A DNA stretch of 64,000 nt from Bacteroidota bacterium (GTDB taxonomy: Bacteria; Bacteroidota; Bacteroidia; UBA7662; CANHCV01), in contig CANMVY010000005.1 of assembly GCA_947501265.1 (NCBI GenBank), positions 62,001 to 126,000 of the forward strand. The letters are read 5' to 3'. Shown one piece after another: positions 1 through 64,000 of the stretch. Every line of letters begins with the position of its first letter. Positions within the stretch are counted from its first letter, which is position 1. The position numbers and the translations under genes are program-made. Under the pieces are notes generated by a model. It did no database searches. It was not told the DNA's origin and was given only the letters and a program-made list of their open reading frames with translations.

Positions 1-1231
1 ATCGTTCTTGGATTTTTTGTATGATGAGTTTGCGGAGTTGTTCTCTTTTTTCAAACCAATTGTCCTTCTTGTCTCTCGGCGGAACATTGATCATCACGAA
101 CCAATTTTCATGGCCCTCTGGAGCATCGGTAGGAACAACTTTGGAAGTGATATTGATGTAAATGGTGGGATCAAGAGGAGCCATATTTTCATGAAAGAGC
201 TCATCGAACTCTTTTTTGTAATCGGTTGAAAACAAAATATTGTGAACATCCAACTGTGGGAAAGACCCCTTCATTCCCCAATAAAATACAAGGGGAGCGG
301 AGGACATCGGTTCCTCTTTTCGGTCATCTACAATGTGGGTACTGGCATTGTGAAGCAGCGATTCGTAAGCAGTATGGTTATCGGCATTGCAAATGATAGT
401 TTGGTATGGCTGTTCCAAGTGGCCAACTTTCAAAGATCGAATGCGACCCTGATGGACATTGATTTTGGTGATTTTTGAGTTGAAGTTGAACTCCACGCCC
501 AAATCAAGAGCCAATTGTTTTAAGGCTTTTGCAATGCTGTACATCCCTCCCTCAGGTAGAAAAGCGCCTAAATTGTATTCCAAATGAGCTGTTTGCTGAA
601 GAATCCCAGAGGCTTCGAAAGGACTTGATCCGGAATAAGTTGCCAATCGATCGAACATCTGAATGAGCTTCGGATTTTTTAAATCTGCACTATTTCTTTG
701 ATGCAAGGATTGGAAAATTTTAAACTGAGGCAGTTTGAAAAAAAGAGGAATATTCTCTAAGGTAAAAATGGAAAAAAAGTTATGAATGGGTTTTTCCAAG
801 AATGGTTCTTTGGTTTCGTAAAACTGCTTGGACGCTCTTTTCAGCAATTTTGAAATGCTTTCTGAGGGAACTCCAAAAAAATCAGCCCCTTTTTGGGCAA
901 ACTCTTCGGCATCAGACGGAACCGAAAATTCGGTTTTATCGGCGAAAAAATACTTGGTTACGGGATCCAAACGCTGGTATTGGTAATAGCTTCTTGGATT
1001 TTTTTTCGCTTTCCGAAATAAATCATCCACCAAACCCGGCATGGTAAATAAAGAAGGACCTTTATCAAATCGAAATCCTTGGGCGTGCAATTCGGATAGC
1101 TTTCCACCAACATCGTTTCCTGCCTCATAAACCGTTACACGATTTCCTTTCAGCGCAAGACGGATAGCTACAGCAAGCCCACCAATTCCCGCTCCTACGA
1201 TGCCAATGTTTTTGGATTTAGTTTTTTTCAC
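1..1231 (-). CDS. crtD: Carotenoid 3,4-desaturase (CrtD-like), C-terminus cut by window edge
   Basis: FAD-dependent amine-oxidase-fold desaturase of the CrtI superfamily. The first 410 codons are present; about 80 C-terminal residues lie outside the window. Near the N-terminus is the dinucleotide-binding motif GIVGAGIGGLAVAIRLALKG, then FRFDKGPSLFTMP. The latter resembles flavobacterial CrtD (1-hydroxycarotenoid 3,4-desaturase) more than phytoene desaturase, whose equivalent (GPSWYWMP) is in the crtI gene upstream. Likely role: desaturating the psi end of a monocyclic carotenoid in the membrane. The start is a GTG that overlaps the end of the lycopene cyclase gene by 14 bases; no in-frame ATG fits. 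It is the last visible gene of the crt operon. A second CrtI-type enzyme is certain by family; the exact 3,4-desaturase role is inferred from motif and context. Confidence 0.85.
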   Translation of the reverse strand, partial: MKKTKSKNIGIVGAGIGGLAVAIRLALKGNRVTVYEAGNDVGGKLSELHAQGFRFDKGPSLFTMPGLVDDLFRKAKKNPRSYYQYQRLDPVTKYFFADKTEFSVPSDAEEFAQKGADFFGVPSESISKLLKRASKQFYETKEPFLEKPIHNFFSIFTLENIPLFFKLPQFKIFQSLHQRNSADLKNPKLIQMFDRLATYSGSSPFEASGILQQTAHLEYNLGAFLPEGGMYSIAKALKQLALDLGVEFNFNSKITKINVHQGRIRSLKVGHLEQPYQTIICNADNHTAYESLLHNASTHIVDDRKEEPMSSAPLVFYWGMKGSFPQLDVHNILFSTDYKKEFDELFHENMAPLDPTIYINITSKVVPTDAPEGHENWFVMINVPPRDKKDNWFEKREQLRKLIIQKIQER

Positions 1232-1901
1232 TCGGTTTTTTTCTTTTGAACAATTCGTACAGATACACATTCCATGAAAGTGCTATCAATGAATACGACG
1301 TGTCTTCAATAGGGATGGTCCCAATTCTAATCCCTAAATTTTCGGCATTGTTGTACCAAACAACGGGATAAAAGGTTAAAAAACCATTAACAACCAAGAA
1401 GGGAATCAAATGGATGAGGTAAAGCAACCAGAAACGATTCCAGTTGATAGCTTTCATGAAAAAAAGAACAATGATACTCAGACCTCCCAAACCAAATGAT
1501 AGCAAGGTGTACCATTGGTCGAAAAACCGAATTCCGATGCAAAATAAACCAATTCCGATAATCAATGAAAGGTTATTCCAAAATTTTCCTGGAAATTGAT
1601 AATTAAAAAAAGACAGGAGCTCTGCAATGAAAATACAGCAAAATGGAATAACGATGAAAAATGAAATTTCCTCGATGGGTAAATCCAACCATTTGATTCC
1701 AAGAATGCGCTCGGAATTGAACCCCCAAAATGAATGTTTCGTGAATAGGCTGTCCCATACCACGAATGGGATAGCAACGATGATCCCAGCTTGAAGTGCA
1801 AATTTCCATTTTTTGTAGAAATTTACTCTTCCATCAAACGACAATGCCAAGGGACCAGCCAAGGAAAAAAGCATGATGAACAGGTAAGTAAAGGTTTTCA
1901 A
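1218..1901 (-). CDS. crtYcd: Fused CrtYc-CrtYd type lycopene cyclase, integral membrane
   Basis: A 227-residue polytopic membrane protein with two homologous halves, each with the acidic motif of heterodimeric carotenoid cyclases: LPIEE at residues 74-78 and IPIED at 196-200. This is the fused form of CrtYc and CrtYd, common in Bacteroidota, which cyclises lycopene ends to beta rings. About seven hydrophobic segments are visible. The start is a TTG whose last two bases plus the next A form the stop of the gene upstream (TTGA, 4-base overlap). The first ATG, at codon 10, would remove part of the first membrane segment, so TTG is preferred. Neighbours in the same operon supply phytoene and lycopene. 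Confidence 0.88.
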   Translation of the reverse strand: MKTFTYLFIMLFSLAGPLALSFDGRVNFYKKWKFALQAGIIVAIPFVVWDSLFTKHSFWGFNSERILGIKWLDLPIEEISFFIVIPFCCIFIAELLSFFNYQFPGKFWNNLSLIIGIGLFCIGIRFFDQWYTLLSFGLGGLSIIVLFFMKAINWNRFWLLYLIHLIPFLVVNGFLTFYPVVWYNNAENLGIRIGTIPIEDTSYSLIALSWNVYLYELFKRKKPSEKN

Positions 1902-2416
1902 AGTGAAAGGGATTTTAAGAATAACCGATCATTTTCTGAACAAGATCCGAATAAAAGTAGGCTGTCTCTTATTTTTTTCGCCAAAGAAGCCGGTAAATCT
2001 CGGTATTTATTTTGGCGAAAAAGGGCAATCATTTTTTTGACATCCTCTTGTTTATGGTTTCCTGCTTGTAAAAAAGAAGGCAAATTTCGTTCATAGGAGA
2101 AACGAAGATACCGAATTTCCATCGATTCTGGATTCTGGAGAACGCAACGTTCATAAGCCTTATTAGCATCGTCGAGCAACGAAAGTTTGGTGGCTGGATT
2201 CCAAGCATGTTTTGCCAATAGCGTTTGGGACGCGGCCCAATAGGCCGTTTGAATGCTTGACTTTTGGCTCCACTTCGTTAACGATAGGGCTAATTTTTCG
2301 GCGTAAGATTCGTCTTCAATACCAAGGTCGAACCACTTTCTGCATTCCTCAAGGGATTGAGAACGCCCAGTTAAACTTCCCGCAAAAAAGAGGAAAGCGA
2401 ACAAAAAAAGTTTCAC
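1898..2416 (-). CDS. Unknown exported protein inside the carotenoid operon
   Basis: I do not recognise this 172-residue protein. It begins with a clear signal peptide (hydrophobic residues 2-15, cleavage likely after GRSQ near residue 20), so it should be periplasmic or surface-exposed. The mature part is helical-looking with TPR-like spacing (for example LLDDANKAYERCVLQNPES) and has cysteines in SLEEC, AYERC and FGSCS. The start is GTG, overlapping the crtB stop as GTGA; its own stop overlaps the cyclase start. This coupling on both sides argues that it is made in step with CrtB and CrtYcd. A helper role in carotenoid assembly, transport or binding is inference only. Confidence 0.8.
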   Translation of the reverse strand: MKLFLFAFLFFAGSLTGRSQSLEECRKWFDLGIEDESYAEKLALSLTKWSQKSSIQTAYWAASQTLLAKHAWNPATKLSLLDDANKAYERCVLQNPESMEIRYLRFSYERNLPSFLQAGNHKQEDVKKMIALFRQNKYRDLPASLAKKIRDSLLLFGSCSENDRLFLKSLSL

Positions 2417-3258
2417 AACAAATTGAACTGATTGCGAAGTGCCATCAATCCAACCACGGCTGCTTTTCGAACATTTGAAATGCGAATACGTGATTCGAGC
2501 ACCGCTTGCGGACTCGAGCGGGCAATTTTATGAAATAAACTGAGGTAGAAACGATATGCGGCTAATACCCCCAAACGAGAGCTCGATGGAAGTTGCTTTA
2601 GTCCGAGATAGGCGTGATCAAAATCTTTTTTAATGTCCTTCTCGATTTCACGCTTATCGGCTTCACTGAAATGAACACCCAATTGAACACCTGGAAAATA
2701 AGTTCGTCCTTTGTCTTGATAGTCGTCTTTCAAATCCCGCAGAAAATTAATTTTCTGGAAAGCGGCACCCAAACTGCGGGCCGAATCCTTCAAATTTTCA
2801 TACATGCCTGGTTTGCTATGGGTAAAAACCCGCAAACACATCAATCCTACTACTTCTGCCGAGCCATAAATGTATTCGGTGTACGAATTTTCGTGGTAGT
2901 CGATTTTCTCCAGATCCATTTCCATGCTTTTCAAGAAGGCCACAATCAACTCGTGATCGATGTGGTATTGATTAACAATCTTTTGGAAGGAGTCCAAAAC
3001 TGGATTCAAGCTAATTCCCCGTTCAATGGCGATGAAGGTGTCTTTTTTGAATTCTTCCAACAGGGTCTTTTTGTCGAAATCATGGAAGGTGTCCACAATC
3101 TCATCGGCAAAACGTACAAATCCGTAAATGGCCTCAATGGGTGGGCGCAATTCGGAGGAAAACAAACGAATTCCTAAAGAAAACGAGGTGCTGTAATTCC
3201 GAGTAATCTTTCTGGAGATTTCGAAATTAGTTTTTCGGTATAGGTTCAAGCCGGTCAT
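2413..3258 (-). CDS. crtB: Phytoene synthase
   Basis: A 281-residue trans-isoprenyl diphosphate synthase of the squalene/phytoene synthase family. It condenses two geranylgeranyl diphosphates head-to-head to phytoene. Two Mg-binding aspartate motifs are visible: DEIVD at residues 52-56 and DLKDD at 175-179, the latter followed by the family signature QDKGRTYFPG. Length is typical. The ATG overlaps the crtI stop by four bases (ATGA), so the two are translationally coupled. Squalene synthase is the main alternative for this fold, but the crtI neighbour and flavobacterial signature favour phytoene synthase. Confidence 0.96.
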   Translation of the reverse strand: MTGLNLYRKTNFEISRKITRNYSTSFSLGIRLFSSELRPPIEAIYGFVRFADEIVDTFHDFDKKTLLEEFKKDTFIAIERGISLNPVLDSFQKIVNQYHIDHELIVAFLKSMEMDLEKIDYHENSYTEYIYGSAEVVGLMCLRVFTHSKPGMYENLKDSARSLGAAFQKINFLRDLKDDYQDKGRTYFPGVQLGVHFSEADKREIEKDIKKDFDHAYLGLKQLPSSSRLGVLAAYRFYLSLFHKIARSSPQAVLESRIRISNVRKAAVVGLMALRNQFNLL

Positions 3259-4739
3259 AAGGCAAAGTATTTTTCAATTTCTTGGGCCGCTACTTCTCCT
3301 GAAATCAAAGAAGGCGGTACTCCTGGCCCCGGAACGGTAAGTTGCCCGGAATAAAATAGGTTTTCAACCTTTTTGCTTCGCATTTTTGGTTTCAAAAAAG
3401 CTGTTTGTTCCAAGGTATTCGCAAGGCCATACGCATTTCCTTTGAAGGAGTTGTACTGACTTACGAAATCTTGGTAAGCAAAAGAACGGTTAACTTCGAT
3501 GTGATCGCGAATGGATTCACCGGTTCTGGCTTCCAAACGATCCAACAATATTTCAAGGTATTTTTCTCGAATTTCTGGGGTGTCGGGCATGCCTGGAGCA
3601 ACAGGAATCAATAAGAAGATGTTTTCTTTTCCTTCCGGTGCTACCGTTGAATCGGTTTTTGAAGGAACGCAAGCATAAAACAAGGGATCGCTTGGCCATG
3701 CTGGACTTTCGTAAATTTCACGAGCATGTTTCCCAAAATCGGAATCGAAAAACAAATTGTGGTGAAGCAATCCTTCCACCTTTTTATTCACGCCGAGGTA
3801 ATACAACAAACACGATGGGGCCATGGTTCGGCCTTCCCAATATTCCTTGTTGTAGCTTTGGTAAGGTTTTGGTAAGAGTTTGGTTTCGGTGTGGTGGTAA
3901 TCGCCTGATGAAATAACGGCATCAAAAGAAAAAACCTCACCGTTCACCAGTAGGCCATCGGCTTTTTTCCCTTTGATTTCGATGCGTTGAACGGGATGAC
4001 CTAACTCAAATTTTACGCCCAACTCTTCGCAAACGTTCACCATTCCTTTCACCACTTCGCTCATGCCTCCCATGGGGTACCAAGTCCCCAACTTAATGTC
4101 AGCATAGTTCATCATGCTGTACAAAGCGGGAATTCGATCGGGCATGGCTCCAAGAAAAAGAACCGGAAATTCCATCAGTCGAATGATGCGAGAATCGTTG
4201 TAGAATTTGCGAACGTGGCTCGACATGTTTTTCAACAAATCGAGTTTCATGGCCGCTTTTGCGATTTTAATATCGAGAAACTCGGTGATGGATAAGGAAG
4301 GACGGTGAACAAAATCGTTCATTCCTACTTCGTATTTGATTCGAGCTTGCTCGAGGAATTCTTCGGTTTTTTTGGCTGCACCTTTTTCAGTACTTTCCAT
4401 CAGTTGAAGAAAAGAATCGTAGTTGGCGGGAATATCCCAATGTTCGTTATTTTCCCAGAAAACCCGATAACTGGGATCCAATCGTTTTAATTGGTAGTAA
4501 TCGGACGGTTTTTTTCCGAAGGAAGCGAAGAAGCGTTCAAAGGCATCGGGCATCCAGTACCAACTGGGTCCGAGGTCGAATAGGAACCCATCTTGCTTTA
4601 CAGCTCGGGCTCTTCCGCCGGGTTGTTGGTGTTGGTCGTACACCGTAACTTGAAATCCTTTTTTGGCCAAGTACGCTGCGGAGGATAAACCTGCGAAACC
4701 AGCACCGATAACGGCGATGTTTTTGTTCAATTTTTTCAT
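3255..4739 (-). CDS. crtI: Phytoene desaturase
   Basis: A 494-residue FAD-dependent desaturase that converts phytoene to lycopene by four successive dehydrogenations at the membrane surface. The N-terminal FAD motif is AVIGAGFAGLSSAAYLAKKG, followed by PGGRARAV and the CrtI-typical GPSWYWMP. The C-terminus has the diagnostic segment YSGQLTVPGPGVPPSLISG. Length is normal for bacterial CrtI. It is the first enzyme gene after the ECF sigma factor, 7 bases downstream, and overlaps crtB. The companion CrtI-family gene at the left edge differs in its signature and is probably CrtD, so the order here is desaturase, synthase, unknown, cyclase, second desaturase. Confidence 0.96.
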   Translation of the reverse strand: MKKLNKNIAVIGAGFAGLSSAAYLAKKGFQVTVYDQHQQPGGRARAVKQDGFLFDLGPSWYWMPDAFERFFASFGKKPSDYYQLKRLDPSYRVFWENNEHWDIPANYDSFLQLMESTEKGAAKKTEEFLEQARIKYEVGMNDFVHRPSLSITEFLDIKIAKAAMKLDLLKNMSSHVRKFYNDSRIIRLMEFPVLFLGAMPDRIPALYSMMNYADIKLGTWYPMGGMSEVVKGMVNVCEELGVKFELGHPVQRIEIKGKKADGLLVNGEVFSFDAVISSGDYHHTETKLLPKPYQSYNKEYWEGRTMAPSCLLYYLGVNKKVEGLLHHNLFFDSDFGKHAREIYESPAWPSDPLFYACVPSKTDSTVAPEGKENIFLLIPVAPGMPDTPEIREKYLEILLDRLEARTGESIRDHIEVNRSFAYQDFVSQYNSFKGNAYGLANTLEQTAFLKPKMRSKKVENLFYSGQLTVPGPGVPPSLISGEVAAQEIEKYFAL

Positions 4740-4746
4740 AAAAGTA

Positions 4747-5277
4747 TTAAACGCCGGCAGGTTCCTCTTGGTTCCATCCGTGGATGGATAATTTCTTTTT
4801 GAGGATCTTGCGGGCTAAGTGAATACGGGTCTTCACTGTTCCAATCGGAATTTGGAAGAAATCGGCAATTTCTTGGTATTTGTACCCACGAAAATTCATG
4901 AGAAACGACTCGCGAAGTTCGAAAGGAAGCTGAACCAAGGCCTTTTCAATTTCGGCAGCTAAGAAGGAATTTTCTCCATCATTACCGGTGGAGTGGGAAA
5001 CAGAATCTAAATAATAAGAGTTGTCGGTAGAGTCCAAAAACGTATTCCGCTTCACCATTCTGCGGTAATTGTTGATGAAAGTGTTCTTCATGATGGTGAA
5101 AAGCCAACCTTTGAAATTGGTTTCTGGGGCAAAACGAGTGCGATTGGAAAACGCCTTTAAAAGGGTTTCTTGCAACAAATCGTCGGAATCATCAGAGTTG
5201 CGGGTTAGAAATAAAGCGTAAGACTTTAGAGATTGCTTTTGCTCAACTAACTTTTGACTGAATTCGATGGCTGTCAT
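4747..5277 (-). CDS. ECF-type RNA polymerase sigma factor heading the crt operon
   Basis: A 176-residue sigma-70 family protein of the extracytoplasmic-function type: region 2 with DDLLQETLLKAFSN and the segment FKGWLFTIMKNTFINNYRR, then region 4 with PFELRESFLMNFRGYKYQEI and IPIGTVKTRIHLARKIL, the DNA-binding helix-turn-helix. It is separated from crtI by 7 bases and is evidently cotranscribed with the carotenoid genes, so it likely directs their expression or that of a co-regulated light or oxidative-stress regulon. No anti-sigma gene lies beside it: downstream is crtI, and the divergent neighbour is an acetyltransferase-like protein. ECF control of carotenoids is known (CarQ of Myxococcus), but orthology is not implied. 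Confidence 0.93.
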   Translation of the reverse strand: MTAIEFSQKLVEQKQSLKSYALFLTRNSDDSDDLLQETLLKAFSNRTRFAPETNFKGWLFTIMKNTFINNYRRMVKRNTFLDSTDNSYYLDSVSHSTGNDGENSFLAAEIEKALVQLPFELRESFLMNFRGYKYQEIADFFQIPIGTVKTRIHLARKILKKKLSIHGWNQEEPAGV

Positions 5278-5305
5278 TGTTTAACCTTTTAATTGGAATC
5301 TTCAA

Positions 5306-5336
5306 CAAAACTAAGTTTGAAAAAATGAAGTTGCAA
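5306..5336 (-). promoter_or_regulatory. Vegetative promoter of the ECF-crt operon
   Basis: Read on the minus strand, TAGTTTTG (5306-5313) matches the Bacteroidota -7 box TAnnTTTG exactly, and TTG (5334-5336) lies 20 bases upstream as a -33 element. The predicted transcription start is near 5300, leaving a leader of about 23 nt before the ATG at 5277. Confidence 0.65.
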
Positions 5337-5338
5337 GC

Positions 5339-5374
5339 GTTTGTTTAATTTTTTGAAAAAAAGATTAAACAAAC
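5339..5374. promoter_or_regulatory. 36-bp palindrome, putative operator of the crt operon
   Basis: GTTTGTTTAAT (5339-5349) and its exact reverse complement ATTAAACAAAC (5364-5374) flank a 14-base core of T and A runs that almost pairs as well. It starts 3 bases upstream of the -33 element of the sigma-crt promoter and lies about 40 bases upstream of the divergent gene's predicted start, so it could serve both. A further half-site TTGTTTAAC overlaps the sigma factor start at 5277-5285. A binding site for a dimeric regulator is inferred; a terminator is unlikely because no gene ends here. Confidence 0.55.
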
Positions 5375-5402
5375 CGAATTCGGGTTTCCAAGTTCCTTGT
5401 AT

Positions 5403-5410
5403 TATTTTTG
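5403..5410 (+). promoter_or_regulatory. -7 box placed for a leaderless transcript of the GNAT-like gene
   Basis: TATTTTTG matches TAnnTTTG exactly and ends 4 bases before the ATG at 5415. In this promoter class transcription starts roughly 5 bases after the box, so the mRNA would begin at or next to the start codon. No clear TTG -33 element is seen. Confidence 0.5.
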
Positions 5411-5414
5411 TTGG

Positions 5415-6581
5415 ATGCAATTGATTTTGGTTGATAACAAGGCCTTGGAGCGTGTTTTTTTGAACATTCCCTTTTCCATTTATGCGAATGATCCGGTATG
5501 GATTCCCCATTTGGAGAGCGATGTTAGCAAAACGTTTGATGCTGAAAAGAATAAACTTTTAAAAGAGGGCGAGGCGAGGCGTTGGGTTTTGCAGGATGAT
5601 ACGGGAAAGTACATCGGCCGAATTGCTGCCTTTATTAATCCGAAAACCCGGAATTGGAATGGCATTCAGGTGGGCGGCCTGGGATTTTTCGAATGCATCC
5701 ATTCCCAGCAGGCCGCCAATCTTTTATTCGATGCGGCTTCCGATTGGTTGAAACAAAAGGGAATGCAGGCGGTGGACGGACCGATTAATTTAGGAGAGCG
5801 CGATGCTTTTTGGGGCTTGTTGGTGGACGGTTTTTCCGAACCCATGTACCGCGCCAATTACAATCCGCCTTATTATGCTGAACTTTTTGAAAACTACGGA
5901 TTCCAACTTTTTTTCCGACAGTTTACTTACTATCGAGATACCCGAGAACCGTTAAGTTCGGTAATTCTACAGCGTGCCGAAAAAGTGTTGAACAATTCCA
6001 GGATCACTTTTCAAATGGCGAAGAAGAATCGTTTAAAAGAGTTCGGTGAATATTTTAGAACGGTTTACAACGAAGCTTGGGCAAAGCATCAAAATGTTGG
6101 AGCAATGACATCGGAACGGGCGCAGGCCATCATGAAAGCGATTCGGCCGATCATGGACGAGCGTTTGCTTTGGTTTGCATTCGATGGGGATCGGCCCATT
6201 GCGTTTTCTTTGATGCTGCCCGACATCAATACCATGTTGAGAAAGAACAAAGGGAAGTTCGGAATTTACCAAAAACTGAAACTTTTGTGGGATTTGAGAA
6301 GCGGAAAAGCGGAAAGAATTTTCGGGGTGATTTTTGGTATTGTGCCTGATTTCCAGGGGCAGGGAATGGAATCGGCCTTGGCCGTAACCTTGGAAAAAGA
6401 AAAAGCGAAAACACCAATCATGCCGTATCAATCTTTAGAAATGAACTGGATTGGCGATTTTAATCCAAAAATGATGAAAGTTGCAGAGATGGTTGGCGGA
6501 AAAATTTTCAAAGAACATCGAACTTTTCGACTTATTTTTGATCAACATATCGAATTTGAACGGGAAAAAGAAATTTTATGA
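5415..6581 (+). CDS. GNAT-superfamily acetyltransferase-like protein
   Basis: A 388-residue soluble protein. The C-terminal half has an acetyl-CoA-binding motif-A-like loop, GIVPDFQGQG (residues about 309-318), preceded by beta strands, as in GNAT N-acyltransferases. The N-terminal half (YIGRIAAFIN, GGLGFFEC) looks like a second, degenerate GNAT fold. Such double-GNAT proteins are widespread in Bacteroidota and their substrate is unknown to me. ATG at 5415 is chosen because the upstream in-frame TTG (5397) would lie within the promoter box. It overlaps the next gene by 4 bases and heads the operon that includes the pterin genes. Confidence 0.75.
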   Translation: MQLILVDNKALERVFLNIPFSIYANDPVWIPHLESDVSKTFDAEKNKLLKEGEARRWVLQDDTGKYIGRIAAFINPKTRNWNGIQVGGLGFFECIHSQQAANLLFDAASDWLKQKGMQAVDGPINLGERDAFWGLLVDGFSEPMYRANYNPPYYAELFENYGFQLFFRQFTYYRDTREPLSSVILQRAEKVLNNSRITFQMAKKNRLKEFGEYFRTVYNEAWAKHQNVGAMTSERAQAIMKAIRPIMDERLLWFAFDGDRPIAFSLMLPDINTMLRKNKGKFGIYQKLKLLWDLRSGKAERIFGVIFGIVPDFQGQGMESALAVTLEKEKAKTPIMPYQSLEMNWIGDFNPKMMKVAEMVGGKIFKEHRTFRLIFDQHIEFEREKEIL

Positions 6582-7345
6582 GGAATGGTTTTTTAAATTT
6601 ACTGGTTTTCATGGCTATTGCATTGGCTGTATATTTCGAATCAATTGAAAAAGACTCCATTTTTTCGAGCATTGCTGTTGGTGCTGGTTTTCTAATCGTA
6701 GCCTTTCATTACCTTTCTCACCACTACGATTTTTCCAAAAAGGTGAATCAAATTTTCATTGTTTCCTGTTTGCTCATGGTTTTACCGGGAATCATTCAAA
6801 ACATCAATGTTCAAGAGAAAGACTACAAATACATTTTTACTGTTTTTTATTTCAGTTCCTATTTGCTTCTGATGTCCATCTTTTGGTTTGAAGACAATGC
6901 GAAAGAATACAATCGATCATTTCTGATTTTGAAGATTGTTTTATTCATTGCTGGATTTTCTTTCGTCACTGCTTTTTCAACCCAAATTCCAATTTACAAA
7001 ACCATTTTATCGATTTTACTCGGTACGATCTTATTTATTTCTCCCAATCTCTTTCTCCGTTGGAAGTATCAAAATACCCGCAATTTCAGATTTGGATTAA
7101 TCGCAGGTTTTCTACTCATTTTTACTTTGGTTTTAGCTGCGGTTAACGACAGTTCCAACATATTTTTACCGGTAGGTCCCCTTCATGTTTTTGCTTTTTA
7201 TTTGGTAAGTGTTCCATTTATCAAAGAAAAAGTATTGCCCAATTGGTTGGTATTAAGGTTTCGCAATGCTGAAAAAACAAAAAGAAGAATTCGTCGCCGC
7301 GAAAGATTCCGTTACAAACAAGCCATGGAAAAAGAAAACAATTGA
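6578..7345 (+). CDS. Hypothetical polytopic membrane protein
   Basis: A 255-residue protein with about seven hydrophobic segments (starting LLVFMAIALAVYF and SIAVGAGFLIVAFHYL) and a strongly basic cytoplasmic tail (KTKRRIRRRERFRYKQ). No family is recognised. Its start overlaps the acetyltransferase-like stop (ATGA) and the pterin synthase gene starts 23 bases downstream. The arginine-rich C-terminus could bind acidic lipids or nucleic acid, but nothing in the sequence fixes a function. Confidence 0.75.
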   Translation: MRNGFLNLLVFMAIALAVYFESIEKDSIFSSIAVGAGFLIVAFHYLSHHYDFSKKVNQIFIVSCLLMVLPGIIQNINVQEKDYKYIFTVFYFSSYLLLMSIFWFEDNAKEYNRSFLILKIVLFIAGFSFVTAFSTQIPIYKTILSILLGTILFISPNLFLRWKYQNTRNFRFGLIAGFLLIFTLVLAAVNDSSNIFLPVGPLHVFAFYLVSVPFIKEKVLPNWLVLRFRNAEKTKRRIRRRERFRYKQAMEKENN

Positions 7346-7368
7346 TTGTTTTTCTTTGTTGATGGATT

Positions 7369-7785
7369 ATGATTTGTTCTGTAACACGTAAATCGCACTT
7401 CAACGCAGCTCACCGGCTTTTCCGACCCGATTGGTCCGATGAGAAAAACCACCAGGTCTTCGGAAAGTGCGCTTATCCCAATTACCACGGCCATAACTAC
7501 GAAATGCTTGTTAAGTTAACCGGCCCCATCGATCCCGTCACTGGTTTTGTTTACGACCTCAAAAAGTTGGCAGATTTGATCGATGAAGAGATTTGCGATC
7601 GCTACGATCACAAAAATTTGAACTTGGATTGCCCCGATTTTTTCGATTTAATTCCGACCGCTGAAAATATTTGTGTAATTATTTGGGGCCGATTACGAAC
7701 AAAGATTGAACAAAACTTGTTACTAAGCGTAACCTTATTCGAAACTGAACGAAACATCGTTGAATACCATGGCCCACAACACTAA
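7369..7785 (+). CDS. 6-pyruvoyl-tetrahydropterin synthase family (PTPS/QueD)
   Basis: A 138-residue enzyme that acts on 7,8-dihydroneopterin triphosphate, the product of the next gene. Zinc ligands: His15 (HFNAAH) and His40/His42 (YHGHNY). Catalytic Cys34 sits in FGKCAYPNYHGHNY and the partner pair is Asp80-His81 (YDHKNLNLD); Glu125 in FETERN should hold the pterin ring. These motifs match the animal-type PTPS pattern more closely than canonical QueD, and no other queuosine genes are adjacent, so tetrahydrobiopterin-type synthesis is the preferred reading; 6-carboxy-tetrahydropterin synthase is the alternative. It overlaps folE by 17 bases. Confidence 0.92.
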   Translation: MICSVTRKSHFNAAHRLFRPDWSDEKNHQVFGKCAYPNYHGHNYEMLVKLTGPIDPVTGFVYDLKKLADLIDEEICDRYDHKNLNLDCPDFFDLIPTAENICVIIWGRLRTKIEQNLLLSVTLFETERNIVEYHGPQH

Positions 7786-8434
7786 ACCCTCCATCGATCT
7801 TTACGGAGACGACCACATCGGTGATTACGATCATCAGCCCATTCGCCCCGACGCTTTTGCCATCCCTGATGATGAAAAGATTGTCTTGATCGCTGAAAAA
7901 TTCAAAGACATCATGAACATCATGGGGTTGGATTTATCGGATGATAGCTTGAAAGGAACACCCCTTCGCGTTGCTAAAATGTACATTCAGGAAAGTTTTT
8001 CCGGACTTAATCCAGCGAATAAGCCCGAGATTACTTTGTTTGACAACAAATACAAGTACAAACAAATGCTCATTGAGCGGGATATTCAATTTTACTCCTG
8101 CTGCGAGCACCATTTCCAACCCTTCTTCGGAAAAGCGCACATTGCCTATATTTCCACCGGTAAAGTAATTGGCCTAAGTAAGTTAAATCGCATCGTTCAA
8201 TACTATGCGCAACGTCCTCAGGTTCAAGAAAGATTAACCAAACAAATTTCGAAAGAAATCTCTCAGGTGCTACAAACCGAAGATGTGGCCGTGAAAATCG
8301 ACGCTTGCCATCTCTGTGTGGCCAGCCGTGGCATTAAAGACACCCATTCGTCTACCGTAACGGTTGATTATTTGGGCGCTTTCCTGAACGATGATCAAAA
8401 AAGAAACGAATTCTTACGATTGTTGGAGAAGTAA
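7769..8434 (+). CDS. folE: GTP cyclohydrolase I
   Basis: Converts GTP to 7,8-dihydroneopterin triphosphate, the entry step for folate and tetrahydropterins. It has 221 residues. Zinc ligands are visible as Cys112 and His115 in SCCEHHFQPF and Cys183 in HLCVASRGIK. Other family motifs: GTPLRVAKMY and VIGLSKLNRIV. ATG at 7769 gives a normal length; the in-frame TTG three codons upstream is less likely. Translation is probably coupled to the overlapping PTPS gene, and a strong terminator follows directly, marking the end of this four-gene operon. Confidence 0.97.
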   Translation: MAHNTKPSIDLYGDDHIGDYDHQPIRPDAFAIPDDEKIVLIAEKFKDIMNIMGLDLSDDSLKGTPLRVAKMYIQESFSGLNPANKPEITLFDNKYKYKQMLIERDIQFYSCCEHHFQPFFGKAHIAYISTGKVIGLSKLNRIVQYYAQRPQVQERLTKQISKEISQVLQTEDVAVKIDACHLCVASRGIKDTHSSTVTVDYLGAFLNDDQKRNEFLRLLEK

Positions 8435-8457
8435 AAACAGCTCTTTCGTAACATCTG

Positions 8458-8491
8458 AAAAACATCCTGCCATCGGCAGGATGTTTTTTTT
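8458..8491 (+). terminator. Rho-independent terminator after folE
   Basis: Stem CATCCTGCC / GGCAGGATG with a 3-base loop (8463-8483), followed by eight T. An A run precedes it, so it could also act on the other strand. Confidence 0.85.
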
Positions 8492-8616
8492 GTTATCATG
8501 CTAACCCTTTTGCGATTCGCTTTCCAAGGGAGCATATCAGTTCCTTTGTGAGACGGTTATCTTGTGGGTGGGAAATGTACTTTTATTGATTTGCTTGAAG
8601 AAAAGGAAACCGCAAA

Positions 8617-8650
8617 AAAAAGTCCCCCGAAGAAATTCGGGGGACTTTTT
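8617..8650 (-). terminator. Rho-independent terminator of the T9SS cargo gene
   Basis: A perfect 15-bp inverted repeat (AAAAAGTCCCCCGAA and its complement) around a 4-base loop, 18 bases beyond the stop of the minus-strand gene. The G/C core with flanking A and T runs makes it bidirectional. Confidence 0.88.
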
Positions 8651-8668
8651 CGTGAAAGAAGAATCGAC

Positions 8669-11600
8669 TTATTTCTGAATCATTAGTTTTCCTTGAAACA
8701 CCTTACCATCCAATTGGATGTTGTAGACGTAAATTCCTTCAGCTAAACCTTCCAATGAAAGGATTTGTTTGCTGTTTCCATCCAAGATACGGCGACGTTC
8801 AACTTGACCAAGGGCATTGATCAATTCCAATGTACCGTTTTTGTAGGCTGTTCCCATTTCCAAAGTCACCAAGTTTTTAGCAGGATTTGGATAAACAAAT
8901 ACGCCAGAAGTTAGGTCTTGGTTATTCAAGCTGGATAGGTGCGTAATGCAAGATGTATCGTTCGCACGGTTCACATCATTGGCCAAAGAAGAATACACAC
9001 AAATGGTTTTTGCACCTGAAGACGTGTAGTTGTAGGAATTGTTGAAGGTAAACGTTACTGAATCGTTGGGCAACAAGTTACCTGCAAAAGATTGCGTAAG
9101 CGCTACAACACCGTTCACCGACATGTTGATGTCGAATACGTTCAAAGTTGCAGTACCGGTGTTTTTCACGGTAACGGAAGGACGGATGGATGTTCCTTTT
9201 GTACCAGCGGTTGGAGAAAGAACGCGAACAATCGAAGCATCACGACGAAGTGCTACCCCTGCTGAATCGAAGAAACGAACATCATCAATGGCCATATCGC
9301 CGGTGAAGCTGGTTCCGCGAATACCAATGAAACGGATTTTCGTATTGGTTACACGACCTGGGAACACCACGGTTTTCTGCAACCAAGGATCAGCTTCTGC
9401 AGCATGAGTTTGACCAAGGATAGAATCCAAGAAGGTCCAAGTTCCATTGTTATCGTATTCTACAATTAAATCGCCCATGGTTGCACCTACTTTGTGGTAC
9501 CAGTACGACATAGCAGGACGGTTAAGGGCAGACATGTTCATGCAAGGAGTATAAAGGATTGAGGTGTCACCGGTTCCACCATAAGAAGTTTCGGTGTACA
9601 GGTATTTACCAGCAGCGGTACCGGTGGTATGGTCTACGGTAGGGCCTGTAGCAAAGGAGCTGGTAGATCCTGAGAATGCCATCCAAGAGAAGGTGGTTCC
9701 AGTACGACCGCGGTTATCTACGCTCCATCCTGAAGGAAGAGTACCAATGGCAAAACCACCACCCGAGGTCGTATTTTCGAAATCTTCATTCCAAGGGAAG
9801 GTATTCACAATACTATTGCGAACGGTAGTTTTTAAAGTATCGTTGAAATTCAACTGATCGCTGGCCAAGCGGGTGAAAGCTACAATGTTGTAGGTTCCAT
9901 TCGCAGCCAAGTTAACTGTAGTTGGGAACGCATAGCGAACAATCGCACCAGCAGGTAGGGTTCCAGCAACAGTTCCTAAAACTGGAGCTCCACCATTCAA
10001 GGTGTAACCAACGGAAACGTTGTTCTGAGCATTGGTTCCAGAATTGCGAACCAAAACTACAACAGAGTCTGCTGCAGATAATCCACAACCGGTGATAGGC
10101 TTCACAATTCCAGAAATACCTACATCGTTCGGTTGATTCAAAATGGCTGAATCGTACACAGAGAAATTGTCGATGTTAATACCATTTTTTACCACAGAAC
10201 CATCAGAATAGAAGTGGAAACGGAAGATAACATTGGATAAGTTGGTGATTCCAGAAAGAGAATGTTCAACATTAACCCAACCGGCGGAAGAGTTCATCCA
10301 AATAGGTCCTGTGTAATAGGTACGTGTCAATGCTCCGTTGTACCAGTTGGTACCAGAACCTTGGGTTCCAACAGTTGACCATGTTGCTCCACCATCGGTT
10401 GATGATTCAAGAATTACCCCATCGTAATTGTTTTCCGTTTCATAATTCAAATCAAACTTAACCATCGGTTGAGTCATTCCAGCTAAGTTGTAGCAAGAGG
10501 TTTGAATCCAAGAATCTTCGTTGCTGTTGTAATCTCCAGAAAGGTTAGTAGCAATAACGTTTGGTGCAGAAATAGGAGAATTTTGAACACTAGCCGTTGG
10601 TGCTCCTTCGGCCCAGGTTGTATTTGCTCCGCCAATTGTCCATAGCGATGGACGTGGGTCAAAGGTTTGAGTATCGGCACCTGTAATGGAGTACAAACGA
10701 GTAAAGGTGCCACGCGCTGTGTCATTCGCACGTTGCCCGTCGTTGGTTAAAGTGGTATAAGCAACAACGGTATTGGTAGAACCGGATGTTGCCGTTACCA
10801 ATGTTGGAAATGCATAACGTCTGCTGCTTTGCGCCGGAATTGATCCGGCAACAATCGCATTTACGGGAGCTCCTCCATTGAAAACATAGGAAACTGGAAT
10901 GTTGGATTGGGCGGTTAATCCAAAGTTATAAACGGTAACAACTACGGAATCGGTCACAGCACCACAACCGCTTCCGGTAGGTTTCAATACCGCAGAAATA
11001 CCCATGTCATTGTTCAAAAGCAAAGAATCAAAAACTCGAACATCATCGATGGCCATGTCGCCATCAAAACCAACTCCACGAATTCCGATAAAACGAAGTT
11101 TGGTGTTGTTTAAGCTTGCAGGCAAGGTAGCTGTTCTGCGCTGCCAAGGATCGGTTTCTGCCGTTTGGAATTGTCCCGCAAGAGAATCCAAATACGTCCA
11201 AGTACCATTATCATCGTATTCAACAACCATGGTACCGATGCTAGCTCCAACACGGTGGAACCAAAACTCCAACGTTGGGTTGGTTAATGAGGTAAGATTA
11301 AAACATGGGGTGGTTAAAATAGTGGTATCATCTTGAATTCCATTGGAAGCTTCGGTGTAGGAATATTTACCCGCTGCTGTTCCGAAGGTATGGTCAACGG
11401 TTGGACCCGTTGCAAAAGAACCAGTAGAACCACTAAACAAGTACCATGAAAATGGGAAACCAGAATTTTTGGTAGTAACACTCCAACCGTTAGGGAAGGT
11501 GCCTTGAGCAAATCCTCCTCCAGATGTTCCATTTTCGAAATTTTCAAGATAAGGGAAAGAAGAAACGGTGTTGTTTACCACTGTTGCACGGGCAGTATCG

Positions 11601-12826
11601 TTGAAACGCAAAAGATCGTTCGCCAAGGAGGTGTATCCTACAAAATTGTATGAACCACCCGCTGAAACGTTAACCCGAGTAGCGAAGGCATACCTTACGG
11701 AAGTTCCTGCTGGAATAATTCCAGGAATGGTGGCATTTACAGGTGCTCCTCCGTTCATGGAATAAGCAACAGAAACGTTATTTTGGTTGGACGTTCCAAA
11801 GTTTTGAACCCAAACAACAACGGTATCTGAAGCAGATAAACCGCAACCTGAAATGGGTTTTTCAAAATATGCAACACCAACATCATTGGGTTGCAACAAA
11901 GAAGCAGAATCGTAAATTTCAAAATTGTCGATTCCAACCCCATCGTATTCAACCGAACCATCGGAGTAAAAGTGGAAACGGAAGATAACTTGGGTTAAGG
12001 AAGAAAGACCAGATAAGTTGTGCTGTGCACGAACCCAGCCGTTGGAGTTATTCATCCAAATCGGACCGGTGTAGTAGGTGCGAGTCAAAGCCCCATTGTA
12101 CCAGTTGGAACCAGAACCTTGTGCGCCTACGGCAGCCCAAGTCGAACCACCATCGGTAGAAGCTTCTAAAACAGCCCCGTCGTAAGAATTTTCGGTGCGG
12201 TAGTTCAAGTCGAAACGAACCATCGGTTGAGATAAACCGGAAAGATCGTAGCAACCGGTTTGGATCCATGAATCTTCGTTGGTATTGTAGTTTCCGGTTA
12301 GATTGGTCACCCAAATGTTGGGAGAGGAAGGAGCAGTGGTAATAATTGTTCCTGCAGGAGCTCCATGAGCCCATGAATTATTCGTTCCACCCGAAGCAAG
12401 ACTGGAATTCACGTCGAAATTCAACGTATCTCCACCGGTTTTGGAAGAAAGGTTAATCACCGTTCTAAATGAAGTGTCGTTCAACGTGTTGTTGTCGCCC
12501 GTAGCGCGAACCCACGCCTCGAAAACAAACGTTCCGGTGCTTGGAAATACGTAAGCAGAAGGGAAGTTGAACGAACCTGTTCCACCAACGGGAATGGCTC
12601 CAGCAATGGTTCCGTTCACCGCGGCACCGCCGTTCACCCGGTAAGAAACCGATGGGCTGTTGATCACGGTTGAACCAACGTTAGAAAAATTCACCCGAAT
12701 AATTTGGGTGGTCAACCCGCAACCCGATGTCATGGTGTCAATCGAGGTTAAAGCAAGGTCGGTTTGGGCATTGGCTCCCAACAAGAAGCCAAAAGCCGCA
12801 ACGAGCATGGTAAATAGTTTTTTCAT
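8669..12826 (-). CDS. Large T9SS-secreted multidomain adhesin-like protein
   Basis: A 1385-residue secreted protein. Order: signal peptide (1-20, ending GANAQ); CARDB-like Ig module (22-125); jelly-roll-like module X1 (131-308); CARDB-like (312-418); MAM-like module (422-602); CARDB-like (605-710); X2 (715-893); CARDB-like (897-1004); MAM-like (1008-1188); CARDB-like (1195-1296); type A T9SS C-terminal sorting domain (about 1308-1385, with VYPNPAKNLV and ending GKLMIQK). Residues 22-602 and 605-1188 are two copies of one four-module unit with a period of about 586. No catalytic motif is seen; adhesion or glycan binding is inferred from the modules. It is monocistronic, with its own promoter and terminator. 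PorX in this window is a known T9SS regulator. Confidence 0.9.
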   Translation of the reverse strand: MKKLFTMLVAAFGFLLGANAQTDLALTSIDTMTSGCGLTTQIIRVNFSNVGSTVINSPSVSYRVNGGAAVNGTIAGAIPVGGTGSFNFPSAYVFPSTGTFVFEAWVRATGDNNTLNDTSFRTVINLSSKTGGDTLNFDVNSSLASGGTNNSWAHGAPAGTIITTAPSSPNIWVTNLTGNYNTNEDSWIQTGCYDLSGLSQPMVRFDLNYRTENSYDGAVLEASTDGGSTWAAVGAQGSGSNWYNGALTRTYYTGPIWMNNSNGWVRAQHNLSGLSSLTQVIFRFHFYSDGSVEYDGVGIDNFEIYDSASLLQPNDVGVAYFEKPISGCGLSASDTVVVWVQNFGTSNQNNVSVAYSMNGGAPVNATIPGIIPAGTSVRYAFATRVNVSAGGSYNFVGYTSLANDLLRFNDTARATVVNNTVSSFPYLENFENGTSGGGFAQGTFPNGWSVTTKNSGFPFSWYLFSGSTGSFATGPTVDHTFGTAAGKYSYTEASNGIQDDTTILTTPCFNLTSLTNPTLEFWFHRVGASIGTMVVEYDDNGTWTYLDSLAGQFQTAETDPWQRRTATLPASLNNTKLRFIGIRGVGFDGDMAIDDVRVFDSLLLNNDMGISAVLKPTGSGCGAVTDSVVVTVYNFGLTAQSNIPVSYVFNGGAPVNAIVAGSIPAQSSRRYAFPTLVTATSGSTNTVVAYTTLTNDGQRANDTARGTFTRLYSITGADTQTFDPRPSLWTIGGANTTWAEGAPTASVQNSPISAPNVIATNLSGDYNSNEDSWIQTSCYNLAGMTQPMVKFDLNYETENNYDGVILESSTDGGATWSTVGTQGSGTNWYNGALTRTYYTGPIWMNSSAGWVNVEHSLSGITNLSNVIFRFHFYSDGSVVKNGINIDNFSVYDSAILNQPNDVGISGIVKPITGCGLSAADSVVVLVRNSGTNAQNNVSVGYTLNGGAPVLGTVAGTLPAGAIVRYAFPTTVNLAANGTYNIVAFTRLASDQLNFNDTLKTTVRNSIVNTFPWNEDFENTTSGGGFAIGTLPSGWSVDNRGRTGTTFSWMAFSGSTSSFATGPTVDHTTGTAAGKYLYTETSYGGTGDTSILYTPCMNMSALNRPAMSYWYHKVGATMGDLIVEYDNNGTWTFLDSILGQTHAAEADPWLQKTVVFPGRVTNTKIRFIGIRGTSFTGDMAIDDVRFFDSAGVALRRDASIVRVLSPTAGTKGTSIRPSVTVKNTGTATLNVFDINMSVNGVVALTQSFAGNLLPNDSVTFTFNNSYNYTSSGAKTICVYSSLANDVNRANDTSCITHLSSLNNQDLTSGVFVYPNPAKNLVTLEMGTAYKNGTLELINALGQVERRRILDGNSKQILSLEGLAEGIYVYNIQLDGKVFQGKLMIQK
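9263..12763 (-). repeat. Tandem duplication of about 1.75 kb inside the T9SS cargo gene
   Basis: Two consecutive units (12763-11021 and 11020-9263) encode the same module order CARDB, X, CARDB, MAM. DNA similarity is still readable: the segments near 10310-10370 and 12060-12120 align with scattered mostly synonymous changes and no frame shift. The duplication is therefore old enough to have diverged but still in frame. Confidence 0.8.
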
Positions 12827-12842
12827 GTAGGAAAATTTTAGC

Positions 12843-12874
12843 CAAATCTAACGAAATTTTGGCAAAACTCCCAA
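12843..12874 (-). promoter_or_regulatory. Promoter of the T9SS cargo gene
   Basis: On the minus strand TAGATTTG (12843-12850) matches TAnnTTTG, with TTG (12872-12874) 21 bases upstream. Predicted leader is about 11 nt to the ATG at 12826. Confidence 0.7.
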
Positions 12875-12906
12875 TTTTTGTTGAAGAAGAAAACCGCTAA
12901 AAATTT

Positions 12907-14244
12907 TTATTTACGGTTGAAGGCGAGACGTTTTGCACCTCGGTGGTTCAAGACTTGTTGACCGTTCCAACCCAAATTCCCGTTGATCCACGTATTTGCA
13001 ACCGAATGTTGAAACGTTACTCCCTCAAACGGTGACCAACCACAATGGTAAAGTAAATTTGATTTTTCTACCTTAAATGATTGATTAGCAACGTGTACAA
13101 GATCGGCAAAAAAGCCTTCCTCTACCCTTCCTCTTCGATCGATCTGAAACATTTCAGCGACATTCTCGGCGTATTTCAGGGCAATAAGCTCCTCGTTGAA
13201 AACACCTTTTCTGCACATTTCCAACAACGCAGGAAGTGCGTGTTGGACCAACGGACCTCCCGAAGGCGCCTTGCCGTAATTGTTTTGTTTTTCTTCCAAC
13301 GTGTGAGGCGCATGGTCGGTGGCTAATACATCAATCCTTCCATCAATTACCGCCGCACGAATGGCATCTCGATCTGATTTTTTCTTCACGGCCGGATTCC
13401 ATTTGATGAAATTTCCCAACCGTTCATAATCCTCATCGCAAAACCACAAATGATGAATGCACGCTTCGGCCGTAATTTTTTTATCCTTCAAGGGAAGATC
13501 GTTCTTGAACAAACTCAACTCCTTGGCCGTACTGATGTGCAAAACGTGCAAGCGTGCTCCCGTGCGTTCCGCCAAGGCCACCGCTTTGGATGAACTGCGG
13601 TAACAAGCTTCTTCGTCTCGAATGATGGGATGATAATGAGGAGGGATGTCGTCTCCAAACTCAGCTTTGGCTTCAGCCAAACGCTGAGCAATGTAACCAT
13701 CATCTTCAGCATGAACGGCAATGAGACCTTGGAAATTTCGGAATATTTTCTCCAACACTTCGCAATCGTCCATCAACAAATTTCCGGTAGATGAACCGAG
13801 GAATATTTTCAATCCGCAAACGTTTTGCAGATCGGTTTTCATCACTTCCTCGTAATTGTTGGCCGAACAGCCCATGAAAAAGCTGTAATTCGCTGCCGAA
13901 TGTTCGGCGGCAATGGCGTATTTCTGGGCCAAAAGCTCTTGGGTTAAAACCGGTGGATTCGTGTTGGGCATTTCCATGAACGAAGTAATTCCTCCGGCTA
14001 CGGCTGCACGACTTTCCGAAGCAATGTTTCCTTTGTGCGTTAATCCCGGTTCCCTGAAATGAACTTGGTCATCGATCAATCCCGGAAAGAGTAAATCGCC
14101 TTTCAAATCTACCGTGTTGGCTGCAATTTTACTTTTTCCAATTGGAAGGACATCGTAAATGATTCCATCTTTGATGTACAAATTCGCTTCAAATCGTCCC
14201 TTCCCGGAAACAACCGTTGCGTTTTTTATCGACCATTCATTCAT
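12907..14244 (-). CDS. pyrC: Dihydroorotase
   Basis: Cyclises N-carbamoyl-aspartate to dihydroorotate in pyrimidine synthesis; a cytosolic, zinc-dependent amidohydrolase. It has 445 residues. Metal-site motif DDQVHFREPGLTHKG: the first His of the usual HxH is Gln, as in other Bacteroidota enzymes of this type. Other signatures are MEMPNTNPP, GLKIFLGSSTGN and LATDHAPHT. ATG at 14244 overlaps the end of the membrane glycosyltransferase gene by 8 bases; a promoter box lies just upstream within that gene, so pyrC may be transcribed separately as well as from the operon. Confidence 0.95.
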   Translation of the reverse strand: MNEWSIKNATVVSGKGRFEANLYIKDGIIYDVLPIGKSKIAANTVDLKGDLLFPGLIDDQVHFREPGLTHKGNIASESRAAVAGGITSFMEMPNTNPPVLTQELLAQKYAIAAEHSAANYSFFMGCSANNYEEVMKTDLQNVCGLKIFLGSSTGNLLMDDCEVLEKIFRNFQGLIAVHAEDDGYIAQRLAEAKAEFGDDIPPHYHPIIRDEEACYRSSSKAVALAERTGARLHVLHISTAKELSLFKNDLPLKDKKITAEACIHHLWFCDEDYERLGNFIKWNPAVKKKSDRDAIRAAVIDGRIDVLATDHAPHTLEEKQNNYGKAPSGGPLVQHALPALLEMCRKGVFNEELIALKYAENVAEMFQIDRRGRVEEGFFADLVHVANQSFKVEKSNLLYHCGWSPFEGVTFQHSVANTWINGNLGWNGQQVLNHRGAKRLAFNRK

Positions 14245-15520
14245 GCTTCAAAGGTACTTTTTTCAAATGGTATTTGCCAGATGAAGCGAGGGCATTCGTG
14301 GAATCGTTTGAAAAATAAAATCCCACATCGCTCATTCCCCGATTCCACCAACGGTGGTAACGAATGCCGTAAGCAATCCAAACCCAGTCTTGGTCCAATG
14401 GCGGCTGATGCCCAACCAAAGTACCATCTGCAAGAATCTTTGAGAATTTTTCCATGGCCAAAATTTGCTCCCGATCTCTTTCTTTCTCCCCTTTATGCCA
14501 CCCAATTTCGATGGCCATGATTAGAAACAAAACCCATGTGATTTGTTGGAAATGTTTTGGAAGAAGAACCGATTTTTCGTCTGAAAAAGTTGCTAAAGCC
14601 ATCCAGGGCATAAAAGGTAACCAATAATAGTCGTGTTGTTTGCCGCTCAACAAAAGTGGAAGAAGCATCAAAAAAACCTTGCTCCAGCCCTTCCAAATTG
14701 TTGGAGGAATTCGAAACGAACGACTCACCAGCATCCTCACGACTAAAAACGGAACAAAGCACTGCAACCCGTGCTGAAAAAACAGAACCCGATGGCTTTC
14801 TTCCATCGATCCCCATACTTGAATTGTGAAGTAGTTGGAAAAGAAAACTCGGGCATCTTCCATCGCAAAAACGGGAATAGCTAACAGCAGAAAGCCCAGC
14901 AGTTGTTGGATGAAAAATGTAATTTTCTCTCGTACATCGCCCGCATTCAGCAGAAAAAAGAGGAAAGGAAACAAACCCACAGGGCCTTTGATCCCCACCG
15001 ATATGCCAATAAGGAACCCTGAGGCAATTCCCAGCCAAGGTTTTTCTTTTCGATCGGGGTGGTACGCCAATCCAACAGCCCAAAGGGTGGAAAGGGTTAA
15101 AGGAGTGTCTAAAATATGGGCTCCGGCCGACCAGCAAACCAAGGGAAGAATGGCCCACAAAGTGGCAATCAGCCACCGATCCAAACGAGGGTTGACCCAT
15201 TTCAGAATCGGAAAGAAGGAAATGAAAATTCCTGCATTCAGAAACAGAGAAACCAATTTTTCCACCCAAATGGAATCTCCAAATACCCGAAATGCCATCG
15301 ACTCCAATCCAAAAAATAGGGGTGGATGTCCGTAAAAGGAATCGTTCCAATAATACGGGTGCCAAAAGGAACCCAACCCGATCGATAAATTTCGGCTGAT
15401 GCTGGCGTAGGTTAATCCGTCAACAAACATTCCTTGTTCCAGAACGCCCCACATCCAAAAAGGGAGGAAAACGGAAATCGCCAGCAATCCTTTCCCCCAA
15501 GTCGAAAGATTGTTATTCAT
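14237..15520 (-). CDS. ArnT/PMT-like membrane glycosyltransferase (GT39 type)
   Basis: A 427-residue protein with many transmembrane helices. The N-terminal first loop, GMFVDGLTYASISRNLS then GHPPLFFGLES, resembles the acidic catalytic loop of GT-C enzymes (ArnT, protein mannosyltransferases), which move sugars from polyprenyl carriers to lipid or protein in the periplasm. No donor or acceptor can be read from the sequence. It overlaps the propeller-like gene upstream by 8 bases and pyrC downstream by 8 bases, so it sits in the middle of the rsfS-pyrC run. The glycosyltransferase call rests on topology and the first loop. Confidence 0.75.
   Translation of the reverse strand: MNNNLSTWGKGLLAISVFLPFWMWGVLEQGMFVDGLTYASISRNLSIGLGSFWHPYYWNDSFYGHPPLFFGLESMAFRVFGDSIWVEKLVSLFLNAGIFISFFPILKWVNPRLDRWLIATLWAILPLVCWSAGAHILDTPLTLSTLWAVGLAYHPDRKEKPWLGIASGFLIGISVGIKGPVGLFPFLFFLLNAGDVREKITFFIQQLLGFLLLAIPVFAMEDARVFFSNYFTIQVWGSMEESHRVLFFQHGLQCFVPFLVVRMLVSRSFRIPPTIWKGWSKVFLMLLPLLLSGKQHDYYWLPFMPWMALATFSDEKSVLLPKHFQQITWVLFLIMAIEIGWHKGEKERDREQILAMEKFSKILADGTLVGHQPPLDQDWVWIAYGIRYHRWWNRGMSDVGFYFSNDSTNALASSGKYHLKKVPLKHE
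14249..14256 (-). promoter_or_regulatory. -7 box for a leaderless pyrC transcript
   Basis: Minus-strand TACCTTTG matches TAnnTTTG and ends 4 bases before the pyrC ATG. It is embedded in the last codons of the upstream gene. No -33 TTG is evident. Confidence 0.45.
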
Positions 15521-16268
15521 CTTTGATCAATCTGCTCCCCGAAATTTTCCAAATTCCTCTGCAAATTTTGGGTTGGTTTACCGAATTCAAAAGCGTTTCC
15601 GCCGGAATGATTTTCCCCTCTTTCCAAATTCCCCAAGATTTTCCACAGCGGTACCATGCATCCATGCGAACTTCTCCTCTTCGCAGCAAGCACTGTGCAT
15701 TAGCTCCGAAGGTGAATAAGCCGAATTGAGGATCGTACATTTGAACTTTGATGGTGTTTTTTTCGGCGGTTTCGAAAAGAAAAACAGGAAGTGGAGATTG
15801 AGACAAATCCAAAAAATCAAGGGACGTTCCTTCAAAAACGATTTGCCCAGATCGGTTGATTTTCACTAAAGTTCGGTCGCGCTCCCGGTACCACCAGAAA
15901 TTTCCGTCGCTGCTGCGCGCTATCAACGTGGCTTTGGTGAATCCTCCTTCCAAGGGCAATTGATAAATCGGGGTGAGGTTGTTATCGAATTCCTGTAAAA
16001 AGCCTTTCCCCGAATAAAAAACAATGGGATTAAGCGGATTCAATACGTCCAATTGAGAAGGAATTCCCCAGCCGCTTTCCCGGAAATGACCGACCAAAAC
16101 CCCTTGGGCATTGTATTTTTGAATAGCACCATCCTCCAAAATGACAAATGCATTTCCTAATGCATCGGTTTGAACTTCTTTGGCTGGAATTCGCAGGTCA
16201 ATGGAAATTTGTGCCCAAGTTTGGGAGGAAAAGAGAAGGAAGAAAAAGAGGAGGATTAGTTTTCCCAT
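15513..16268 (-). CDS. Secreted beta-propeller-like protein of unknown function
   Basis: A 251-residue exported protein. The signal peptide is LILLFFFLLFSSQTWAQ after MGK. The mature part has short repeats typical of propeller blades (DALGNAFVILEDGAIQKYNA, SSDGNFWWYRERDRTLVKIN), as in NHL- or WD-like folds. ATG at 16268 is chosen because it gives a canonical signal peptide; the longer reading adds 24 residues that are out of character. It overlaps lpxH by 13 bases. Function unknown; position next to lpxH and a membrane glycosyltransferase suggests an envelope role. Confidence 0.78.
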   Translation of the reverse strand: MGKLILLFFFLLFSSQTWAQISIDLRIPAKEVQTDALGNAFVILEDGAIQKYNAQGVLVGHFRESGWGIPSQLDVLNPLNPIVFYSGKGFLQEFDNNLTPIYQLPLEGGFTKATLIARSSDGNFWWYRERDRTLVKINRSGQIVFEGTSLDFLDLSQSPLPVFLFETAEKNTIKVQMYDPQFGLFTFGANAQCLLRRGEVRMDAWYRCGKSWGIWKEGKIIPAETLLNSVNQPKICRGIWKISGSRLIKDE

Positions 16269-16993
16269 CGTTTCAAAGATAGGATTCCTTCGTGCATTTC
16301 TGCATAGGTAAACGAATGAATCCAATCTCCCAAATTGCAATAGGTGCTTTGTTCGGTAAGTTGAAACATCAATGGCTGATGCCGGTGTCCCATGATCATG
16401 TAATCGAAGGGTTCTTTTTGAAGTTCTTCCCGGCCGTAAGCTACCAAGTATTCTTTCTCACCTAAAAAGGCCGGATGTGGATCTTGGCTATCTCTGGAAC
16501 TTTTCGACCATTTTTTGGCCAATCCGAACGAAAAATTGGGGTGCAATCGAGAGAAAAGCCACTGGGCCCAGGAAGCATGAAAAACTTTGCTCATCCATTT
16601 GAAGCCGTAATCGCCCGGGCCCAATCCGTCGCCATGCCCCAGTAAGCACTTTTTGCCTTGCAAGGAAATGCGAATGGGCCGCCGAATGGTTTTCCATCCG
16701 ATTTCTTGTTCCAGGTATTCTTTGGCCCACAAATCGTGGTTGCCAGGAAAAAAATGAATGGGAATACCCGAATCACTCATTTCAGCCAATTTCCCAAGCA
16801 ATCGAACAAAACCTTTGGGGGCGGTGTAACGGTATTCGTACCAAAAATCGAAAACATCGCCCATGAGGTAAAGGGCGTCGCAATCGGGAGCAATGGAATT
16901 TAGCCAAGCCACAACTTTCCGCTCCCGAATTCGGCTTTCAGCATCGTTGGGAGTACCCAAGTGAAAATCGGAGGCGAAATAAATTTTTCCCAT
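16256..16993 (-). CDS. lpxH: UDP-2,3-diacylglucosamine diphosphatase (LpxH)
   Basis: Cleaves UDP-2,3-diacylglucosamine to lipid X at the inner membrane surface in lipid A synthesis. A 245-residue calcineurin-fold metallophosphoesterase: ASDFHLG (metal ligands Asp and His), LMGDVFDFW, FPGNHD, HGDGLGPGD and MGHRHQP. Length and order match the LpxH family. It overlaps the LUD gene stop by one base. The other lipid A genes lie at 50536-53813, so the pathway is split over two operons. Confidence 0.93.
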   Translation of the reverse strand: MGKIYFASDFHLGTPNDAESRIRERKVVAWLNSIAPDCDALYLMGDVFDFWYEYRYTAPKGFVRLLGKLAEMSDSGIPIHFFPGNHDLWAKEYLEQEIGWKTIRRPIRISLQGKKCLLGHGDGLGPGDYGFKWMSKVFHASWAQWLFSRLHPNFSFGLAKKWSKSSRDSQDPHPAFLGEKEYLVAYGREELQKEPFDYMIMGHRHQPLMFQLTEQSTYCNLGDWIHSFTYAEMHEGILSLKRWEN

Positions 16994-17646
16994 TAATCTT
17001 GCAGCAAGAAGAGAACAATTTCTTTTGGGCCGTGGGCACCCAAAACCAAGGTTTTTTCAATGTCGGCCGTTCGAGAAGGACCGGTAATGGTAGAAATCAT
17101 GCTGGGCATTTCACCCTGGTACCGTTCACGAATAACATCAAACGCGTCGATGAATTCGGGAACAATTTGATGCGCAAAAGCCACCACCACGTGGATGTGT
17201 GGAATAACGGTAGAGGTTCTTCCCATCATCTGTCGGCTGGAAACGACCACGCTGCCCGAAAGGGCAATTAATGATTCACAGCCGGTAACAACGGCTTCTG
17301 CCTGATCCAATTCGGTATTTTTTTGAACGGGAAGTTGGTATTCATCCGTCCATCGATTCAACCAAGGCTCAACGCAAAATACGTCCACCAAATTTTTCTG
17401 GGTCACCCATTGCCGGAAGAAAGCTGCGAATTCATGGCGGCTGTTGCAATAAATGAATTGACCATTGAGGGAGGTGAAACGTTTTGCGAAAGCAATCGTG
17501 GGATCGGCATCATCGGTCGCGAACAAACCTGCTTCGGGCTGCTCGTTCACTGTTGCCGGAGAATCGGTTTTGGTGAGCAGAGCGGCCCGAATTTTCTTGA
17601 GCATTTGCTCGCGAGCGGTTGTTTGTTCGTTGAACGAGTTATTCAT
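16993..17646 (-). CDS. LUD-domain protein (LutC/YkgG-like)
   Basis: A 217-residue protein with the LUD fold: VTGCESLIALSGSVVVSS and the ending GPSRTADIEKTLVLGAHGPK are typical of LutC/YkgG, a subunit of L-lactate oxidation complexes. The partner iron-sulfur genes lutA and lutB are absent, and the neighbours are ftsH and lpxH. Lone LUD genes beside ftsH occur in Bacteroidota, so the role may differ from lactate use. ATG at 17646 overlaps the ftsH stop by 8 bases. Confidence 0.88.
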   Translation of the reverse strand: MNNSFNEQTTAREQMLKKIRAALLTKTDSPATVNEQPEAGLFATDDADPTIAFAKRFTSLNGQFIYCNSRHEFAAFFRQWVTQKNLVDVFCVEPWLNRWTDEYQLPVQKNTELDQAEAVVTGCESLIALSGSVVVSSRQMMGRTSTVIPHIHVVVAFAHQIVPEFIDAFDVIRERYQGEMPSMISTITGPSRTADIEKTLVLGAHGPKEIVLFLLQD

Positions 17647-19672
17647 CGTTTTTCGGATCTTCTGGGGAAGAAGCGTTTTCGGTTTCGTTATTTTCTGAAG
17701 CGGGTGTTGAAGGTTCTTCCGAGTTCGGAAGTTCGGCCGCTGTAGGTTCGGGAAGCAATTCTACATCTTCGTGCTCGGCAGTTTTTGCAAACGGACGTTT
17801 TCCGATCAAACGTTCAACATCCTTGGTGTAAATCACCTCTTTATCGAGCAATTCCAAGGCGATGCTTTCCAAATGCTCGCGGTGTTCTTCGATGATTTTT
17901 CGAGTTCGGTTGCGAGCATCTTCAATCACTTTTCGAACTTCTTCATCGATCATTTTGGCGGTTTCGTCGGAATAAGGTTTCTGGAACTGGTATTCCCCCG
18001 TTTTGTCGTTGAAACTCACCAAACCGATGCGGTCGTTCATGCCGTACAGGGTAACCATTCCGTAGGCCATTCGGGTAATGCGTTCCAAATCATTTTGGGC
18101 ACCGGTACTCACTTGTCCGAAGAAAATTTCTTCAGCAACACGTCCACCCAAAGCCATGCACATGTTGTCGATGAGTTGTTGAGTGCGGTATAAATACTGC
18201 TCTTTGGGGAGGTATTGGGCATATCCAAGGGCGGCAACGCCACGAGGAACGATGCTTACTTTCACCAACGGATCGCAACCTTCGAGGAACCAACCCACCA
18301 CGGCGTGGCCGGCTTCGTGGTAAGCCACGATTTGTTTTTCTTCCTTGGAGATGATTTTATTTTTCTTCTCCAATCCACCAATAACGCGGTCAATGGCATT
18401 GTTGAAATCGATGGGTTCAATTTGATCTTTTCCATTTCTGGCTGCGATGAGGGCAGCTTCGTTGCAAACGTTGGCGATATCGGCACCGGCGAAACCGGGG
18501 GTTTGTTCGGCCAATTGAACGGCATCAACATCTGCGCTGATGCGCAGTGGACGGAGGTGTACTTTGAAAATTTCTGATCTTCCTTTGATATCGGGAGCAT
18601 CGATGGAAATTTGTCGATCGAAGCGCCCCGGACGAAGCAAGGCCGCATCCAACACGTCGGGGCGGTTGGTGGCAGCAATGATGATGATGCCCAAATCGGT
18701 TCCGAAACCATCCATTTCCACCAACAATTGGTTGAGGGTATTTTCGCGTTCATCGTTTCCACCCATCATGGCGCCTTTTCCGCGTTGGCGTCCAACCGCG
18801 TCAATCTCATCAATAAAGATGATGCAAGGTGCTTTTTCTCGGGCTTGTTTGAATAAATCGCGAACCCTTGAAGCCCCAACTCCCACGAACATTTCAACGA
18901 AATCGGATCCGGAAAGGGAGAAGAAAGGAACTTGAGCCTCGCCGGCTACGGCTTTAGCCAACAAGGTTTTACCGGTTCCGGGAGGGCCTACCAAGAGTGC
19001 GCCTTTCGGAATTTTTCCGCCAAGAGCGGTGTATTTTTTAGGATTTTTGAGGAAATCGACGATTTCCATCACTTCTACTTTGGCTTCATCGAGTCCGGCA
19101 ACGTCTTTGAAAGTAACGTTAACTTTGGCATTTTTCTCGAATAAGGTGGCTTTCGATCTTCCAAAATTGAAGATTTGTCCGCCACCGCCACCGTTCATGC
19201 GGCGAAAGACGAAAACCCAAATGGCGATCATCACCAATAAAGGAAGCAAGTAGCCCAACCATTCGCCGTAATTGGCTCGACGTTCCCATTTCACCTCCAC
19301 TTGGTCGGCCTCGGGAATGTTGTAATGCGTTTGGGTGGTATCAATGTCTACCTCCATGGCATTCACATCTTGCTTGGTAAAGTAGAATTGTGGACTGCTG
19401 CTGGGGGTGCTTTCTTTGATTTTGTGATCTTTGAAAAAAGCTTTCTTGATGGTGATTTCGATGACGTGGACTTCGTCTTTTTTGTACCCCGACAATTTCT
19501 CTACGTGGCCTTTGGCAAGCATTTCATTTCGAAAGACTTTGTAGGAAATTTGTTTTACGTTTTGGTAATCACGGAAAAAGGTGAAATACAAAACAAGTGC
19601 TCCAAAAATGAAGTAAATCCAGTAAAAATTAATTTTTGGACCTTTGATGGGGTTTTTTGGTTGTTCGCTCAT
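17639..19672 (-). CDS. ftsH: ATP-dependent zinc metalloprotease FtsH
   Basis: A membrane-anchored AAA+ protease that extracts and degrades membrane and regulatory proteins. It has 677 residues: an N-terminal helix (about 15-33, [16 protein letters not shown]), a periplasmic domain, a second helix ([18 protein letters not shown]), an AAA domain with Walker A GPPGTGKT and Walker [10 protein letters not shown], the second region of homology [19 protein letters not shown], and the zinc protease motif HEAGH. The C-terminal 45 residues are acidic and low complexity. ATG at 19672 is preferred to the TTG 7 codons upstream. It is 24 bases after rsfS. Confidence 0.97.
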
Positions 19673-19696
19673 GGTTTTTTTTCTGAATCGCAAATT

Positions 19697-20074
19697 TTAC
19701 GATAGGTTAGGAACGTCAGTTCGTTGGGCATCGTTCCATAAATCTTCTACCCGGTAATATTCCCGTAAATCTTTAAGGAAGACGTGCACCACGGTGTTCA
19801 CGTAATCCATCAAAACCCATTGGGAGTGTTCAATTCCTTCAACGTGCCAAGGTTTGGATTGCATTAACTTTCGAACTTCCTCTTCAATGGAACCTGCAAT
19901 GGCCTTAACCTGGGTGGTTGACGTTGCGTGGCAAACAATGAAATAGTCGGTAACCGTTTCGCCTAATTCGCGTAAATCGAGAATGACAATGTCTGTGCCT
20001 TTTTTTTCTTGAATGCCGTGAACGATGGCGTCGTTCAGCGAATGGATGGGAGTTACTTTTGGAGATTTAGCCAT
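19697..20074 (-). CDS. rsfS: Ribosome silencing factor RsfS
   Basis: Binds ribosomal protein L14 and blocks 30S-50S joining when nutrients are scarce. It has 125 residues with family signatures DIVILDLRE, DYFIVCHATSTTQVKAIA, GIEHSQWVLMDYVNTVVHVF and REYYRVEDLW. ATG at 20074 gives the usual length; the longer reading adds 44 atypical residues. It is first in the long minus-strand run (rsfS, ftsH, LUD, lpxH and so on) and divergent from birA. I see no exact TAnnTTTG box upstream. Confidence 0.95.
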   Translation of the reverse strand: MAKSPKVTPIHSLNDAIVHGIQEKKGTDIVILDLRELGETVTDYFIVCHATSTTQVKAIAGSIEEEVRKLMQSKPWHVEGIEHSQWVLMDYVNTVVHVFLKDLREYYRVEDLWNDAQRTDVPNLS

Positions 20075-20180
20075 GGAAGGTTTCGGTGGAAATTTAATGA
20101 GTTGAAAACGATTGAATGGTTTTTGTTGGCAATTTGCGCTTTTTTTGATTGATTTGCAACCAACAAAAATACACAATCCT

Positions 20181-20924
20181 TTGTCGCTTCCCAACTGTAA
20201 CACCAAAGTCCTCGGACAAGTTTACCAATATTTTAAAGAAATTGATTCTACACAATCGATTTTAAAAAATCTGCCATCGGAAAAATTGGCAGATGGAATG
20301 CTGGTTCGTGCCGGATTTCAATCCCAAGGAAGAGGACAAATGGGCAGTTCGTGGGCAGCGAAGGCGAACGAGAACCTTACTTTTTCGGTGTACATCGAAC
20401 CAAGCAGGTGGAATCTCACTTCCCCTTGGCAATTGTCGATGTGGGTGGCTGTCGCCCTTTGTCAAACCATCCAAAAACTGCTTCCCGAAGCGGAAGTTCG
20501 CATCAAGTGGCCCAACGACATTTTGGTTCATCAAGAAAAAGTTGCAGGAATTTTGGTTGAAAATGCATTTCGAGGAGAGCACTGGCAAAACAGCATCATC
20601 GGAATCGGTTGGAACATCCTTCAACAAAATTTCGATCCTCAATTTTCGGCCACCTCCATGTTCTTGGCTCACGCTACGGTTACCGATCCTTCGGCTTGCT
20701 TGGTTTCCTTTCTGGAAGAATGGGAAAAAGTGCCTTCTGCGCATCTTCAGACTCAATATTTAGATCTTTTGTGGATGAAAGATCGGTGGCAAAGCATTCG
20801 GATTGAACAGGAGGAACGGATGGGATGCATTCGAAATGTGGATGAAAATGGAAGATTGTTGGTGGAATGGGAAGATGGGAAAGTTGAGTCGTACGGGATG
20901 AAAGAACTTCAGTTTTTGCGATGA
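20181..20924 (+). CDS. birA: Biotin-protein ligase (biotin-acetyl-CoA-carboxylase ligase)
   Basis: Adenylates biotin and attaches it to carboxylase carrier lysines. Family motifs: EIDSTQSILK, AGFQSQGRGQMGSSW (biotinyl-AMP loop), VRIKWPNDIL and KVAGILVEN. It is about 247 residues with no N-terminal HTH, so a non-regulatory ligase. No in-frame ATG precedes the conserved part; TTG at 20181, 20154 or 20112 are the candidates. 20181 gives the customary length and lies shortly after a near-match -7 box (TTGATTTG, 20147-20154). It overlaps the TatD-like gene by 4 bases. Confidence 0.9.
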   Translation: MSLPNCNTKVLGQVYQYFKEIDSTQSILKNLPSEKLADGMLVRAGFQSQGRGQMGSSWAAKANENLTFSVYIEPSRWNLTSPWQLSMWVAVALCQTIQKLLPEAEVRIKWPNDILVHQEKVAGILVENAFRGEHWQNSIIGIGWNILQQNFDPQFSATSMFLAHATVTDPSACLVSFLEEWEKVPSAHLQTQYLDLLWMKDRWQSIRIEQEERMGCIRNVDENGRLLVEWEDGKVESYGMKELQFLR

Positions 20925-21559
20925 ATCCCTTCGTAAATGTGCACCATCACGGTCCTTCTTCGGGATCGGTTTCGATTCAGAACTTCGATTATTGGGAAGA
21001 CTTGGAATTCCCTAAAGGATTTTTTTCGGCGGGAATTCATCCGTGGTTTCCACCAACCGAGGAGCAGTGGGATGCTATTCAAAAAGCTTGGGAAGATCCC
21101 CGCTGTTTGGCCTTGGGCGAATGCGGATTAGATCGATTGCGGGGAGTCAAGTTGGAGGAGCAGAAAAAATGGTTCGAGTTGCAGCTCGAATCTTGTGAAC
21201 TTCCCGTTTTGATTCATGCCGTAAAAGTAGATGCAGAGCTGTGGGAGGTTTTTCAAGCTTTTCCATCCAAAAAATGGGTCATTCACGGGGCGATGGGAAA
21301 ATGGGAAAGGTGGAAAAAATTTGTTTCCGAGGGCGTGTGTTTCTCCTTTGGGAAGGGATTGCTGAGCGATGCAGCAACCCAAGAAACTTTCCGAAACATT
21401 CCAATGGAGCAACTTTTCCTAGAAACCGATGCGGCGGATCCGAACTTGCTGGAGTCCATTTATCGCCAAGCCGCCGCCATCAAACAGAAAGAAATGGACG
21501 TGGTGAAGCAAGAAATTTGGAGTAATTTTGCGACTACATTTGAAAAATATGGTACCTGA
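20921..21559 (+). CDS. TatD-family metal-dependent hydrolase
   Basis: A 212-residue amidohydrolase-fold protein: metal-binding VHHHGPSS near the N-terminus, AGIHPWF, LGECGLDR (catalytic Glu), VLIHAVK, WVIHGAMG and the final FLETDAADP. This is the TatD DNase family pattern, shorter than Escherichia coli TatD and with the Bacteroidota compact form. Likely a 3'-5' exonuclease or quality-control nuclease. It is translationally coupled to birA (ATGA) and overlaps the next gene by 11 bases. Confidence 0.88.
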   Translation: MNPFVNVHHHGPSSGSVSIQNFDYWEDLEFPKGFFSAGIHPWFPPTEEQWDAIQKAWEDPRCLALGECGLDRLRGVKLEEQKKWFELQLESCELPVLIHAVKVDAELWEVFQAFPSKKWVIHGAMGKWERWKKFVSEGVCFSFGKGLLSDAATQETFRNIPMEQLFLETDAADPNLLESIYRQAAAIKQKEMDVVKQEIWSNFATTFEKYGT

Positions 21560-22271
21560 TTGGTTAACGAGAACGGAATTGCTCATTGGGGCAGAAAACA
21601 TTGAAAAGCTTCAAAAGGCCCACGTGTTGATCGTGGGATTGGGAGGCGTTGGTGCCGTTGCCGCCGAAATGATTTGCCGAGCCGGGGTTGGAGAAATGAC
21701 CATTGTTGACGGTGACGTTGTTGAAGCCAGCAACCGAAATCGGCAATTGCCTGCTTTGGTAAGTACCGACGGTCAGTCAAAGGCCGAGGTGTTGGGCGCT
21801 CGTTTCCTAGACATCAATCCCGATTTGAAATTGCACATGCGCAATTTGTACATTCGAGATGGGGTGACTTCGGAGTTGTTGCATGCCGCCAAGTACGATT
21901 ATGCGGTAGATTGCATCGATACGTTATCGCCAAAGGTGTATTATTTGTTGGAGTGCATGGAGTTGGGCATTCCCGTGGTTGCTTCGATGGGTGCCGGTGG
22001 AAAATTGGATCCAACGCAGGTGAAGGTGGTAGATATTTCGGAGACGTACAACTGCAATTTGGCGAGATACGTTCGAAAAAAACTGCATCAAAAAGGATTT
22101 TATAAAGGATTGAAAGTGGCGTTTTCGCCGGAGCTTCCCGTGGGAAAAATTACGGTGAATCCGGAAGGCGGCCCCAAGAAATCGACCATCGGAACGATGA
22201 GCTATTTGCCGGCCGCTTTTGGGTTGGCGGTTGCCAGCGTGGTGATTCGCGATTTGATGAAAAAGAAATAA
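21549..22271 (+). CDS. tcdA: ThiF/E1-like protein, probable tRNA t6A dehydratase TcdA
   Basis: A 240-residue E1-like adenylating enzyme. The nucleotide-binding motif VLIVGLGGVGAVAAEMICRA is followed by DGDVVEASNRNRQ, YAVDCIDTLSPK and VASMGAGGKLDPT. The segment YVRKKLHQKG then VAFSPE matches TcdA, which cyclises t6A37 of tRNA to ct6A. TsaE in this window belongs to the same modification pathway. MoeB/ThiF are the alternatives but lack this C-terminal pattern. ATG at 21549 is used; the upstream in-frame start adds 7 residues only. Confidence 0.88.
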   Translation: MVPDWLTRTELLIGAENIEKLQKAHVLIVGLGGVGAVAAEMICRAGVGEMTIVDGDVVEASNRNRQLPALVSTDGQSKAEVLGARFLDINPDLKLHMRNLYIRDGVTSELLHAAKYDYAVDCIDTLSPKVYYLLECMELGIPVVASMGAGGKLDPTQVKVVDISETYNCNLARYVRKKLHQKGFYKGLKVAFSPELPVGKITVNPEGGPKKSTIGTMSYLPAAFGLAVASVVIRDLMKKK

Positions 22272-22274
22272 ACG

Positions 22275-23225
22275 ATGGGAAAGGCTCTGCTCAAAAATCC
22301 AATCATGTCGCTCCTCGTTTTGGTGGGCATGTTGGGATTTTGGGCTTTGTTAGCTCCTTCGAACGATGGCCTTCGGTTATCGTTTCCCGAGGGCAGTTTG
22401 TTGCATGTTTGGCAGCCACCCGCTTGGGCGTTTTCAACCTGGTTTTCGTTGCTTCTCGATTTGCTTTCGGGTCTTTTGCTCATTTTGTTCCTCTTGAAAG
22501 TAGAGTTCATTGAGAGCGAGTGGGGGTGGGTGGCTTTGCAGTTTTTTACCGTGATGTTTTTTGTGCCGGAATGGAGGTGGGGAGGGATTCACCATTGGGC
22601 CTTGCCGATTTTTTTATTCACTTTGTGGCAAATTCAGGATTTGGCTCATGAAAAGAAATTCTTAGTAAAGGGGTACGATACCGGATTTTTATTGGGCTTT
22701 TTGCCGTTGTTAACGCCTTCGTTTTCGTTTCTGCCGGTGGTGATTTTATTGTTGGCCGCGGTGATCGGCACCTTGCGAATTCGAACGTTGATTTTGTTTT
22801 TCTTGGGATTGATTTCGCCCTTGTTTTTGTTCGCCTCGATGTTGTTTTTGGTCGATGCGGAAGCGTTGAATATGGGGCTATTGGAGGAGTACCGCTGGTT
22901 TCTTCCCGATTTTTCGTTTGCGACCAACGATCATTTTTACGGATTAGGTTTCTCGATGGTTTTAACGTTGGGTGTTGCGTTGATTCCGTTGGAGCGTGGA
23001 AAATTGGTTTTTCAGAGAAGGATTAATCAGGCATTTATTTTTGGCGCCCTGGTACTGATGGGGTATGGATTGTTGGTTGGGGAGGGCGCATTGAGTTTTT
23101 GGATGGTGGTTTCGCCTTTTGTGGCGGTGGGTTCGGCGAGGGCCATCAGCAGCATTCGGGTGTGGTGGTTGCAGGACTCGTTGCTGCTGTTGCAGTGGGG
23201 GTTGTTTTTCCTGATGTATTTGTAA
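22275..23225 (+). CDS. Hypothetical polytopic membrane protein (DUF6427-like appearance)
   Basis: A 316-residue protein with about nine to ten hydrophobic helices and few charged residues outside short loops. Its size and pattern recall the DUF6427 family of Bacteroidota, but no diagnostic motif is seen, so this is a loose comparison. It begins 3 bases after tcdA and ends the birA operon; a G/C hairpin follows 17 bases later. Function unknown. Confidence 0.72.
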   Translation: MGKALLKNPIMSLLVLVGMLGFWALLAPSNDGLRLSFPEGSLLHVWQPPAWAFSTWFSLLLDLLSGLLLILFLLKVEFIESEWGWVALQFFTVMFFVPEWRWGGIHHWALPIFLFTLWQIQDLAHEKKFLVKGYDTGFLLGFLPLLTPSFSFLPVVILLLAAVIGTLRIRTLILFFLGLISPLFLFASMLFLVDAEALNMGLLEEYRWFLPDFSFATNDHFYGLGFSMVLTLGVALIPLERGKLVFQRRINQAFIFGALVLMGYGLLVGEGALSFWMVVSPFVAVGSARAISSIRVWWLQDSLLLLQWGLFFLMYL

Positions 23226-23241
23226 ACGGTTGAAACGTTGC

Positions 23242-23265
23242 GGCCGACCTACGTGTCGGCCTTTG
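23242..23265 (+). terminator. Probable terminator after the birA operon
   Basis: GGCCGAC (23242-23248) pairs with GTCGGCC (23255-23261) across a 6-base loop, followed by only TTTG. The stem is strong and the tail weak. It lies between two convergent transcription units. Confidence 0.5.
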
Positions 23266-23308
23266 TATCAGGCCCCGACACCGTAACCAATCGGCCAAAA
23301 TCAATCAA

Positions 23309-26020
23309 TCAATCTACCCAAACCATATCCATCCAAAAGTGAAGCGTTCCTTCTTGGGAGGCTTTGTAGTTCGTGTGCCAATAATTGTTCAATACGTACC
23401 AATAGAGCGGACTCCCCGGTTTCGCCGCTTCCCTTTTCCAACCTTTTGCTCCATTCACTGTATTTTCATCCATCATACCGCCCACTTCCAACAGCGGTAA
23501 ATCCCAACAACGCAGTCTTAACTGGCCGTCACTCCTGCCCAAAACCACTTCCTTTTCCACACAAACGAACTCCCGATTGCTGCCCGCCAACTGCAATTCC
23601 GAACCATACTTCAACGAATCAACCCCGCTTCCGTACAACAAGGTAGTCCAGTCCAACGGCAAGCCAATGTGCAACGATTCTTTGGTGCGAACTTCCTGCT
23701 TTTTTAAATGGTATTCCACCCAAATCCGTTGGTTGACATGATTAAAATGGTACGTCATGCTGCCATAATCCAAACCTTCTAACTCCAAAGAAACCAATAA
23801 GATGCTTTCATTCATTTGGGTAGAAGCTTTCATGCGCTTTACCTTCGGAAAAACCGTTTCAATGGGATTGATCCCTTTTCGGTAGATGAGGCCAAACATT
23901 CCAGCTTCGGTGGTTGTAGCAATGATTTTTTTCCGGTTGATGGTGATGGATTTCAATCCACCGGTGGTGGAATCAATGTCCCAAACGAAGGCTTCCATTT
24001 CTTTGGTTAGGTTTTGATATTCGGCCACCGATTCAGAAATCGGATATTTGTCCATGATCCGATCCATCAAGGCTTGGGCTGAATCCAGGTAACTTTTTTT
24101 GATAGCCCATTGTTCGGTGGTAAACGGAAGGTCGGGATCGCTGATGCTGCACCAGCTTCCCCACGTATGTTCATGGAAAAGAACCAAGTATTTGGTAATT
24201 TGATCGATGTCCCTTTCCCATTCCCCAAATCGCAACTTTTCCTCGGATGGATCTTGCGTTAACCATAGGACTTCCCGAACCAGTTTTCGGGCTTGCATTT
24301 CTTCGGCCACCGTGGAAAGGGCGCCGTCTTCCCAGTAAGGCGTGATTTCTCCCCTTTTCGTTGGAATTTGATTTCCGTATTTTTTCTCAAAGGCAGAAAA
24401 CAATGTAGGAATGTCGTTGACCACCAATTGCGGGTATAAAAACTTGGCATTCCACCCATCAACAAAAGCCGTGAGGTTGGTATCCACAGGTCCGTTGTCG
24501 GCATTTTTGGTGTACCTCAATTGTACCAAATCGTAGGGATAATTTTGAGAGGTCAATTCTTCTACATAATTGGAAATTCGTTTTTCCCACTCCTGCTTTT
24601 TGGTTTTTTCAGGAACATTGTGGAAGTAGGAATATCCTTTCCCCGCCGTCCAAACCAAAAGTTTTTGGGGAGAGGTGGCATGAGGTTTCCAGTAAAACGG
24701 ACGATCGCCCGTGGAATCGATCACGCTTCCTACCCGATCGCCCCGATCGGGCAAATTCCCCACGTAATTGGGACCCAAGGAGAGGTACGGAATCCCGGCA
24801 TCGGTGTACGCCTTCAACGCCGAGTGCGTAATGCCGGGAATATCGGTAATCATGGCCGAATTGATCTTGATTCCCCAAAGAACCTCCAGTTTCTTCCCGT
24901 AATTCAGGTTCCACCGCTGCTCCTCGGTTTGGCATAAGCCGGTAAGCACGTTGGCGTAGTTGGCGGTGAGCACAATGCGTCCGGCCTTGATGGCCGTTAC
25001 CAGCATAGCTTTTTCATTGAGAGTTGCTGTTTTCAAAAACTGCTCAATGCCCCAAAGCGATTCCACGTGCCAACGCGGTTGTTGTTTTCCGGAAGGTTTC
25101 CATTGAAGGGCCATGCGGATGTTGTTGGCTTGAATTTTGGCCACTTCGGGCTGAACATGCGAGTACCCAATGTCGTTGTGCGAGTGGTGAATCAGATGAA
25201 ACTCGAAGGCCCGAATGGGCTTGATTTCCGCAGTGGCAGTGAGGACTTGTTGGTTCGAAATTTTGATGGTAAACGTTTCTTTTCCGGTAAACTCGGGAGC
25301 GTAGGCTTCCGCCTGAATGGCATTGTACCCGGGCTTCAAGGTTATTTTTTGTTGAAGTTGAGACGACGTTAAGGTAACCACTTTGGGCGCCGATTCCGGC
25401 CAATCCACCCACACGTTCACCAAGCGTTTTTTGCTGGCACGGGTCACCAATCCGGTGACCTGAACTTCCATCCGAAGTTCTCGGAAATAGGTGAAAACCA
25501 TCATCCAATCCCGGGAATTCTGATCGTGGCCGGCAAGGGAAAAGATAGGTTTTTCTTCACCCCAGGAACTAGGAACGGTTACGTACAACCATCCAAAACC
25601 ATCTTGATTGAGGTCGAATTCCTTGGCAACGAACTCGTATTTGCATTCTCCTTTTCCAATTCCCGAAATGCGGTAATTCCCTTTTGCTTTGGGTTGGGTG
25701 GTAAAGGTGAAAAGCGAATCGTTGTTGAATGAAAAAGTGAAGTTTCTTGCTCCTGAGCTCGTTCCTGTGGAATGACCCACCAAAAATTCGTAGGTGATGA
25801 ACTTCTTGTTACCGCGGTAGCCCGATCCTTCCCAACGAATTGGACTTTTTCCGTTGCAGCGGGTGAGCATGGATTGGGGTGCGAACTGCCGCAAAGGAGA
25901 GAAGTAGGGAAGGAGTTCACCTTGAAGATGTCGGGTAAAACCCGGAAGGGTGTCGGAAATGGATTGAGCGGAAAGGGTTAAACCCAAAAGGAGAAAAAAG
26001 GTAAAAATGATAGGGCGCAT
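23309..26020 (-). CDS. Exported glycoside hydrolase family 38-like (alpha-mannosidase type)
   Basis: A 903-residue protein with a signal peptide (PIIFTFFLLLGLTLSAQ) and no T9SS domain, so probably periplasmic. An N-terminal beta-rich region (about 20-265) precedes the GH38 catalytic domain, which starts with the zinc-type motif HHSHNDIGYSH (about 279-289) and continues with HVESLWGIEQF and AMITDIPGITHSALKAYTDAG; the Asp of AMITDIPG is the likely nucleophile. The three-helix and beta-sandwich parts follow, ending FWMDMVWVD. ATG at 26020 is preferred to TTG at 26026. It lies 28 bases after the Rieske gene, with a possible promoter of its own. Substrate not readable; alpha-mannosidic glycans are inferred. 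Confidence 0.87.
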   Translation of the reverse strand: MRPIIFTFFLLLGLTLSAQSISDTLPGFTRHLQGELLPYFSPLRQFAPQSMLTRCNGKSPIRWEGSGYRGNKKFITYEFLVGHSTGTSSGARNFTFSFNNDSLFTFTTQPKAKGNYRISGIGKGECKYEFVAKEFDLNQDGFGWLYVTVPSSWGEEKPIFSLAGHDQNSRDWMMVFTYFRELRMEVQVTGLVTRASKKRLVNVWVDWPESAPKVVTLTSSQLQQKITLKPGYNAIQAEAYAPEFTGKETFTIKISNQQVLTATAEIKPIRAFEFHLIHHSHNDIGYSHVQPEVAKIQANNIRMALQWKPSGKQQPRWHVESLWGIEQFLKTATLNEKAMLVTAIKAGRIVLTANYANVLTGLCQTEEQRWNLNYGKKLEVLWGIKINSAMITDIPGITHSALKAYTDAGIPYLSLGPNYVGNLPDRGDRVGSVIDSTGDRPFYWKPHATSPQKLLVWTAGKGYSYFHNVPEKTKKQEWEKRISNYVEELTSQNYPYDLVQLRYTKNADNGPVDTNLTAFVDGWNAKFLYPQLVVNDIPTLFSAFEKKYGNQIPTKRGEITPYWEDGALSTVAEEMQARKLVREVLWLTQDPSEEKLRFGEWERDIDQITKYLVLFHEHTWGSWCSISDPDLPFTTEQWAIKKSYLDSAQALMDRIMDKYPISESVAEYQNLTKEMEAFVWDIDSTTGGLKSITINRKKIIATTTEAGMFGLIYRKGINPIETVFPKVKRMKASTQMNESILLVSLELEGLDYGSMTYHFNHVNQRIWVEYHLKKQEVRTKESLHIGLPLDWTTLLYGSGVDSLKYGSELQLAGSNREFVCVEKEVVLGRSDGQLRLRCWDLPLLEVGGMMDENTVNGAKGWKREAAKPGSPLYWYVLNNYWHTNYKASQEGTLHFWMDMVWVD

Positions 26021-26023
26021 GTT

Positions 26024-26031
26024 CAAAGGTA
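26024..26031 (-). promoter_or_regulatory. -7 box for a leaderless transcript of the GH38-like gene
   Basis: Minus-strand TACCTTTG matches TAnnTTTG and ends 3 bases before the ATG at 26020. No TTG at the -33 distance. Confidence 0.45.
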
Positions 26032-26047
26032 GGAAACAGAACCGATT

Positions 26048-26377
26048 TTAAGCGCCCTTTTCCACGAGTTCATCTGTTCCGATGAGCTGATAAATGCGTA
26101 AAAAATCGCCCTGTCCTTGGGCCCCTTGTCCGGTTTGAAGGCTGTAGCGAAACCGATGTAGGGAGCACACCACTTCCGATTCGTTGCCGAGGTGTTCGGC
26201 AAATGTTCCTCCAGCGTGGGGGCAACGATTTTTAAAAAATACCCAACCTTCTTTGGCAACCACGCCCATCATTTCTCCCTGAGTTGTCGTAACCGGATAA
26301 AACCGATTTTGTACAGGGGCTTCGGGTAAGGTTGAAAGTAAGCGGATCTTTCTTCGAAAAAGGTTGGTCCATTTCAT
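26048..26377 (-). CDS. Small Rieske [2Fe-2S] protein
   Basis: A 109-residue Rieske-fold ferredoxin. Cluster ligands are in NRCPHAGGTF (Cys-x-His) and VVCSLHRFRYSLQTG (Cys-x-x-His), 18-20 residues apart as expected. No signal peptide or membrane helix, so a soluble electron carrier, of the kind that serves oxygenases or reductases; no such partner gene is adjacent. A -7 box ends 5 bases before the ATG and its promoter overlaps that of the divergent tRNA. Confidence 0.88.
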   Translation of the reverse strand: MKWTNLFRRKIRLLSTLPEAPVQNRFYPVTTTQGEMMGVVAKEGWVFFKNRCPHAGGTFAEHLGNESEVVCSLHRFRYSLQTGQGAQGQGDFLRIYQLIGTDELVEKGA

Positions 26378-26407
26378 TGGTACAAAGTTAAAACTGTATT
26401 AGTTTTG
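26377..26407 (+). promoter_or_regulatory. Promoter of the CAU-anticodon tRNA
   Basis: TTG (26377-26379), 20-base spacer, then TAGTTTTG (26400-26407), an exact TAnnTTTG. The tRNA begins 15 bases downstream. Confidence 0.72.
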
Positions 26408-26416
26408 TAGTCTCAA
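26383..26416 (-). promoter_or_regulatory. Promoter of the Rieske gene, leaderless spacing
   Basis: Minus-strand TAACTTTG (26383-26390) matches TAnnTTTG, with TTG (26414-26416) 23 bases upstream. The box ends 5 bases before the ATG at 26377. It interleaves with the plus-strand tRNA promoter. Confidence 0.6.
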
Positions 26417-26421
26417 AAAAT

Positions 26422-26494
26422 GGGCTCTTAGCTCAGCGGTTAGAGCAGTGGACTCATAATCCATTGGTCGCAGGTTCAAATCCTGCAGGGCCCA
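26422..26494 (+). tRNA. tRNA with CAU anticodon (Ile2 or elongator Met)
   Basis: A full cloverleaf of 73 nt: acceptor GGGCTCT / AGGGCCC, anticodon stem GTGGA / TCCAT with loop CTCATAA, and T arm with GGTTCAAATCC. The anticodon CAU means either elongator Met or the Ile2 species read after lysidine modification. The arm sequences, notably GGTTAGAGCAG and TTGGTCGC, resemble bacterial Ile2, which I slightly favour. Discriminator A; CCA is not encoded. Confidence 0.93.
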
Positions 26495-26676
26495 CTCTTT
26501 TTTTGATGAAGTCTTGAATAATTTTATTCTTGTCGTTGGTTTTCATCGGTTCCTTGACTTTGGACTGATCCAGTTGTTGAAAGGTAAAACATTTCTTCCA
26601 CTACCCATCGGTTTTTCATCATTCATGTTTTCAAAATGATGTTTTCATTGGGGCTGTTTACGTCGCTTTGCATCCA
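26495..26676. other. Intergenic stretch with no recognised feature
   Basis: About 180 bases between the tRNA and the terminator of the GldL-like gene. Only short open frames interrupted by stops are present, and no promoter box or repeat stands out. Confidence 0.6.
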
Positions 26677-26709
26677 TAAAAAAGCCGCTCCGTAAGCTTA
26701 AGGAGCGGC
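26677..26709 (-). terminator. Rho-independent terminator of the GldL-like gene
   Basis: GCCGCTCC (26684-26691) pairs with GGAGCGGC (26702-26709). On the minus strand the hairpin is followed by seven T. It lies 50 bases after the stop of the minus-strand gene. Confidence 0.85.
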
Positions 26710-26759
26710 CCGAAGTAGACTGAAAACCCATCCTTCATCATGATAAACAAAAAATTGTT

Positions 26760-27248
26760 TTAGGGGTTGGCTGCTGAATCGGTTGCGGGAGCAGCAGTGG
26801 TATCTTCGGTTTGTTCAACGGTTGTTTCTTCTCCACCGCGAATAACGTTGGCTAATGGACTATTTTTCATCAGGGTGAAAATGGTAAACATGGCTAAAAA
26901 ATAGGAACTGATGTAGCTGGAAGAGACCTGAATTTTTCGTGTAGCGAGAACCAAGATGGCTGCCAAAGTAACGAATATGGAAACCAATCCAATAAAGTTA
27001 CCTCCTGTCCAATGCATCGTTTTGAATAGCATGGCAACAATGGTCCATCCTAAAGTTGCAGTTAGTAAGAGGTAGGGAGTTCCTGACTCTCCTTCGGCTT
27101 TTCCTTCTCCATGATGAAGAATTCCTGAAACTAAATTGATCATGCTACCCACAACAATAAGTGCACTTGCCCCAGGCCAATGCATGATTTTGAAGAGGAT
27201 GCCAGCAAGGAGTAATCCTACTGCTACAAAAAGAACGTTTTTTTTCAT
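26760..27248 (-). CDS. GldL-like inner-membrane protein
   Basis: A 162-residue protein with four hydrophobic segments and two copies of the GldL-family motif: FKIMHWPGA (about 19-27) and FKTMHWTGG (about 75-83). GldL forms the proton-driven motor of T9SS and gliding with GldM. This protein lacks the long C-terminal cytoplasmic part of true GldL and stands alone, ending in a low-complexity acidic and Ala/Thr tail, so it is a paralogue of unknown function, not the motor itself. It has its own terminator. Confidence 0.8.
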   Translation of the reverse strand: MKKNVLFVAVGLLLAGILFKIMHWPGASALIVVGSMINLVSGILHHGEGKAEGESGTPYLLLTATLGWTIVAMLFKTMHWTGGNFIGLVSIFVTLAAILVLATRKIQVSSSYISSYFLAMFTIFTLMKNSPLANVIRGGEETTVEQTEDTTAAPATDSAANP

Positions 27249-27411
27249 GTGTTTGGTTGTTTTTTTTCCTACTCGTAGTGCTTTTCGGATCCCACAAAAA
27301 GAAGTTCATTCTCCTTTCGGGTTCTAAAGTAGATAAATGGAACAAACATTTAAGTCAATGTGGAAAACTAACTACTTGATTTACATGAAAATACCCCAAA
27401 AGGAGTAGAGA

Positions 27412-27852
27412 TTACAGGTCCTTTTGAAGGGCGTTCGATTTGCTGGCTGCCACGGCCAATTCGTCGCAACGGTTGTTGAGCGGATTATCCGCGTGGCCTT
27501 TGACCCAATGGTATGTTACGCGGTGTCCTTCCATCGCCCGCAACAAACGCATCCACAAATCGGGGTTCTTTACTTTCTCGAACCGCCTCATGCGCCACCC
27601 CGAAATCCAATTTTTCAAAAAGGCATCCACCACATATTTCGAATCCGAAAATACCCGAACCGAATGTCCGGCACCTTTGAGCGATTCCAACCCTACAATC
27701 ACTGCCATTAATTCCATGCGGTTGTTGGTGGTGTGAAGAAATCCTGCTGAAATTTCCCTTCGGTGCTCACCACTGATCAAGATCAATCCGTACCCTCCCG
27801 GACCCGGGTTTCCACTGCAAGCGCCATCGGTGTACAACTGAATTTCTGCCAT
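27412..27852 (-). CDS. rnhA: Ribonuclease HI
   Basis: Degrades the RNA strand of RNA-DNA hybrids. It has 146 residues with the four catalytic acids visible: Asp in LYTDGACSGNPGPGGYG, Glu in NNRMELMAVIVGLE, Asp in VFSDSKYVVD, and Asp in HADNPLNNRCDELA. Also KGHADN, the substrate loop. Divergent from rlmI; the two starts are 66 bases apart. A -7 box ends 4 bases before its ATG. Confidence 0.96.
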   Translation of the reverse strand: MAEIQLYTDGACSGNPGPGGYGLILISGEHRREISAGFLHTTNNRMELMAVIVGLESLKGAGHSVRVFSDSKYVVDAFLKNWISGWRMRRFEKVKNPDLWMRLLRAMEGHRVTYHWVKGHADNPLNNRCDELAVAASKSNALQKDL

Positions 27853-27856
27853 GACT

Positions 27857-27864
27857 CAAAATTA
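27857..27864 (-). promoter_or_regulatory. -7 box for a leaderless rnhA transcript
   Basis: Minus-strand TAATTTTG matches TAnnTTTG and ends 4 bases before the rnhA ATG at 27852. Confidence 0.5.
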
Positions 27865-27893
27865 CACATTTCTGCGATTCCCTTTATTTTTTG

Positions 27894-27901
27894 TACTTTT
27901 G
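27894..27901 (+). promoter_or_regulatory. -7 box of the rlmI operon
   Basis: TACTTTTG matches TAnnTTTG and lies 17 bases before the ATG at 27919, giving a leader of about 12 nt. No clear -33 TTG. Confidence 0.55.
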
Positions 27902-27918
27902 AAAACGATTTCCAGCTC

Positions 27919-29073
27919 ATGACAGAAGTAATTTTAAAACCCGGTAAGGAAAAGTCCATTCACCGCTACCACCCTTGGGTATTTTCAGGGGCCATTCACG
28001 AAAAAATGGGGGCTTGGGAAGATGGGGCTTCTGCCCTGGTTTTCGATTCCAAGAAAAATTTATTGGGCGAAGGCCACGTTGGAATGGGAAGCATTTCGGT
28101 TCGAATTCTTTCCTTTTTTAAAGAGCGAAGTGCTACTTTTTGGAACGATGTTCTGCAGTTGGCGTGGAACCAACGCCAAGATTTGTTGCCGCCCAAAACC
28201 ACGTGTTTTCGATGGATTCACGGCGAGGGCGACGGATTATCGGGCTTGATCATCGATGTTTTTGGATCGGTTGCGGTTGTTCAATGCCACACCTGGGGCA
28301 TGTATTTGGAACGTGAAAAAATCGCTGCGGCCATCGGCAGCCTGCATCCTGAACTTTCGGTTTTTTGCCGCAGCAAAGAAGTGCTGAAACGTCCCGAACT
28401 TTCGAACGAATGGTTGTTGGGAAAAGGCGAACCGCAAATCGTTTTGGAAAACGGAGTGAAATTTCATTTCGAGGCCGGATTAGGTCAGAAAACGGGATTT
28501 TTCCTCGATCAGCGCGATAATCGTGCATTGGTCGGTTCGCTATCCAAAGGGAAAAAAGTATTGAATTGCTTTTCGTACACCGGAGGATTTTCGCTGTACG
28601 CTTTAAACGGTGGAGCCAAACACGTGACTTCGGTCGACATCAGCAAAGATGCGGTGTTTGAAGCCGGGGAGGGAGTGCTTCGCAATGGGTTTAAACCCGA
28701 AAAACACACCGCTTTGGCCGAGGATGTATTGCCGTACCTCACCAAATTAGATGCCATCGACGCCGATGTGGTGATTTTAGATCCACCCGCCTTTGCGAAG
28801 AGCAGAGAAAAGCGCCACAACGCCATGAATGCCTACAAGCGCCTGAACGCGTTGGCCATCAAAAAAATGAAACCTGGGGCGCTGTTATTCACCTTTTCGT
28901 GTTCCCAAGTGGTTGATCGTTCGCTGTTCGAAAGTACCATCATGGCCGCCGCCATTGAAGTGGGTCGGCCGGTTCAAATTCTTCATTTCTTAAGTCAAGG
29001 GGCCGATCACCCCATCAATATTTTCCATGCCGAAGGGCATTATTTAAAAGGACTTCTTTTAAGAATAGAATGA
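27919..29073 (+). CDS. rlmI: 23S rRNA cytosine-C5 methyltransferase, RlmI family
   Basis: A 384-residue class I SAM-dependent methyltransferase. The N-terminal PUA domain begins IHRYHPWVFSGAI; the methyltransferase domain has FLDQRDNRALV, VLNCFSYTGGFSLYAL (SAM motif I), VTSVDISKDAV and the catalytic region DPPAFAKS with FTFSCSQVV. RlmI methylates 23S rRNA C1962. ATG at 27919 is chosen over a far-upstream in-frame start that would run over rnhA. The stop overlaps the dehydrogenase start by four bases, so this rRNA enzyme heads a sugar-related operon. Confidence 0.9.
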   Translation: MTEVILKPGKEKSIHRYHPWVFSGAIHEKMGAWEDGASALVFDSKKNLLGEGHVGMGSISVRILSFFKERSATFWNDVLQLAWNQRQDLLPPKTTCFRWIHGEGDGLSGLIIDVFGSVAVVQCHTWGMYLEREKIAAAIGSLHPELSVFCRSKEVLKRPELSNEWLLGKGEPQIVLENGVKFHFEAGLGQKTGFFLDQRDNRALVGSLSKGKKVLNCFSYTGGFSLYALNGGAKHVTSVDISKDAVFEAGEGVLRNGFKPEKHTALAEDVLPYLTKLDAIDADVVILDPPAFAKSREKRHNAMNAYKRLNALAIKKMKPGALLFTFSCSQVVDRSLFESTIMAAAIEVGRPVQILHFLSQGADHPINIFHAEGHYLKGLLLRIE

Positions 29074-30050
29074 AAATTCAGGTTGTTTTAGTCGGATTAG
29101 GACACATTGGTCAAAGGCATGCCAAGATTATTCAATCTTTGGAAGCGTTTGAATTGGTTGCAACGGTTGATCCCGTGAATTTGGGATTGGGAAGCATTCC
29201 ACATTTCAAATCTTTGGAAGATTTTATAGAAGCAGGTGTTTCTGCAGATTTGGTTAGCATTGCTACGCCCAATCATTTGCACGCTCCATTGGCTCAAACC
29301 GCACTGAAGAATGGTTTTCATGTTGTTGTAGAAAAACCGTTGGCTATTCACGAAGAAGAAGCAAGAGAATTGATCGCGTTGAAGAATCAATTGGGAAAAC
29401 AAGTTTTTTTGGTCATGCAGAACCGATTCAATCCCATTGTTCAATGGTTAAAATCTGTTCTTGATCAGGAAAAACTAGGCAAAATTTTCATGATTCAAGT
29501 AAATTGTTTCTGGAATCGTGGAGATAACTATTACCAACCCAACAGTTGGAAAGGTAAAAAAGATCAAGATGGCGGGGTATTACTTACCCAATTCAGTCAT
29601 TATTTAGATATTTTATTGTGGCTATTTGGAAGTTGGGAAGTAACTTTTAAAAAGGAAACCAATGTTGCCCACCAAACGACCACGGAATTTAACGATACCG
29701 GGGTGGTGGGATTGCAATTCAACCGGGGCGCCATGGGTACGTTTTCCTACACAACCGCTGCTTTTCAAAAAAATGTTGAAAGTACTTTAACCATTTTAGG
29801 AGAAAAAGGAAGCATAAAATTGATGGGACCGTACATGGATCAATTGGTGTTCGCCCATTGGGATGGAAACGATGCTCCTGCCGTTTGCGAGGTCAATCCG
29901 TTAACCCATCCAACCCAGAATGTTCAAGACAATCATCGGTTGTTTTACGAACATGTTGCACATGCCTTGAAACATGAAATCCCTTCCCCCATCTCTCTGG
30001 AAGATGGCTGCACCATTTTATCGTTAGCACAACAAATGACCGAGTTATGA
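29070..30050 (+). CDS. Gfo/Idh/MocA-family sugar dehydrogenase
   Basis: A 326-residue NAD(P)-dependent oxidoreductase: Rossmann motif LVGLGHIGQRHAKI near the N-terminus and EKPLAIHEEEA, the active-site Lys segment typical of the family. NSWKGKKDQDGGVLLTQFSH resembles enzymes that oxidise UDP-GlcNAc(A) derivatives, such as WbpB, so nucleotide-sugar oxidation for a surface glycan is the likely role. It overlaps rlmI and the first glycosyltransferase by 4 bases each. Confidence 0.88.
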   Translation: MKIQVVLVGLGHIGQRHAKIIQSLEAFELVATVDPVNLGLGSIPHFKSLEDFIEAGVSADLVSIATPNHLHAPLAQTALKNGFHVVVEKPLAIHEEEARELIALKNQLGKQVFLVMQNRFNPIVQWLKSVLDQEKLGKIFMIQVNCFWNRGDNYYQPNSWKGKKDQDGGVLLTQFSHYLDILLWLFGSWEVTFKKETNVAHQTTTEFNDTGVVGLQFNRGAMGTFSYTTAAFQKNVESTLTILGEKGSIKLMGPYMDQLVFAHWDGNDAPAVCEVNPLTHPTQNVQDNHRLFYEHVAHALKHEIPSPISLEDGCTILSLAQQMTEL

Positions 30051-31228
30051 AACCAAGCGTTTGGATTGTCACCGGAAAACCTTCTTCTTTTATTGAAGAA
30101 AAAATAAAGGGATTGATGACTCAAAATTGGGAAGTGGTTCTCATTACACCCGAGGACAATGATTATCAGCATCTTCAAACATCAAAAATTTCAAAAAAGG
30201 AAATCGATCGGAAGAAAAAATCAATCATTACCATTTTCTGGGTGCTTTTCCATTTCTCATGGTTTCTTCAAGTAGCTCAATTTTTTAGAAAAACGGGGCA
30301 ACACAACCGTTGGGATGCCATGAAAATGGCCTTCGGTTCTTGCGTTTTGGCTCAACGTAAAAAACCCGATTTGATTCATGTTCAATGGTTGCACGAAACG
30401 GTTCGATTTGCGCCAATAGCAAAAAAATGGAACATTCCGCTCGTGGTTTCGGTTCGAGGTAGCCAAGCCAATTACTACATCGACAGCACAAAGGATGGGA
30501 AAGATAGGTTTTTATTGAATGCTCAATATGCTACTCATTTCCATTCCGTTGGGAAAGAAATGGCCGAAAAACTGGTTTCTTTAGGTATTCCACCTGAAAA
30601 AATAACGGTCATTTACAACGGTTTGGATCGAAGCATCTTTAAGCCAGCGGATTCAAAATCTTTAACAGATTCTCCCGTTCGTTTGCTCACCGTAGGAAAC
30701 TTTAATCCGCGAAAAAATCATTTGGCTTCCCTTTCTCTCATGGCAGAGTTGAAAAAAGAAGCATTGAATTTCCAATGGACTTTTATTGGGGAAGGACATG
30801 GAGAAAAACGTTTTCAATATTTTGTTAATTTGCTCGATTTGCCCGAATCTCAGGTGGTATTTTTAAAAGGACTAACCCCCCAAGAGATGGCCATTCAATA
30901 CCAAAAGCATCATTTTTTGTTGGGATTTAGCTCCTCAGAAGGATTGTGCAACAGTGTATTGGAAGGAATGGCATGCGGCTGTATCCCTGTTGTTTTCCAA
31001 TCCACAGGAATGCAGGAGTTGATTCCAACCAAACAAGCTGGAACCATTATTCCTTGGGGTGATGTGATGGAAATGAAAAAGCAGTTGGTTGAGCAATTGG
31101 AAGAAAAAATGGATTGGGAACAATGGAGTGAAAATGCTATTGCTTCATCCATGAAATTTCCTTCCCATCAGGAATCTACTCAGGATTGGATAGCCATGTA
31201 TCAACACTTAACGGGGCTGCAATCATGA
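30047..31228 (+). CDS. GT4-type glycosyltransferase (first of a sister pair)
   Basis: A 393-residue GT-B fold enzyme. The N-terminal domain carries DLIHVQWLHETV and VVSVRGSQANYY. The C-terminal donor domain has LLTVGNFNPRKNH and FSSSEGLCNSVLEGMACG, the GT4 E-x7-E nucleotide-sugar motif. It is very like the next gene in layout and motifs, suggesting a duplication. Probably a cytoplasmic enzyme adding a sugar to a lipid-linked glycan; sugar unknown. Coupled on both sides by ATGA overlaps. Confidence 0.9.
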   Translation: MKPSVWIVTGKPSSFIEEKIKGLMTQNWEVVLITPEDNDYQHLQTSKISKKEIDRKKKSIITIFWVLFHFSWFLQVAQFFRKTGQHNRWDAMKMAFGSCVLAQRKKPDLIHVQWLHETVRFAPIAKKWNIPLVVSVRGSQANYYIDSTKDGKDRFLLNAQYATHFHSVGKEMAEKLVSLGIPPEKITVIYNGLDRSIFKPADSKSLTDSPVRLLTVGNFNPRKNHLASLSLMAELKKEALNFQWTFIGEGHGEKRFQYFVNLLDLPESQVVFLKGLTPQEMAIQYQKHHFLLGFSSSEGLCNSVLEGMACGCIPVVFQSTGMQELIPTKQAGTIIPWGDVMEMKKQLVEQLEEKMDWEQWSENAIASSMKFPSHQESTQDWIAMYQHLTGLQS

Positions 31229-32391
31229 AAATATTTTTTGCTAGCATTGGGAATCCAACAGCATTCATTGCTCGCCGAATTCAAGCGTTGAAAAACGAAA
31301 ACATTGAAGTTTTGGTCGATTGGGATGTTACGCCTCCCTCGTTGATGGGTGAGCAAATCTTGGAGGTTGCATTTAAGAAACCATCGTGGAAACGATTCTA
31401 TCATTTGTTTTTCTTTCCCCATTTCTTCTTGGAATCTTTCAAATTTCTTCGGAAGCAATGCCATTATTCGTGGAAGAATTCTTTTCGAAAGGCACTTTTT
31501 TTGTGTGAAATTGCCCGTCATAAGCCTCATTTGGTTCACGTTCAATGGACCAATGCGGCCAGAGATTTTCTTCCGCTTCAAACGCTTTTGGGTATTCCTG
31601 TTCTGGCCGCCGTTCGAGGCACCCAATTAACTACCTCCCCGTTTATTTCCGAGAATAGCAAAGGAATCTTGGATCAAATTTTAAAATCCATAACCCACTT
31701 TCAAACCGTTAGCTTGGATTTGAAGGATTTATTGGTCAAACTGGGCGTAGATTCACGAAACATCATTCAAAATTACAATGGCGTAAATACGGATTTATTT
31801 AAAAATTTCAACTCCAGATCGAAGCACATTGAACAACTTGAAATCATCATGGTTGCCAGAAATTACTGGTCAAAATGCGTTGAAAGCGCCTTTTTTATGC
31901 TTCATGAGTTGAAGAAGAAACAAATTCCATTTCGATTTACCTGGGTTGGAGTACCTCCCAATGATCCGTTATTTAAACATTGGATGGATCGATTGGACCT
32001 TACCAATCAGGTTCAATTGATCGATCGGTTAAACAGCACGGAATTGGTACAGCGATACAATGAATCGGATGTCATTCTTTCAACGAGTGCAGCTGAAGGT
32101 TTGGCAAATGTTATTTTGGAGGCCATGGCAACCGGTTGTATTCCCGTTGTTTGGAAATGCGAAGGAATGAACGAGGCCATTGGAAAAGATGGAATTGGAT
32201 TTATTCATGCATTCGGAGAAATTTCGAGCATGGTTTCCTCCCTTGAAAGCATCTATATGAACAACGAATGGCGTTTAAGGTCTTCTAAAGCCTGTGAGGA
32301 AAGAGTTGTACAACATTTTAATGAAAAGATTCACACCGGTTTAATGATTCAAGAATACCAAAACTTGTTGAAGTTGAACCAACGAAAATAA
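31225..32391 (+). CDS. GT4-type glycosyltransferase (second of a sister pair)
   Basis: A 388-residue paralogue of the preceding enzyme: LVHVQWTNAARDF, LAAVRGTQLTTS, then STSAAEGLANVILEAMATG as the donor-site motif and a shared GCIPVV strand. ATG at 31225 (ATGA overlap with the previous stop) is preferred to the in-frame start 13 codons upstream. Together with the dehydrogenase it forms a short glycan-synthesis set without its own flippase or polymerase. Confidence 0.9.
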   Translation: MKIFFASIGNPTAFIARRIQALKNENIEVLVDWDVTPPSLMGEQILEVAFKKPSWKRFYHLFFFPHFFLESFKFLRKQCHYSWKNSFRKALFLCEIARHKPHLVHVQWTNAARDFLPLQTLLGIPVLAAVRGTQLTTSPFISENSKGILDQILKSITHFQTVSLDLKDLLVKLGVDSRNIIQNYNGVNTDLFKNFNSRSKHIEQLEIIMVARNYWSKCVESAFFMLHELKKKQIPFRFTWVGVPPNDPLFKHWMDRLDLTNQVQLIDRLNSTELVQRYNESDVILSTSAAEGLANVILEAMATGCIPVVWKCEGMNEAIGKDGIGFIHAFGEISSMVSSLESIYMNNEWRLRSSKACEERVVQHFNEKIHTGLMIQEYQNLLKLNQRK

Positions 32392-32412
32392 ATTATCCTC
32401 GTTCAGAAAAAC

Positions 32413-33645
32413 ATGGTAGCACCAATCGAAAATTTGAAAATGGCATGGTCGGCCTTGAAGGCCAATCGCCTTCGATCGATTCTCACAGCATTGATCATTG
32501 GAATTGGTATTACCGCCTTGGTTGGAATCTTAACAGCCATCGATGCATTAACCCTAACTATCAACGATTCCTTTTCTCGTTTCGGGGCCAATACTTTTAC
32601 CATTCGTAATCGAGAAATGTCGTTGGGCGGCCCTCGCCGACAAGCGCCCGCAAAACCCATTTCGTGGAGCGAGGCCCAAAAATTTATCCGAAAGTTTGAA
32701 GGCCCAACTGGAACCAAGGTATCGGTTCGTTTCTTTGCTTCAGGAGCCACCACCGTAAAGCACCGAAACCAAAAAACCAATCCCAATGTGGTGGTTTGGG
32801 GTGGAGATGCGTCGTACATCGAAACAGGAGGGTACGAACTTTCGGAAGGAAGAAACTTTACTCCGGTAGAAATTCAAACCGGCGGCAACGTGTGCATTGT
32901 TGGACAAGAAATCGTTACCCGCCTCTTTCCCGATGGGAATCCATTGCAAGCCATTATTGACGTTGGTAGCCACCGTTTCAGGATCATTGGTGTTCTCCAA
33001 AGCAAAGGAAGTGGCATGGGACGTTCCAACGACCGAATTGTAGTTCTCCCCGTTCAAACCGCTCGAGGATCCATTGCAAAAGGGAATGAATCCTACGATT
33101 TATTGGTGAAAGTGCCCCAGCCTACTTTGTTGGATCCAACCATGGATGAAGCTTTTCAAGTCATGCGCCAGGTTCGTCGTTTGCACCGATGGGAAGGAGA
33201 AAATTTTTCACTGGTTAAAAGCGATCAAATCGCAAAAGACTTGATCGAAAACCTCAGTTTTATTACGTGGGCCACCACGGCAATCGGATTAATTACTTTG
33301 CTGGGAGCGGCCATTGCCCTCATGAACATTATGTTGGTAAGTGTAACCGAACGCACCCGTGAAATAGGAACCAGAAAGGCGTTGGGGGCAACTCAAAAAA
33401 CCATCCGTTGGCAATTTTTATGGGAATCCATCCTCATTGGTCAAATGGGGGGAATCATTGGTGTGGTGCTTGGAATTTCTATTGGCAACTTGGTGGGCCT
33501 CTTGGTGGGAAGTGGATTTATCATTCCTTGGGCATGGATCATTACCGCAGTGGTATTGTGTTTTTTGGTTGGAGTGGGATCTGGATATTACCCCGCCAAA
33601 AAAGCGGCAGCATTGGACCCCATCGAGGCGCTACGCCACGAATAA
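32413..33645 (+). CDS. MacB/FtsX-type ABC transporter permease
   Basis: A 410-residue permease of the MacB family: one N-terminal membrane helix ([19 protein letters not shown], about 24-43), a large MacB-type periplasmic domain (about 45-275), and three C-terminal helices ending in [20 protein letters not shown], the typical coupling tail. No ATPase domain or ATPase gene adjoins it. Such exporters act as mechanotransmitters with an adaptor and TolC, moving substrates from the periplasm outward. It follows the second glycosyltransferase by 21 bases and may be cotranscribed with it. A second orphan permease of the same type is at 39973-41220. Confidence 0.92.
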
Positions 33646-33685
33646 TTTTTTTTAAAAGGCAAAGGCGCATCAACACTCTTTTCCT

Positions 33686-33693
33686 TATCTTTG
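33686..33693 (+). promoter_or_regulatory. -7 box of tRNA-Cys
   Basis: TATCTTTG matches TAnnTTTG exactly; the tRNA begins 15 bases downstream, the same spacing as for the CAU tRNA. Confidence 0.65.
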
Positions 33694-33707
33694 TAGCCCA
33701 AACAAAG

Positions 33708-33781
33708 GGTTCTGTGGCCGAGTGGCTAGGCAGAGGTCTGCAAAACCTTGTACACCAGTTCGAATCTGGTCGGAACCTCCA
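33708..33781 (+). tRNA. tRNA-Cys (GCA)
   Basis: Acceptor GGTTCTG / CGGAACC, anticodon stem AGGTC-type arm with loop carrying GCA (in GGTCTGCAAAACC), T arm with AGTTCGAATCT. Discriminator is T, as expected for tRNA-Cys, and the next three bases are CCA, so the tail appears to be encoded. Confidence 0.95.
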
Positions 33782-33783
33782 CC

Positions 33784-33815
33784 GCCCCAATCCTTCCGAT
33801 TGGGGCATTTTTTTT
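33784..33815 (+). terminator. Rho-independent terminator after tRNA-Cys
   Basis: GCCCCAATC (33784-33792) pairs with GATTGGGGC (33798-33806) over a 5-base loop, then A and eight T. It ends only 7 bases before the next start codon. Confidence 0.88.
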
Positions 33816-33822
33816 AAATAGT

Positions 33823-34827
33823 ATGAAGAAGAACATCGTTTATTTGGCGTTGGTGATCGCATTAGGTGGCGCAGCCCTCTGGTTTTTTTACGGAAAGAAA
33901 CCTACCAATACCCTCTCTGGGGAGGAAAGAAACTTTACCATCGACGATACCGCCTCGATCGATAGAATCTTTTTTGCAAAAAAAACAGGAGCATCTATCC
34001 TTCTTGAACGGAATGCCGATGGAAGTTGGAAATTAAATGGAAAAGAGGAAGCGCGCATTGATGCGGTGGATATGCTCCTCGAAACCTTCAAGCGCTTAGC
34101 CGTGAAAAGTCCGGTTCCGGTGAACGGAATGGAAACCGTGAAACGAAACTTGGTGGTAGACGGTGTGAAAGTTGAAATTTATCAAAAAGGTGATAAAGTG
34201 AAGACCATGTACTTGGGAACTCCTACCAAAGATTTCAGGGGAACGTACATGATGTTGGAAGATGCTCAAATGGCCTACATCATGCACCTGCCGGGTTGGG
34301 AAGGTACGGTTACTCCACGCTTTTTTATCGATCCAATCGAATGGAAAAGCCGCGTTATTTTCCGCGCTGCTCCACGAAAGCTAGCCGAGGTTTCGGTTCA
34401 ATACCCTACCCATCCTGAAGATAATTTTGCCATGAAAAAATTAGCCAACGGGTCGTATCAACTCAGTGGAAACGGTTCGCCCATGTTGGCCGATACGGCC
34501 TTGATGAATTTGTACTCCTCTTTCTTCAATGGAGTGCATTGCGAAGGTTTCGAACCGAATAATCCCAATCGCGATAGTGTGATGAAAACCACTCCCATTC
34601 TTCAATTGACCCTCATTAACGAAAGAAAGGCCAAAACTTCCGTGAAATTTTGGCCTTTCTTTATCAATATGAACAATACTGTTGGACCTCAGAACGATGA
34701 AACCGGGAAATACACCGATGTTGAACGGGTGTTTTTCTACCGCGAAGAAACCAAAGATTTTGGAGTGATGCAGTTGTTTTCCATTCAAGGAATCTTCAAG
34801 CGCTACAGAGATTTCGCAAAGCGCTAA
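33823..34827 (+). CDS. DUF4340-type membrane-anchored protein
   Basis: A 334-residue protein with one N-terminal membrane helix (KNIVYLALVIALGGAALWFF) and a large extracytoplasmic part with beta-rich repeats, NFTIDDTASIDRIFFAKKTG and GSWKLNGKEEARIDAVDMLL. This is the look of the DUF4340 family, which often accompanies gliding/ABC-transport auxiliary proteins in other bacteria. Here it stands alone. The tRNA-Cys terminator ends 7 bases upstream, so there is no room for a separate promoter. Function unknown. Confidence 0.78.
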   Translation: MKKNIVYLALVIALGGAALWFFYGKKPTNTLSGEERNFTIDDTASIDRIFFAKKTGASILLERNADGSWKLNGKEEARIDAVDMLLETFKRLAVKSPVPVNGMETVKRNLVVDGVKVEIYQKGDKVKTMYLGTPTKDFRGTYMMLEDAQMAYIMHLPGWEGTVTPRFFIDPIEWKSRVIFRAAPRKLAEVSVQYPTHPEDNFAMKKLANGSYQLSGNGSPMLADTALMNLYSSFFNGVHCEGFEPNNPNRDSVMKTTPILQLTLINERKAKTSVKFWPFFINMNNTVGPQNDETGKYTDVERVFFYREETKDFGVMQLFSIQGIFKRYRDFAKR

Positions 34828-35151
34828 TTAACGGCGCATGCGAATGAGCGTTTGATGCCTTTTCTGTAAATCTTCGAATTCGAGTAATAATTGCTCGTAT
34901 TTTCTTTTCCAAAATTCTTGTGAACTTTCATTGTCGGCTGGTGAAGAATCGTCACCACCTAAATAATGAATGGACAAAGAAAATGGAAATAGTTTTGATA
35001 TCGTAATGACGTCTTTTGTTGAAAAATAATCTTTCTCAAATAAATGGTACAACCAAGCTCTTGAAATACCCAAATCCAACGCTGTTTGGGAGACAGATTT
35101 CCCAGAGCGCATTACCTCTTTTCTTAAAATTTCACCGTGATTTATTTGCAT
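34828..35151 (-). CDS. Small helix-turn-helix (XRE-like) regulator
   Basis: A 107-residue protein. The N-terminal HTH is SVSQTALDLGISRAWLYHLF, followed by a second helix pair (TKDVITISKLF); the C-terminal 35 residues are charged and helical (EFWKRKYEQLLLEFEDLQKR), probably a coiled coil for dimerisation. ATG at 35151 gives the usual compact form; the longer reading adds 14 residues. Its stop abuts the stop of the convergent DUF4340 gene (no gap). The upstream region contains repeats that could be its own operator. Confidence 0.83.
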   Translation of the reverse strand: MQINHGEILRKEVMRSGKSVSQTALDLGISRAWLYHLFEKDYFSTKDVITISKLFPFSLSIHYLGGDDSSPADNESSQEFWKRKYEQLLLEFEDLQKRHQTLIRMRR

Positions 35152-35220
35152 GGCGTGAAATTGATACTGATCATGTAAACGAACCAAGTACAAAATGTTA
35201 ACAAGAGAAAAATATTGATT

Positions 35221-35314
35221 ACTTGCAAGTTATGAATTTTTTGACCCATAGTGTCAATATTAATTTTCTTTCAAAATTGTAATAACGAATGTATAGAAGG
35301 GCAAGTTATAATTT
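35221..35314. promoter_or_regulatory. Repeat-rich control region upstream of the HTH gene
   Basis: Contains the palindrome ACTTGCAAGT (35221-35230), the inverted repeat TTGAC-N7-GTCAA (35241-35257), and two direct copies of GCAAGTTAT followed by an A/T run (35225-35233 and 35301-35309). The block is gene-free and AT-rich. An operator cluster for the adjacent HTH protein is inferred. Confidence 0.4.
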
Positions 35315-35344
35315 GCATACTTAGAAAAGAAAAAAAAAATGTAA

Positions 35345-35381
35345 AAAAAGTGGGCTGTAAATGTTAACAGCCCACTTTTTT
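35345..35381 (-). terminator. Rho-independent terminator of the DEAD-box helicase gene
   Basis: GTGGGCTGT (35350-35358) pairs with ACAGCCCAC (35367-35375). On the minus strand a run of seven T follows. The upstream arm touches the stop codon of the helicase gene. Confidence 0.85.
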
Positions 35382-37290
35382 ATTCGAATCGACCAGATCC
35401 TCTTCGGCCGGCTCCGGAATTGCCCCCCGAGCGCTGATCTCTATTTTCGCCTCCGTAACTTGATTTAGCGCCTCCGCCGCCTCCGTAACCTCCGCGACCG
35501 CCATCGCGACCGCCACGGTCCCGATCTCTACCGCCTCCGCCGCCATAGCCACCTCCGCCATAACCTCCGCTACGGTTTCCACCGCCGCCTCCACCATAAC
35601 CACCGCCACGGTTTCCACCGCCTCCGCCATAACCTCCGCCACGGTTTCCACCGCCGCCTCCGTAACCTCCACGACCACCACCGCTGTTTTGGCTGTCGTT
35701 AGGATCAGCTACTTCAATGCGAACTTGTCGGTCACCAAAGAAAGCTGGGGTTTCTGTAAACATTTTAACGATAACGTCGGATTCTTCTTTCGGAACACGG
35801 AAAAAGGTATAAACGCCTTTTACTGCAATATCGGGTACCGATTTGATGGGAAGTTGAGTATAATCGGCAATCATTTTCACCAAATTACCCGCATTTAATC
35901 CATCTTTCAATCCCAAATTAATGAACAAGCGCACCAAGTTTTTGTCGCGAACTTTTCCGTATTCAATCAAGTTCAAGTCGGCTTGTTCGCGTTCATCCCG
36001 AAGGAATTGCTCGCTTTCCATGCCGAACAAACGATCCATCAGTTCTTCTTTCGACAACTGTTCCAAACGTTGTGCAATTTCCAACAAACCGTCGTGTCGT
36101 TCAAACGTTCCTGCTTCTGCCGCCAAAATTTGATCGGTGAAGGAAGACATTCGCACTTTCAACATGTCGGTTGACGTTGGAAGCATGTAGCGTTCCATTT
36201 TGATGTTCGCTTGTCGCTCGATTTCTGGAATGCGTTTTTTATCGCTTGGGGTAATCACCGAAAGAGAAATTCCGGTTTTACCAGCACGAGCTGTTCTTCC
36301 GCTTCGGTGGGTATAACTTTCCACGTCGGTAGGAAGGCTGTAGTGAATCACGTGGGTTAACGAATCCACATCAATTCCGCGAGCGGCTACATCGGTTGCT
36401 AAAAGCACCGAAAGCGTTTTTTCGCGGAAACGATCCATAACGCGATCGCGGTATTGTTGACTCAAATCGCCATGCAGAGCGTCGGCATTGTAACCGTCGC
36501 GCATGATTTTATCGGCCAATTCTTGGGTTTCAATTTTGGTACGGCAAAAAACGATGCCATAGAAATCTGGAATGGTATCCAAAACACGGCGTAAAGCGGT
36601 GTATTTATTGGATCGATCCACCAAAGCATATTGGTGGGTGATGTTGGATTGAGAGGCATTTTTCTTGCCAACAGTAATTTCGTGTGCACCGCTCAAGTAT
36701 TGGTTGGCAATGCGACGAATTTCGTTGGGCATGGTAGCCGAAAACAAAGCCGTGTTTTTTTCTTTAGGGGTGTGGGCAAGGATTTTTTCCATGTCCTCAG
36801 CAAATCCCATGTTCAACATTTGATCGGCTTCATCGAGTACTACGTACTTCAATTCAGATAAATCTACTGCTCCACGATCCATCAAATCCATCAAGCGACC
36901 TGGGGTTGCAACGATGATTTGCGGGAATTTGCGAAGTTGAGAAATTTGACCGCCAATGGGTGCGCCTCCATAAACGGAAACGATTTTGGCGGAAGGAAGA
37001 TGCTTTGCGAATGCCTTGAGGTCATTCGAAATTTGCATGCATAACTCGCGGGTGGGGCTCAAAACCAATGCTTGCAGCTCCATGGCGAATGGGTCTAATT
37101 TTTGCAACAATGGTAATCCAAAAGCAGCTGTTTTTCCGGTGCCTGTCTGGGCTAATGCAACCAAATCGGTGTTGGTTTCTAAAAGGAACGGAATCGCTTG
37201 CTCCTGAATCGGGGTTGGAGTCTCAAACCCAAGGGCGTCTAACGCCTGAACAATTTCAGGATTTAAACCTAGTTCGTGAAAAGTTTTCAA
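35380..37290 (-). CDS. DEAD-box RNA helicase with DbpA-type domain and Gly-rich tail
   Basis: An ATP-dependent RNA helicase for ribosome assembly or cold adaptation. From TTG at 37290 it has 636 residues: Q motif ETPTPIQEQ, Walker A AQTGTGKTAA, VLDEADQML, SATMP and HRSGRTARAGKTG; then an RRM-like DbpA RNA-binding domain (about 455-540, NLVRLFINLGLKDG); then a tail of about 90 residues of GGYGGGGG and RGG units. A TAA stop immediately precedes the TTG at 37299, so no ATG start is possible; TTG at 37290 gives the family-typical MKTFHELGL. CsdA/DeaD-like by layout. Confidence 0.95.
   Translation of the reverse strand: MKTFHELGLNPEIVQALDALGFETPTPIQEQAIPFLLETNTDLVALAQTGTGKTAAFGLPLLQKLDPFAMELQALVLSPTRELCMQISNDLKAFAKHLPSAKIVSVYGGAPIGGQISQLRKFPQIIVATPGRLMDLMDRGAVDLSELKYVVLDEADQMLNMGFAEDMEKILAHTPKEKNTALFSATMPNEIRRIANQYLSGAHEITVGKKNASQSNITHQYALVDRSNKYTALRRVLDTIPDFYGIVFCRTKIETQELADKIMRDGYNADALHGDLSQQYRDRVMDRFREKTLSVLLATDVAARGIDVDSLTHVIHYSLPTDVESYTHRSGRTARAGKTGISLSVITPSDKKRIPEIERQANIKMERYMLPTSTDMLKVRMSSFTDQILAAEAGTFERHDGLLEIAQRLEQLSKEELMDRLFGMESEQFLRDEREQADLNLIEYGKVRDKNLVRLFINLGLKDGLNAGNLVKMIADYTQLPIKSVPDIAVKGVYTFFRVPKEESDVIVKMFTETPAFFGDRQVRIEVADPNDSQNSGGGRGGYGGGGGNRGGGYGGGGGNRGGGYGGGGGGNRSGGYGGGGYGGGGGRDRDRGGRDGGRGGYGGGGGAKSSYGGENRDQRSGGNSGAGRRGSGRFE
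35383..35690 (-). repeat. Gly/Tyr/Arg-rich low-complexity coding repeat
   Basis: The helicase tail is encoded by imperfect 30-36 base units giving GGYGGGGGNRGG. Several units are near-identical at DNA level, so copy number could vary between strains through slippage while staying in frame. Confidence 0.85.
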
Positions 37291-37308
37291 AGAATTCAAT
37301 TAAGTGCA

Positions 37309-37316
37309 CAAAATTA
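37309..37316 (-). promoter_or_regulatory. -7 box of the DEAD-box helicase gene
   Basis: Minus-strand TAATTTTG matches TAnnTTTG exactly. It ends 18 bases before the TTG at 37290 (9 before the TTG at 37299). Transcription start is expected near 37304. Confidence 0.6.
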
Positions 37317-37338
37317 CGCTTTTCTTTGAAATGGTGAT

Positions 37339-38577
37339 TTATTTTAACGTTTTGAATGAGTTCGGCAATTCATCCCAATTAAGGATTTGAAGCATCATCA
37401 AGGTTTTAACAGGGTTAATGGTTTCTTTTTCTTCCTGAATTATTTCAGTCGTTAAAGGCCCAATAGCTTGTTTTTTAACATTTTGAATATCCTTTAATTT
37501 GAAGTATCCTTTCTGTTTACTGTAATCTTGAACGGTTGGCCCTCCCTCAATTCCCTCTCCAATCTCTGCCAATTGGGCCATCCCTTTTTGGTAATATCCT
37601 ATTCTCCATCGCTCGCGTTCGCGCTTTAAATCGATCAGCTCTTGGGGCGAGCGCGCACGCATGATGCCAATTCCGCGAATCGAATCTTCTTGAAAAAAAA
37701 CCAAGTCGTACTGTCGAACATAGGCCCGCATTCGTTCCAACGTATTTTCCCGCTTATCTAAAAACTCCCAATTCTCCCTGTTTTTTTGAAGATCCGAGAA
37801 GTACAATTCTTCTTTCTGCCGATCGCGTTCAACCGTTTTAAATTGGTTTTCAGACACCAACGATTTCCATTTTTCAGCAGCAAAAGGCTTGTTGCTTGAA
37901 TCGCATCCCCAGAAATACCGCCAATTTTTTCCCATCATTGCCGAAGATTCCGAAGCTTTTAGGAAAAACACCTGTTTAGAACGAATCAAACCACCGTACC
38001 ACGGTAACAATTGGTTTTTCAAAGAAAGAGATTCCTGGTAATTTCTTATCATTCCTACCATCCAAATCGAATCGAGATCATGGGGCGAATATTCGGCAAG
38101 TGAACCCAATTGGCTGATCAATTCCTCGTGTTTCTCCCATTCCAAAACAGCCAATTCTTTTTCAATCAGCATCGGCCACCATTGTTTTGGAAGTTCTTTT
38201 ATTCCCAATTGCATCTTTTCAATGCCTTGAATCGCAAGTTGATGACGCTCGGGAAGTGAATCCATTTCCAACGCTTTTTTCCTGAATTCCAAGTTGTTGA
38301 TGCTGTCTTGTATGAAATCGGAAAGCCCCGCGGAAAGGACCAAAAACCTCACCGTTAAGTCACGTTCCATCTTCTTTTTCTTCATCAAGTTCTTTGCCCA
38401 AACTTCAGAAAACAGCGGATTTTCCAATTGAATTTGAGGAGCAGGAATAGAATTCGCAATGGAGTCTTTATTCGCTATCCATCTTTCAGGGTGCAACTGT
38501 TTCCACTGGAAAAAGGCATCTTGCCCTTTCAAAAAAAGAGTAGCGATTAGAAAGAAACCGGTGAAAATAATTCTCAT
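37339..38577 (-). CDS. Exported protein of unknown function
   Basis: A 412-residue protein with a signal peptide (IIFTGFFLIATLFLKGQ). The mature part is rich in Trp, Lys and Glu and largely helical, with heptad-like stretches (ERQKEELYFSDLQKNRE region). No family recognised. Its ATG overlaps the DUF5723 gene stop by four bases, so the two proteins are likely made together and may act in the same envelope process. Confidence 0.78.
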   Translation of the reverse strand: MRIIFTGFFLIATLFLKGQDAFFQWKQLHPERWIANKDSIANSIPAPQIQLENPLFSEVWAKNLMKKKKMERDLTVRFLVLSAGLSDFIQDSINNLEFRKKALEMDSLPERHQLAIQGIEKMQLGIKELPKQWWPMLIEKELAVLEWEKHEELISQLGSLAEYSPHDLDSIWMVGMIRNYQESLSLKNQLLPWYGGLIRSKQVFFLKASESSAMMGKNWRYFWGCDSSNKPFAAEKWKSLVSENQFKTVERDRQKEELYFSDLQKNRENWEFLDKRENTLERMRAYVRQYDLVFFQEDSIRGIGIMRARSPQELIDLKRERERWRIGYYQKGMAQLAEIGEGIEGGPTVQDYSKQKGYFKLKDIQNVKKQAIGPLTTEIIQEEKETINPVKTLMMLQILNWDELPNSFKTLK

Positions 38578-39971
38578 TCTGCTCGTTCTAGCCCAATTGG
38601 GAATTTGGTTGCAATGTAAAAGGAAAGACTTTGTTGGCGGTTCGAACCGAACAAGGTCAACAGGTCATTCGTGCCAATCCACATTCCTTTTGCCCGAAAG
38701 GCAAATCCTAAATTGGATTGATCGTAATTGTTAGAGGAATAAGGAAGCATGATGGAAATCTGTTCAAACTCCAAGCGAGGGGTTACAGAAAAACGACGAA
38801 TTTGTTTCACACCACCAAACCTTTCTGGAACATCCAACGGCATAAACGCACTGCCTGCAACATACATCCAACGGTTGAGTCGGAAATCGGCAGTAAGTTG
38901 AAAGGCCGTTGGCAAACGCATGGAAAAATATTCGGCCGGGGGTTTCGAAAGAAAATTGGTGATGAACGAAGTGTCGATTTTATTCACATTCAATGTTTTG
39001 AAATCGTTCAAATTGACCGTAGCTGAATCGTTCAAATAAAAATCACGACTGAAGATGGATTCTTTGTAACGAATCGACCCTGCATCGGTTAAACTTGCTC
39101 CAAGCCTTAAACGGTAAACATCGGCATTTTTCGATGTTTTGAATTCATAGAAAGCACCTAAATCGAAGCAATAACCGGTACCGGGCGATTGACTTAAATC
39201 TTGAAAGATTTGGGAAAAAGGAGATCCAATTCCAATTTTTGGCATGGAAAAACCAGATGAATGGCTAAACTCCAATCCGGCACTTCGAACCCGTATGGTT
39301 GAATCGTTCAATACGGTGTAATTAAAATCGCTGGATTTTAGGTAGATGGCATTGCCACCGAGAATAAATTTTGGAGTAACTCCAACCACCAATCGATGGC
39401 GATCAACGTTCAATACCCGAAGCGAAAAATTGGCCGCCATTTCTTTCCAATTCATGAATTGAAACTCAAAATTATCGTCTTCCAAATTAACATTCTGCAA
39501 CGGCTTGTATTTGAAACCCTCATAAATTTGCTTGAAAAAAGCATTGTCGATGTTATTGACATTGAAATAAGATCGTCGGCGGGTGTAAATGGAAAAGCCG
39601 GCACGTTCTTTCAACAGGCGGGTGGTGAAACTGGGCCCTTGGATGCTGGTATTCATGATGAAATTCGACTGCCCAGGCGCGGTGGGGGAATAATTGTCGT
39701 AGGTGTAGGAATCTCTGAACGAACTGGTATAAATGGTGAGTGAACGAAGGTCGTTCAGCAAAGTGCCATTGATTCCCATAAAATTGTTCGAAAAAGCGAA
39801 CTCGTAACCCAAACTTCCAATCTCCCGCTTCATTTGATTGAGGGTAGAAAAAGCTGGATTGGCGTACACTCCCTGAATTCCGGCGTACCTCGATTGAGAA
39901 ATTCCAAGAAACTCTTGAGCGAAAACGCCGGTGGAAAGCAAAGAAAATAGAACAAAAAAACGAAGTTTCAT
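38574..39971 (-). CDS. DUF5723-type outer-membrane beta-barrel protein
   Basis: A 465-residue protein with a signal peptide (FFVLFSLLSTGVFAQ) followed by LGISQSRYAGIQGVYANPAF, the pattern that opens DUF5723/FadL-like barrels of Bacteroidota. Alternating hydrophobic strands continue to the end (QSLSFYIATKFPIG), as in outer-membrane barrels. It lies 1 base after the orphan ABC permease gene and overlaps the next gene, so the three form one operon. Confidence 0.82.
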   Translation of the reverse strand: MKLRFFVLFSLLSTGVFAQEFLGISQSRYAGIQGVYANPAFSTLNQMKREIGSLGYEFAFSNNFMGINGTLLNDLRSLTIYTSSFRDSYTYDNYSPTAPGQSNFIMNTSIQGPSFTTRLLKERAGFSIYTRRRSYFNVNNIDNAFFKQIYEGFKYKPLQNVNLEDDNFEFQFMNWKEMAANFSLRVLNVDRHRLVVGVTPKFILGGNAIYLKSSDFNYTVLNDSTIRVRSAGLEFSHSSGFSMPKIGIGSPFSQIFQDLSQSPGTGYCFDLGAFYEFKTSKNADVYRLRLGASLTDAGSIRYKESIFSRDFYLNDSATVNLNDFKTLNVNKIDTSFITNFLSKPPAEYFSMRLPTAFQLTADFRLNRWMYVAGSAFMPLDVPERFGGVKQIRRFSVTPRLEFEQISIMLPYSSNNYDQSNLGFAFRAKGMWIGTNDLLTLFGSNRQQSLSFYIATKFPIGLERAE

Positions 39972-39972
39972 A

Positions 39973-41220
39973 TTACTGATTTTGTCGAATGGCCTCTACC
40001 GGATTCATGTTAGCGGCCTTCGCTGCCGGAAGCAACCCTGCTAACAAACCAATAAGGCCGCTAATTCCTGTAGAAATCAAAATGTTTTTCAAAGATAAAA
40101 AGATCCCCCAATCGGTAAAGGAATTGATGGCAAAAACGATGAGCGAAACAAACCCCAAGCCCAACAATCCACCTGCTAGGGAAAGCAAAACCGATTCAAA
40201 TAAAAACTGAAGAAGGATGAACTGACTCTTGGCTCCAAGGGCTTTCTGGATTCCAATTTGCCCGGTTCTTTCCCAAACGCTCACAAACATGATGTTGGCA
40301 ATTCCAAATCCACCAACCAACAAAGCAAATCCTCCAATGATCAATCCCAATATCCAAATTTGTTGGAAAAATCCAGAAATAAAGGTGGTAACCATGCTCA
40401 TGTTGTTCAAAGCAAAATTGTCGTCCTTGCCCGGTCTGAGCTTCCTCAACGAACGCATTTCCCCTTTTACTTCGTACTTCATCTCCTCGAAAGGAATGTT
40501 GCCCTTCCCTTTCACCATGATCAATTGCTCTGAATTGAAATCGTCTAAATTCGTAAACCGAAGAAAAGGAATGGCAGGTACAACAATTTGATTGTCGAGC
40601 GTATTGTCCAAAACGTTTTCCCCTTCTTTTGCAAACACGCCTACCACCACAAATTTGGTATTGAGCATGGTGATGGGTTGCCCGATCGGATTTTTTCCAT
40701 TGAACAAATCCTCTTTGATGGTTTGCCCGATCACGCAAACCCGGGCTCCCGTTTTGAATTCCGAAGCAGCCGGAAATCGGCCCTCGGAAATATCCATTTC
40801 CCGCATGATGGGATAATTGGAGGTAACTCCCGCAACGCGAATATCTTTCATTTCAAAAGAACCGTTTTTGATGCGGTTCGCCCGCGTGGCAGCCATGTAA
40901 CAGGCCGCTTCCGCCGTTTCTAACTTCTTCTCAATGCGCTGAAATTCCCGCAGCGTTGGAAGCGGCCGACTGAGGTATTTCCACCATGGATAATCATCTT
41001 TGAACTCCATGGGCCATTTCTGTATGTACAAAATTTCAGAACCAAATTTGGCAAAACTTTGATTGATCTTGTACTCCCAACTGTCAACCAACGTGAAAAC
41101 CGAAATGACCGAAAAAATGCCAATGGTAATGCCCAGCAACGACAAAAGCGATCGGAGTTTATTGGCGACCAAAGCCTGCCAAGCAAATCGGAATGATTCC
41201 AGAAAGAGAGTTTGAAACAT
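39973..41220 (-). CDS. MacB/FtsX-type ABC transporter permease
   Basis: A 415-residue MacB-family permease with the same plan as the protein at 32413: N-terminal helix (SLLSLLGITIGIFSVISVF), a large periplasmic domain, and three C-terminal helices ending LLPAAKAANMNPVEAIRQNQ. FVSVWERTGQIGIQKALGAK is the classical MacB signature after the second helix. No ATPase gene is near. It heads an operon with a DUF5723 barrel and an exported unknown, which suggests an export or envelope-assembly role. Confidence 0.92.
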   Translation of the reverse strand: MFQTLFLESFRFAWQALVANKLRSLLSLLGITIGIFSVISVFTLVDSWEYKINQSFAKFGSEILYIQKWPMEFKDDYPWWKYLSRPLPTLREFQRIEKKLETAEAACYMAATRANRIKNGSFEMKDIRVAGVTSNYPIMREMDISEGRFPAASEFKTGARVCVIGQTIKEDLFNGKNPIGQPITMLNTKFVVVGVFAKEGENVLDNTLDNQIVVPAIPFLRFTNLDDFNSEQLIMVKGKGNIPFEEMKYEVKGEMRSLRKLRPGKDDNFALNNMSMVTTFISGFFQQIWILGLIIGGFALLVGGFGIANIMFVSVWERTGQIGIQKALGAKSQFILLQFLFESVLLSLAGGLLGLGFVSLIVFAINSFTDWGIFLSLKNILISTGISGLIGLLAGLLPAAKAANMNPVEAIRQNQ

Positions 41221-41254
41221 GCTTGGAAAACGCTTTTTTCTTAAATTTCGTTGT

Positions 41255-42217
41255 TTACAACCCTTCTTTCAAAAGGTCTTGCAAATGTACCATGCCCATC
41301 GCACGATTGGATGAATCAACCACAATTATTTGATTGATGGACTTGGCTTTCATGGTTTGCAACACCTCCACCGCAAGCGTTTCCGTTTCCGCCATTAAGG
41401 GTGAACGGGTCATCAATCCCTCCAGTGAAGCATCCATGTTCAATCCTTTGAGCAAACTTCTACGCAAATCACCATCGGTAAAGATGCCCAACAACTCCTT
41501 GGAATCGTTCACCACGGCAACGGCGCCCATCCGTCCTTCCGAAATTTTTACGACCGTTTGTGCCAGCGAATCGGAAGGGGAGGCCATGGGCAAAACATTT
41601 CGCTCGGCCAATTGGCCAATGCTCAAGTACAACCGTTTTCCCAAATTCCCCGCCGGATGAAAACGAGCAAAGTCTTCCCGCTGGAACGACCGTCCTTCCA
41701 TCAAGCATACCGCCATCGCATCTCCCAAAGCCATTTGAACCAAGGCAGAATCGGTGGGAGCCAGGTTGTGCAAGCAACTTTCGCGATCCACGTGAGACGA
41801 AAGTACCCATTTCGATTTCTGGGCTAAGGTTGATTGGGTATTTCCAGTAATGGCGAGGATGGGAATTTCTGAAGAAATAAATTGAGCCAAATACAACACT
41901 TCTGCTGTTTCACCACTTTGCGAAATCAAAATCAGAAAATCTCCGGCTTGCAACATGCCCAAATCGCCATGAACCGCATCTGCAGCGTGCATGAATAGGG
42001 CAGGTGTTCCCGTTGAATTGAAGGTTGCCACCATTTTTTGACCCACCAAGGCCGATTTTCCAACGCCACTAACGACGACTCTTCCTTTTTGTTGAAGCAT
42101 TTTTTCAATCAATTCAGAGAAAGAATCGTTGAGGGAAAGAGCACATTTGGCCACTGAATCGGCTTCTTGTTCCAAAATGGCTCTCGCTTTGGAAATGAAA
42201 TCAAAACTTTTTCTCAC
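41255..42217 (-). CDS. kdsD: Arabinose-5-phosphate isomerase (KdsD/KpsF/GutQ family)
   Basis: Interconverts ribulose-5-phosphate and arabinose-5-phosphate for Kdo synthesis. A 320-residue protein with an SIS domain (about 30-180: RVVVSGVGKSALVGQKMVAT, HGDLGMLQAGD, ISQSGETAEV) and two CBS domains at the C-terminus (about 205-320). Start is GTG at 42217; no in-frame ATG is available before the conserved part. A -7 box lies 28 bases upstream. Lipid A genes elsewhere in the window fit its role. Confidence 0.93.
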   Translation of the reverse strand: MRKSFDFISKARAILEQEADSVAKCALSLNDSFSELIEKMLQQKGRVVVSGVGKSALVGQKMVATFNSTGTPALFMHAADAVHGDLGMLQAGDFLILISQSGETAEVLYLAQFISSEIPILAITGNTQSTLAQKSKWVLSSHVDRESCLHNLAPTDSALVQMALGDAMAVCLMEGRSFQREDFARFHPAGNLGKRLYLSIGQLAERNVLPMASPSDSLAQTVVKISEGRMGAVAVVNDSKELLGIFTDGDLRRSLLKGLNMDASLEGLMTRSPLMAETETLAVEVLQTMKAKSINQIIVVDSSNRAMGMVHLQDLLKEGL

Positions 42218-42245
42218 TTTGATGTTTATTTATTAACTTCGGTGC

Positions 42246-42253
42246 CAAATTTA
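42246..42253 (-). promoter_or_regulatory. -7 box of kdsD
   Basis: Minus-strand TAAATTTG matches TAnnTTTG. Predicted leader is about 23 nt to the GTG at 42217. Confidence 0.55.
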
Positions 42254-42302
42254 CGACAAAATCCCCCTCTGCGAGGAACCGAAGATGGAGAACTGAGGCA
42301 TT

Positions 42303-44495
42303 ATGGAAAAAAACTCGCCCGAACTTTTAAGAAAAACACTGAAAGAGTTTTTCGGTTTCGACAGCTTTAAAGGGTTGCAGGAGCCGGTAATTCAGAATAT
42401 TTACAGTGGGAATGATACCTTCGTTATTATGCCAACGGGGGCCGGGAAAAGTTTGTGTTATCAACTTCCTGCGCTTTGTTTGCCCGGCACCGCCATCGTT
42501 ATTTCACCTCTTATCGCCTTGATGAAAAATCAAGTCGATGCTGTTCGAGCTTTCTCAGGAGAAGAAGGCATTGCCACGTTCATCAATTCTTCCCTCAACA
42601 AATCCGAACTTCGCGAAGCCCGTGAAATGGTTCGCTCTGGAAAAACCAAACTCCTTTACGTTGCTCCTGAATCGCTTGGAAAAGAAGAAAACATCGATTT
42701 CTTGAAAGAAGTCGAGATTTCTTTCATCGCTGTAGATGAAGCCCACTGCATTTCGGAGTGGGGCCACGATTTCAGACCGGAATACCGAAAAATTCGTCAA
42801 ATGGTTTCGGTGTTTGGCGATAAGCCCGTTATTGCTCTAACCGCAACCGCCACCGAAAAAGTCCAACAAGACATCCAAAAAAACCTTCACATCCAAGATG
42901 CAAAGGTGTTCAAATCCTCCTTCAACCGAGGAAATCTTTACTACGAAGTTCGCCCAAAAGTGAATGCCGAGAAATCCATCATTCGCTACATCAAAGAGAA
43001 CGAAGGAAAATCAGGCATCATTTACTGTTTAAGTCGAAAAAAAGCAGAAGAAATAGCCACCTTGCTCCAAGCAAATGGTATCAATGCTTTGCCGTATCAC
43101 GCCGGTTTCGATAGCCATACCCGAGCCGAAAATCAAGATAAATTTTTGATGGAAGGAGTCGATGTCATCGTTGCAACCATTGCTTTTGGAATGGGCATCG
43201 ATAAACCGGATGTTCGTTACGTGATTCACTACGACATGCCGAAATCGATGGAAGGGTTTTACCAAGAAACCGGGCGAGCCGGGCGAGATGGTTTGGAAGG
43301 CCGATGCATCGCTTATTTCGATTACAAAGACATCGAAAAGCTTCGCAAATTCATGAAAGACAAGCCCGTGGCCGAGCGGGAAATTGGTAGTTTATTGTTG
43401 CATGAAATGATTTCTTTTGCGGAAAGCGGCGTTTGCCGACGTAAGCAAATCCTAAAATATTTCGGCGAAGAGTTCGAAGAGAAGCAATGCAACCAAGGCT
43501 GCGATTCGTGCAAAACGCCTCAACCCCGAGTTTCTGTGAAACAGGAAATGATCGATCTCCTCCAACTGATCGGTCATTTGAAAGGGAAATTCGGTCATAA
43601 ACACGTATTAGATTACATAACTGGAATTCGTTCCGATGAAATCATTCTTTATCGCCACGATCAAAAAGCAGATTTCGGTTTTGGAAAATTTCGAACCCGC
43701 GCTTTTTGGAGCTCGCTTCTGAAATACGGTTTGCTGTACGGTTTCATCGAGAAAGAGATCGAGAATTACGGTCTCCTTCATACCTCAGATTTTGGAAACT
43801 CGTATTTGGAAACCCCCGTAACCTTAGAGGTTCCCGAAGATTACGATTTCACCAAAGAACGAGCCGAAGACAATACTTCCACCCGAGCTGAAGCTGCTGA
43901 TCCGCAACTGTTGGCCGGATTAAAAGACATCCGGAAGCGGATCGGAAAAGATAAAAATCTTCCGCCTTACGTGATTTTCCAAGATATTTCCTTGGAAGAA
44001 ATGGCGACCTATTATCCCATCTCCCTGGAAGATCTCACCCATCTTACCGGCGTTGGAAAAGGGAAAGCAGAAAAATACGGTCAGCCGTTCATTGCGTACA
44101 TCGAAAAATACGTGGAAGAAAACGACATCATCCGTCCAAATGATTTCGATCAGTTGGTGGTGAAAAGCATCGGAAATAAATCAGAAACAAAGATCTTTAT
44201 CATCAATTGCATCGATAAACGAATTGGCCTCGACGATATCGCCCGTTCAAAAAATTTATCGTACAACGAGGTTTTGAATGAAGTTGAATCCATCGTGAAA
44301 TCAGGCACCAAAATTAACATCAATTATTTTGTTGATGGCATTTTAGACCCCGAATACCAAGATGAATTGATCGAATTTTTCCGTCATAGCGAAATTGATG
44401 ACCTCGAACCCATCATTCAGGAATACGGCGATGTTTACACGATTGAAGAATTACAATTGATGAAAATTAAGTTCATCAACGAGATGGCAAATTAA
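42303..44495 (+). CDS. recQ: ATP-dependent DNA helicase RecQ
   Basis: A 3'-5' DNA helicase of repair and recombination. It has 730 residues: Walker A MPTGAGKSLCYQLPA, motif II VDEAHCISEWGHDFRP, motif VI QETGRAGRDGLEG, zinc-binding Cys cluster (CRRKQILKYFG then CNQGCDSC), RQC winged helix and HRDC domain (LPPYVIFQDISLEEM). An extra C-terminal HTH-like part of about 110 residues follows, as usual in Bacteroidota. Divergent from kdsD; mrp starts 5 bases after it. Confidence 0.96.
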   Translation: MEKNSPELLRKTLKEFFGFDSFKGLQEPVIQNIYSGNDTFVIMPTGAGKSLCYQLPALCLPGTAIVISPLIALMKNQVDAVRAFSGEEGIATFINSSLNKSELREAREMVRSGKTKLLYVAPESLGKEENIDFLKEVEISFIAVDEAHCISEWGHDFRPEYRKIRQMVSVFGDKPVIALTATATEKVQQDIQKNLHIQDAKVFKSSFNRGNLYYEVRPKVNAEKSIIRYIKENEGKSGIIYCLSRKKAEEIATLLQANGINALPYHAGFDSHTRAENQDKFLMEGVDVIVATIAFGMGIDKPDVRYVIHYDMPKSMEGFYQETGRAGRDGLEGRCIAYFDYKDIEKLRKFMKDKPVAEREIGSLLLHEMISFAESGVCRRKQILKYFGEEFEEKQCNQGCDSCKTPQPRVSVKQEMIDLLQLIGHLKGKFGHKHVLDYITGIRSDEIILYRHDQKADFGFGKFRTRAFWSSLLKYGLLYGFIEKEIENYGLLHTSDFGNSYLETPVTLEVPEDYDFTKERAEDNTSTRAEAADPQLLAGLKDIRKRIGKDKNLPPYVIFQDISLEEMATYYPISLEDLTHLTGVGKGKAEKYGQPFIAYIEKYVEENDIIRPNDFDQLVVKSIGNKSETKIFIINCIDKRIGLDDIARSKNLSYNEVLNEVESIVKSGTKININYFVDGILDPEYQDELIEFFRHSEIDDLEPIIQEYGDVYTIEELQLMKIKFINEMAN

Positions 44496-44500
44496 AATTT

Positions 44501-45559
44501 ATGACTCCAGAGTCCGTACTACAAGCACTTTCCCGGGTTCAAGAACCCGATTTAAAAAAAGATTTAGTAACCCTTCATATGATCCACGATTTGGTGGTAG
44601 AAGAGGGGAAAATATCCTTTACGCTGATGCTCACCACACCGGCTTGTCCGCTCAAAGAGCAGATGAAGCAGGATTGCATCCGTGAAATTCATGCCGATTT
44701 TGATTCGAATGTTCAAGTCGAGATCAAATTCGATGCGAAACAAATCCAACGCATCGATCCCGCTTCTCTATTGCCCGAAGTGAAGCAAGTCATCTTTGTT
44801 TCCAGTGGAAAAGGTGGCGTTGGAAAAAGTACCATTGCCTCCAATTTGGCGCTCGCTCTTCAACGCCTCGGTGCCGAGGTAGGCTTGCTCGATGCCGATA
44901 TCTATGGTCCATCGCAGCCGATTCTATTCGATGCCGAAGGAGTTCGTCCCAGTGTAACCCAGCGCGAAGACGGGAAGAATATCATGATTCCCGCCAAAGT
45001 GGAAGGACTTGCCCTCATGTCCATCGGTTTCCTCATCGATCCCGCTCAAGCGGTGGTGTGGCGTGGGCCCATGGCTAGCTCAGCCCTTCGTCAGTTCATT
45101 GCAGATACCCGGTGGGGTGCTTTGGATTATTTGGTGGTAGATCTGCCACCGGGAACGGGCGACATTCATCTAACCATGGCGCAAATGGCTCCTCAGGCCA
45201 TGGCCGTGGTGGTTACCACCCCACAGTCGGTCGCCGTTTCCGATGCCCGAAAAGGAGCCGTGATGTTCAACATGGAAGGAACGAAAATTCCCATGCTGGG
45301 CATCATTGAAAACATGAGTTGGTTCGAGCCTTTGGAACACCCCGGGTCTCAATACAAAATTTTTGGAGAAGGTGGAGGAGCAACGTTAGCGAAGGAGTTC
45401 GAAACCGAATTGTTGGCTCAGGTGCCTTTGGTTTTGGGTTTGAACGATCCCGGAAGAGGCGGTTTGGTTCGCACCGAAACCCATCCGTTGTATTCGATTT
45501 TTCAGGAATTGGCCGGACAATTGGTTCGGAAGATGAGTATTCGTCAGGAAAGTAAGTAA
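44501..45559 (+). CDS. mrp: Mrp/NBP35-family iron-sulfur carrier ATPase
   Basis: A 352-residue P-loop ATPase thought to carry and deliver Fe-S clusters. N-terminal MIP18/DUF59 domain (about 1-85), then SSGKGGVGKSTIASNLA, the deviant Walker A motif, followed by LDADIYGPSQP and LVVDLPPGTGDIHLT. The C-terminal CxxC found in many Mrp proteins is missing: the corresponding loop reads ENMSWFEPLEHPGSQY. This lack is common in Bacteroidota forms. It follows recQ closely and faces the next gene tail-to-tail with 4 bases between stops. Confidence 0.94.
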   Translation: MTPESVLQALSRVQEPDLKKDLVTLHMIHDLVVEEGKISFTLMLTTPACPLKEQMKQDCIREIHADFDSNVQVEIKFDAKQIQRIDPASLLPEVKQVIFVSSGKGGVGKSTIASNLALALQRLGAEVGLLDADIYGPSQPILFDAEGVRPSVTQREDGKNIMIPAKVEGLALMSIGFLIDPAQAVVWRGPMASSALRQFIADTRWGALDYLVVDLPPGTGDIHLTMAQMAPQAMAVVVTTPQSVAVSDARKGAVMFNMEGTKIPMLGIIENMSWFEPLEHPGSQYKIFGEGGGATLAKEFETELLAQVPLVLGLNDPGRGGLVRTETHPLYSIFQELAGQLVRKMSIRQESK

Positions 45560-45563
45560 CGCC

Positions 45564-46046
45564 TTATTTTCTTGAACGAATCGGAATCCAAATTTCTTCT
45601 TCCCCTTGGGGATCATTCAGTTGATATCCCGGCGGCATAAAGCAAAAATGGATGCGATCATCCAATTCGTAATGGCTTTGAGGCAACCATTGCCCGAAAA
45701 ATGCGCCCATGGTTTGCGGAAACGTTTCTGCTGTTCCTCGGTGAACGAAAACCGCAAACAATCCCCCTTCAATCGTCAACGTATCCCAACCTTCAAGGGT
45801 AGGTAATCCCGTTTCCAATGGAATCGCCGGAGCGTATTCGAAGTGATTCATGGGGCTGAATGCCTCGAAATAGTGATTGGGGTATTTTTGAAGAGAATAC
45901 GATCCATCGATTTGCAAATAACCCTGCTGCTTGGCTGCGATTCGCAAGGCTTTCCACCATTCCATCGGATTTTGGGTGGCCAAACTTGTGGGGAAAAATT
46001 TCCCGATTAAGGAAAAGGATGCTCTTTCTTTGACGAGTACTTCCAT
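45564..46046 (-). CDS. GyrI-like effector-binding domain protein
   Basis: A 160-residue stand-alone domain of the GyrI/AraC-effector-binding (SOUL-like) fold: AVFVHRGTAETFPQTMGAFF then a C-terminal EEEIWIPI strand, the usual family ending. It has no DNA-binding part. ATG at 46046 overlaps the alanine dehydrogenase stop by one base (TGATG arrangement), so it is cotranscribed. Such domains bind small hydrophobic or cationic molecules, or inhibit gyrase; which applies here is unknown. Confidence 0.82.
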   Translation of the reverse strand: MEVLVKERASFSLIGKFFPTSLATQNPMEWWKALRIAAKQQGYLQIDGSYSLQKYPNHYFEAFSPMNHFEYAPAIPLETGLPTLEGWDTLTIEGGLFAVFVHRGTAETFPQTMGAFFGQWLPQSHYELDDRIHFCFMPPGYQLNDPQGEEEIWIPIRSRK

Positions 46047-47248
46047 CAAGAAAATCGCCCTCGGGCCATGATTTCAAGATTCACGTACGGTTCATCAAAT
46101 TTTTGCGAGAGGTAACGGTTGGTAATGGCACCTCCAAAAGCGTAAGCTCCGTGGCGCATTCCCGAATCGGTCCACAAGTAATTCTCCAATCCGCCGGCTT
46201 CTTCGGCTTCCGAAAGCAACGTTCCTAACAAATTGGAAAGCGCAATGGAAGCTGTGCGGGCGTACCTCGAAGGAATGTTCGGAACGCAATAATGGATCAC
46301 ATCGTAAACCCGAAACGTCGGTTCATCGTGGGTGGTTACTCGTGAAGTTTCGAAACAACCTCCTTGGTCGATGGAAACGTCAACGATCACCGAGCCCGGC
46401 TTCATTTGCATCACCATTTCTTCGGTAACAATCATAGGACTACGGCCGTCGTTGCTGTGAATGGCACCAATCACCACGTCGCATTGTTTCAATTCTTGAG
46501 TGAGGGTAGCCGGGTCGAGGACCGAGGTAAGCACACGATTCCCGATTTTATTTTGCAACCGTCGCATTTTCGTTAACGAACGGTCGAAGATGGTGACTTG
46601 AGCTCCGAGGCCAAGGGCGGCTTGGGTGGCGTATTCGGCAACGGTTCCGGCGCCGAGGATGACAATTTTACTTGGAAGTAGTCCGGTAATGCCGCCAATC
46701 AGTTTTCCGCGGCCGAGAACGGTGGTGCTCAAGCACTCGGCGGCAATGAGTACCACGGATATTCCGGCAATTTCGCCCATGCTACGAACGAAAGGAAGGT
46801 TGTTTTCTGAATCTTTCAGGTATTCGTAAGCGATGGCCGTGATGCGTTTTTGGACAAGCACGTCCAAGTATTCTTTTTGCAAGGTTGGAAGATGAATGGC
46901 CGACAGCAATACCGAATTGGGCTTGAGCAGAGGCCATTCTTCTTTTGGAGCGGGGCCTACCCGAACAATGATGGGTGCTTGGTACACTTCTTCTACGCTG
47001 TACACGAGTTCAGCACCGGCTTCGGTGTATTCGTGGTCTTCGAACGAAGCATTGAAGCCGGCGCCGGTTTCCACTTTTACCTGAACTCCAATGGCGGCCA
47101 AACGGCTCACCGCATGCGGTGTTAATCCAACCCTTTTTTCTTGAAATCCACGTTCTTTGGGAACACCAATCCACATGCCTTGGTTGGCCGATTTCACACC
47201 GGCCAGCTGTGCCTGTTCAATGGGATTGTGCTGGGAGGCTGTGTTCAT
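46046..47248 (-). CDS. ald: Alanine dehydrogenase
   Basis: NAD-dependent conversion of L-alanine to pyruvate and ammonia. It has 400 residues, about 30 longer than classical Ald because of an N-terminal extension. Motifs: GVPKERGFQEKRVGLTPHAV (substrate site), AIAYEYLKD, a Rossmann site IVILGAGTVAEYATQAALGL, and VDVSIDQGGCFETSRVTTHD. The protein falls in the Ald/PNT family; a transhydrogenase alpha subunit is less likely because the C-terminus lacks membrane helices. It overlaps tsaE by 4 bases. Confidence 0.92.
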   Translation of the reverse strand: MNTASQHNPIEQAQLAGVKSANQGMWIGVPKERGFQEKRVGLTPHAVSRLAAIGVQVKVETGAGFNASFEDHEYTEAGAELVYSVEEVYQAPIIVRVGPAPKEEWPLLKPNSVLLSAIHLPTLQKEYLDVLVQKRITAIAYEYLKDSENNLPFVRSMGEIAGISVVLIAAECLSTTVLGRGKLIGGITGLLPSKIVILGAGTVAEYATQAALGLGAQVTIFDRSLTKMRRLQNKIGNRVLTSVLDPATLTQELKQCDVVIGAIHSNDGRSPMIVTEEMVMQMKPGSVIVDVSIDQGGCFETSRVTTHDEPTFRVYDVIHYCVPNIPSRYARTASIALSNLLGTLLSEAEEAGGLENYLWTDSGMRHGAYAFGGAITNRYLSQKFDEPYVNLEIMARGRFS

Positions 47249-47682
47249 TTTTTTAAGGTTATGGTTCTGGCATCATCGCCATGGTATTGGATTTCAATGC
47301 TTGGGGAATGGGTTGGCAAAAGATCTTCGATCAATTCCGGCCATTCAATAAGGCAACGATTTCCTTTGTAAAGATAATCTTCTACACCAATTTCCAAAGC
47401 TTCTTCTACATTTTCAAGGCGGTAGAAATCAAAATGATAGATGGTTCCGGTTTTACCCGAATATTCATTCACCAAGCTGTAGGTAGGGCTGGTTGGTTCA
47501 TCTTCCACACCCCAGGCTTTGCACAGCGCTTTGATGAGCGTGGTTTTTCCCGCACCCATGGGTCCGTAAAATTTCCAAATTTTGGGTTGTTCGCCAATTT
47601 CTTCCATCAGCCATTCAGCTGCCTGGTTCATTTCATTCAACGAAAAGGTTTTTACCGAGGTAGATTGTTCCAATAAATCCAT
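47245..47682 (-). CDS. tsaE: tRNA threonylcarbamoyladenosine synthesis ATPase TsaE
   Basis: ATPase that works with TsaB and TsaD to make t6A37 on ANN-decoding tRNAs. It has 145 residues: Walker A GPMGAGKTTLIKAL, the family segment SPTYSLVNEY, and YHFDFYRLENVEEALEIG with LIEWPELIEDLLP. ATG at 47682, 9 bases after the porX stop. TcdA, acting later in the same modification, is at 21549. Confidence 0.96.
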   Translation of the reverse strand: MDLLEQSTSVKTFSLNEMNQAAEWLMEEIGEQPKIWKFYGPMGAGKTTLIKALCKAWGVEDEPTSPTYSLVNEYSGKTGTIYHFDFYRLENVEEALEIGVEDYLYKGNRCLIEWPELIEDLLPTHSPSIEIQYHGDDARTITLKK

Positions 47683-47691
47683 GAAAAGTCG

Positions 47692-49239
47692 TTATCTCGG
47701 CGTAAAAATACCAAAAGGAACGATCATTTCTTCCAAACTAATTCCTCCATGTTGAAAAGAATCTCGGTACATGGAAACGTAATGGTGGTAATTGTTGGGA
47801 TAAACGAAGTATTTGTCTTCGTTCGCAAAAACATACGAGGCACTAATGGTGGATTTTGGAAGTCCAATTTTTTCGGGATGATCTTCCCAGTACAAGTCTT
47901 TATCGTCGAAACTAAGGCTTCGGCCTTCTTTGAATCGGAGGTTGGACGTTGTGGTTTTATCGCCGATTATCCTCGATGGTTGGTGGCAACGAATGCTTCC
48001 GTGGTCGGTGGTAATGGCCATCGTGGCATTCGGCATGCTGGCGACCAATTTCATCATTTCGAAGAGCGGGGAATGTTCAAACCAACTTTTGGTGAGGGAA
48101 CGATACCCCGCTTCATCGGGAGCCAATTGCTTCAATACGTTCATTTCACTGCGAACGTGCGAGAGTAAATCAACGAAATTGTAAACGATCACCACCAAAT
48201 CTTCCTTTTTCCATTGATGGAATTGGTCGATCAATTGCTGACCCGATTGGGGATTGGTCACTTTATGGTAGCTCCATTTTTTGGTGTACCCCAATCGTTG
48301 AAGTTGCAATTTCAGCAGTTCCTCTTCGTGTTGATTTTTCGATCCTTCGTCACCTTCTTCCACCCAAAGTTGGGGGTGTTTTTGAGTAATTTCGAGGGGT
48401 GTCATTCCCGAGAAAAAGGCATTTCGAGCGAATTCCGTGGCCGTTGGAAGCATGGCGTAATAGCAAATGCTGCTTTCCGGACGGAAGTATTCGGCGATGG
48501 TACTTTCCAAGGTTTTGTATTGGTCCAGCCTCAAATTATCAATCATGAATAAAAAGAGCGGGCCATCTTCGGCAAATGGCATCACCAACTTCTGAAATGC
48601 TTGATGGGAAAGAATAGGTTGGTCTTTTCCCTGCATCCAATTTCGGTATTGCCGCTTGATCATTTTTCCAAATTGAGCATTGGCCTCCACTTTTTGAGCC
48701 TCGAATACTTCCCGAAGCGAAGCGTCGTCAACCCCCTCGAGGCGCATCTCCCATTGAACCAACTTTTGAAATACCTCAATCCATCCGTTGTGATCCATGT
48801 CGTCGTTGATCTCCATCCCCAATTGGCGAAATTCCTGCAGGTAAGATTGGGTGGTTTTTTCGTTGTAAATGCGCTTGTTATCGATGATTTTTTTGATGGA
48901 TAACAGAATTTGATGCGGATTCACCGGTTTAATCAGGTAATCGCTAATCTGTTGTCCGATGGCTTCTTCCATGATGTGTTCCTCTTCACTTTTGGTAATC
49001 ATCACTACTGGAAGATTGGGATTATCGGCCTTGATGGCCTGAAGGGCGGCCAATCCGCTGATGCCCGGCATATTTTCATCGAGGAACACCAGGTCGAAGT
49101 GATTTTCGCGGCAAATTTGGATGGCATCCCGGCCGGAAGAGGTGGTTTGAACGATGTATCCTTTGGATTTAAGGAAGAGGATGTGAGGTTTTAACAAATC
49201 AATTTCGTCGTCGGCCCAAAGAATGGCAATGTTCTCCAT
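47692..49239 (-). CDS. porX: PorX, T9SS response regulator with PglZ domain
   Basis: A 515-residue two-component protein. The receiver domain (1-120) has WADDE near the N-terminus and phospho-acceptor Asp54 in VFLDENMPG, with Lys in YLIKPVNP. A three-helix linker follows, then a PglZ alkaline-phosphatase-like domain (about 205-515) with MIDNLRLDQ, AMLPTATEFARNAFF and ITTDHGSI. PorX controls T9SS genes with the kinase PorY and sigma factor SigP. ATG at 49239 is fixed by the receiver start. The T9SS cargo at 8669 is a likely client pathway. It is divergent from the HD protein and shares its operon with tsaE and ald. Confidence 0.96.
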   Translation of the reverse strand: MENIAILWADDEIDLLKPHILFLKSKGYIVQTTSSGRDAIQICRENHFDLVFLDENMPGISGLAALQAIKADNPNLPVVMITKSEEEHIMEEAIGQQISDYLIKPVNPHQILLSIKKIIDNKRIYNEKTTQSYLQEFRQLGMEINDDMDHNGWIEVFQKLVQWEMRLEGVDDASLREVFEAQKVEANAQFGKMIKRQYRNWMQGKDQPILSHQAFQKLVMPFAEDGPLFLFMIDNLRLDQYKTLESTIAEYFRPESSICYYAMLPTATEFARNAFFSGMTPLEITQKHPQLWVEEGDEGSKNQHEEELLKLQLQRLGYTKKWSYHKVTNPQSGQQLIDQFHQWKKEDLVVIVYNFVDLLSHVRSEMNVLKQLAPDEAGYRSLTKSWFEHSPLFEMMKLVASMPNATMAITTDHGSIRCHQPSRIIGDKTTTSNLRFKEGRSLSFDDKDLYWEDHPEKIGLPKSTISASYVFANEDKYFVYPNNYHHYVSMYRDSFQHGGISLEEMIVPFGIFTPR

Positions 49240-49280
49240 AAATTGCAATAAATTTACACTTTGAAAAAAAGTAAGGTGCT

Positions 49281-49288
49281 CAAAGATA
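49281..49288 (-). promoter_or_regulatory. Possible -7 box of porX
   Basis: Minus-strand TATCTTTG matches TAnnTTTG, 41 bases before the porX ATG. It falls inside or just before the divergent HD gene, and no -33 TTG fits, so support is limited. Confidence 0.35.
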
Positions 49289-49293
49289 CACGA

Positions 49294-50523
49294 TTGATCA
49301 ACAAGCGAAAGGTAATAAACGATCCCGTTTACGGATTTATTTCCTTGCGCCATGAAATTATTTTTGATTTGATGGAACACCCCTGGTTTCAGCGGTTACG
49401 TCGAATCAAACAATTGGGATTATCTCACTTCGTGTACCCCGGCGCCATGCACACCCGTTTCTCCCACGCCTTGGGCGCCATGCATCTCATGGGCATGGCC
49501 ATCGATTCGCTTCGATCCAAAGGCGTTGAAATTTCGTTGGAGGAAGACGAAGCCTTGTGCATCGCCATTTTGCTGCACGATATCGGCCATGGTCCGTTTT
49601 CCCACGCTTTAGAAAATGCGCTCATCAAAAAGGTTCACCACGAACGCGTGGGATTGGCCATCATGAATAAGCTGAATCGGCATTTCCAAGGTCGTTTGGA
49701 TTTGGCGATCCAAATTTTCCTGAATCAATATTCGCGCAAATTCATGCACCAATTGGTGAGCTCGCAGCTGGACATTGATCGAATGGATTACCTCACCCGA
49801 GATAGTTTTTTTACCGGTGTGAACGAGGGAATCATCGGCTACGATCGGTTGCTGAAAATGATGAGTGTGAAGGACGATCAATTGGTTTGGGAAGAGAAGG
49901 GCATTCACAGCATCGAAAAATTTATTCTGAGTCGATCCATCATGTACTGGCAGGTCTACATGCACAAAACGGTGCTTTCTGCCGAGTTTTTGATCATCGA
50001 TTTGTTGAAGCGGGCCCAGGAGTTGGTCGATGCCGGACACGATTTGCCCGCTTCTCCCATGTTGAAGTGGTTCATGGAGCATCAACCCGACGATGATACC
50101 TTGGAAAACGACCCGGAAGTGCTGAATAAATTTCTCATGCTCGACGATTCCGATGTTTTGGTTTCTTGCAAAATGTGGATTTCTCATTCCGATCCTACGC
50201 TTCGTTGCTTGGCGAATAAACTCTTGGATCGAGATCTTCACCAGGTTATTTTGTCGAATCAACCCATTTCTCCATTAAACCTGGAGAAATGGAAGAAGTC
50301 GGTGGAAGAGATGAATGCCGAGGTAATCACTTCTTACTTGTTTGCTACTGGAATGGTAGAAAATGATGTTTACAATCCGGCCAAAGGAGCCATCAAAATT
50401 CTTCAAAAAGACGGCCGAATCGTAGATTTTGCAGAGGTTTCGACCCACATGCGTCATTTGTTGGAAGAAAAAAATGTGGTGAAACACTATGTTTATCTGC
50501 CCAAAGGATGCGCTTCTTCCTAA
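49294..50523 (+). CDS. HD-domain phosphohydrolase (SAMHD1/dGTPase-like)
   Basis: A protein of about 409 residues. Metal-binding HD motifs are visible: RFSHALGAMHL, then LLHDIGHGPFSHALE, and a later SQLDIDRMDYLTRD, matching the SAMHD1/YdhJ-type dNTP triphosphohydrolase group. FNDPVYGF-like opening (INDPVYGFISL) is typical. No ATG precedes the conserved part; TTG at 49294, GTG at 49276 and TTG at 49261 are possible, of which 49294 gives the best fit to relatives. It heads the lpxD-lpxC-lpxA operon, as in many Bacteroidota. Confidence 0.88.
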   Translation: MINKRKVINDPVYGFISLRHEIIFDLMEHPWFQRLRRIKQLGLSHFVYPGAMHTRFSHALGAMHLMGMAIDSLRSKGVEISLEEDEALCIAILLHDIGHGPFSHALENALIKKVHHERVGLAIMNKLNRHFQGRLDLAIQIFLNQYSRKFMHQLVSSQLDIDRMDYLTRDSFFTGVNEGIIGYDRLLKMMSVKDDQLVWEEKGIHSIEKFILSRSIMYWQVYMHKTVLSAEFLIIDLLKRAQELVDAGHDLPASPMLKWFMEHQPDDDTLENDPEVLNKFLMLDDSDVLVSCKMWISHSDPTLRCLANKLLDRDLHQVILSNQPISPLNLEKWKKSVEEMNAEVITSYLFATGMVENDVYNPAKGAIKILQKDGRIVDFAEVSTHMRHLLEEKNVVKHYVYLPKGCASS

Positions 50524-50535
50524 ATTTACTTTGCC

Positions 50536-51588
50536 ATGAAAAGAGAAATGACCATTGAAAATGTAGCGCAGCTAATGAACGGAAGAGTGGTGGGCAACGC
50601 TGCTCGAAACGTTTCCGCTCCTGAAAAATTGGAGATTGCGCAAAAAGATCACGTGGCATTTTTTGCCAATGAAAAATATTTGCCTTTTGTTGAAACCTCG
50701 AATGCGGGTGCGATTGTGGTAAGCGATGGGTTTCCCGTTGAAAATTATCCCCATCAAACGTTTGTGGTGGTGGATTCTGCCTATGCTCGTTTTTCTCAAC
50801 TGCTTGAGTTTTTTCAGGGAGAAGAAAATCGGAAATCGGGGATTCATCCTACGGCCAGCGTTCATCCAACTGCCCAGGTGCATCTCAATGCATGGATAGA
50901 TGCCTTTGTAACGATTGATGCAAATGCCCAAATAGGAGAGGGGGCACAATTGGGTCCTCACGTTTGGATCGGCGCAGGAAGTCAGGTAGGAGAAAAAACC
51001 GTGTTGCATTCCGGCGTAAAAGTGTACTCCCAATGCAAGCTTGGAAACGAGGTCATCGTTCATGCCAATACCGTTATTGGATCCGATGGCTTTGGCTTTG
51101 CTCCTCAAGCCGATGGAACCTACAAGAAAGTTCCTCAAACAGGAAATGTGGTGATTGGAAATCGGGTGGAGATTGGCGCGAATTGCGTGATTGACCGCGC
51201 CATGATGGGCAGCACCGAATTGAGGGATGGAGTAAAGTTAGACAACCTGGTTCAGGTAGCTCATAACGTGGTGATTGGAGAAAATACCGTTATTGCTGCT
51301 CAAACCGGAATTTCGGGAAGCGCTGTTTTGGGAAAAAACTTGGTTGTAGGCGGGCAAGTTGGATTTGCTGGACATATTCAAGTGGCCGATCGAACCACGG
51401 TTGGAGCCCAAAGTGGGGTAAATCGAACCATTATAGAGCCGGGCAAAAAATGGAACGGAACGCCAATATTGGAATACATGGATTCGATGCGTGCACTATC
51501 TTTCCTAAGAAAACTGCCCGAAATCGTGAAAAGAATTGAAAAATTAGAATTGCTTTCGGGAAAAAACCCAAAAGACGAAAAATCGTAA
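50536..51588 (+). CDS. lpxD: UDP-3-O-(3-hydroxyacyl)glucosamine N-acyltransferase
   Basis: Third acylation-stage enzyme of lipid A synthesis, adding the N-linked hydroxyacyl chain. It has 350 residues: an N-terminal uridine-binding domain (about 1-100) and a left-handed beta-helix of hexapeptide repeats (about 105-310). The catalytic His is in VQVAHNVVIGENT. C-terminal helices follow. Gap to the HD gene is 12 bases and to lpxC 30 bases. Confidence 0.95.
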   Translation: MKREMTIENVAQLMNGRVVGNAARNVSAPEKLEIAQKDHVAFFANEKYLPFVETSNAGAIVVSDGFPVENYPHQTFVVVDSAYARFSQLLEFFQGEENRKSGIHPTASVHPTAQVHLNAWIDAFVTIDANAQIGEGAQLGPHVWIGAGSQVGEKTVLHSGVKVYSQCKLGNEVIVHANTVIGSDGFGFAPQADGTYKKVPQTGNVVIGNRVEIGANCVIDRAMMGSTELRDGVKLDNLVQVAHNVVIGENTVIAAQTGISGSAVLGKNLVVGGQVGFAGHIQVADRTTVGAQSGVNRTIIEPGKKWNGTPILEYMDSMRALSFLRKLPEIVKRIEKLELLSGKNPKDEKS

Positions 51589-51618
51589 CATCTTTGCATA
51601 AATCTTGATCACCTAAAC

Positions 51619-53019
51619 ATGCAAGACCGCCAACATACCATCGCTCAATCGTGCTCCATTTCTGGAAGTGGCCTACACACCGGAGTTTCTACCACATTAA
51701 CCTTTCATCCTGCCCCTGAAAATCACGGAATTGTATTTTGGAGAAGCGACCTCGGTCCAAATTCAAAAATCCCCGCTGACGCGGATTTAGTGGTTGATGT
51801 TTCCCGAGGAACAACCTTGGAACTGAATGGCACTCGAGTTCAAACGGTCGAACACGTGCTGGCAGCTTTGGTAGGTTTACAAATCGATAATGTGCTTTTG
51901 GAGATTAACGCGGTTGAAATGCCGATCATGGATGGAAGTTCTCTTCCCTTCGTTGAAATCCTTGAGAAAGCTGGAATTGCGACCCAAAATCAGTACCGCG
52001 AATATTTAGAGATTAAAGAAGACATTCGTTTCTACGATAAGATTAAGGATGTTGAAATGATGGTGATCCCCCACGATAATTATCGCATTACGGCCATGAT
52101 CGATTACAAATCGCCCGTTTTGGGAAGCCAGCATGCCGTATTGAATCACATCGAAAATTTCAAAACAGAGGTTGCCGCAAGTCGTACGTTCTGTTTTCTC
52201 CATGAATTGGAAATGTTGTTGGAAAACGGGTTGATCAAGGGCGGCGATTTGAACAACGCCATTGTGGTGGTGGATCGTGCAATTGGAGAGGAAGAATTGG
52301 CTCGTTTGGCTACACTATTCCAGAAAGAAACGGTGAGCGTTGCCAAAGAAGGAATTTTGAATAACGTTGAGCTGCGATTCATCAATGAACCGGCTCGACA
52401 TAAATTGTTGGATATGGTTGGAGATTTGGCGTTGGTTGGAATGCCCATCAAGGGACACATTCTCGCTTCCAAACCCGGACATGCGGCCAACGTTGAATTC
52501 GCGAAATTGTTGAAAAAGTACGCTAAAAAGCAAAAATCCTCCACAACCTACATTCAATACAGCCCCAATCAAAAACCAAAATTTGATATTTTGGAAATTT
52601 TGGAAACCTTACCGCATCGCTATCCATTCGTAATGGTGGATAAAATCATGGAAATGAGCGATACGCATGTGGTAGGAATTAAGAATGTGACCTTCAATGA
52701 AAACTACTTCATGGGGCATTTTCCTGCCAATCCGGTTATGCCGGGCGTGCTTCAAATCGAAGCCATGGCCCAAGTGGGCGGGATTTTATGTTTGCACGCC
52801 ATGGAAGGTAAGCCCAGCGATTATTGGACATACTTCCTGAAAATAGAAAACTGCAAATTCAAAGACAAAGTGGTTCCCGGCGATACGCTCACGTTGCGGC
52901 TCGAGCTAACCGCTCCGATTCGCCGAGGCATCTGCCAAATGAAGGGGGTTGCCATGGTGGGAGAACGAATCGTTTCTGAAGCAGAATTGATGGCCCAGCT
53001 TGTAAAAAAACAGCCATGA
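51619..53019 (+). CDS. lpxC-fabZ: Bifunctional LpxC deacetylase / FabZ dehydratase fusion
   Basis: A 466-residue two-enzyme fusion characteristic of Bacteroidota. The LpxC part (about 1-310) deacetylates UDP-3-O-acyl-GlcNAc: zinc His79 in QTVEHVLAAL and the HKLLDMVGDLALVG segment with the other ligands. The FabZ part (about 325-466) dehydrates 3-hydroxyacyl-ACP: LPHRYPFVMVDKI with catalytic His, and NYFMGHFPANPVMPGVLQIE. Fusion joins consumption of hydroxyacyl chains by lipid A to their removal by fatty-acid synthesis. Overlaps lpxA by 4 bases. Confidence 0.97.
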   Translation: MQDRQHTIAQSCSISGSGLHTGVSTTLTFHPAPENHGIVFWRSDLGPNSKIPADADLVVDVSRGTTLELNGTRVQTVEHVLAALVGLQIDNVLLEINAVEMPIMDGSSLPFVEILEKAGIATQNQYREYLEIKEDIRFYDKIKDVEMMVIPHDNYRITAMIDYKSPVLGSQHAVLNHIENFKTEVAASRTFCFLHELEMLLENGLIKGGDLNNAIVVVDRAIGEEELARLATLFQKETVSVAKEGILNNVELRFINEPARHKLLDMVGDLALVGMPIKGHILASKPGHAANVEFAKLLKKYAKKQKSSTTYIQYSPNQKPKFDILEILETLPHRYPFVMVDKIMEMSDTHVVGIKNVTFNENYFMGHFPANPVMPGVLQIEAMAQVGGILCLHAMEGKPSDYWTYFLKIENCKFKDKVVPGDTLTLRLELTAPIRRGICQMKGVAMVGERIVSEAELMAQLVKKQP

Positions 53020-53813
53020 ACCAACCGCTAGCGTACGTACACCGAGAGGCAAAAATAGCCGATAACGTGGTAATTGACCCCTTTTCAACCATTTATAAAG
53101 ATGTTGAAATTGGTGAAGGAACATGGATTGGTTCCAATGTGACCATCATGGACGGTGCCCGAATCGGCAAAAATTGTAAGATTTTTCCGGGTTCCGTGAT
53201 TTCAGCACCTCCCCAAGATTTGAAGTACAACGGCGAAAAAACCGAAACCATTATTGGAAATAATACCGTAATTCGGGAATGCGTAACCATTAACCGAGGG
53301 ACCACCGATCAATGGAAAACGGTGATTGGTAGCCATTGCTTATTGATGGCTTATGTTCACGTAGCCCACGATTGTATTTTGGGTGATTACATCATCTTGG
53401 CCAATTCCGTTCAACTGGCCGGCCACATTGAAATTGAAGATTATGCCATTGTAGGTGGCATTTCAGCCGTGCATCAATTCGTGAAGATCGGTCGACATAG
53501 CATGGTTTCCGGCGGCTCCTTGGTGCGTAAAGATATTCCTCCCTTCTGCAAAGCCGGAAGAGAACCCTTGAGTTACATTGGCGTTAACAGCATTGGTCTC
53601 AAACGAAGGGGATATACCAACGAGCAAGTTCAAAACATTCAAGACGTTTATCGCGAATTATTTCTAAAAGCTCGCCCCTTCAACAAAGCATTGGCCTACA
53701 TCGAATCCAACATCAATGTAACCGATGAAAGAGACGAGATTGTAACCTTTGTGAGGGAAAGCAAACGAGGTGTAATGAAAGGTTACAACGCGAAGAGTCA
53801 GAACGGCGAATGA
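53016..53813 (+). CDS. lpxA: UDP-N-acetylglucosamine O-acyltransferase
   Basis: First enzyme of lipid A synthesis; transfers a 3-hydroxyacyl chain from ACP to UDP-GlcNAc. It has 265 residues, a trimeric beta-helix with hexapeptide repeats (IGEGTWIGSNVTIM and on), catalytic His in LMAYVHVAHDCILGD, and family segments INRGTTD, GGISAVHQFVKIG and KAGREPLSYIGVN. ATGA overlaps at both ends couple it to lpxC-fabZ and to the ABC ATPase. Confidence 0.97.
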   Translation: MNQPLAYVHREAKIADNVVIDPFSTIYKDVEIGEGTWIGSNVTIMDGARIGKNCKIFPGSVISAPPQDLKYNGEKTETIIGNNTVIRECVTINRGTTDQWKTVIGSHCLLMAYVHVAHDCILGDYIILANSVQLAGHIEIEDYAIVGGISAVHQFVKIGRHSMVSGGSLVRKDIPPFCKAGREPLSYIGVNSIGLKRRGYTNEQVQNIQDVYRELFLKARPFNKALAYIESNINVTDERDEIVTFVRESKRGVMKGYNAKSQNGE

Positions 53814-54424
53814 AGATCGTTTTCGAAAATGTAGGACGGAGGTACCACTACGATTGGATTTTTCGAAAAATCAGTTTTGTTTTTGAATCGGGGAAATCCT
53901 ATGCGATTACCGGCCGAAACGGTTCCGGAAAATCGACGTTATTGCAAGTTGCGGCCGGTTTGCTAAGCCCTTCTGAGGGCAAAGTAACCCACGAGAATCC
54001 AAACCCAACCGAGGACGACAAATGGTATCAGCATTTGGTTTGGTGCGCTCCAGGATTGGATTTGGTGGAGGATTTTACTGTTCAAGAGGCGCTAAATTGG
54101 CATTTTTCCATCAAACCAATTATTGCTGGAACCACCGTTGAGGGGATTCTAAAAGAATTGGGACTGTGGGATTCGCGAAATAAATTTTTACACCAATTAA
54201 GTTCGGGAATGCGGCAACGGATCAAGTTGGCCACGGTGGTTTTCGCCGATGTTCCCGTGTGGTTGCTCGATGAGCCTTGTACCAATTTGGACGCGGCAGG
54301 AATTGCTTGGTACCGCCTCGTTTGCGCTCAAAACAGCAAAAATCGTTTGGTGTTGATTGCTTCCAACGATCCACAAGAGTATGATTTTGTCGCCGAAATT
54401 TTTGATGTTACGCCGTACAAATAA
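53810..54424 (+). CDS. ABC transporter ATP-binding protein without a partner permease
   Basis: A 204-residue nucleotide-binding domain: Walker A GRNGSGKSTLL, signature LSSGMRQRIKLA, Walker B VWLLDEPCTNLD. The H-loop histidine is replaced (LIASNDPQEYDF), which should weaken hydrolysis or reflect an atypical ATPase. No membrane protein is adjacent; the start overlaps the lpxA stop by 4 bases, so it is made with lipid A enzymes. It could serve an envelope-lipid exporter or a non-transport role; neither can be chosen from sequence. Confidence 0.88.
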   Translation: MKIVFENVGRRYHYDWIFRKISFVFESGKSYAITGRNGSGKSTLLQVAAGLLSPSEGKVTHENPNPTEDDKWYQHLVWCAPGLDLVEDFTVQEALNWHFSIKPIIAGTTVEGILKELGLWDSRNKFLHQLSSGMRQRIKLATVVFADVPVWLLDEPCTNLDAAGIAWYRLVCAQNSKNRLVLIASNDPQEYDFVAEIFDVTPYK

Positions 54425-54439
54425 AAACTTTCCTTTGAA

Positions 54440-54447
54440 TATCTTTG
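54440..54447 (+). promoter_or_regulatory. -7 box for a leaderless transcript of the third glycosyltransferase
   Basis: TATCTTTG matches TAnnTTTG and ends 4 bases before the GTG at 54452. Confidence 0.45.
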
Positions 54448-54451
54448 AAGG

Positions 54452-55633
54452 GTGAAACACATCCTTTTTTTAGAATATTCTTTTCCCTCTCAAACCCCAT
54501 TTTTGAGGTACAAATTCCAAACGTTATCCAAGGAGTTTTCCATTTCCTTTGCTTCCAAGCAGGGAAAAAAGGGCCGTCAAGAATATCAAAAAAAGTTCGG
54601 CCCGGCCTCGCTCATCAGCCTTGAAAATCCGGGGAAAAGACCGCTTGAATTTGCATTTGTTTTCTTGTTTTTCTGCTTCACTCGGCCGGCGTCCATGATT
54701 CGTTTTTTTCGTTTTTGTGTCCGAAAAAAAGGATCGAAGAACGGCTTAAAGTGGTTTCTGCAATGTTTTCCCTTGGTACAAAAAAAATGGGAGTTGATGC
54801 ACTTCGAATTTGGAACCATTGCTCAGGAATTGATTTTTATTGCTGATTTCTTCAAAGCGAAGGTCATTACCTCATTTCGAGGGTACGACATTGCTTACGT
54901 AGGCCTTCATCAACCCCATTTTTACGATGAAGTTTGGAAAAAAGCAACCACGGTTCATTTCCTGGGAGAAGATTTATTGAACAAGGGAATTCAACGGGGA
55001 TTCCCGAAAGAACATCCGTATTTTTTAGCGTCTCCTGCTATTTTTATCGATCAATTCCCATGGAAGAAAAGGCAGCTGCCCCAAAATGGACCAGTTCACT
55101 TGGTTTCGGTGGGAAGATTAACCTGGAAAAAAGGATACATGATTGGCCTAATGGCCATCAAGAAATTGGTTGAGCAAGGAATCGATGTGAAGTACCACAT
55201 TGTTGGTGCTGGAGAAGAGGAACAGGCCATTCGGTTTCACATCCACGATTTAGGATTGCAAGAAATCGTTCAATTGCACGGAAGAAAATCTCCACAAGAA
55301 GTTGCTCAAATTTTGAATGATGCACACCTGTTTTTCCACCCTGCCATTTCTGAAGGATTTTGCAACGCTGTGGTAGAAGCGCAGTCGGTGGGTTTACCGG
55401 TAGTTTGCTCCGATGCCGAAGGCTTATCTGAAAACATTGAGAATGGAACAACAGGGCTTCTTTTTCAGCGAAGAAATGCCGATGAGGCCGCTGAAAAAAT
55501 TCTTCAAATTATTCAAAATCCCACCCTTTACCAGTCCATGAATGAAGCCGGCCCCGAACGAGTTGCCCAACATTTTGATATTCATAAACAAGTGGCTACT
55601 TTTTCAGACGTTTATCGAAAAATGTTAGCTTAA
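54452..55633 (+). CDS. GT4-type glycosyltransferase
   Basis: A 393-residue GT-B enzyme. N-terminal strand HILFLEYSFPSQTPFLR, acceptor-domain VITSFRGYDIAYVGL, donor-domain LVSVGRLTWKKGYMIGLMA and PAISEGFCNAVVEAQSVGLP (E-x7-E). It is a more distant relative of the pair at 30047-32391, sharing the S-x-RG element. Start is GTG at 54452; no ATG precedes the first strand. It sits 27 bases after the ABC ATPase with a possible promoter of its own. Likely a cytoplasmic enzyme of surface-glycan or lipopolysaccharide synthesis. Confidence 0.88.
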   Translation: MKHILFLEYSFPSQTPFLRYKFQTLSKEFSISFASKQGKKGRQEYQKKFGPASLISLENPGKRPLEFAFVFLFFCFTRPASMIRFFRFCVRKKGSKNGLKWFLQCFPLVQKKWELMHFEFGTIAQELIFIADFFKAKVITSFRGYDIAYVGLHQPHFYDEVWKKATTVHFLGEDLLNKGIQRGFPKEHPYFLASPAIFIDQFPWKKRQLPQNGPVHLVSVGRLTWKKGYMIGLMAIKKLVEQGIDVKYHIVGAGEEEQAIRFHIHDLGLQEIVQLHGRKSPQEVAQILNDAHLFFHPAISEGFCNAVVEAQSVGLPVVCSDAEGLSENIENGTTGLLFQRRNADEAAEKILQIIQNPTLYQSMNEAGPERVAQHFDIHKQVATFSDVYRKMLA

Positions 55634-55709
55634 CATTTCATTTGGCTAATTTTCTTTAACAAACTCCATCAAGGGGAAAAGTCTGCTTTTTTTTTCTCAT
55701 TTTCGAGAC

Positions 55710-56732
55710 ATGCTAAAAATTGGTTTCCTTCTTTTTGCCTTGCTCGTTTCCTTTTCTGGTTTAGCCATCGGAAAAAAAGGAAATGGAATGGATTCGATTC
55801 GAGTTCTTGCAAAACCCATCGCCGTTGCCGATGAATCGGCTTCTCGCATGCATAAAGTGAGTTTTACCGATCCCAAAACAGGAAAAAATCACACCATTTT
55901 GGTCGATTCTGGAATGTTTGAATTGGGTTGGGACCGACTTCCCCAGGTTAATTTTTGGAAAAGTTTGATGTGCATCAAAGCCGATTCCAGTTTGATTTCC
56001 GTTCAAGGTTCAAGAGAGATTTTGCAGTGCGTTCCAACCCGTCAGTGGAATTCAAAACCTACCTTGGAACGTGAATATTTGAGGGATTCCCTCAAACGAA
56101 ATTTAGGATTTTCTCCCGAAACCCGCATTTTACAAACCGAAGGCCGCTCTGGTTACTACCTTGTTGATGAAGTATTGGACCACATCACCAAAAGCATTGA
56201 GGTATTCGAGGAAAATGGCGTGGATCCGTTTTACGCACAAGCCATTTTATTGATCGAAAGTCCAGGCCGTTTATCAGGAAGAAGTCCTGTTGGTGCTTAC
56301 GGCCCCTTCCAATTGATGCCCTACGTTGGTAAACAATACGGACTTCGAGTTGGGGGTGCCAACGACGAGCGCGCTGACTTGGAACGTTCTGCCTACGCAG
56401 CATCCATGCTCATCAAGAAAATTTGCGTGCCGATGACCGAAAAGATGCTTCAAAATCGGATGATTTGCTATTCCACCGATGAACTTTGGTTCAAAATGTT
56501 GGTGATGCATACCTACCATGCTGGAGCTGGAAACGTGATGGCGGCCCTCAACCAACTTCAACCCAAAGAGGGAGGAATGGAATTGATTCAACAATTGTGG
56601 CGAACCGAAGCCGGTGGTTTCCGGAATGCATCACAGAATTATTCCCAAATCGCCATGGCCGCCAACATCCGTTTGGCCGAAGAAATTCGAAAAAAATTGG
56701 GAATTGTAGCTATTCCTGCTGCGGGTCTCTAA
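55710..56732 (+). CDS. Exported lytic transglycosylase
   Basis: A 340-residue protein with a signal peptide (IGFLLFALLVSFSGLAIG). The SLT domain occupies about 165-330: catalytic Glu in AILLIESPGRLSGRSPVGAY, then GPFQLMPYVGKQYGL and YHAGAGNVMAAL, in the order of family 1-type lytic transglycosylases. It cleaves peptidoglycan glycan strands to 1,6-anhydro ends. The N-terminal 150 residues match nothing I know. Its 3' end overlaps the convergent MFS gene by 23 bases. Confidence 0.9.
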   Translation: MLKIGFLLFALLVSFSGLAIGKKGNGMDSIRVLAKPIAVADESASRMHKVSFTDPKTGKNHTILVDSGMFELGWDRLPQVNFWKSLMCIKADSSLISVQGSREILQCVPTRQWNSKPTLEREYLRDSLKRNLGFSPETRILQTEGRSGYYLVDEVLDHITKSIEVFEENGVDPFYAQAILLIESPGRLSGRSPVGAYGPFQLMPYVGKQYGLRVGGANDERADLERSAYAASMLIKKICVPMTEKMLQNRMICYSTDELWFKMLVMHTYHAGAGNVMAALNQLQPKEGGMELIQQLWRTEAGGFRNASQNYSQIAMAANIRLAEEIRKKLGIVAIPAAGL

Positions 56733-57984
56733 GGCTTAATGCCCTCAATGCAGGAGCCTTCCAAGCAATCATTCCAACAATTATAATGGTCATGCTCCCT
56801 CCAAACAACAACGAGGGAACCAATCCCATGGACTGTGCCGCTAAACCCGATTCAAAGGCGCCGATTTCGTTGCTGCTGCCAATGAACATGCTGCTCACGG
56901 CGCTAACTCTTCCACGCATCTCATCAGGAGTATAAAGTTGGGTGATGGTATTTCGAATGACTACGCTGATCGAATCCAAAACACCGCTGAAGAACAAGAA
57001 GAAGAATGCTACCCAAAAATGGGTACTTAAGCCAAACCCAATCATGCAGATTCCAAATCCGAAAACTGCCCAAAGCAGGTTTTTTCCAGCATTTTTCATC
57101 GGTTTTCGGAAAGCCAGTATCATCGCCATTCCAGCGGAACCGATGGCCGGAGCGGCGCGCAACCAACCCAATTGAATGGCACCGGCCTTCAAAACTTCAT
57201 CGGCAAAAACGGGTAAAATAGCTACCGCTCCACCAAACAAAACCGCAAATAAATCCAAACTGAAAGCACTTAAAAGCACTTTGTGTTGGAAAACGTATTT
57301 CAGTCCAGACGTTAATCGATCCCAAATCTTTTCTTGTTGGATTTCCGATTTTACGTGGGGAATGGGAATTCTCGAAAAAGCTAAAAACCCAATAAACAAG
57401 AAGGCCAATACTACGCCATAGCACCATTCGAAAGCAAATTCTGAACGACTGCTGAGGAAACTGTAAAACAAGCCGCCTGCTGCGGGACCGGTAATCATTC
57501 CCATTTGCCAAATGGTACTGCTCCAACTTACCGCATTGCTCATCTTTTCTTTGGGGATTAAACTGCCCAAGGAAGCAAAAGAAGCCGCCGCCATAAAACT
57601 TCTTCCAAATCCTACTCCAAACAAGGCGGCGAAAATAAATGCTGAAAAGGAAAGATCCCTTCCCAACCAAAATCCAATCAGCAGACCTAAAACAGACAAT
57701 TGAATGAAAATCATGGCGCCCAATGCCACTTTTTTGCGAGCATATTTGTCAGCAATGTGGCCGGCATACAAAGCCATGCCGATGCTGGGAATGGCTTCAA
57801 CTAAACCGGCATAACCGAGTTGCATTTTGCTGTGGGTCATGGCCCAAATTTGCCATCCAGCAATCGTGGCCAACATTTGTAACCCAAAGGTAAAAAAGAA
57901 ACGATAGGCCACGAACCACCGAAAAGCCCCGATTTCCAGGGCCTCAAACGGCCGGTGTGGAGTATTTATTTTTTCGGAATCCAT
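56710..57984 (-). CDS. MFS transporter, drug-export type
   Basis: A 424-residue major facilitator with about 12 helices. The loop 2-3 signature is YAGHIADKYARKKV and the MFS_3/enterobactin-exporter-like signature includes FGRSFMAAASFASLGSLIP and TITQLYTPDEMRGRVSAVSS. This is the EntS/MFS_3 type, usually an exporter of small molecules. ATG at 57984 gives the usual short N-terminus; upstream reading would run through the adenosyltransferase. It overlaps that gene by 19 bases. Substrate unknown. Confidence 0.9.
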   Translation of the reverse strand: MDSEKINTPHRPFEALEIGAFRWFVAYRFFFTFGLQMLATIAGWQIWAMTHSKMQLGYAGLVEAIPSIGMALYAGHIADKYARKKVALGAMIFIQLSVLGLLIGFWLGRDLSFSAFIFAALFGVGFGRSFMAAASFASLGSLIPKEKMSNAVSWSSTIWQMGMITGPAAGGLFYSFLSSRSEFAFEWCYGVVLAFLFIGFLAFSRIPIPHVKSEIQQEKIWDRLTSGLKYVFQHKVLLSAFSLDLFAVLFGGAVAILPVFADEVLKAGAIQLGWLRAAPAIGSAGMAMILAFRKPMKNAGKNLLWAVFGFGICMIGFGLSTHFWVAFFFLFFSGVLDSISVVIRNTITQLYTPDEMRGRVSAVSSMFIGSSNEIGAFESGLAAQSMGLVPSLLFGGSMTIIIVGMIAWKAPALRALSLRDPQQE

Positions 57985-58511
57985 GGGGTTTCTTCCAATC
58001 CTTTTTGGTGGGTGAGGAAACGCGAATAAACGAACAAGTAATCGCTCAATCGATTGAGGAAGATTTGGAGGATGGGGGCCATGGGTTCGGCTTCGTTCAA
58101 GGCTACCAACAAGCGTTCGGCTCGGCGGCAAACGCAACGGGCAATGTGCGTATGTGCTTCCGCCGAATTGGAACCCGGCAAAATGAAATGACGCATGGGA
58201 GGAACCACTTCGTTCATCCGATCCATGGCATGTTCCAACCGCTCCACATCATCGTTTTCAATCGTTGGAAGTTGGAAATTTTTACCCGATTCCAATGCCA
58301 AATGACTTCCCATGGTGAAGAGACGATCCTGAATGAACAACAACAATGCTACCGATTCTTCCTCATCAGCTTCACTTCTCAATAAACCCATGTGGCTGTT
58401 CAACTCATCAACGGTTCCATAGGTTTCAATGCGCAAATCTGCTTTTGATACCCTACTTCCTCCTAACAAAGAAGTAGTCCCGGCATCTCCCGTTTTTGTG
58501 TAAATTTTCAT
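57966..58511 (-). CDS. Cob(I)alamin adenosyltransferase (PduO type)
   Basis: Transfers the adenosyl group of ATP to cobalamin, making coenzyme B12. It has 181 residues: ATP-binding KIYTKTGDAGTTSLLGG at the N-terminus, YGTVDELNSHMG, HFILPGSNSAEAHTHIARCV and CRRAERLLV, then LNRLSDYLFVYSR, the PduO signature. ATG at 58511 is fixed by the ATP motif. No cobalamin riboswitch is seen upstream. Divergent from grpE; overlaps the MFS gene. Confidence 0.95.
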   Translation of the reverse strand: MKIYTKTGDAGTTSLLGGSRVSKADLRIETYGTVDELNSHMGLLRSEADEEESVALLLFIQDRLFTMGSHLALESGKNFQLPTIENDDVERLEHAMDRMNEVVPPMRHFILPGSNSAEAHTHIARCVCRRAERLLVALNEAEPMAPILQIFLNRLSDYLFVYSRFLTHQKGLEETPWIPKK

Positions 58512-58557
58512 GCCCAAATTTCGAAAGAAATCCCCAATCTTTTTCCTCAAACTTAGG

Positions 58558-58570
58558 TGACATTTTGTCG
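58558..58570. promoter_or_regulatory. Inverted repeat upstream of the grpE sigma-54 promoter
   Basis: GACA (58559-58562) and TGTC (58566-58569) around TTT form a short palindrome ending 12 bases before the -24 element. Its position suggests an activator or repressor site for grpE-dnaJ. Confidence 0.35.
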
Positions 58571-58581
58571 GAATTTCGACC

Positions 58582-58598
58582 TTGGCAAATCCTTTGCA
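58582..58598 (+). promoter_or_regulatory. Sigma-54 type (-24/-12) promoter of grpE-dnaJ
   Basis: TTGGCAAATCCTTTGCA: GG at 58584-58585 and GC at 58596-58597 are exactly 10 bases apart, in the context TTGGCA and TTTGCA of the RpoN consensus. Predicted transcription start near 58609, 12 bases before the grpE ATG. Confidence 0.65.
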
Positions 58599-58620
58599 GT
58601 TTTTGGAAAAAAATTGGATT

Positions 58621-59190
58621 ATGAGCCAGTCAAACGAGCAAGAAAATCAACAACCCCAACCCGAAGAAAATATCGAAAATACCCTTCAAACCGAAGAAAA
58701 TACTACAAATACTCCGGATGAAAATCCAGAAGATGGAAAGGATGCATTGGCCGAACTTCAAACAAAGTTGGAAGAGGCCGAAAAGAAGGTTTTGTACTTG
58801 ATGGCCGATTTTCAGAATTTACGGCAGAAAGCGGCAAGAGAACGCATCGATCTTATTCAAACCGCATCGAAAGATTTGATCATTGATTTGCTTCCCGTTT
58901 TGGATAATTTTGAAATGGCTTTGGCCAGCATGGAAAAAGCTACCGATATTGAGGCTGTGAAAAAAGGAGTAGAGTTGATTCATCAGCAATACATTGGCAT
59001 TTTGAAATCAAAAGGATTAAAAGCCATTGACGCAAAAGGACAACCGTTCAATACGGATGAACACGAAGCCATTACTACTTTTCCAGCCCCATCGGAAGAA
59101 TTGAAAAATACCGTTTTTGATGAAATTTCGAAAGGGTACAAGTTAAACGATCAAATGATTCGCTACGCAAAAGTGGTGGTCGCCCAATAA
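58621..59190 (+). CDS. grpE: Nucleotide exchange factor GrpE
   Basis: Cochaperone that releases ADP from DnaK. It has 189 residues: an acidic, Gln/Asn-rich N-terminus (1-55), a long coiled coil (about 55-100, with LMADFQNLRQKAARER), and the C-terminal beta domain (HEAITTFPAPSEEL region, ending GYKLNDQMIRYAKVVVA). ATG at 58621 is preferred to the upstream in-frame start, which would lie within the promoter. dnaJ follows 3 bases later; dnaK is not in the window. Confidence 0.96.
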   Translation: MSQSNEQENQQPQPEENIENTLQTEENTTNTPDENPEDGKDALAELQTKLEEAEKKVLYLMADFQNLRQKAARERIDLIQTASKDLIIDLLPVLDNFEMALASMEKATDIEAVKKGVELIHQQYIGILKSKGLKAIDAKGQPFNTDEHEAITTFPAPSEELKNTVFDEISKGYKLNDQMIRYAKVVVAQ

Positions 59191-59193
59191 TCC

Positions 59194-60357
59194 ATGAGTA
59201 AACCCGATTTTTACGACGTTTTAGGCGTTTCAAAGTCGGCCACGGCCGAAGAAATCAAAAAAGCGTATCGCAAATTAGCGATTCAATACCACCCCGATAA
59301 AAATCCGGGTGACAAAGCTGCCGAAGATAAATTCAAAGAAGCAGCTGAAGCTTACGAGGTGTTAAGTGATGCCGATAAGCGAGCTAAATACGACCGTTTT
59401 GGCCATCAGGCCTTTGAAGGCGGCGGATTCGGCGGCGGCAGTGGCGGTTTTTCCATGGACGATATTTTCTCCAATTTTGGCGATGTCTTCGGTGATGCGT
59501 TCGGCGATTCAGGGTTTGGTTCTTTCTTTGGTGGCGGAGGTCAACGAAGAGGCGGTGCTCCCAAAGGAACGAACATCCGCATTAAAGTAAAAATGACCTT
59601 GGAAGAAATTTCCAAAGGCGTAGAGAAGAAGGTAAAAATTAAAAAATATGTGGCTTGTGCCACGTGCAGCGGTTCTGGAGCAAAGGATGGTACGTCTTAC
59701 TCTAGTTGCAAAACGTGCAATGGTACCGGAGCCGTTCGAAGAGTGCAAAATACTTTTTTAGGGCAAATTGCAACCCAAAGTACGTGTACTTCGTGCAACG
59801 GAGAAGGAAAAACGGTAACTGCAAAATGCGGAACCTGTTCCGGTGAAGGACGAGTTTACGAAGAAGAAACGATTTCCCTAAACATTCCCGCCGGTGTAGC
59901 AGATGGCATGCAGCTGAGCGTGGGAGGCCGCGGGAACGTGGGCCCTCGTGGAGGACGTGCCGGTGATTTGATCGTGGTCATTGAAGAAGAAAATCACGAA
60001 GAATTGAAGCGCGACGGACACGACCTGATTTACGATCTCACCATTACGTACAAAGATGCAGTTCTAGGGTCTTCCTTGGAAGTGCCAACCTTAGAGGGAA
60101 AAGTGAAAATAAAAATCGACGCAGGAACCCATGCTGGAAAAATTCTGCGATTGAAAGGCAAAGGACTTCCTGTTTTGAACGGATATGGACGCGGTGATCT
60201 ATTGATTTATACCAATATTTTTGTCCCATCCAAGGTGGGTGCAGAAGAAAAAGAAGTACTAGAAAAGATGGGTGGAATGCCCGGATTTTCCATGGAATCG
60301 GAAGGGAAACAAAAAGGATTTTTCGAACGAATGCGCGATTACTTCGGGAACTCTTAA
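59194..60357 (+). CDS. dnaJ: Molecular chaperone DnaJ
   Basis: Hsp40 partner of DnaK. It has 387 residues: J domain (5-70) with HPD in [15 protein letters not shown], a Gly/Phe-rich linker (75-120), four zinc-binding CxxCxGxG repeats ([32 protein letters not shown]), then the substrate-binding C-terminal domain. It ends 4 bases inside the convergent gpsA gene. Cotranscribed with grpE. Confidence 0.97.
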
Positions 60358-61337
60358 CCGATTTGGTCTTCGAGTTTTTTGAACGCTTTTTTAGCATTTC
60401 CCTCGTAAAGACTTTGATAAACGGCCTCCACAATGGGGGCCTTTATTGTTTTTTCAAGGCAAATTTGACGAATGGCTGGGGTGGCGAAATAACCTTCTGC
60501 TACCATGCCCAATTCTACTTTGGCGCTCGCCACGCTATACCCACGGCCGATCATGTTTCCGAATGTTCGATTTCTACTGTATTGGGAATAAGCCGTTACC
60601 AAAAGGTCGCCCAAATAAGCGGGTTCGTGCATTTTCCTTTTTACCTTGTAGATATTTTTGGTGATTCTTTTCATTTCTCCCACGGCCGAGGAAACCAAAA
60701 CGGCCTGAAAGTTATCGCCATATCCTAACCCTTTGGCAATGCCACAAGCTAGGGCGTAAATGTTTTTCAGTACTGCCGCGTATTCGGTGCCAATTAAATC
60801 TTCGGAAGTTTTGGTTTTGAGGTGCTTGCCGGCCAACATGCTGGCAAATTCTTGAGCAATTTCTTCACGGCCGGCAATGGTGAGGTAGCTCAGTCGCTCT
60901 TCGGCAACTTCTTCGGCGTGGCAAGGCCCGGCAATAACCAGCATTTGCGAGGGATCAACCGAATAATGATCGCCGAGGAACTCGGCCACAATTTGCTTGG
61001 TTTCAGGAATCATGCCCTTAATGGCCGATACGATAACTTTACTTTTGAAATCTTCCGGTGTGATGGATCGAAGCGATGAACGTAAAAAAGCGGCTGGAAC
61101 GGCAAGAATAATGAATTCTGCTCCTTCAAACGCAAGCTTAATATTGGTCGTAACCGTAAGCAGGGAAGGTGGGTAATGAACAGAGGAAAGGTATTTGGGA
61201 TTGAATCCCTCCTTTTGAATGCTTTCGGCTTGTTCGGAATCCCGAACCCACCAGGTAATCGGGAGCTGATTATCTGTAAGAAGTTTTGCCAGTGCACTGG
61301 CCCAACTACCTCCTCCAATGAGGGCTATTTTTTTCAC
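60354..61337 (-). CDS. gpsA: Glycerol-3-phosphate dehydrogenase [NAD(P)+]
   Basis: Reduces dihydroxyacetone phosphate to sn-glycerol-3-phosphate for phospholipid synthesis. It has 327 residues: Rossmann motif [51 protein letters not shown], catalytic Lys in [14 protein letters not shown], and [18 protein letters not shown]. Start is GTG at 61337, overlapping the adaptor stop (GTGA). It is thus translated together with an efflux adaptor, an unusual partner. Confidence 0.95.
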
Positions 61338-62698
61338 TTTTTCTGGAAACTGTCGTACAACTTCGACTTCTCTACCACTTCCACTATTTCTTTGTCTTTC
61401 AGGTCTTTGGTGATGGTGCTCGTAGGAGCAATCACCACTTCATCGCCTTTTTTCAACCCCGATAGTATGGAAATGTAGGTGTCGTCTTGAATTCCCAAAG
61501 TTACAGGACGAATTTTAACCTTTCCTTTTTGGTGCACAAAAACAACTTCCTTTAGTTTTTCTTCTTCAATTTTTACTTCCTTGTCGCCATCTTGCTCGGC
61601 TTCTGCATTTCGTTCGGCCTCCATTTCGGTGATGAACTTGCCTTTGCTATCTTGGGTACGAATGGTAACCGATGCGATGGGTACGGTTACTTGTGCAAAC
61701 GCCTCATCGGTCTTGATTTCTACCGTCCCACTTAATCCGGGTCGGAAGGGGAGGGGATTTTTCTTCAAAAGATCGGCGTAAGATTCCCGAAGAATGAGGA
61801 CTTTCACGGGATAATTGGTGACTTGTTCGCTGATGTTGGTAACGGATTGGTTGGCAGAATTGGCAATTTCGGTTACTACACCTTTGAATTTTTTACCGGG
61901 GTAAGCATCTACTTCAACATCGGCAGTATCTCCCAATTGAACATTAACGATATCGTTTTCATTAACATCTACTTTCACCACCATGCGGTTTAAATTGGCA
62001 ATGCGAATCATTTCTGTTCCTGCCATTTGACTGGTTCCTACCACTTTTTCACCTACTTCAACATTCAACTGGGTAACAATTCCGGTAATGGGTGAGAAGA
62101 TATCGGTGCGACTCAAATTTTCTTGGGCTTCTTTCAATGTTGCTTCGGCCGAGTTTAAGGTGAAGCGGGCGCCTTCTACCGTTTGTTTTGCTGCTTCCAA
62201 TTCTTCCAAGGCGCCTTCGTATTGAGCTTTGGAGCCTTGGTATTCTGCTTCGGAAATAACGGATTCTTTGAAGAGGCGATCGCTGCGTTTGAAGGTAGCA
62301 TCGGTATTGCGGAAGGAAGCTTGTACTTGACCCAACCGTGCCTTGGATTGATTTAAAGCTGCTTTGCTGTTGTTAACGGCGGCACGTGCACGGTCCAAAT
62401 TGGCCAGGATAATTTTCGGATTGATTTGAATGAGCAATTGTCCTTTATGAACACTATCTCCAACACGAACGTTAACGGCGGTTATTTCTCCAGAAATTTC
62501 AGGAGCAATTTTTACTTCCAATTCAGGAACTACTTTTCCGTTGGCCAAAACGGTTTGAACGATGTTGCGAAGTTCCGCTTTTTCGACCGCCACTTTGGTA
62601 ATTTCTGGTTTACCTATTACTCCTGCTTTTTGCAGGGCAATGAGACCAACGACCAAACCAATGGCGGAGAAAAGAATAATTTTCGTGCGTTTTTTCAT
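61334..62698 (-). CDS. Periplasmic adaptor of an efflux pump (MacA/HlyD family)
   Basis: A 454-residue membrane-fusion protein: N-terminal membrane helix (IILFSAIGLVVGLIALQKAG), a lipoyl-like beta domain (EISGEITAVNVRVGDSVHKG and GIVTQLNVEVGEKVV), a coiled-coil hairpin (about 100-190, alanine-rich), beta-barrel and membrane-proximal domains. ATG at 62698. It links an inner-membrane transporter to TolC; TolC is the gene upstream, but no transporter gene follows, gpsA does. The orphan MacB-type permeases at 32413 and 39973 are possible partners. Confidence 0.92.
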   Translation of the reverse strand: MKKRTKIILFSAIGLVVGLIALQKAGVIGKPEITKVAVEKAELRNIVQTVLANGKVVPELEVKIAPEISGEITAVNVRVGDSVHKGQLLIQINPKIILANLDRARAAVNNSKAALNQSKARLGQVQASFRNTDATFKRSDRLFKESVISEAEYQGSKAQYEGALEELEAAKQTVEGARFTLNSAEATLKEAQENLSRTDIFSPITGIVTQLNVEVGEKVVGTSQMAGTEMIRIANLNRMVVKVDVNENDIVNVQLGDTADVEVDAYPGKKFKGVVTEIANSANQSVTNISEQVTNYPVKVLILRESYADLLKKNPLPFRPGLSGTVEIKTDEAFAQVTVPIASVTIRTQDSKGKFITEMEAERNAEAEQDGDKEVKIEEEKLKEVVFVHQKGKVKIRPVTLGIQDDTYISILSGLKKGDEVVIAPTSTITKDLKDKEIVEVVEKSKLYDSFQKK

Positions 62699-62706
62699 GG
62701 GAATGA

Positions 62707-64000
62707 TTAAAATTGGAGTGGTTTTCCTTGGTAGAATTCTAAAATCTTCAAACGCAGCCACAAGCGGTATTTGCTTTGCAGCAGGTTTGATTCGGCTGCG
62801 ATCAAATTATTTTTCAAATTCAGATAGTCAACCGTGTTCAACATCCCTTCCTGGAAGCGCTTGTCAGCATAGCCAAAGCTTTCTTTCTGAGCTTCCATGG
62901 CAGCAAGGTCGGCATCGTAATCTTTTTGGGCTGCTTGGTAATTGGTAACTGCTTGTGCAATATTCTGATACAAGTTGTTGTTCGTTTGTAGCTGGTTCAA
63001 CTTGGCTCGTTCCACATTTATTTTTGCTGAAGTAATCGAACGTTGAACGTTTCCTGCAGTGAACAAGGGGATGCTTAAATTGAAGCCTAAGCTCGATCCC
63101 AAGTTATCGGTGAACTGATTAGAGAAAGATTTTCCTTCGGTTGTGATGCGGGGAGAGAGGGTCATCACCGGAATTTGGCTTCCGAAAACGTATCCAATCG
63201 GTACGGTGTCAAATCCATTATTCACAAACGACTTAGCTGCACTGGAAAAAACGGTGCTGACAGATCCGAAGGCCGAAAGGGTTGGCAAAGCCGATGCTTT
63301 CGCCACGTTCAACAACTTTTCAGCGGCTTTCAATCGTTCCATTTCGCGTTTTACTTCGGGTTGAGTTTCTAAGGCATCTTTTACCACCTGATCGATGGAA
63401 AAAGCAGGTAGGGAGTTGGGTTGAATTCCAGCGGGGTACACAATGTCGAAACCTTCGTTGTGTGGCAATTGCATCAGTTGTTCGAGGGTGAGTTTCGAAA
63501 GGGTAAGGTTGTTTTCGGCACTTACCACATTCCGTTTTTCCTGCGCCAACTGCGCTTTCAGATTGAGGTAATTATCTTTGGAATTCGCTCCAGCATCTAC
63601 CAATTTTTTCATGCGCTCCGCTTGTTCGTTGGTGCGTAAGCTGCGTTCTTGCGCGATGCGCAATGCTTCTTTAGCAAAAACCACCGACAGGTAAGCATTG
63701 GTAACTTGAAGAGCGATGTTGTTTTGAATGGCTTTAAAATCCAGTTCAGATGCTTGAAGGTTCAGTTGCTCAGCTTGAATGTTGTTGCGAACTCTTCCAC
63801 CGGCATACAATATCCCCGATCCGGAAACAGAGGCATTGTTCGCTCGAATGGTGGTATTTTCGAAAGTATTGGTAAATGGATCAATGGATCGTCCGAAATT
63901 GAAGTTCTGACCAATGGATCCATTAACGGTTGGAAACTGTTGTTTTTTCGCAACTTGGGCCGACATTTTTTGCTGTTCTACGGAAAGTTCAGCTTGTTTG
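62707..64000 (-). CDS. TolC-family outer-membrane efflux protein, N-terminus cut by window edge
   Basis: The last 430 codons of a TolC-type channel. The long alternating helical parts of the periplasmic tunnel are visible (AKEALRIAQERSLRTNEQAE region; QAEQLNLQASELDFKAIQNN), with internal duplication as in TolC. The signal peptide and first helices lie off the right edge; the frame is open to base 64000. Eight bases separate it from the adaptor gene. The periplasmic tunnel spans to the outer membrane and exports substrates of the pump. Confidence 0.9.
   Translation of the reverse strand, partial: KQAELSVEQQKMSAQVAKKQQFPTVNGSIGQNFNFGRSIDPFTNTFENTTIRANNASVSGSGILYAGGRVRNNIQAEQLNLQASELDFKAIQNNIALQVTNAYLSVVFAKEALRIAQERSLRTNEQAERMKKLVDAGANSKDNYLNLKAQLAQEKRNVVSAENNLTLSKLTLEQLMQLPHNEGFDIVYPAGIQPNSLPAFSIDQVVKDALETQPEVKREMERLKAAEKLLNVAKASALPTLSAFGSVSTVFSSAAKSFVNNGFDTVPIGYVFGSQIPVMTLSPRITTEGKSFSNQFTDNLGSSLGFNLSIPLFTAGNVQRSITSAKINVERAKLNQLQTNNNLYQNIAQAVTNYQAAQKDYDADLAAMEAQKESFGYADKRFQEGMLNTVDYLNLKNNLIAAESNLLQSKYRLWLRLKILEFYQGKPLQF

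Follow-up and report, generated by a model that had tools for sequence, protein, structure and literature searches.

The grpE–dnaJ gene pair of this member of the Bacteroidota is preceded by a sequence with the layout of a sigma-54 promoter, and upstream of it lies a palindrome that is conserved in related genomes at distances following the turn of the DNA helix. We consider it probable that the promoter is served by sigma-54 and that the palindrome is the enhancer of an activator lacking a receiver domain, which would act as a joint switch for the chaperone genes. The window referred to below is the whole 64,000-nucleotide stretch of DNA that was analysed; the features discussed are collected in Table 1.

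Table 1. Features of the grpE–dnaJ locus (window coordinates), with two proteins encoded elsewhere in the genome.
Feature	Position	Strand	Basis
Palindrome TGACATTTTGTCG, proposed enhancer (upstream activating sequence)	58558..58570	+	core TGNCA-N3-TGNCA with 1 mismatch
-24 box TTGGCA of putative sigma-54 promoter	58582..58587	+	sequence; kept in relatives
-12 box TTGCA of putative sigma-54 promoter	58594..58598	+	sequence; kept in relatives
Predicted transcription start	58609	+	general sigma-54 geometry, 12 bases after -12 C
grpE	58621..59190	+	PF01025, E 3.6e-42
dnaJ	59194..60357	+	PF00226, PF00684, PF01556; 3 bases after grpE
Cobalamin adenosyltransferase, divergent neighbour	57966..58511	-	PF01923, E 1.2e-58; outside proposed regulon
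Candidate activator, 413 aa	G000:C2:136580-137821	-	sigma-54 AAA+ domain from residue 15, Fis-type HTH
Receiver-bearing PF00158 protein (L004)	G000:C2:189697-190194	-	GAFTGA loop replaced by GALPLIQ

The 17-mer TTGGCAAATCCTTTGCA occupies positions 58582-58598, between the cobalamin adenosyltransferase gene and grpE. Sigma-54 promoters are numbered by their -24 and -12 boxes; here GG (58584-58585) and GC (58596-58597) are separated by 10 bases, and the sequence fits YTGGCA-N6-TTGCW. The first-pass annotation had read from the DNA this GG-N10-GC spacing, a distance of 22 bases from the promoter to the grpE ATG at 58621 and a small palindrome upstream, and in all three respects it was accurate. 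The palindrome, at 58558-58570, ends 12 bases before TGGCA, placing its centre at about -45 if transcription starts at 58609. A single rpoN gene is present in the genome (PF04552, E 2.8e-54).

The promoter 17-mer is identical in all three genomes of the genus. From relatives in the same order and class we took the sequence preceding grpE, dnaK and groES, to a length of at most 300 bases, and scored it for TGGCA-N6-TTG, allowing at most one mismatch in TTG. The motif is found in 148 of 163 regions (grpE, 50/57; dnaK, 45/51; groES, 53/55), whereas dinucleotide shuffles give a mean of 10.75. Seven of the 57 grpE regions have no -24/-12 motif by this rule, which counts against our explanation. Of the 58 genomes in which grpE was matched, 57 are in the grpE set, G036 being omitted with its gene at a contig end, and the dnaK set covers 51 of 53 genomes, leaving out the fragments L117 and L118. 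The groES set covers 55 of 57 genomes (G038 and G039, with no locus, are omitted), and uses neither fragment L143 nor the second copies that four genomes have. G037 and G055 were omitted in part of the collection.

Motif counts within one genome show no enrichment, and for this reason we do not rely on them. The window contains 361 copies of GG-N10-GC where 381 are expected, and TTGGCA-N6-TTGCA with at most one mismatch occurs twice against 2.9 expected. Genome-wide, YTGGC-N7-TTGCW is found at 24 places and the same pattern read backwards at 41, while a looser pattern with TTKC gives 32 places against 38 for its control. The grpE site is the only one of the 24 places that does not lie inside an open reading frame of at least 130 aa. 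The absence of enrichment in window and genome is what a functionless chance match of GG-N10-GC in intergenic DNA would produce, but the motif is conserved at three chaperone genes across 58 genomes when compared with shuffles and with the reversed motif, and we give the chance reading next to no weight. An intergenic TGGCATTTCGCTTGCC (L092, G000:C10:62509-62524, plus strand) lies 20 bases before a gene that we take from its sequence to be pdxJ; it is perhaps another sigma-54 promoter.

Transcription of grpE from an ordinary Bacteroidota primary-sigma promoter, with the sigma-54-like sequence incidental, is very improbable. A second, weaker promoter may be present. Promoters of this class carry TTTG and TAnnTTTG boxes, and TTTG is indeed present within the palindrome, as is CCTTTG in the -12 region. 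Against this, TTG-N17..22-TAnnTTTG is found in 1/57 grpE, 0/51 dnaK and 1/55 groES regions (0.2 to 0.3 on average in shuffles), and its best match at the grpE of this genome has two mismatches. A promoter search of 58400-58700 returned no sigma-70-type promoter. Primary-sigma and sigma-70-type promoters at grpE were rejected on the basis of this consensus scan and this search. CIRCE was also tried and rejected at grpE: scanning with the consensus of the element at up to 4 mismatches in 18 positions gives one match in the 163 regions, upstream of groES of G058.

A palindrome is conserved upstream of the promoter. Scanning the 148 promoter-bearing regions over 120 bases ahead of the -24 box, we found 60 exact occurrences of TGNCA-N3-TGNCA, distributed over 59 regions, against 0.37 hits in shuffles and none for the reversed motif. 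With at most one mismatch, 126 of the 148 regions have it (shuffles, 7.8; reversed motif, 2), and the consensus comes close to CTGACA-N3-TGTCA. Among the 53 promoter-bearing groES regions, 17 lack a palindrome with this spacing even when one mismatch is allowed, which counts against our explanation. Taken as a whole, the pattern suggests an enhancer bound by a sigma-54 activator.

The distances between the palindrome and TGGCA cluster at 12-13, 33, 43, 54-55, 65, 75 and 86-87 bp. Analysis of 41 distinct combinations of genus, gene and distance, using exact cores, revealed a best period of 10.5 bp (R 0.88), with nR2 of 32 compared with at most 11.2 in 500 uniform sets; period and R are unchanged when grpE is removed (n=30). 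Most gaps at grpE are 12-13 bp, corresponding to a centre at about -45, and those at dnaK and groES range from 12 to about 106 bp. Sigma-54 activators bound to enhancers work through DNA looping, and their enhancers usually lie about 80-150 bp upstream; the grpE palindrome is closer than this, which also counts against our explanation.

The combination of palindrome and -24/-12 motif has a density of 3.25/kb in the chaperone upstream regions and of 0.010/kb in the activator loci, taken as a control on both strands. Within the window, both strands included, it occurs twice, and one of the two occurrences is the grpE site. The other, at 52923-52962 on the minus strand, consists of a palindrome with one mismatch and a weak -24/-12 motif 12 bp away, and is probably due to chance.

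The first-pass annotation had named the same motif upstream of dnaK and groES as a check on its proposal, and a -24 box with a -12-like box stands before both genes in this genome, the -12 box of dnaK being weak. We searched this genome and two congeners for a -24 box with a palindrome 11-71 bp upstream, a pattern that can miss members, since it demands an almost exact palindrome and a gap of roughly 11 to 71 bp. It yields 9 matches here and 8 in each congener; a control pattern yields 13, 11 and 10, so the number of matches shows nothing by itself. Only two of the nine matches in this genome, those of dnaK and htpG, lie outside coding sequence, the rest being inside open reading frames, and each of these two is also present in both congeners.

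The dnaK palindrome has a gap of 43. At htpG the gap is 12 (TGTCAATTTGTCA and CTGGCAAAAAACTTGTA) and the -24 box is accompanied by a -12-like box; HtpG is the best NCBIfam match for the first 200 residues of the product of this gene. The search misses grpE, where the palindrome ends in CG, and groES. The arrangement is thus common to grpE–dnaJ, dnaK and htpG, with gaps of 12, 43 and 12, respectively. The groES gene has a -24/-12 sequence (GTGGCATAATGCTTGAA), but a palindrome with this spacing was not found there even with one mismatch allowed, a further point against our explanation.

Sigma-54 promoters open only when an AAA+ activator acts on them. This genome encodes three PF00158 proteins in which the AAA+ domain is complete. 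The candidate that we favour (Table 1) has no receiver domain in the domain search and scores below the cut-off of all 25 NCBIfam models shown. Its gene is located in the order miaB, activator, lptE-like, a 272-aa gene, secG-like, groES, groEL, where miaB, lptE, secG and groEL are names that we assume from the sequences. Exactly one match at E < 1e-75 is found in 59 of 60 genomes. Of the 57 genomes with both the activator gene and groES, 34 have the two no more than 6 kb apart, and these are 34 of the 37 with both on one contig. Fifty of the 59 orthologs were submitted for reading of the sigma-54 contact loop and 49 were read (G021 is missing); a GAFTGA-type loop is present in all 49, the form in this genome being GSFTGA. 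The recognition helix ISERTLYRK is near invariant among the orthologs, and a conserved helix around ILYKLLFEMKRDITELK precedes the DNA-binding domain, where it is possibly a handle for control.

In three genomes of genus g5, the palindrome TGACATTTTGTCG is found 23-24 bp before ATGGCAAAT, at positions 5-56 of L155 (plus strand) and, on the minus strand, at the corresponding places in L158 and L164. These sites precede the activator operon, some 1.5 kb ahead of the activator gene itself, and self-control of the operon is possible.

Our best explanation takes the following form. RNA polymerase with sigma-54 would bind 58582-58598 and transcribe grpE–dnaJ from about 58609. The palindrome at 58558-58570 would be the enhancer to which the activator binds. 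In most relatives the palindrome and the -24 box share one face of the helix, the distance between them starting at 12 bp and growing by 10.5 bp per step. The activator would most likely be the 413-aa receiver-less protein in the gene row ending in groES–groEL, because it is single-copy and linked to groES, its GAFTGA-type loop is intact and its recognition helix hardly varies. With this protein as their common switch, grpE–dnaJ, dnaK, groESL and htpG would form a proteostasis regulon, responding to a signal that may be heat or misfolded protein. Since the protein is without a receiver, we speculate that a partner, perhaps a chaperone, could restrain it by way of the conserved helix before its DNA-binding domain.

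A different assignment, which we regard as unlikely yet worth keeping in view, accepts the promoter as real and takes the palindrome to be the site of another protein, either a repressor or the NtrC-like activator near rpoN, with the receiver-less protein serving other genes. The NtrC-like protein (L002) bears a receiver and adjoins rpoN, and its GAFTGA-like loop, GSFTSA, makes it a second activator candidate, which counts against our explanation. The receiver-bearing protein L004 has probably ceased to act as a sigma-54 activator. The alternative assignment also draws on the position of about -45, which is unusually near for an enhancer, and on the helical phasing, which would suit other proteins that touch the polymerase as well. 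Set against the involvement of another protein are the groES linkage of the receiver-less protein in 34/57 genomes, its presence in 59/60 genomes and its near-invariant recognition helix, together with the genome G044, where it was the only activator candidate in a first look.

G044 is a 490-kb genome on one contig, and it has kept one rpoN. Two of its sites count against our explanation. Its dnaK keeps TTGGCACAAGTATTGAA and CTGCCATTTAGTCAG, but they are 47 bp apart and out of phase; at its grpE the palindrome is kept and the -24 box is absent.

An rpoN match is lacking in eight of the 60 genomes, which also counts against our explanation. Six of these (G014, G015, G017, G019, G036 and G050) still carry sites upstream of at least one of the genes, probably because their assemblies are broken; G055 is also among the eight. 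In G058 we find neither an rpoN match nor sites at its grpE, dnaK or groES. The CIRCE element before its groES (L210) is near-perfect, with 1/18 mismatches, and a swap from sigma-54 to HrcA control may have taken place in this genome. G058 retains an ortholog of the activator despite having no rpoN match, which is awkward for our explanation.

Whether a receiver-less activator on helix-phased CTGACA-N3-TGTCAG, placed from about -45, is the chaperone master switch across the Bacteroidota class studied, in place of sigma-32 or HrcA, is a broader proposition for which we see the case as evenly balanced. If true, it would identify the switch behind the heat-shock response in a phylum that is prominent among gut and water bacteria, and sigma-54 would gain an enhancer layout that is closer and more strictly phased than in the usual picture. 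The need for the activator would also explain why rpoN is kept in tiny Bacteroidota symbiont genomes. In a symbiont genome paper, RpoN retention is called unusual and is tentatively tied to nitrogen (PMC3971599); chaperone control would offer an alternative reason. With a single-copy candidate gene, a defined predicted site and a spacing rule, the question is testable in cultivated Bacteroidota.

The promoter itself is ordinary for the phylum, and the palindrome with its candidate activator is the less known part. In Flavobacterium psychrophilum, according to the sections consulted, 5'-end mapping gave sigma-54-type (SM4) promoters at groESL, lon, dnaK, grpE–dnaJ, htpG, clpB and others, and the choice among three PF00158 proteins as activator was left open by the authors (PMC9723704). 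Because sigma-54 promoters of grpE, dnaK, groESL and htpG are published for that species, the grpE promoter described here is of a known kind, alike in sigma factor, genes, phylum and -24/-12 boxes; there the starts were mapped, whereas here the evidence is comparative, with a phased palindrome and a candidate activator in addition (PMC9723704). Together with the conservation and with the presence of rpoN and activators in the genome, these mapped promoters lend strong support to the sigma-54 promoter that had been claimed for grpE–dnaJ, and sigma-54 probably transcribes grpE here. The accompanying claim that such control of chaperones is unusual stands in comparison with Proteobacteria and Firmicutes, but not within the Bacteroidota: a 2025 survey of sigma-54 regulons reports a heat-shock cluster enriched for sigma-54 promoters in Bacteroidota and Planctomycetota, with GrpE, GroES, GroEL, DnaK, DnaJ and HSP90 among the targets (PMC12316311). 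The passages of the survey that were consulted name no activator, and the term 'UAS' is not found in its main text (PMC12316311).

The literature searched, which excludes most subscription journals, holds no description of the palindrome, of the spacing rule or of an assigned activator and enhancer. The candidate activator is reminiscent of PspF, the receiver-less activator of the phage-shock operon of Enterobacteria, in its AAA+ domain followed by an HTH, its lack of a receiver and its proposed connection with a stress regulon. It differs from PspF in its score (264.8 bits, below the NCBIfam cut-off of 443.55) and in having a conserved helix of its own in the C-terminal region, and the proposed enhancer is closer and phased, unlike that of the PspF system. 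With the HrcA/CIRCE and sigma-32 systems, the arrangement proposed here would share the co-ordinate control of dnaK, grpE and groESL.
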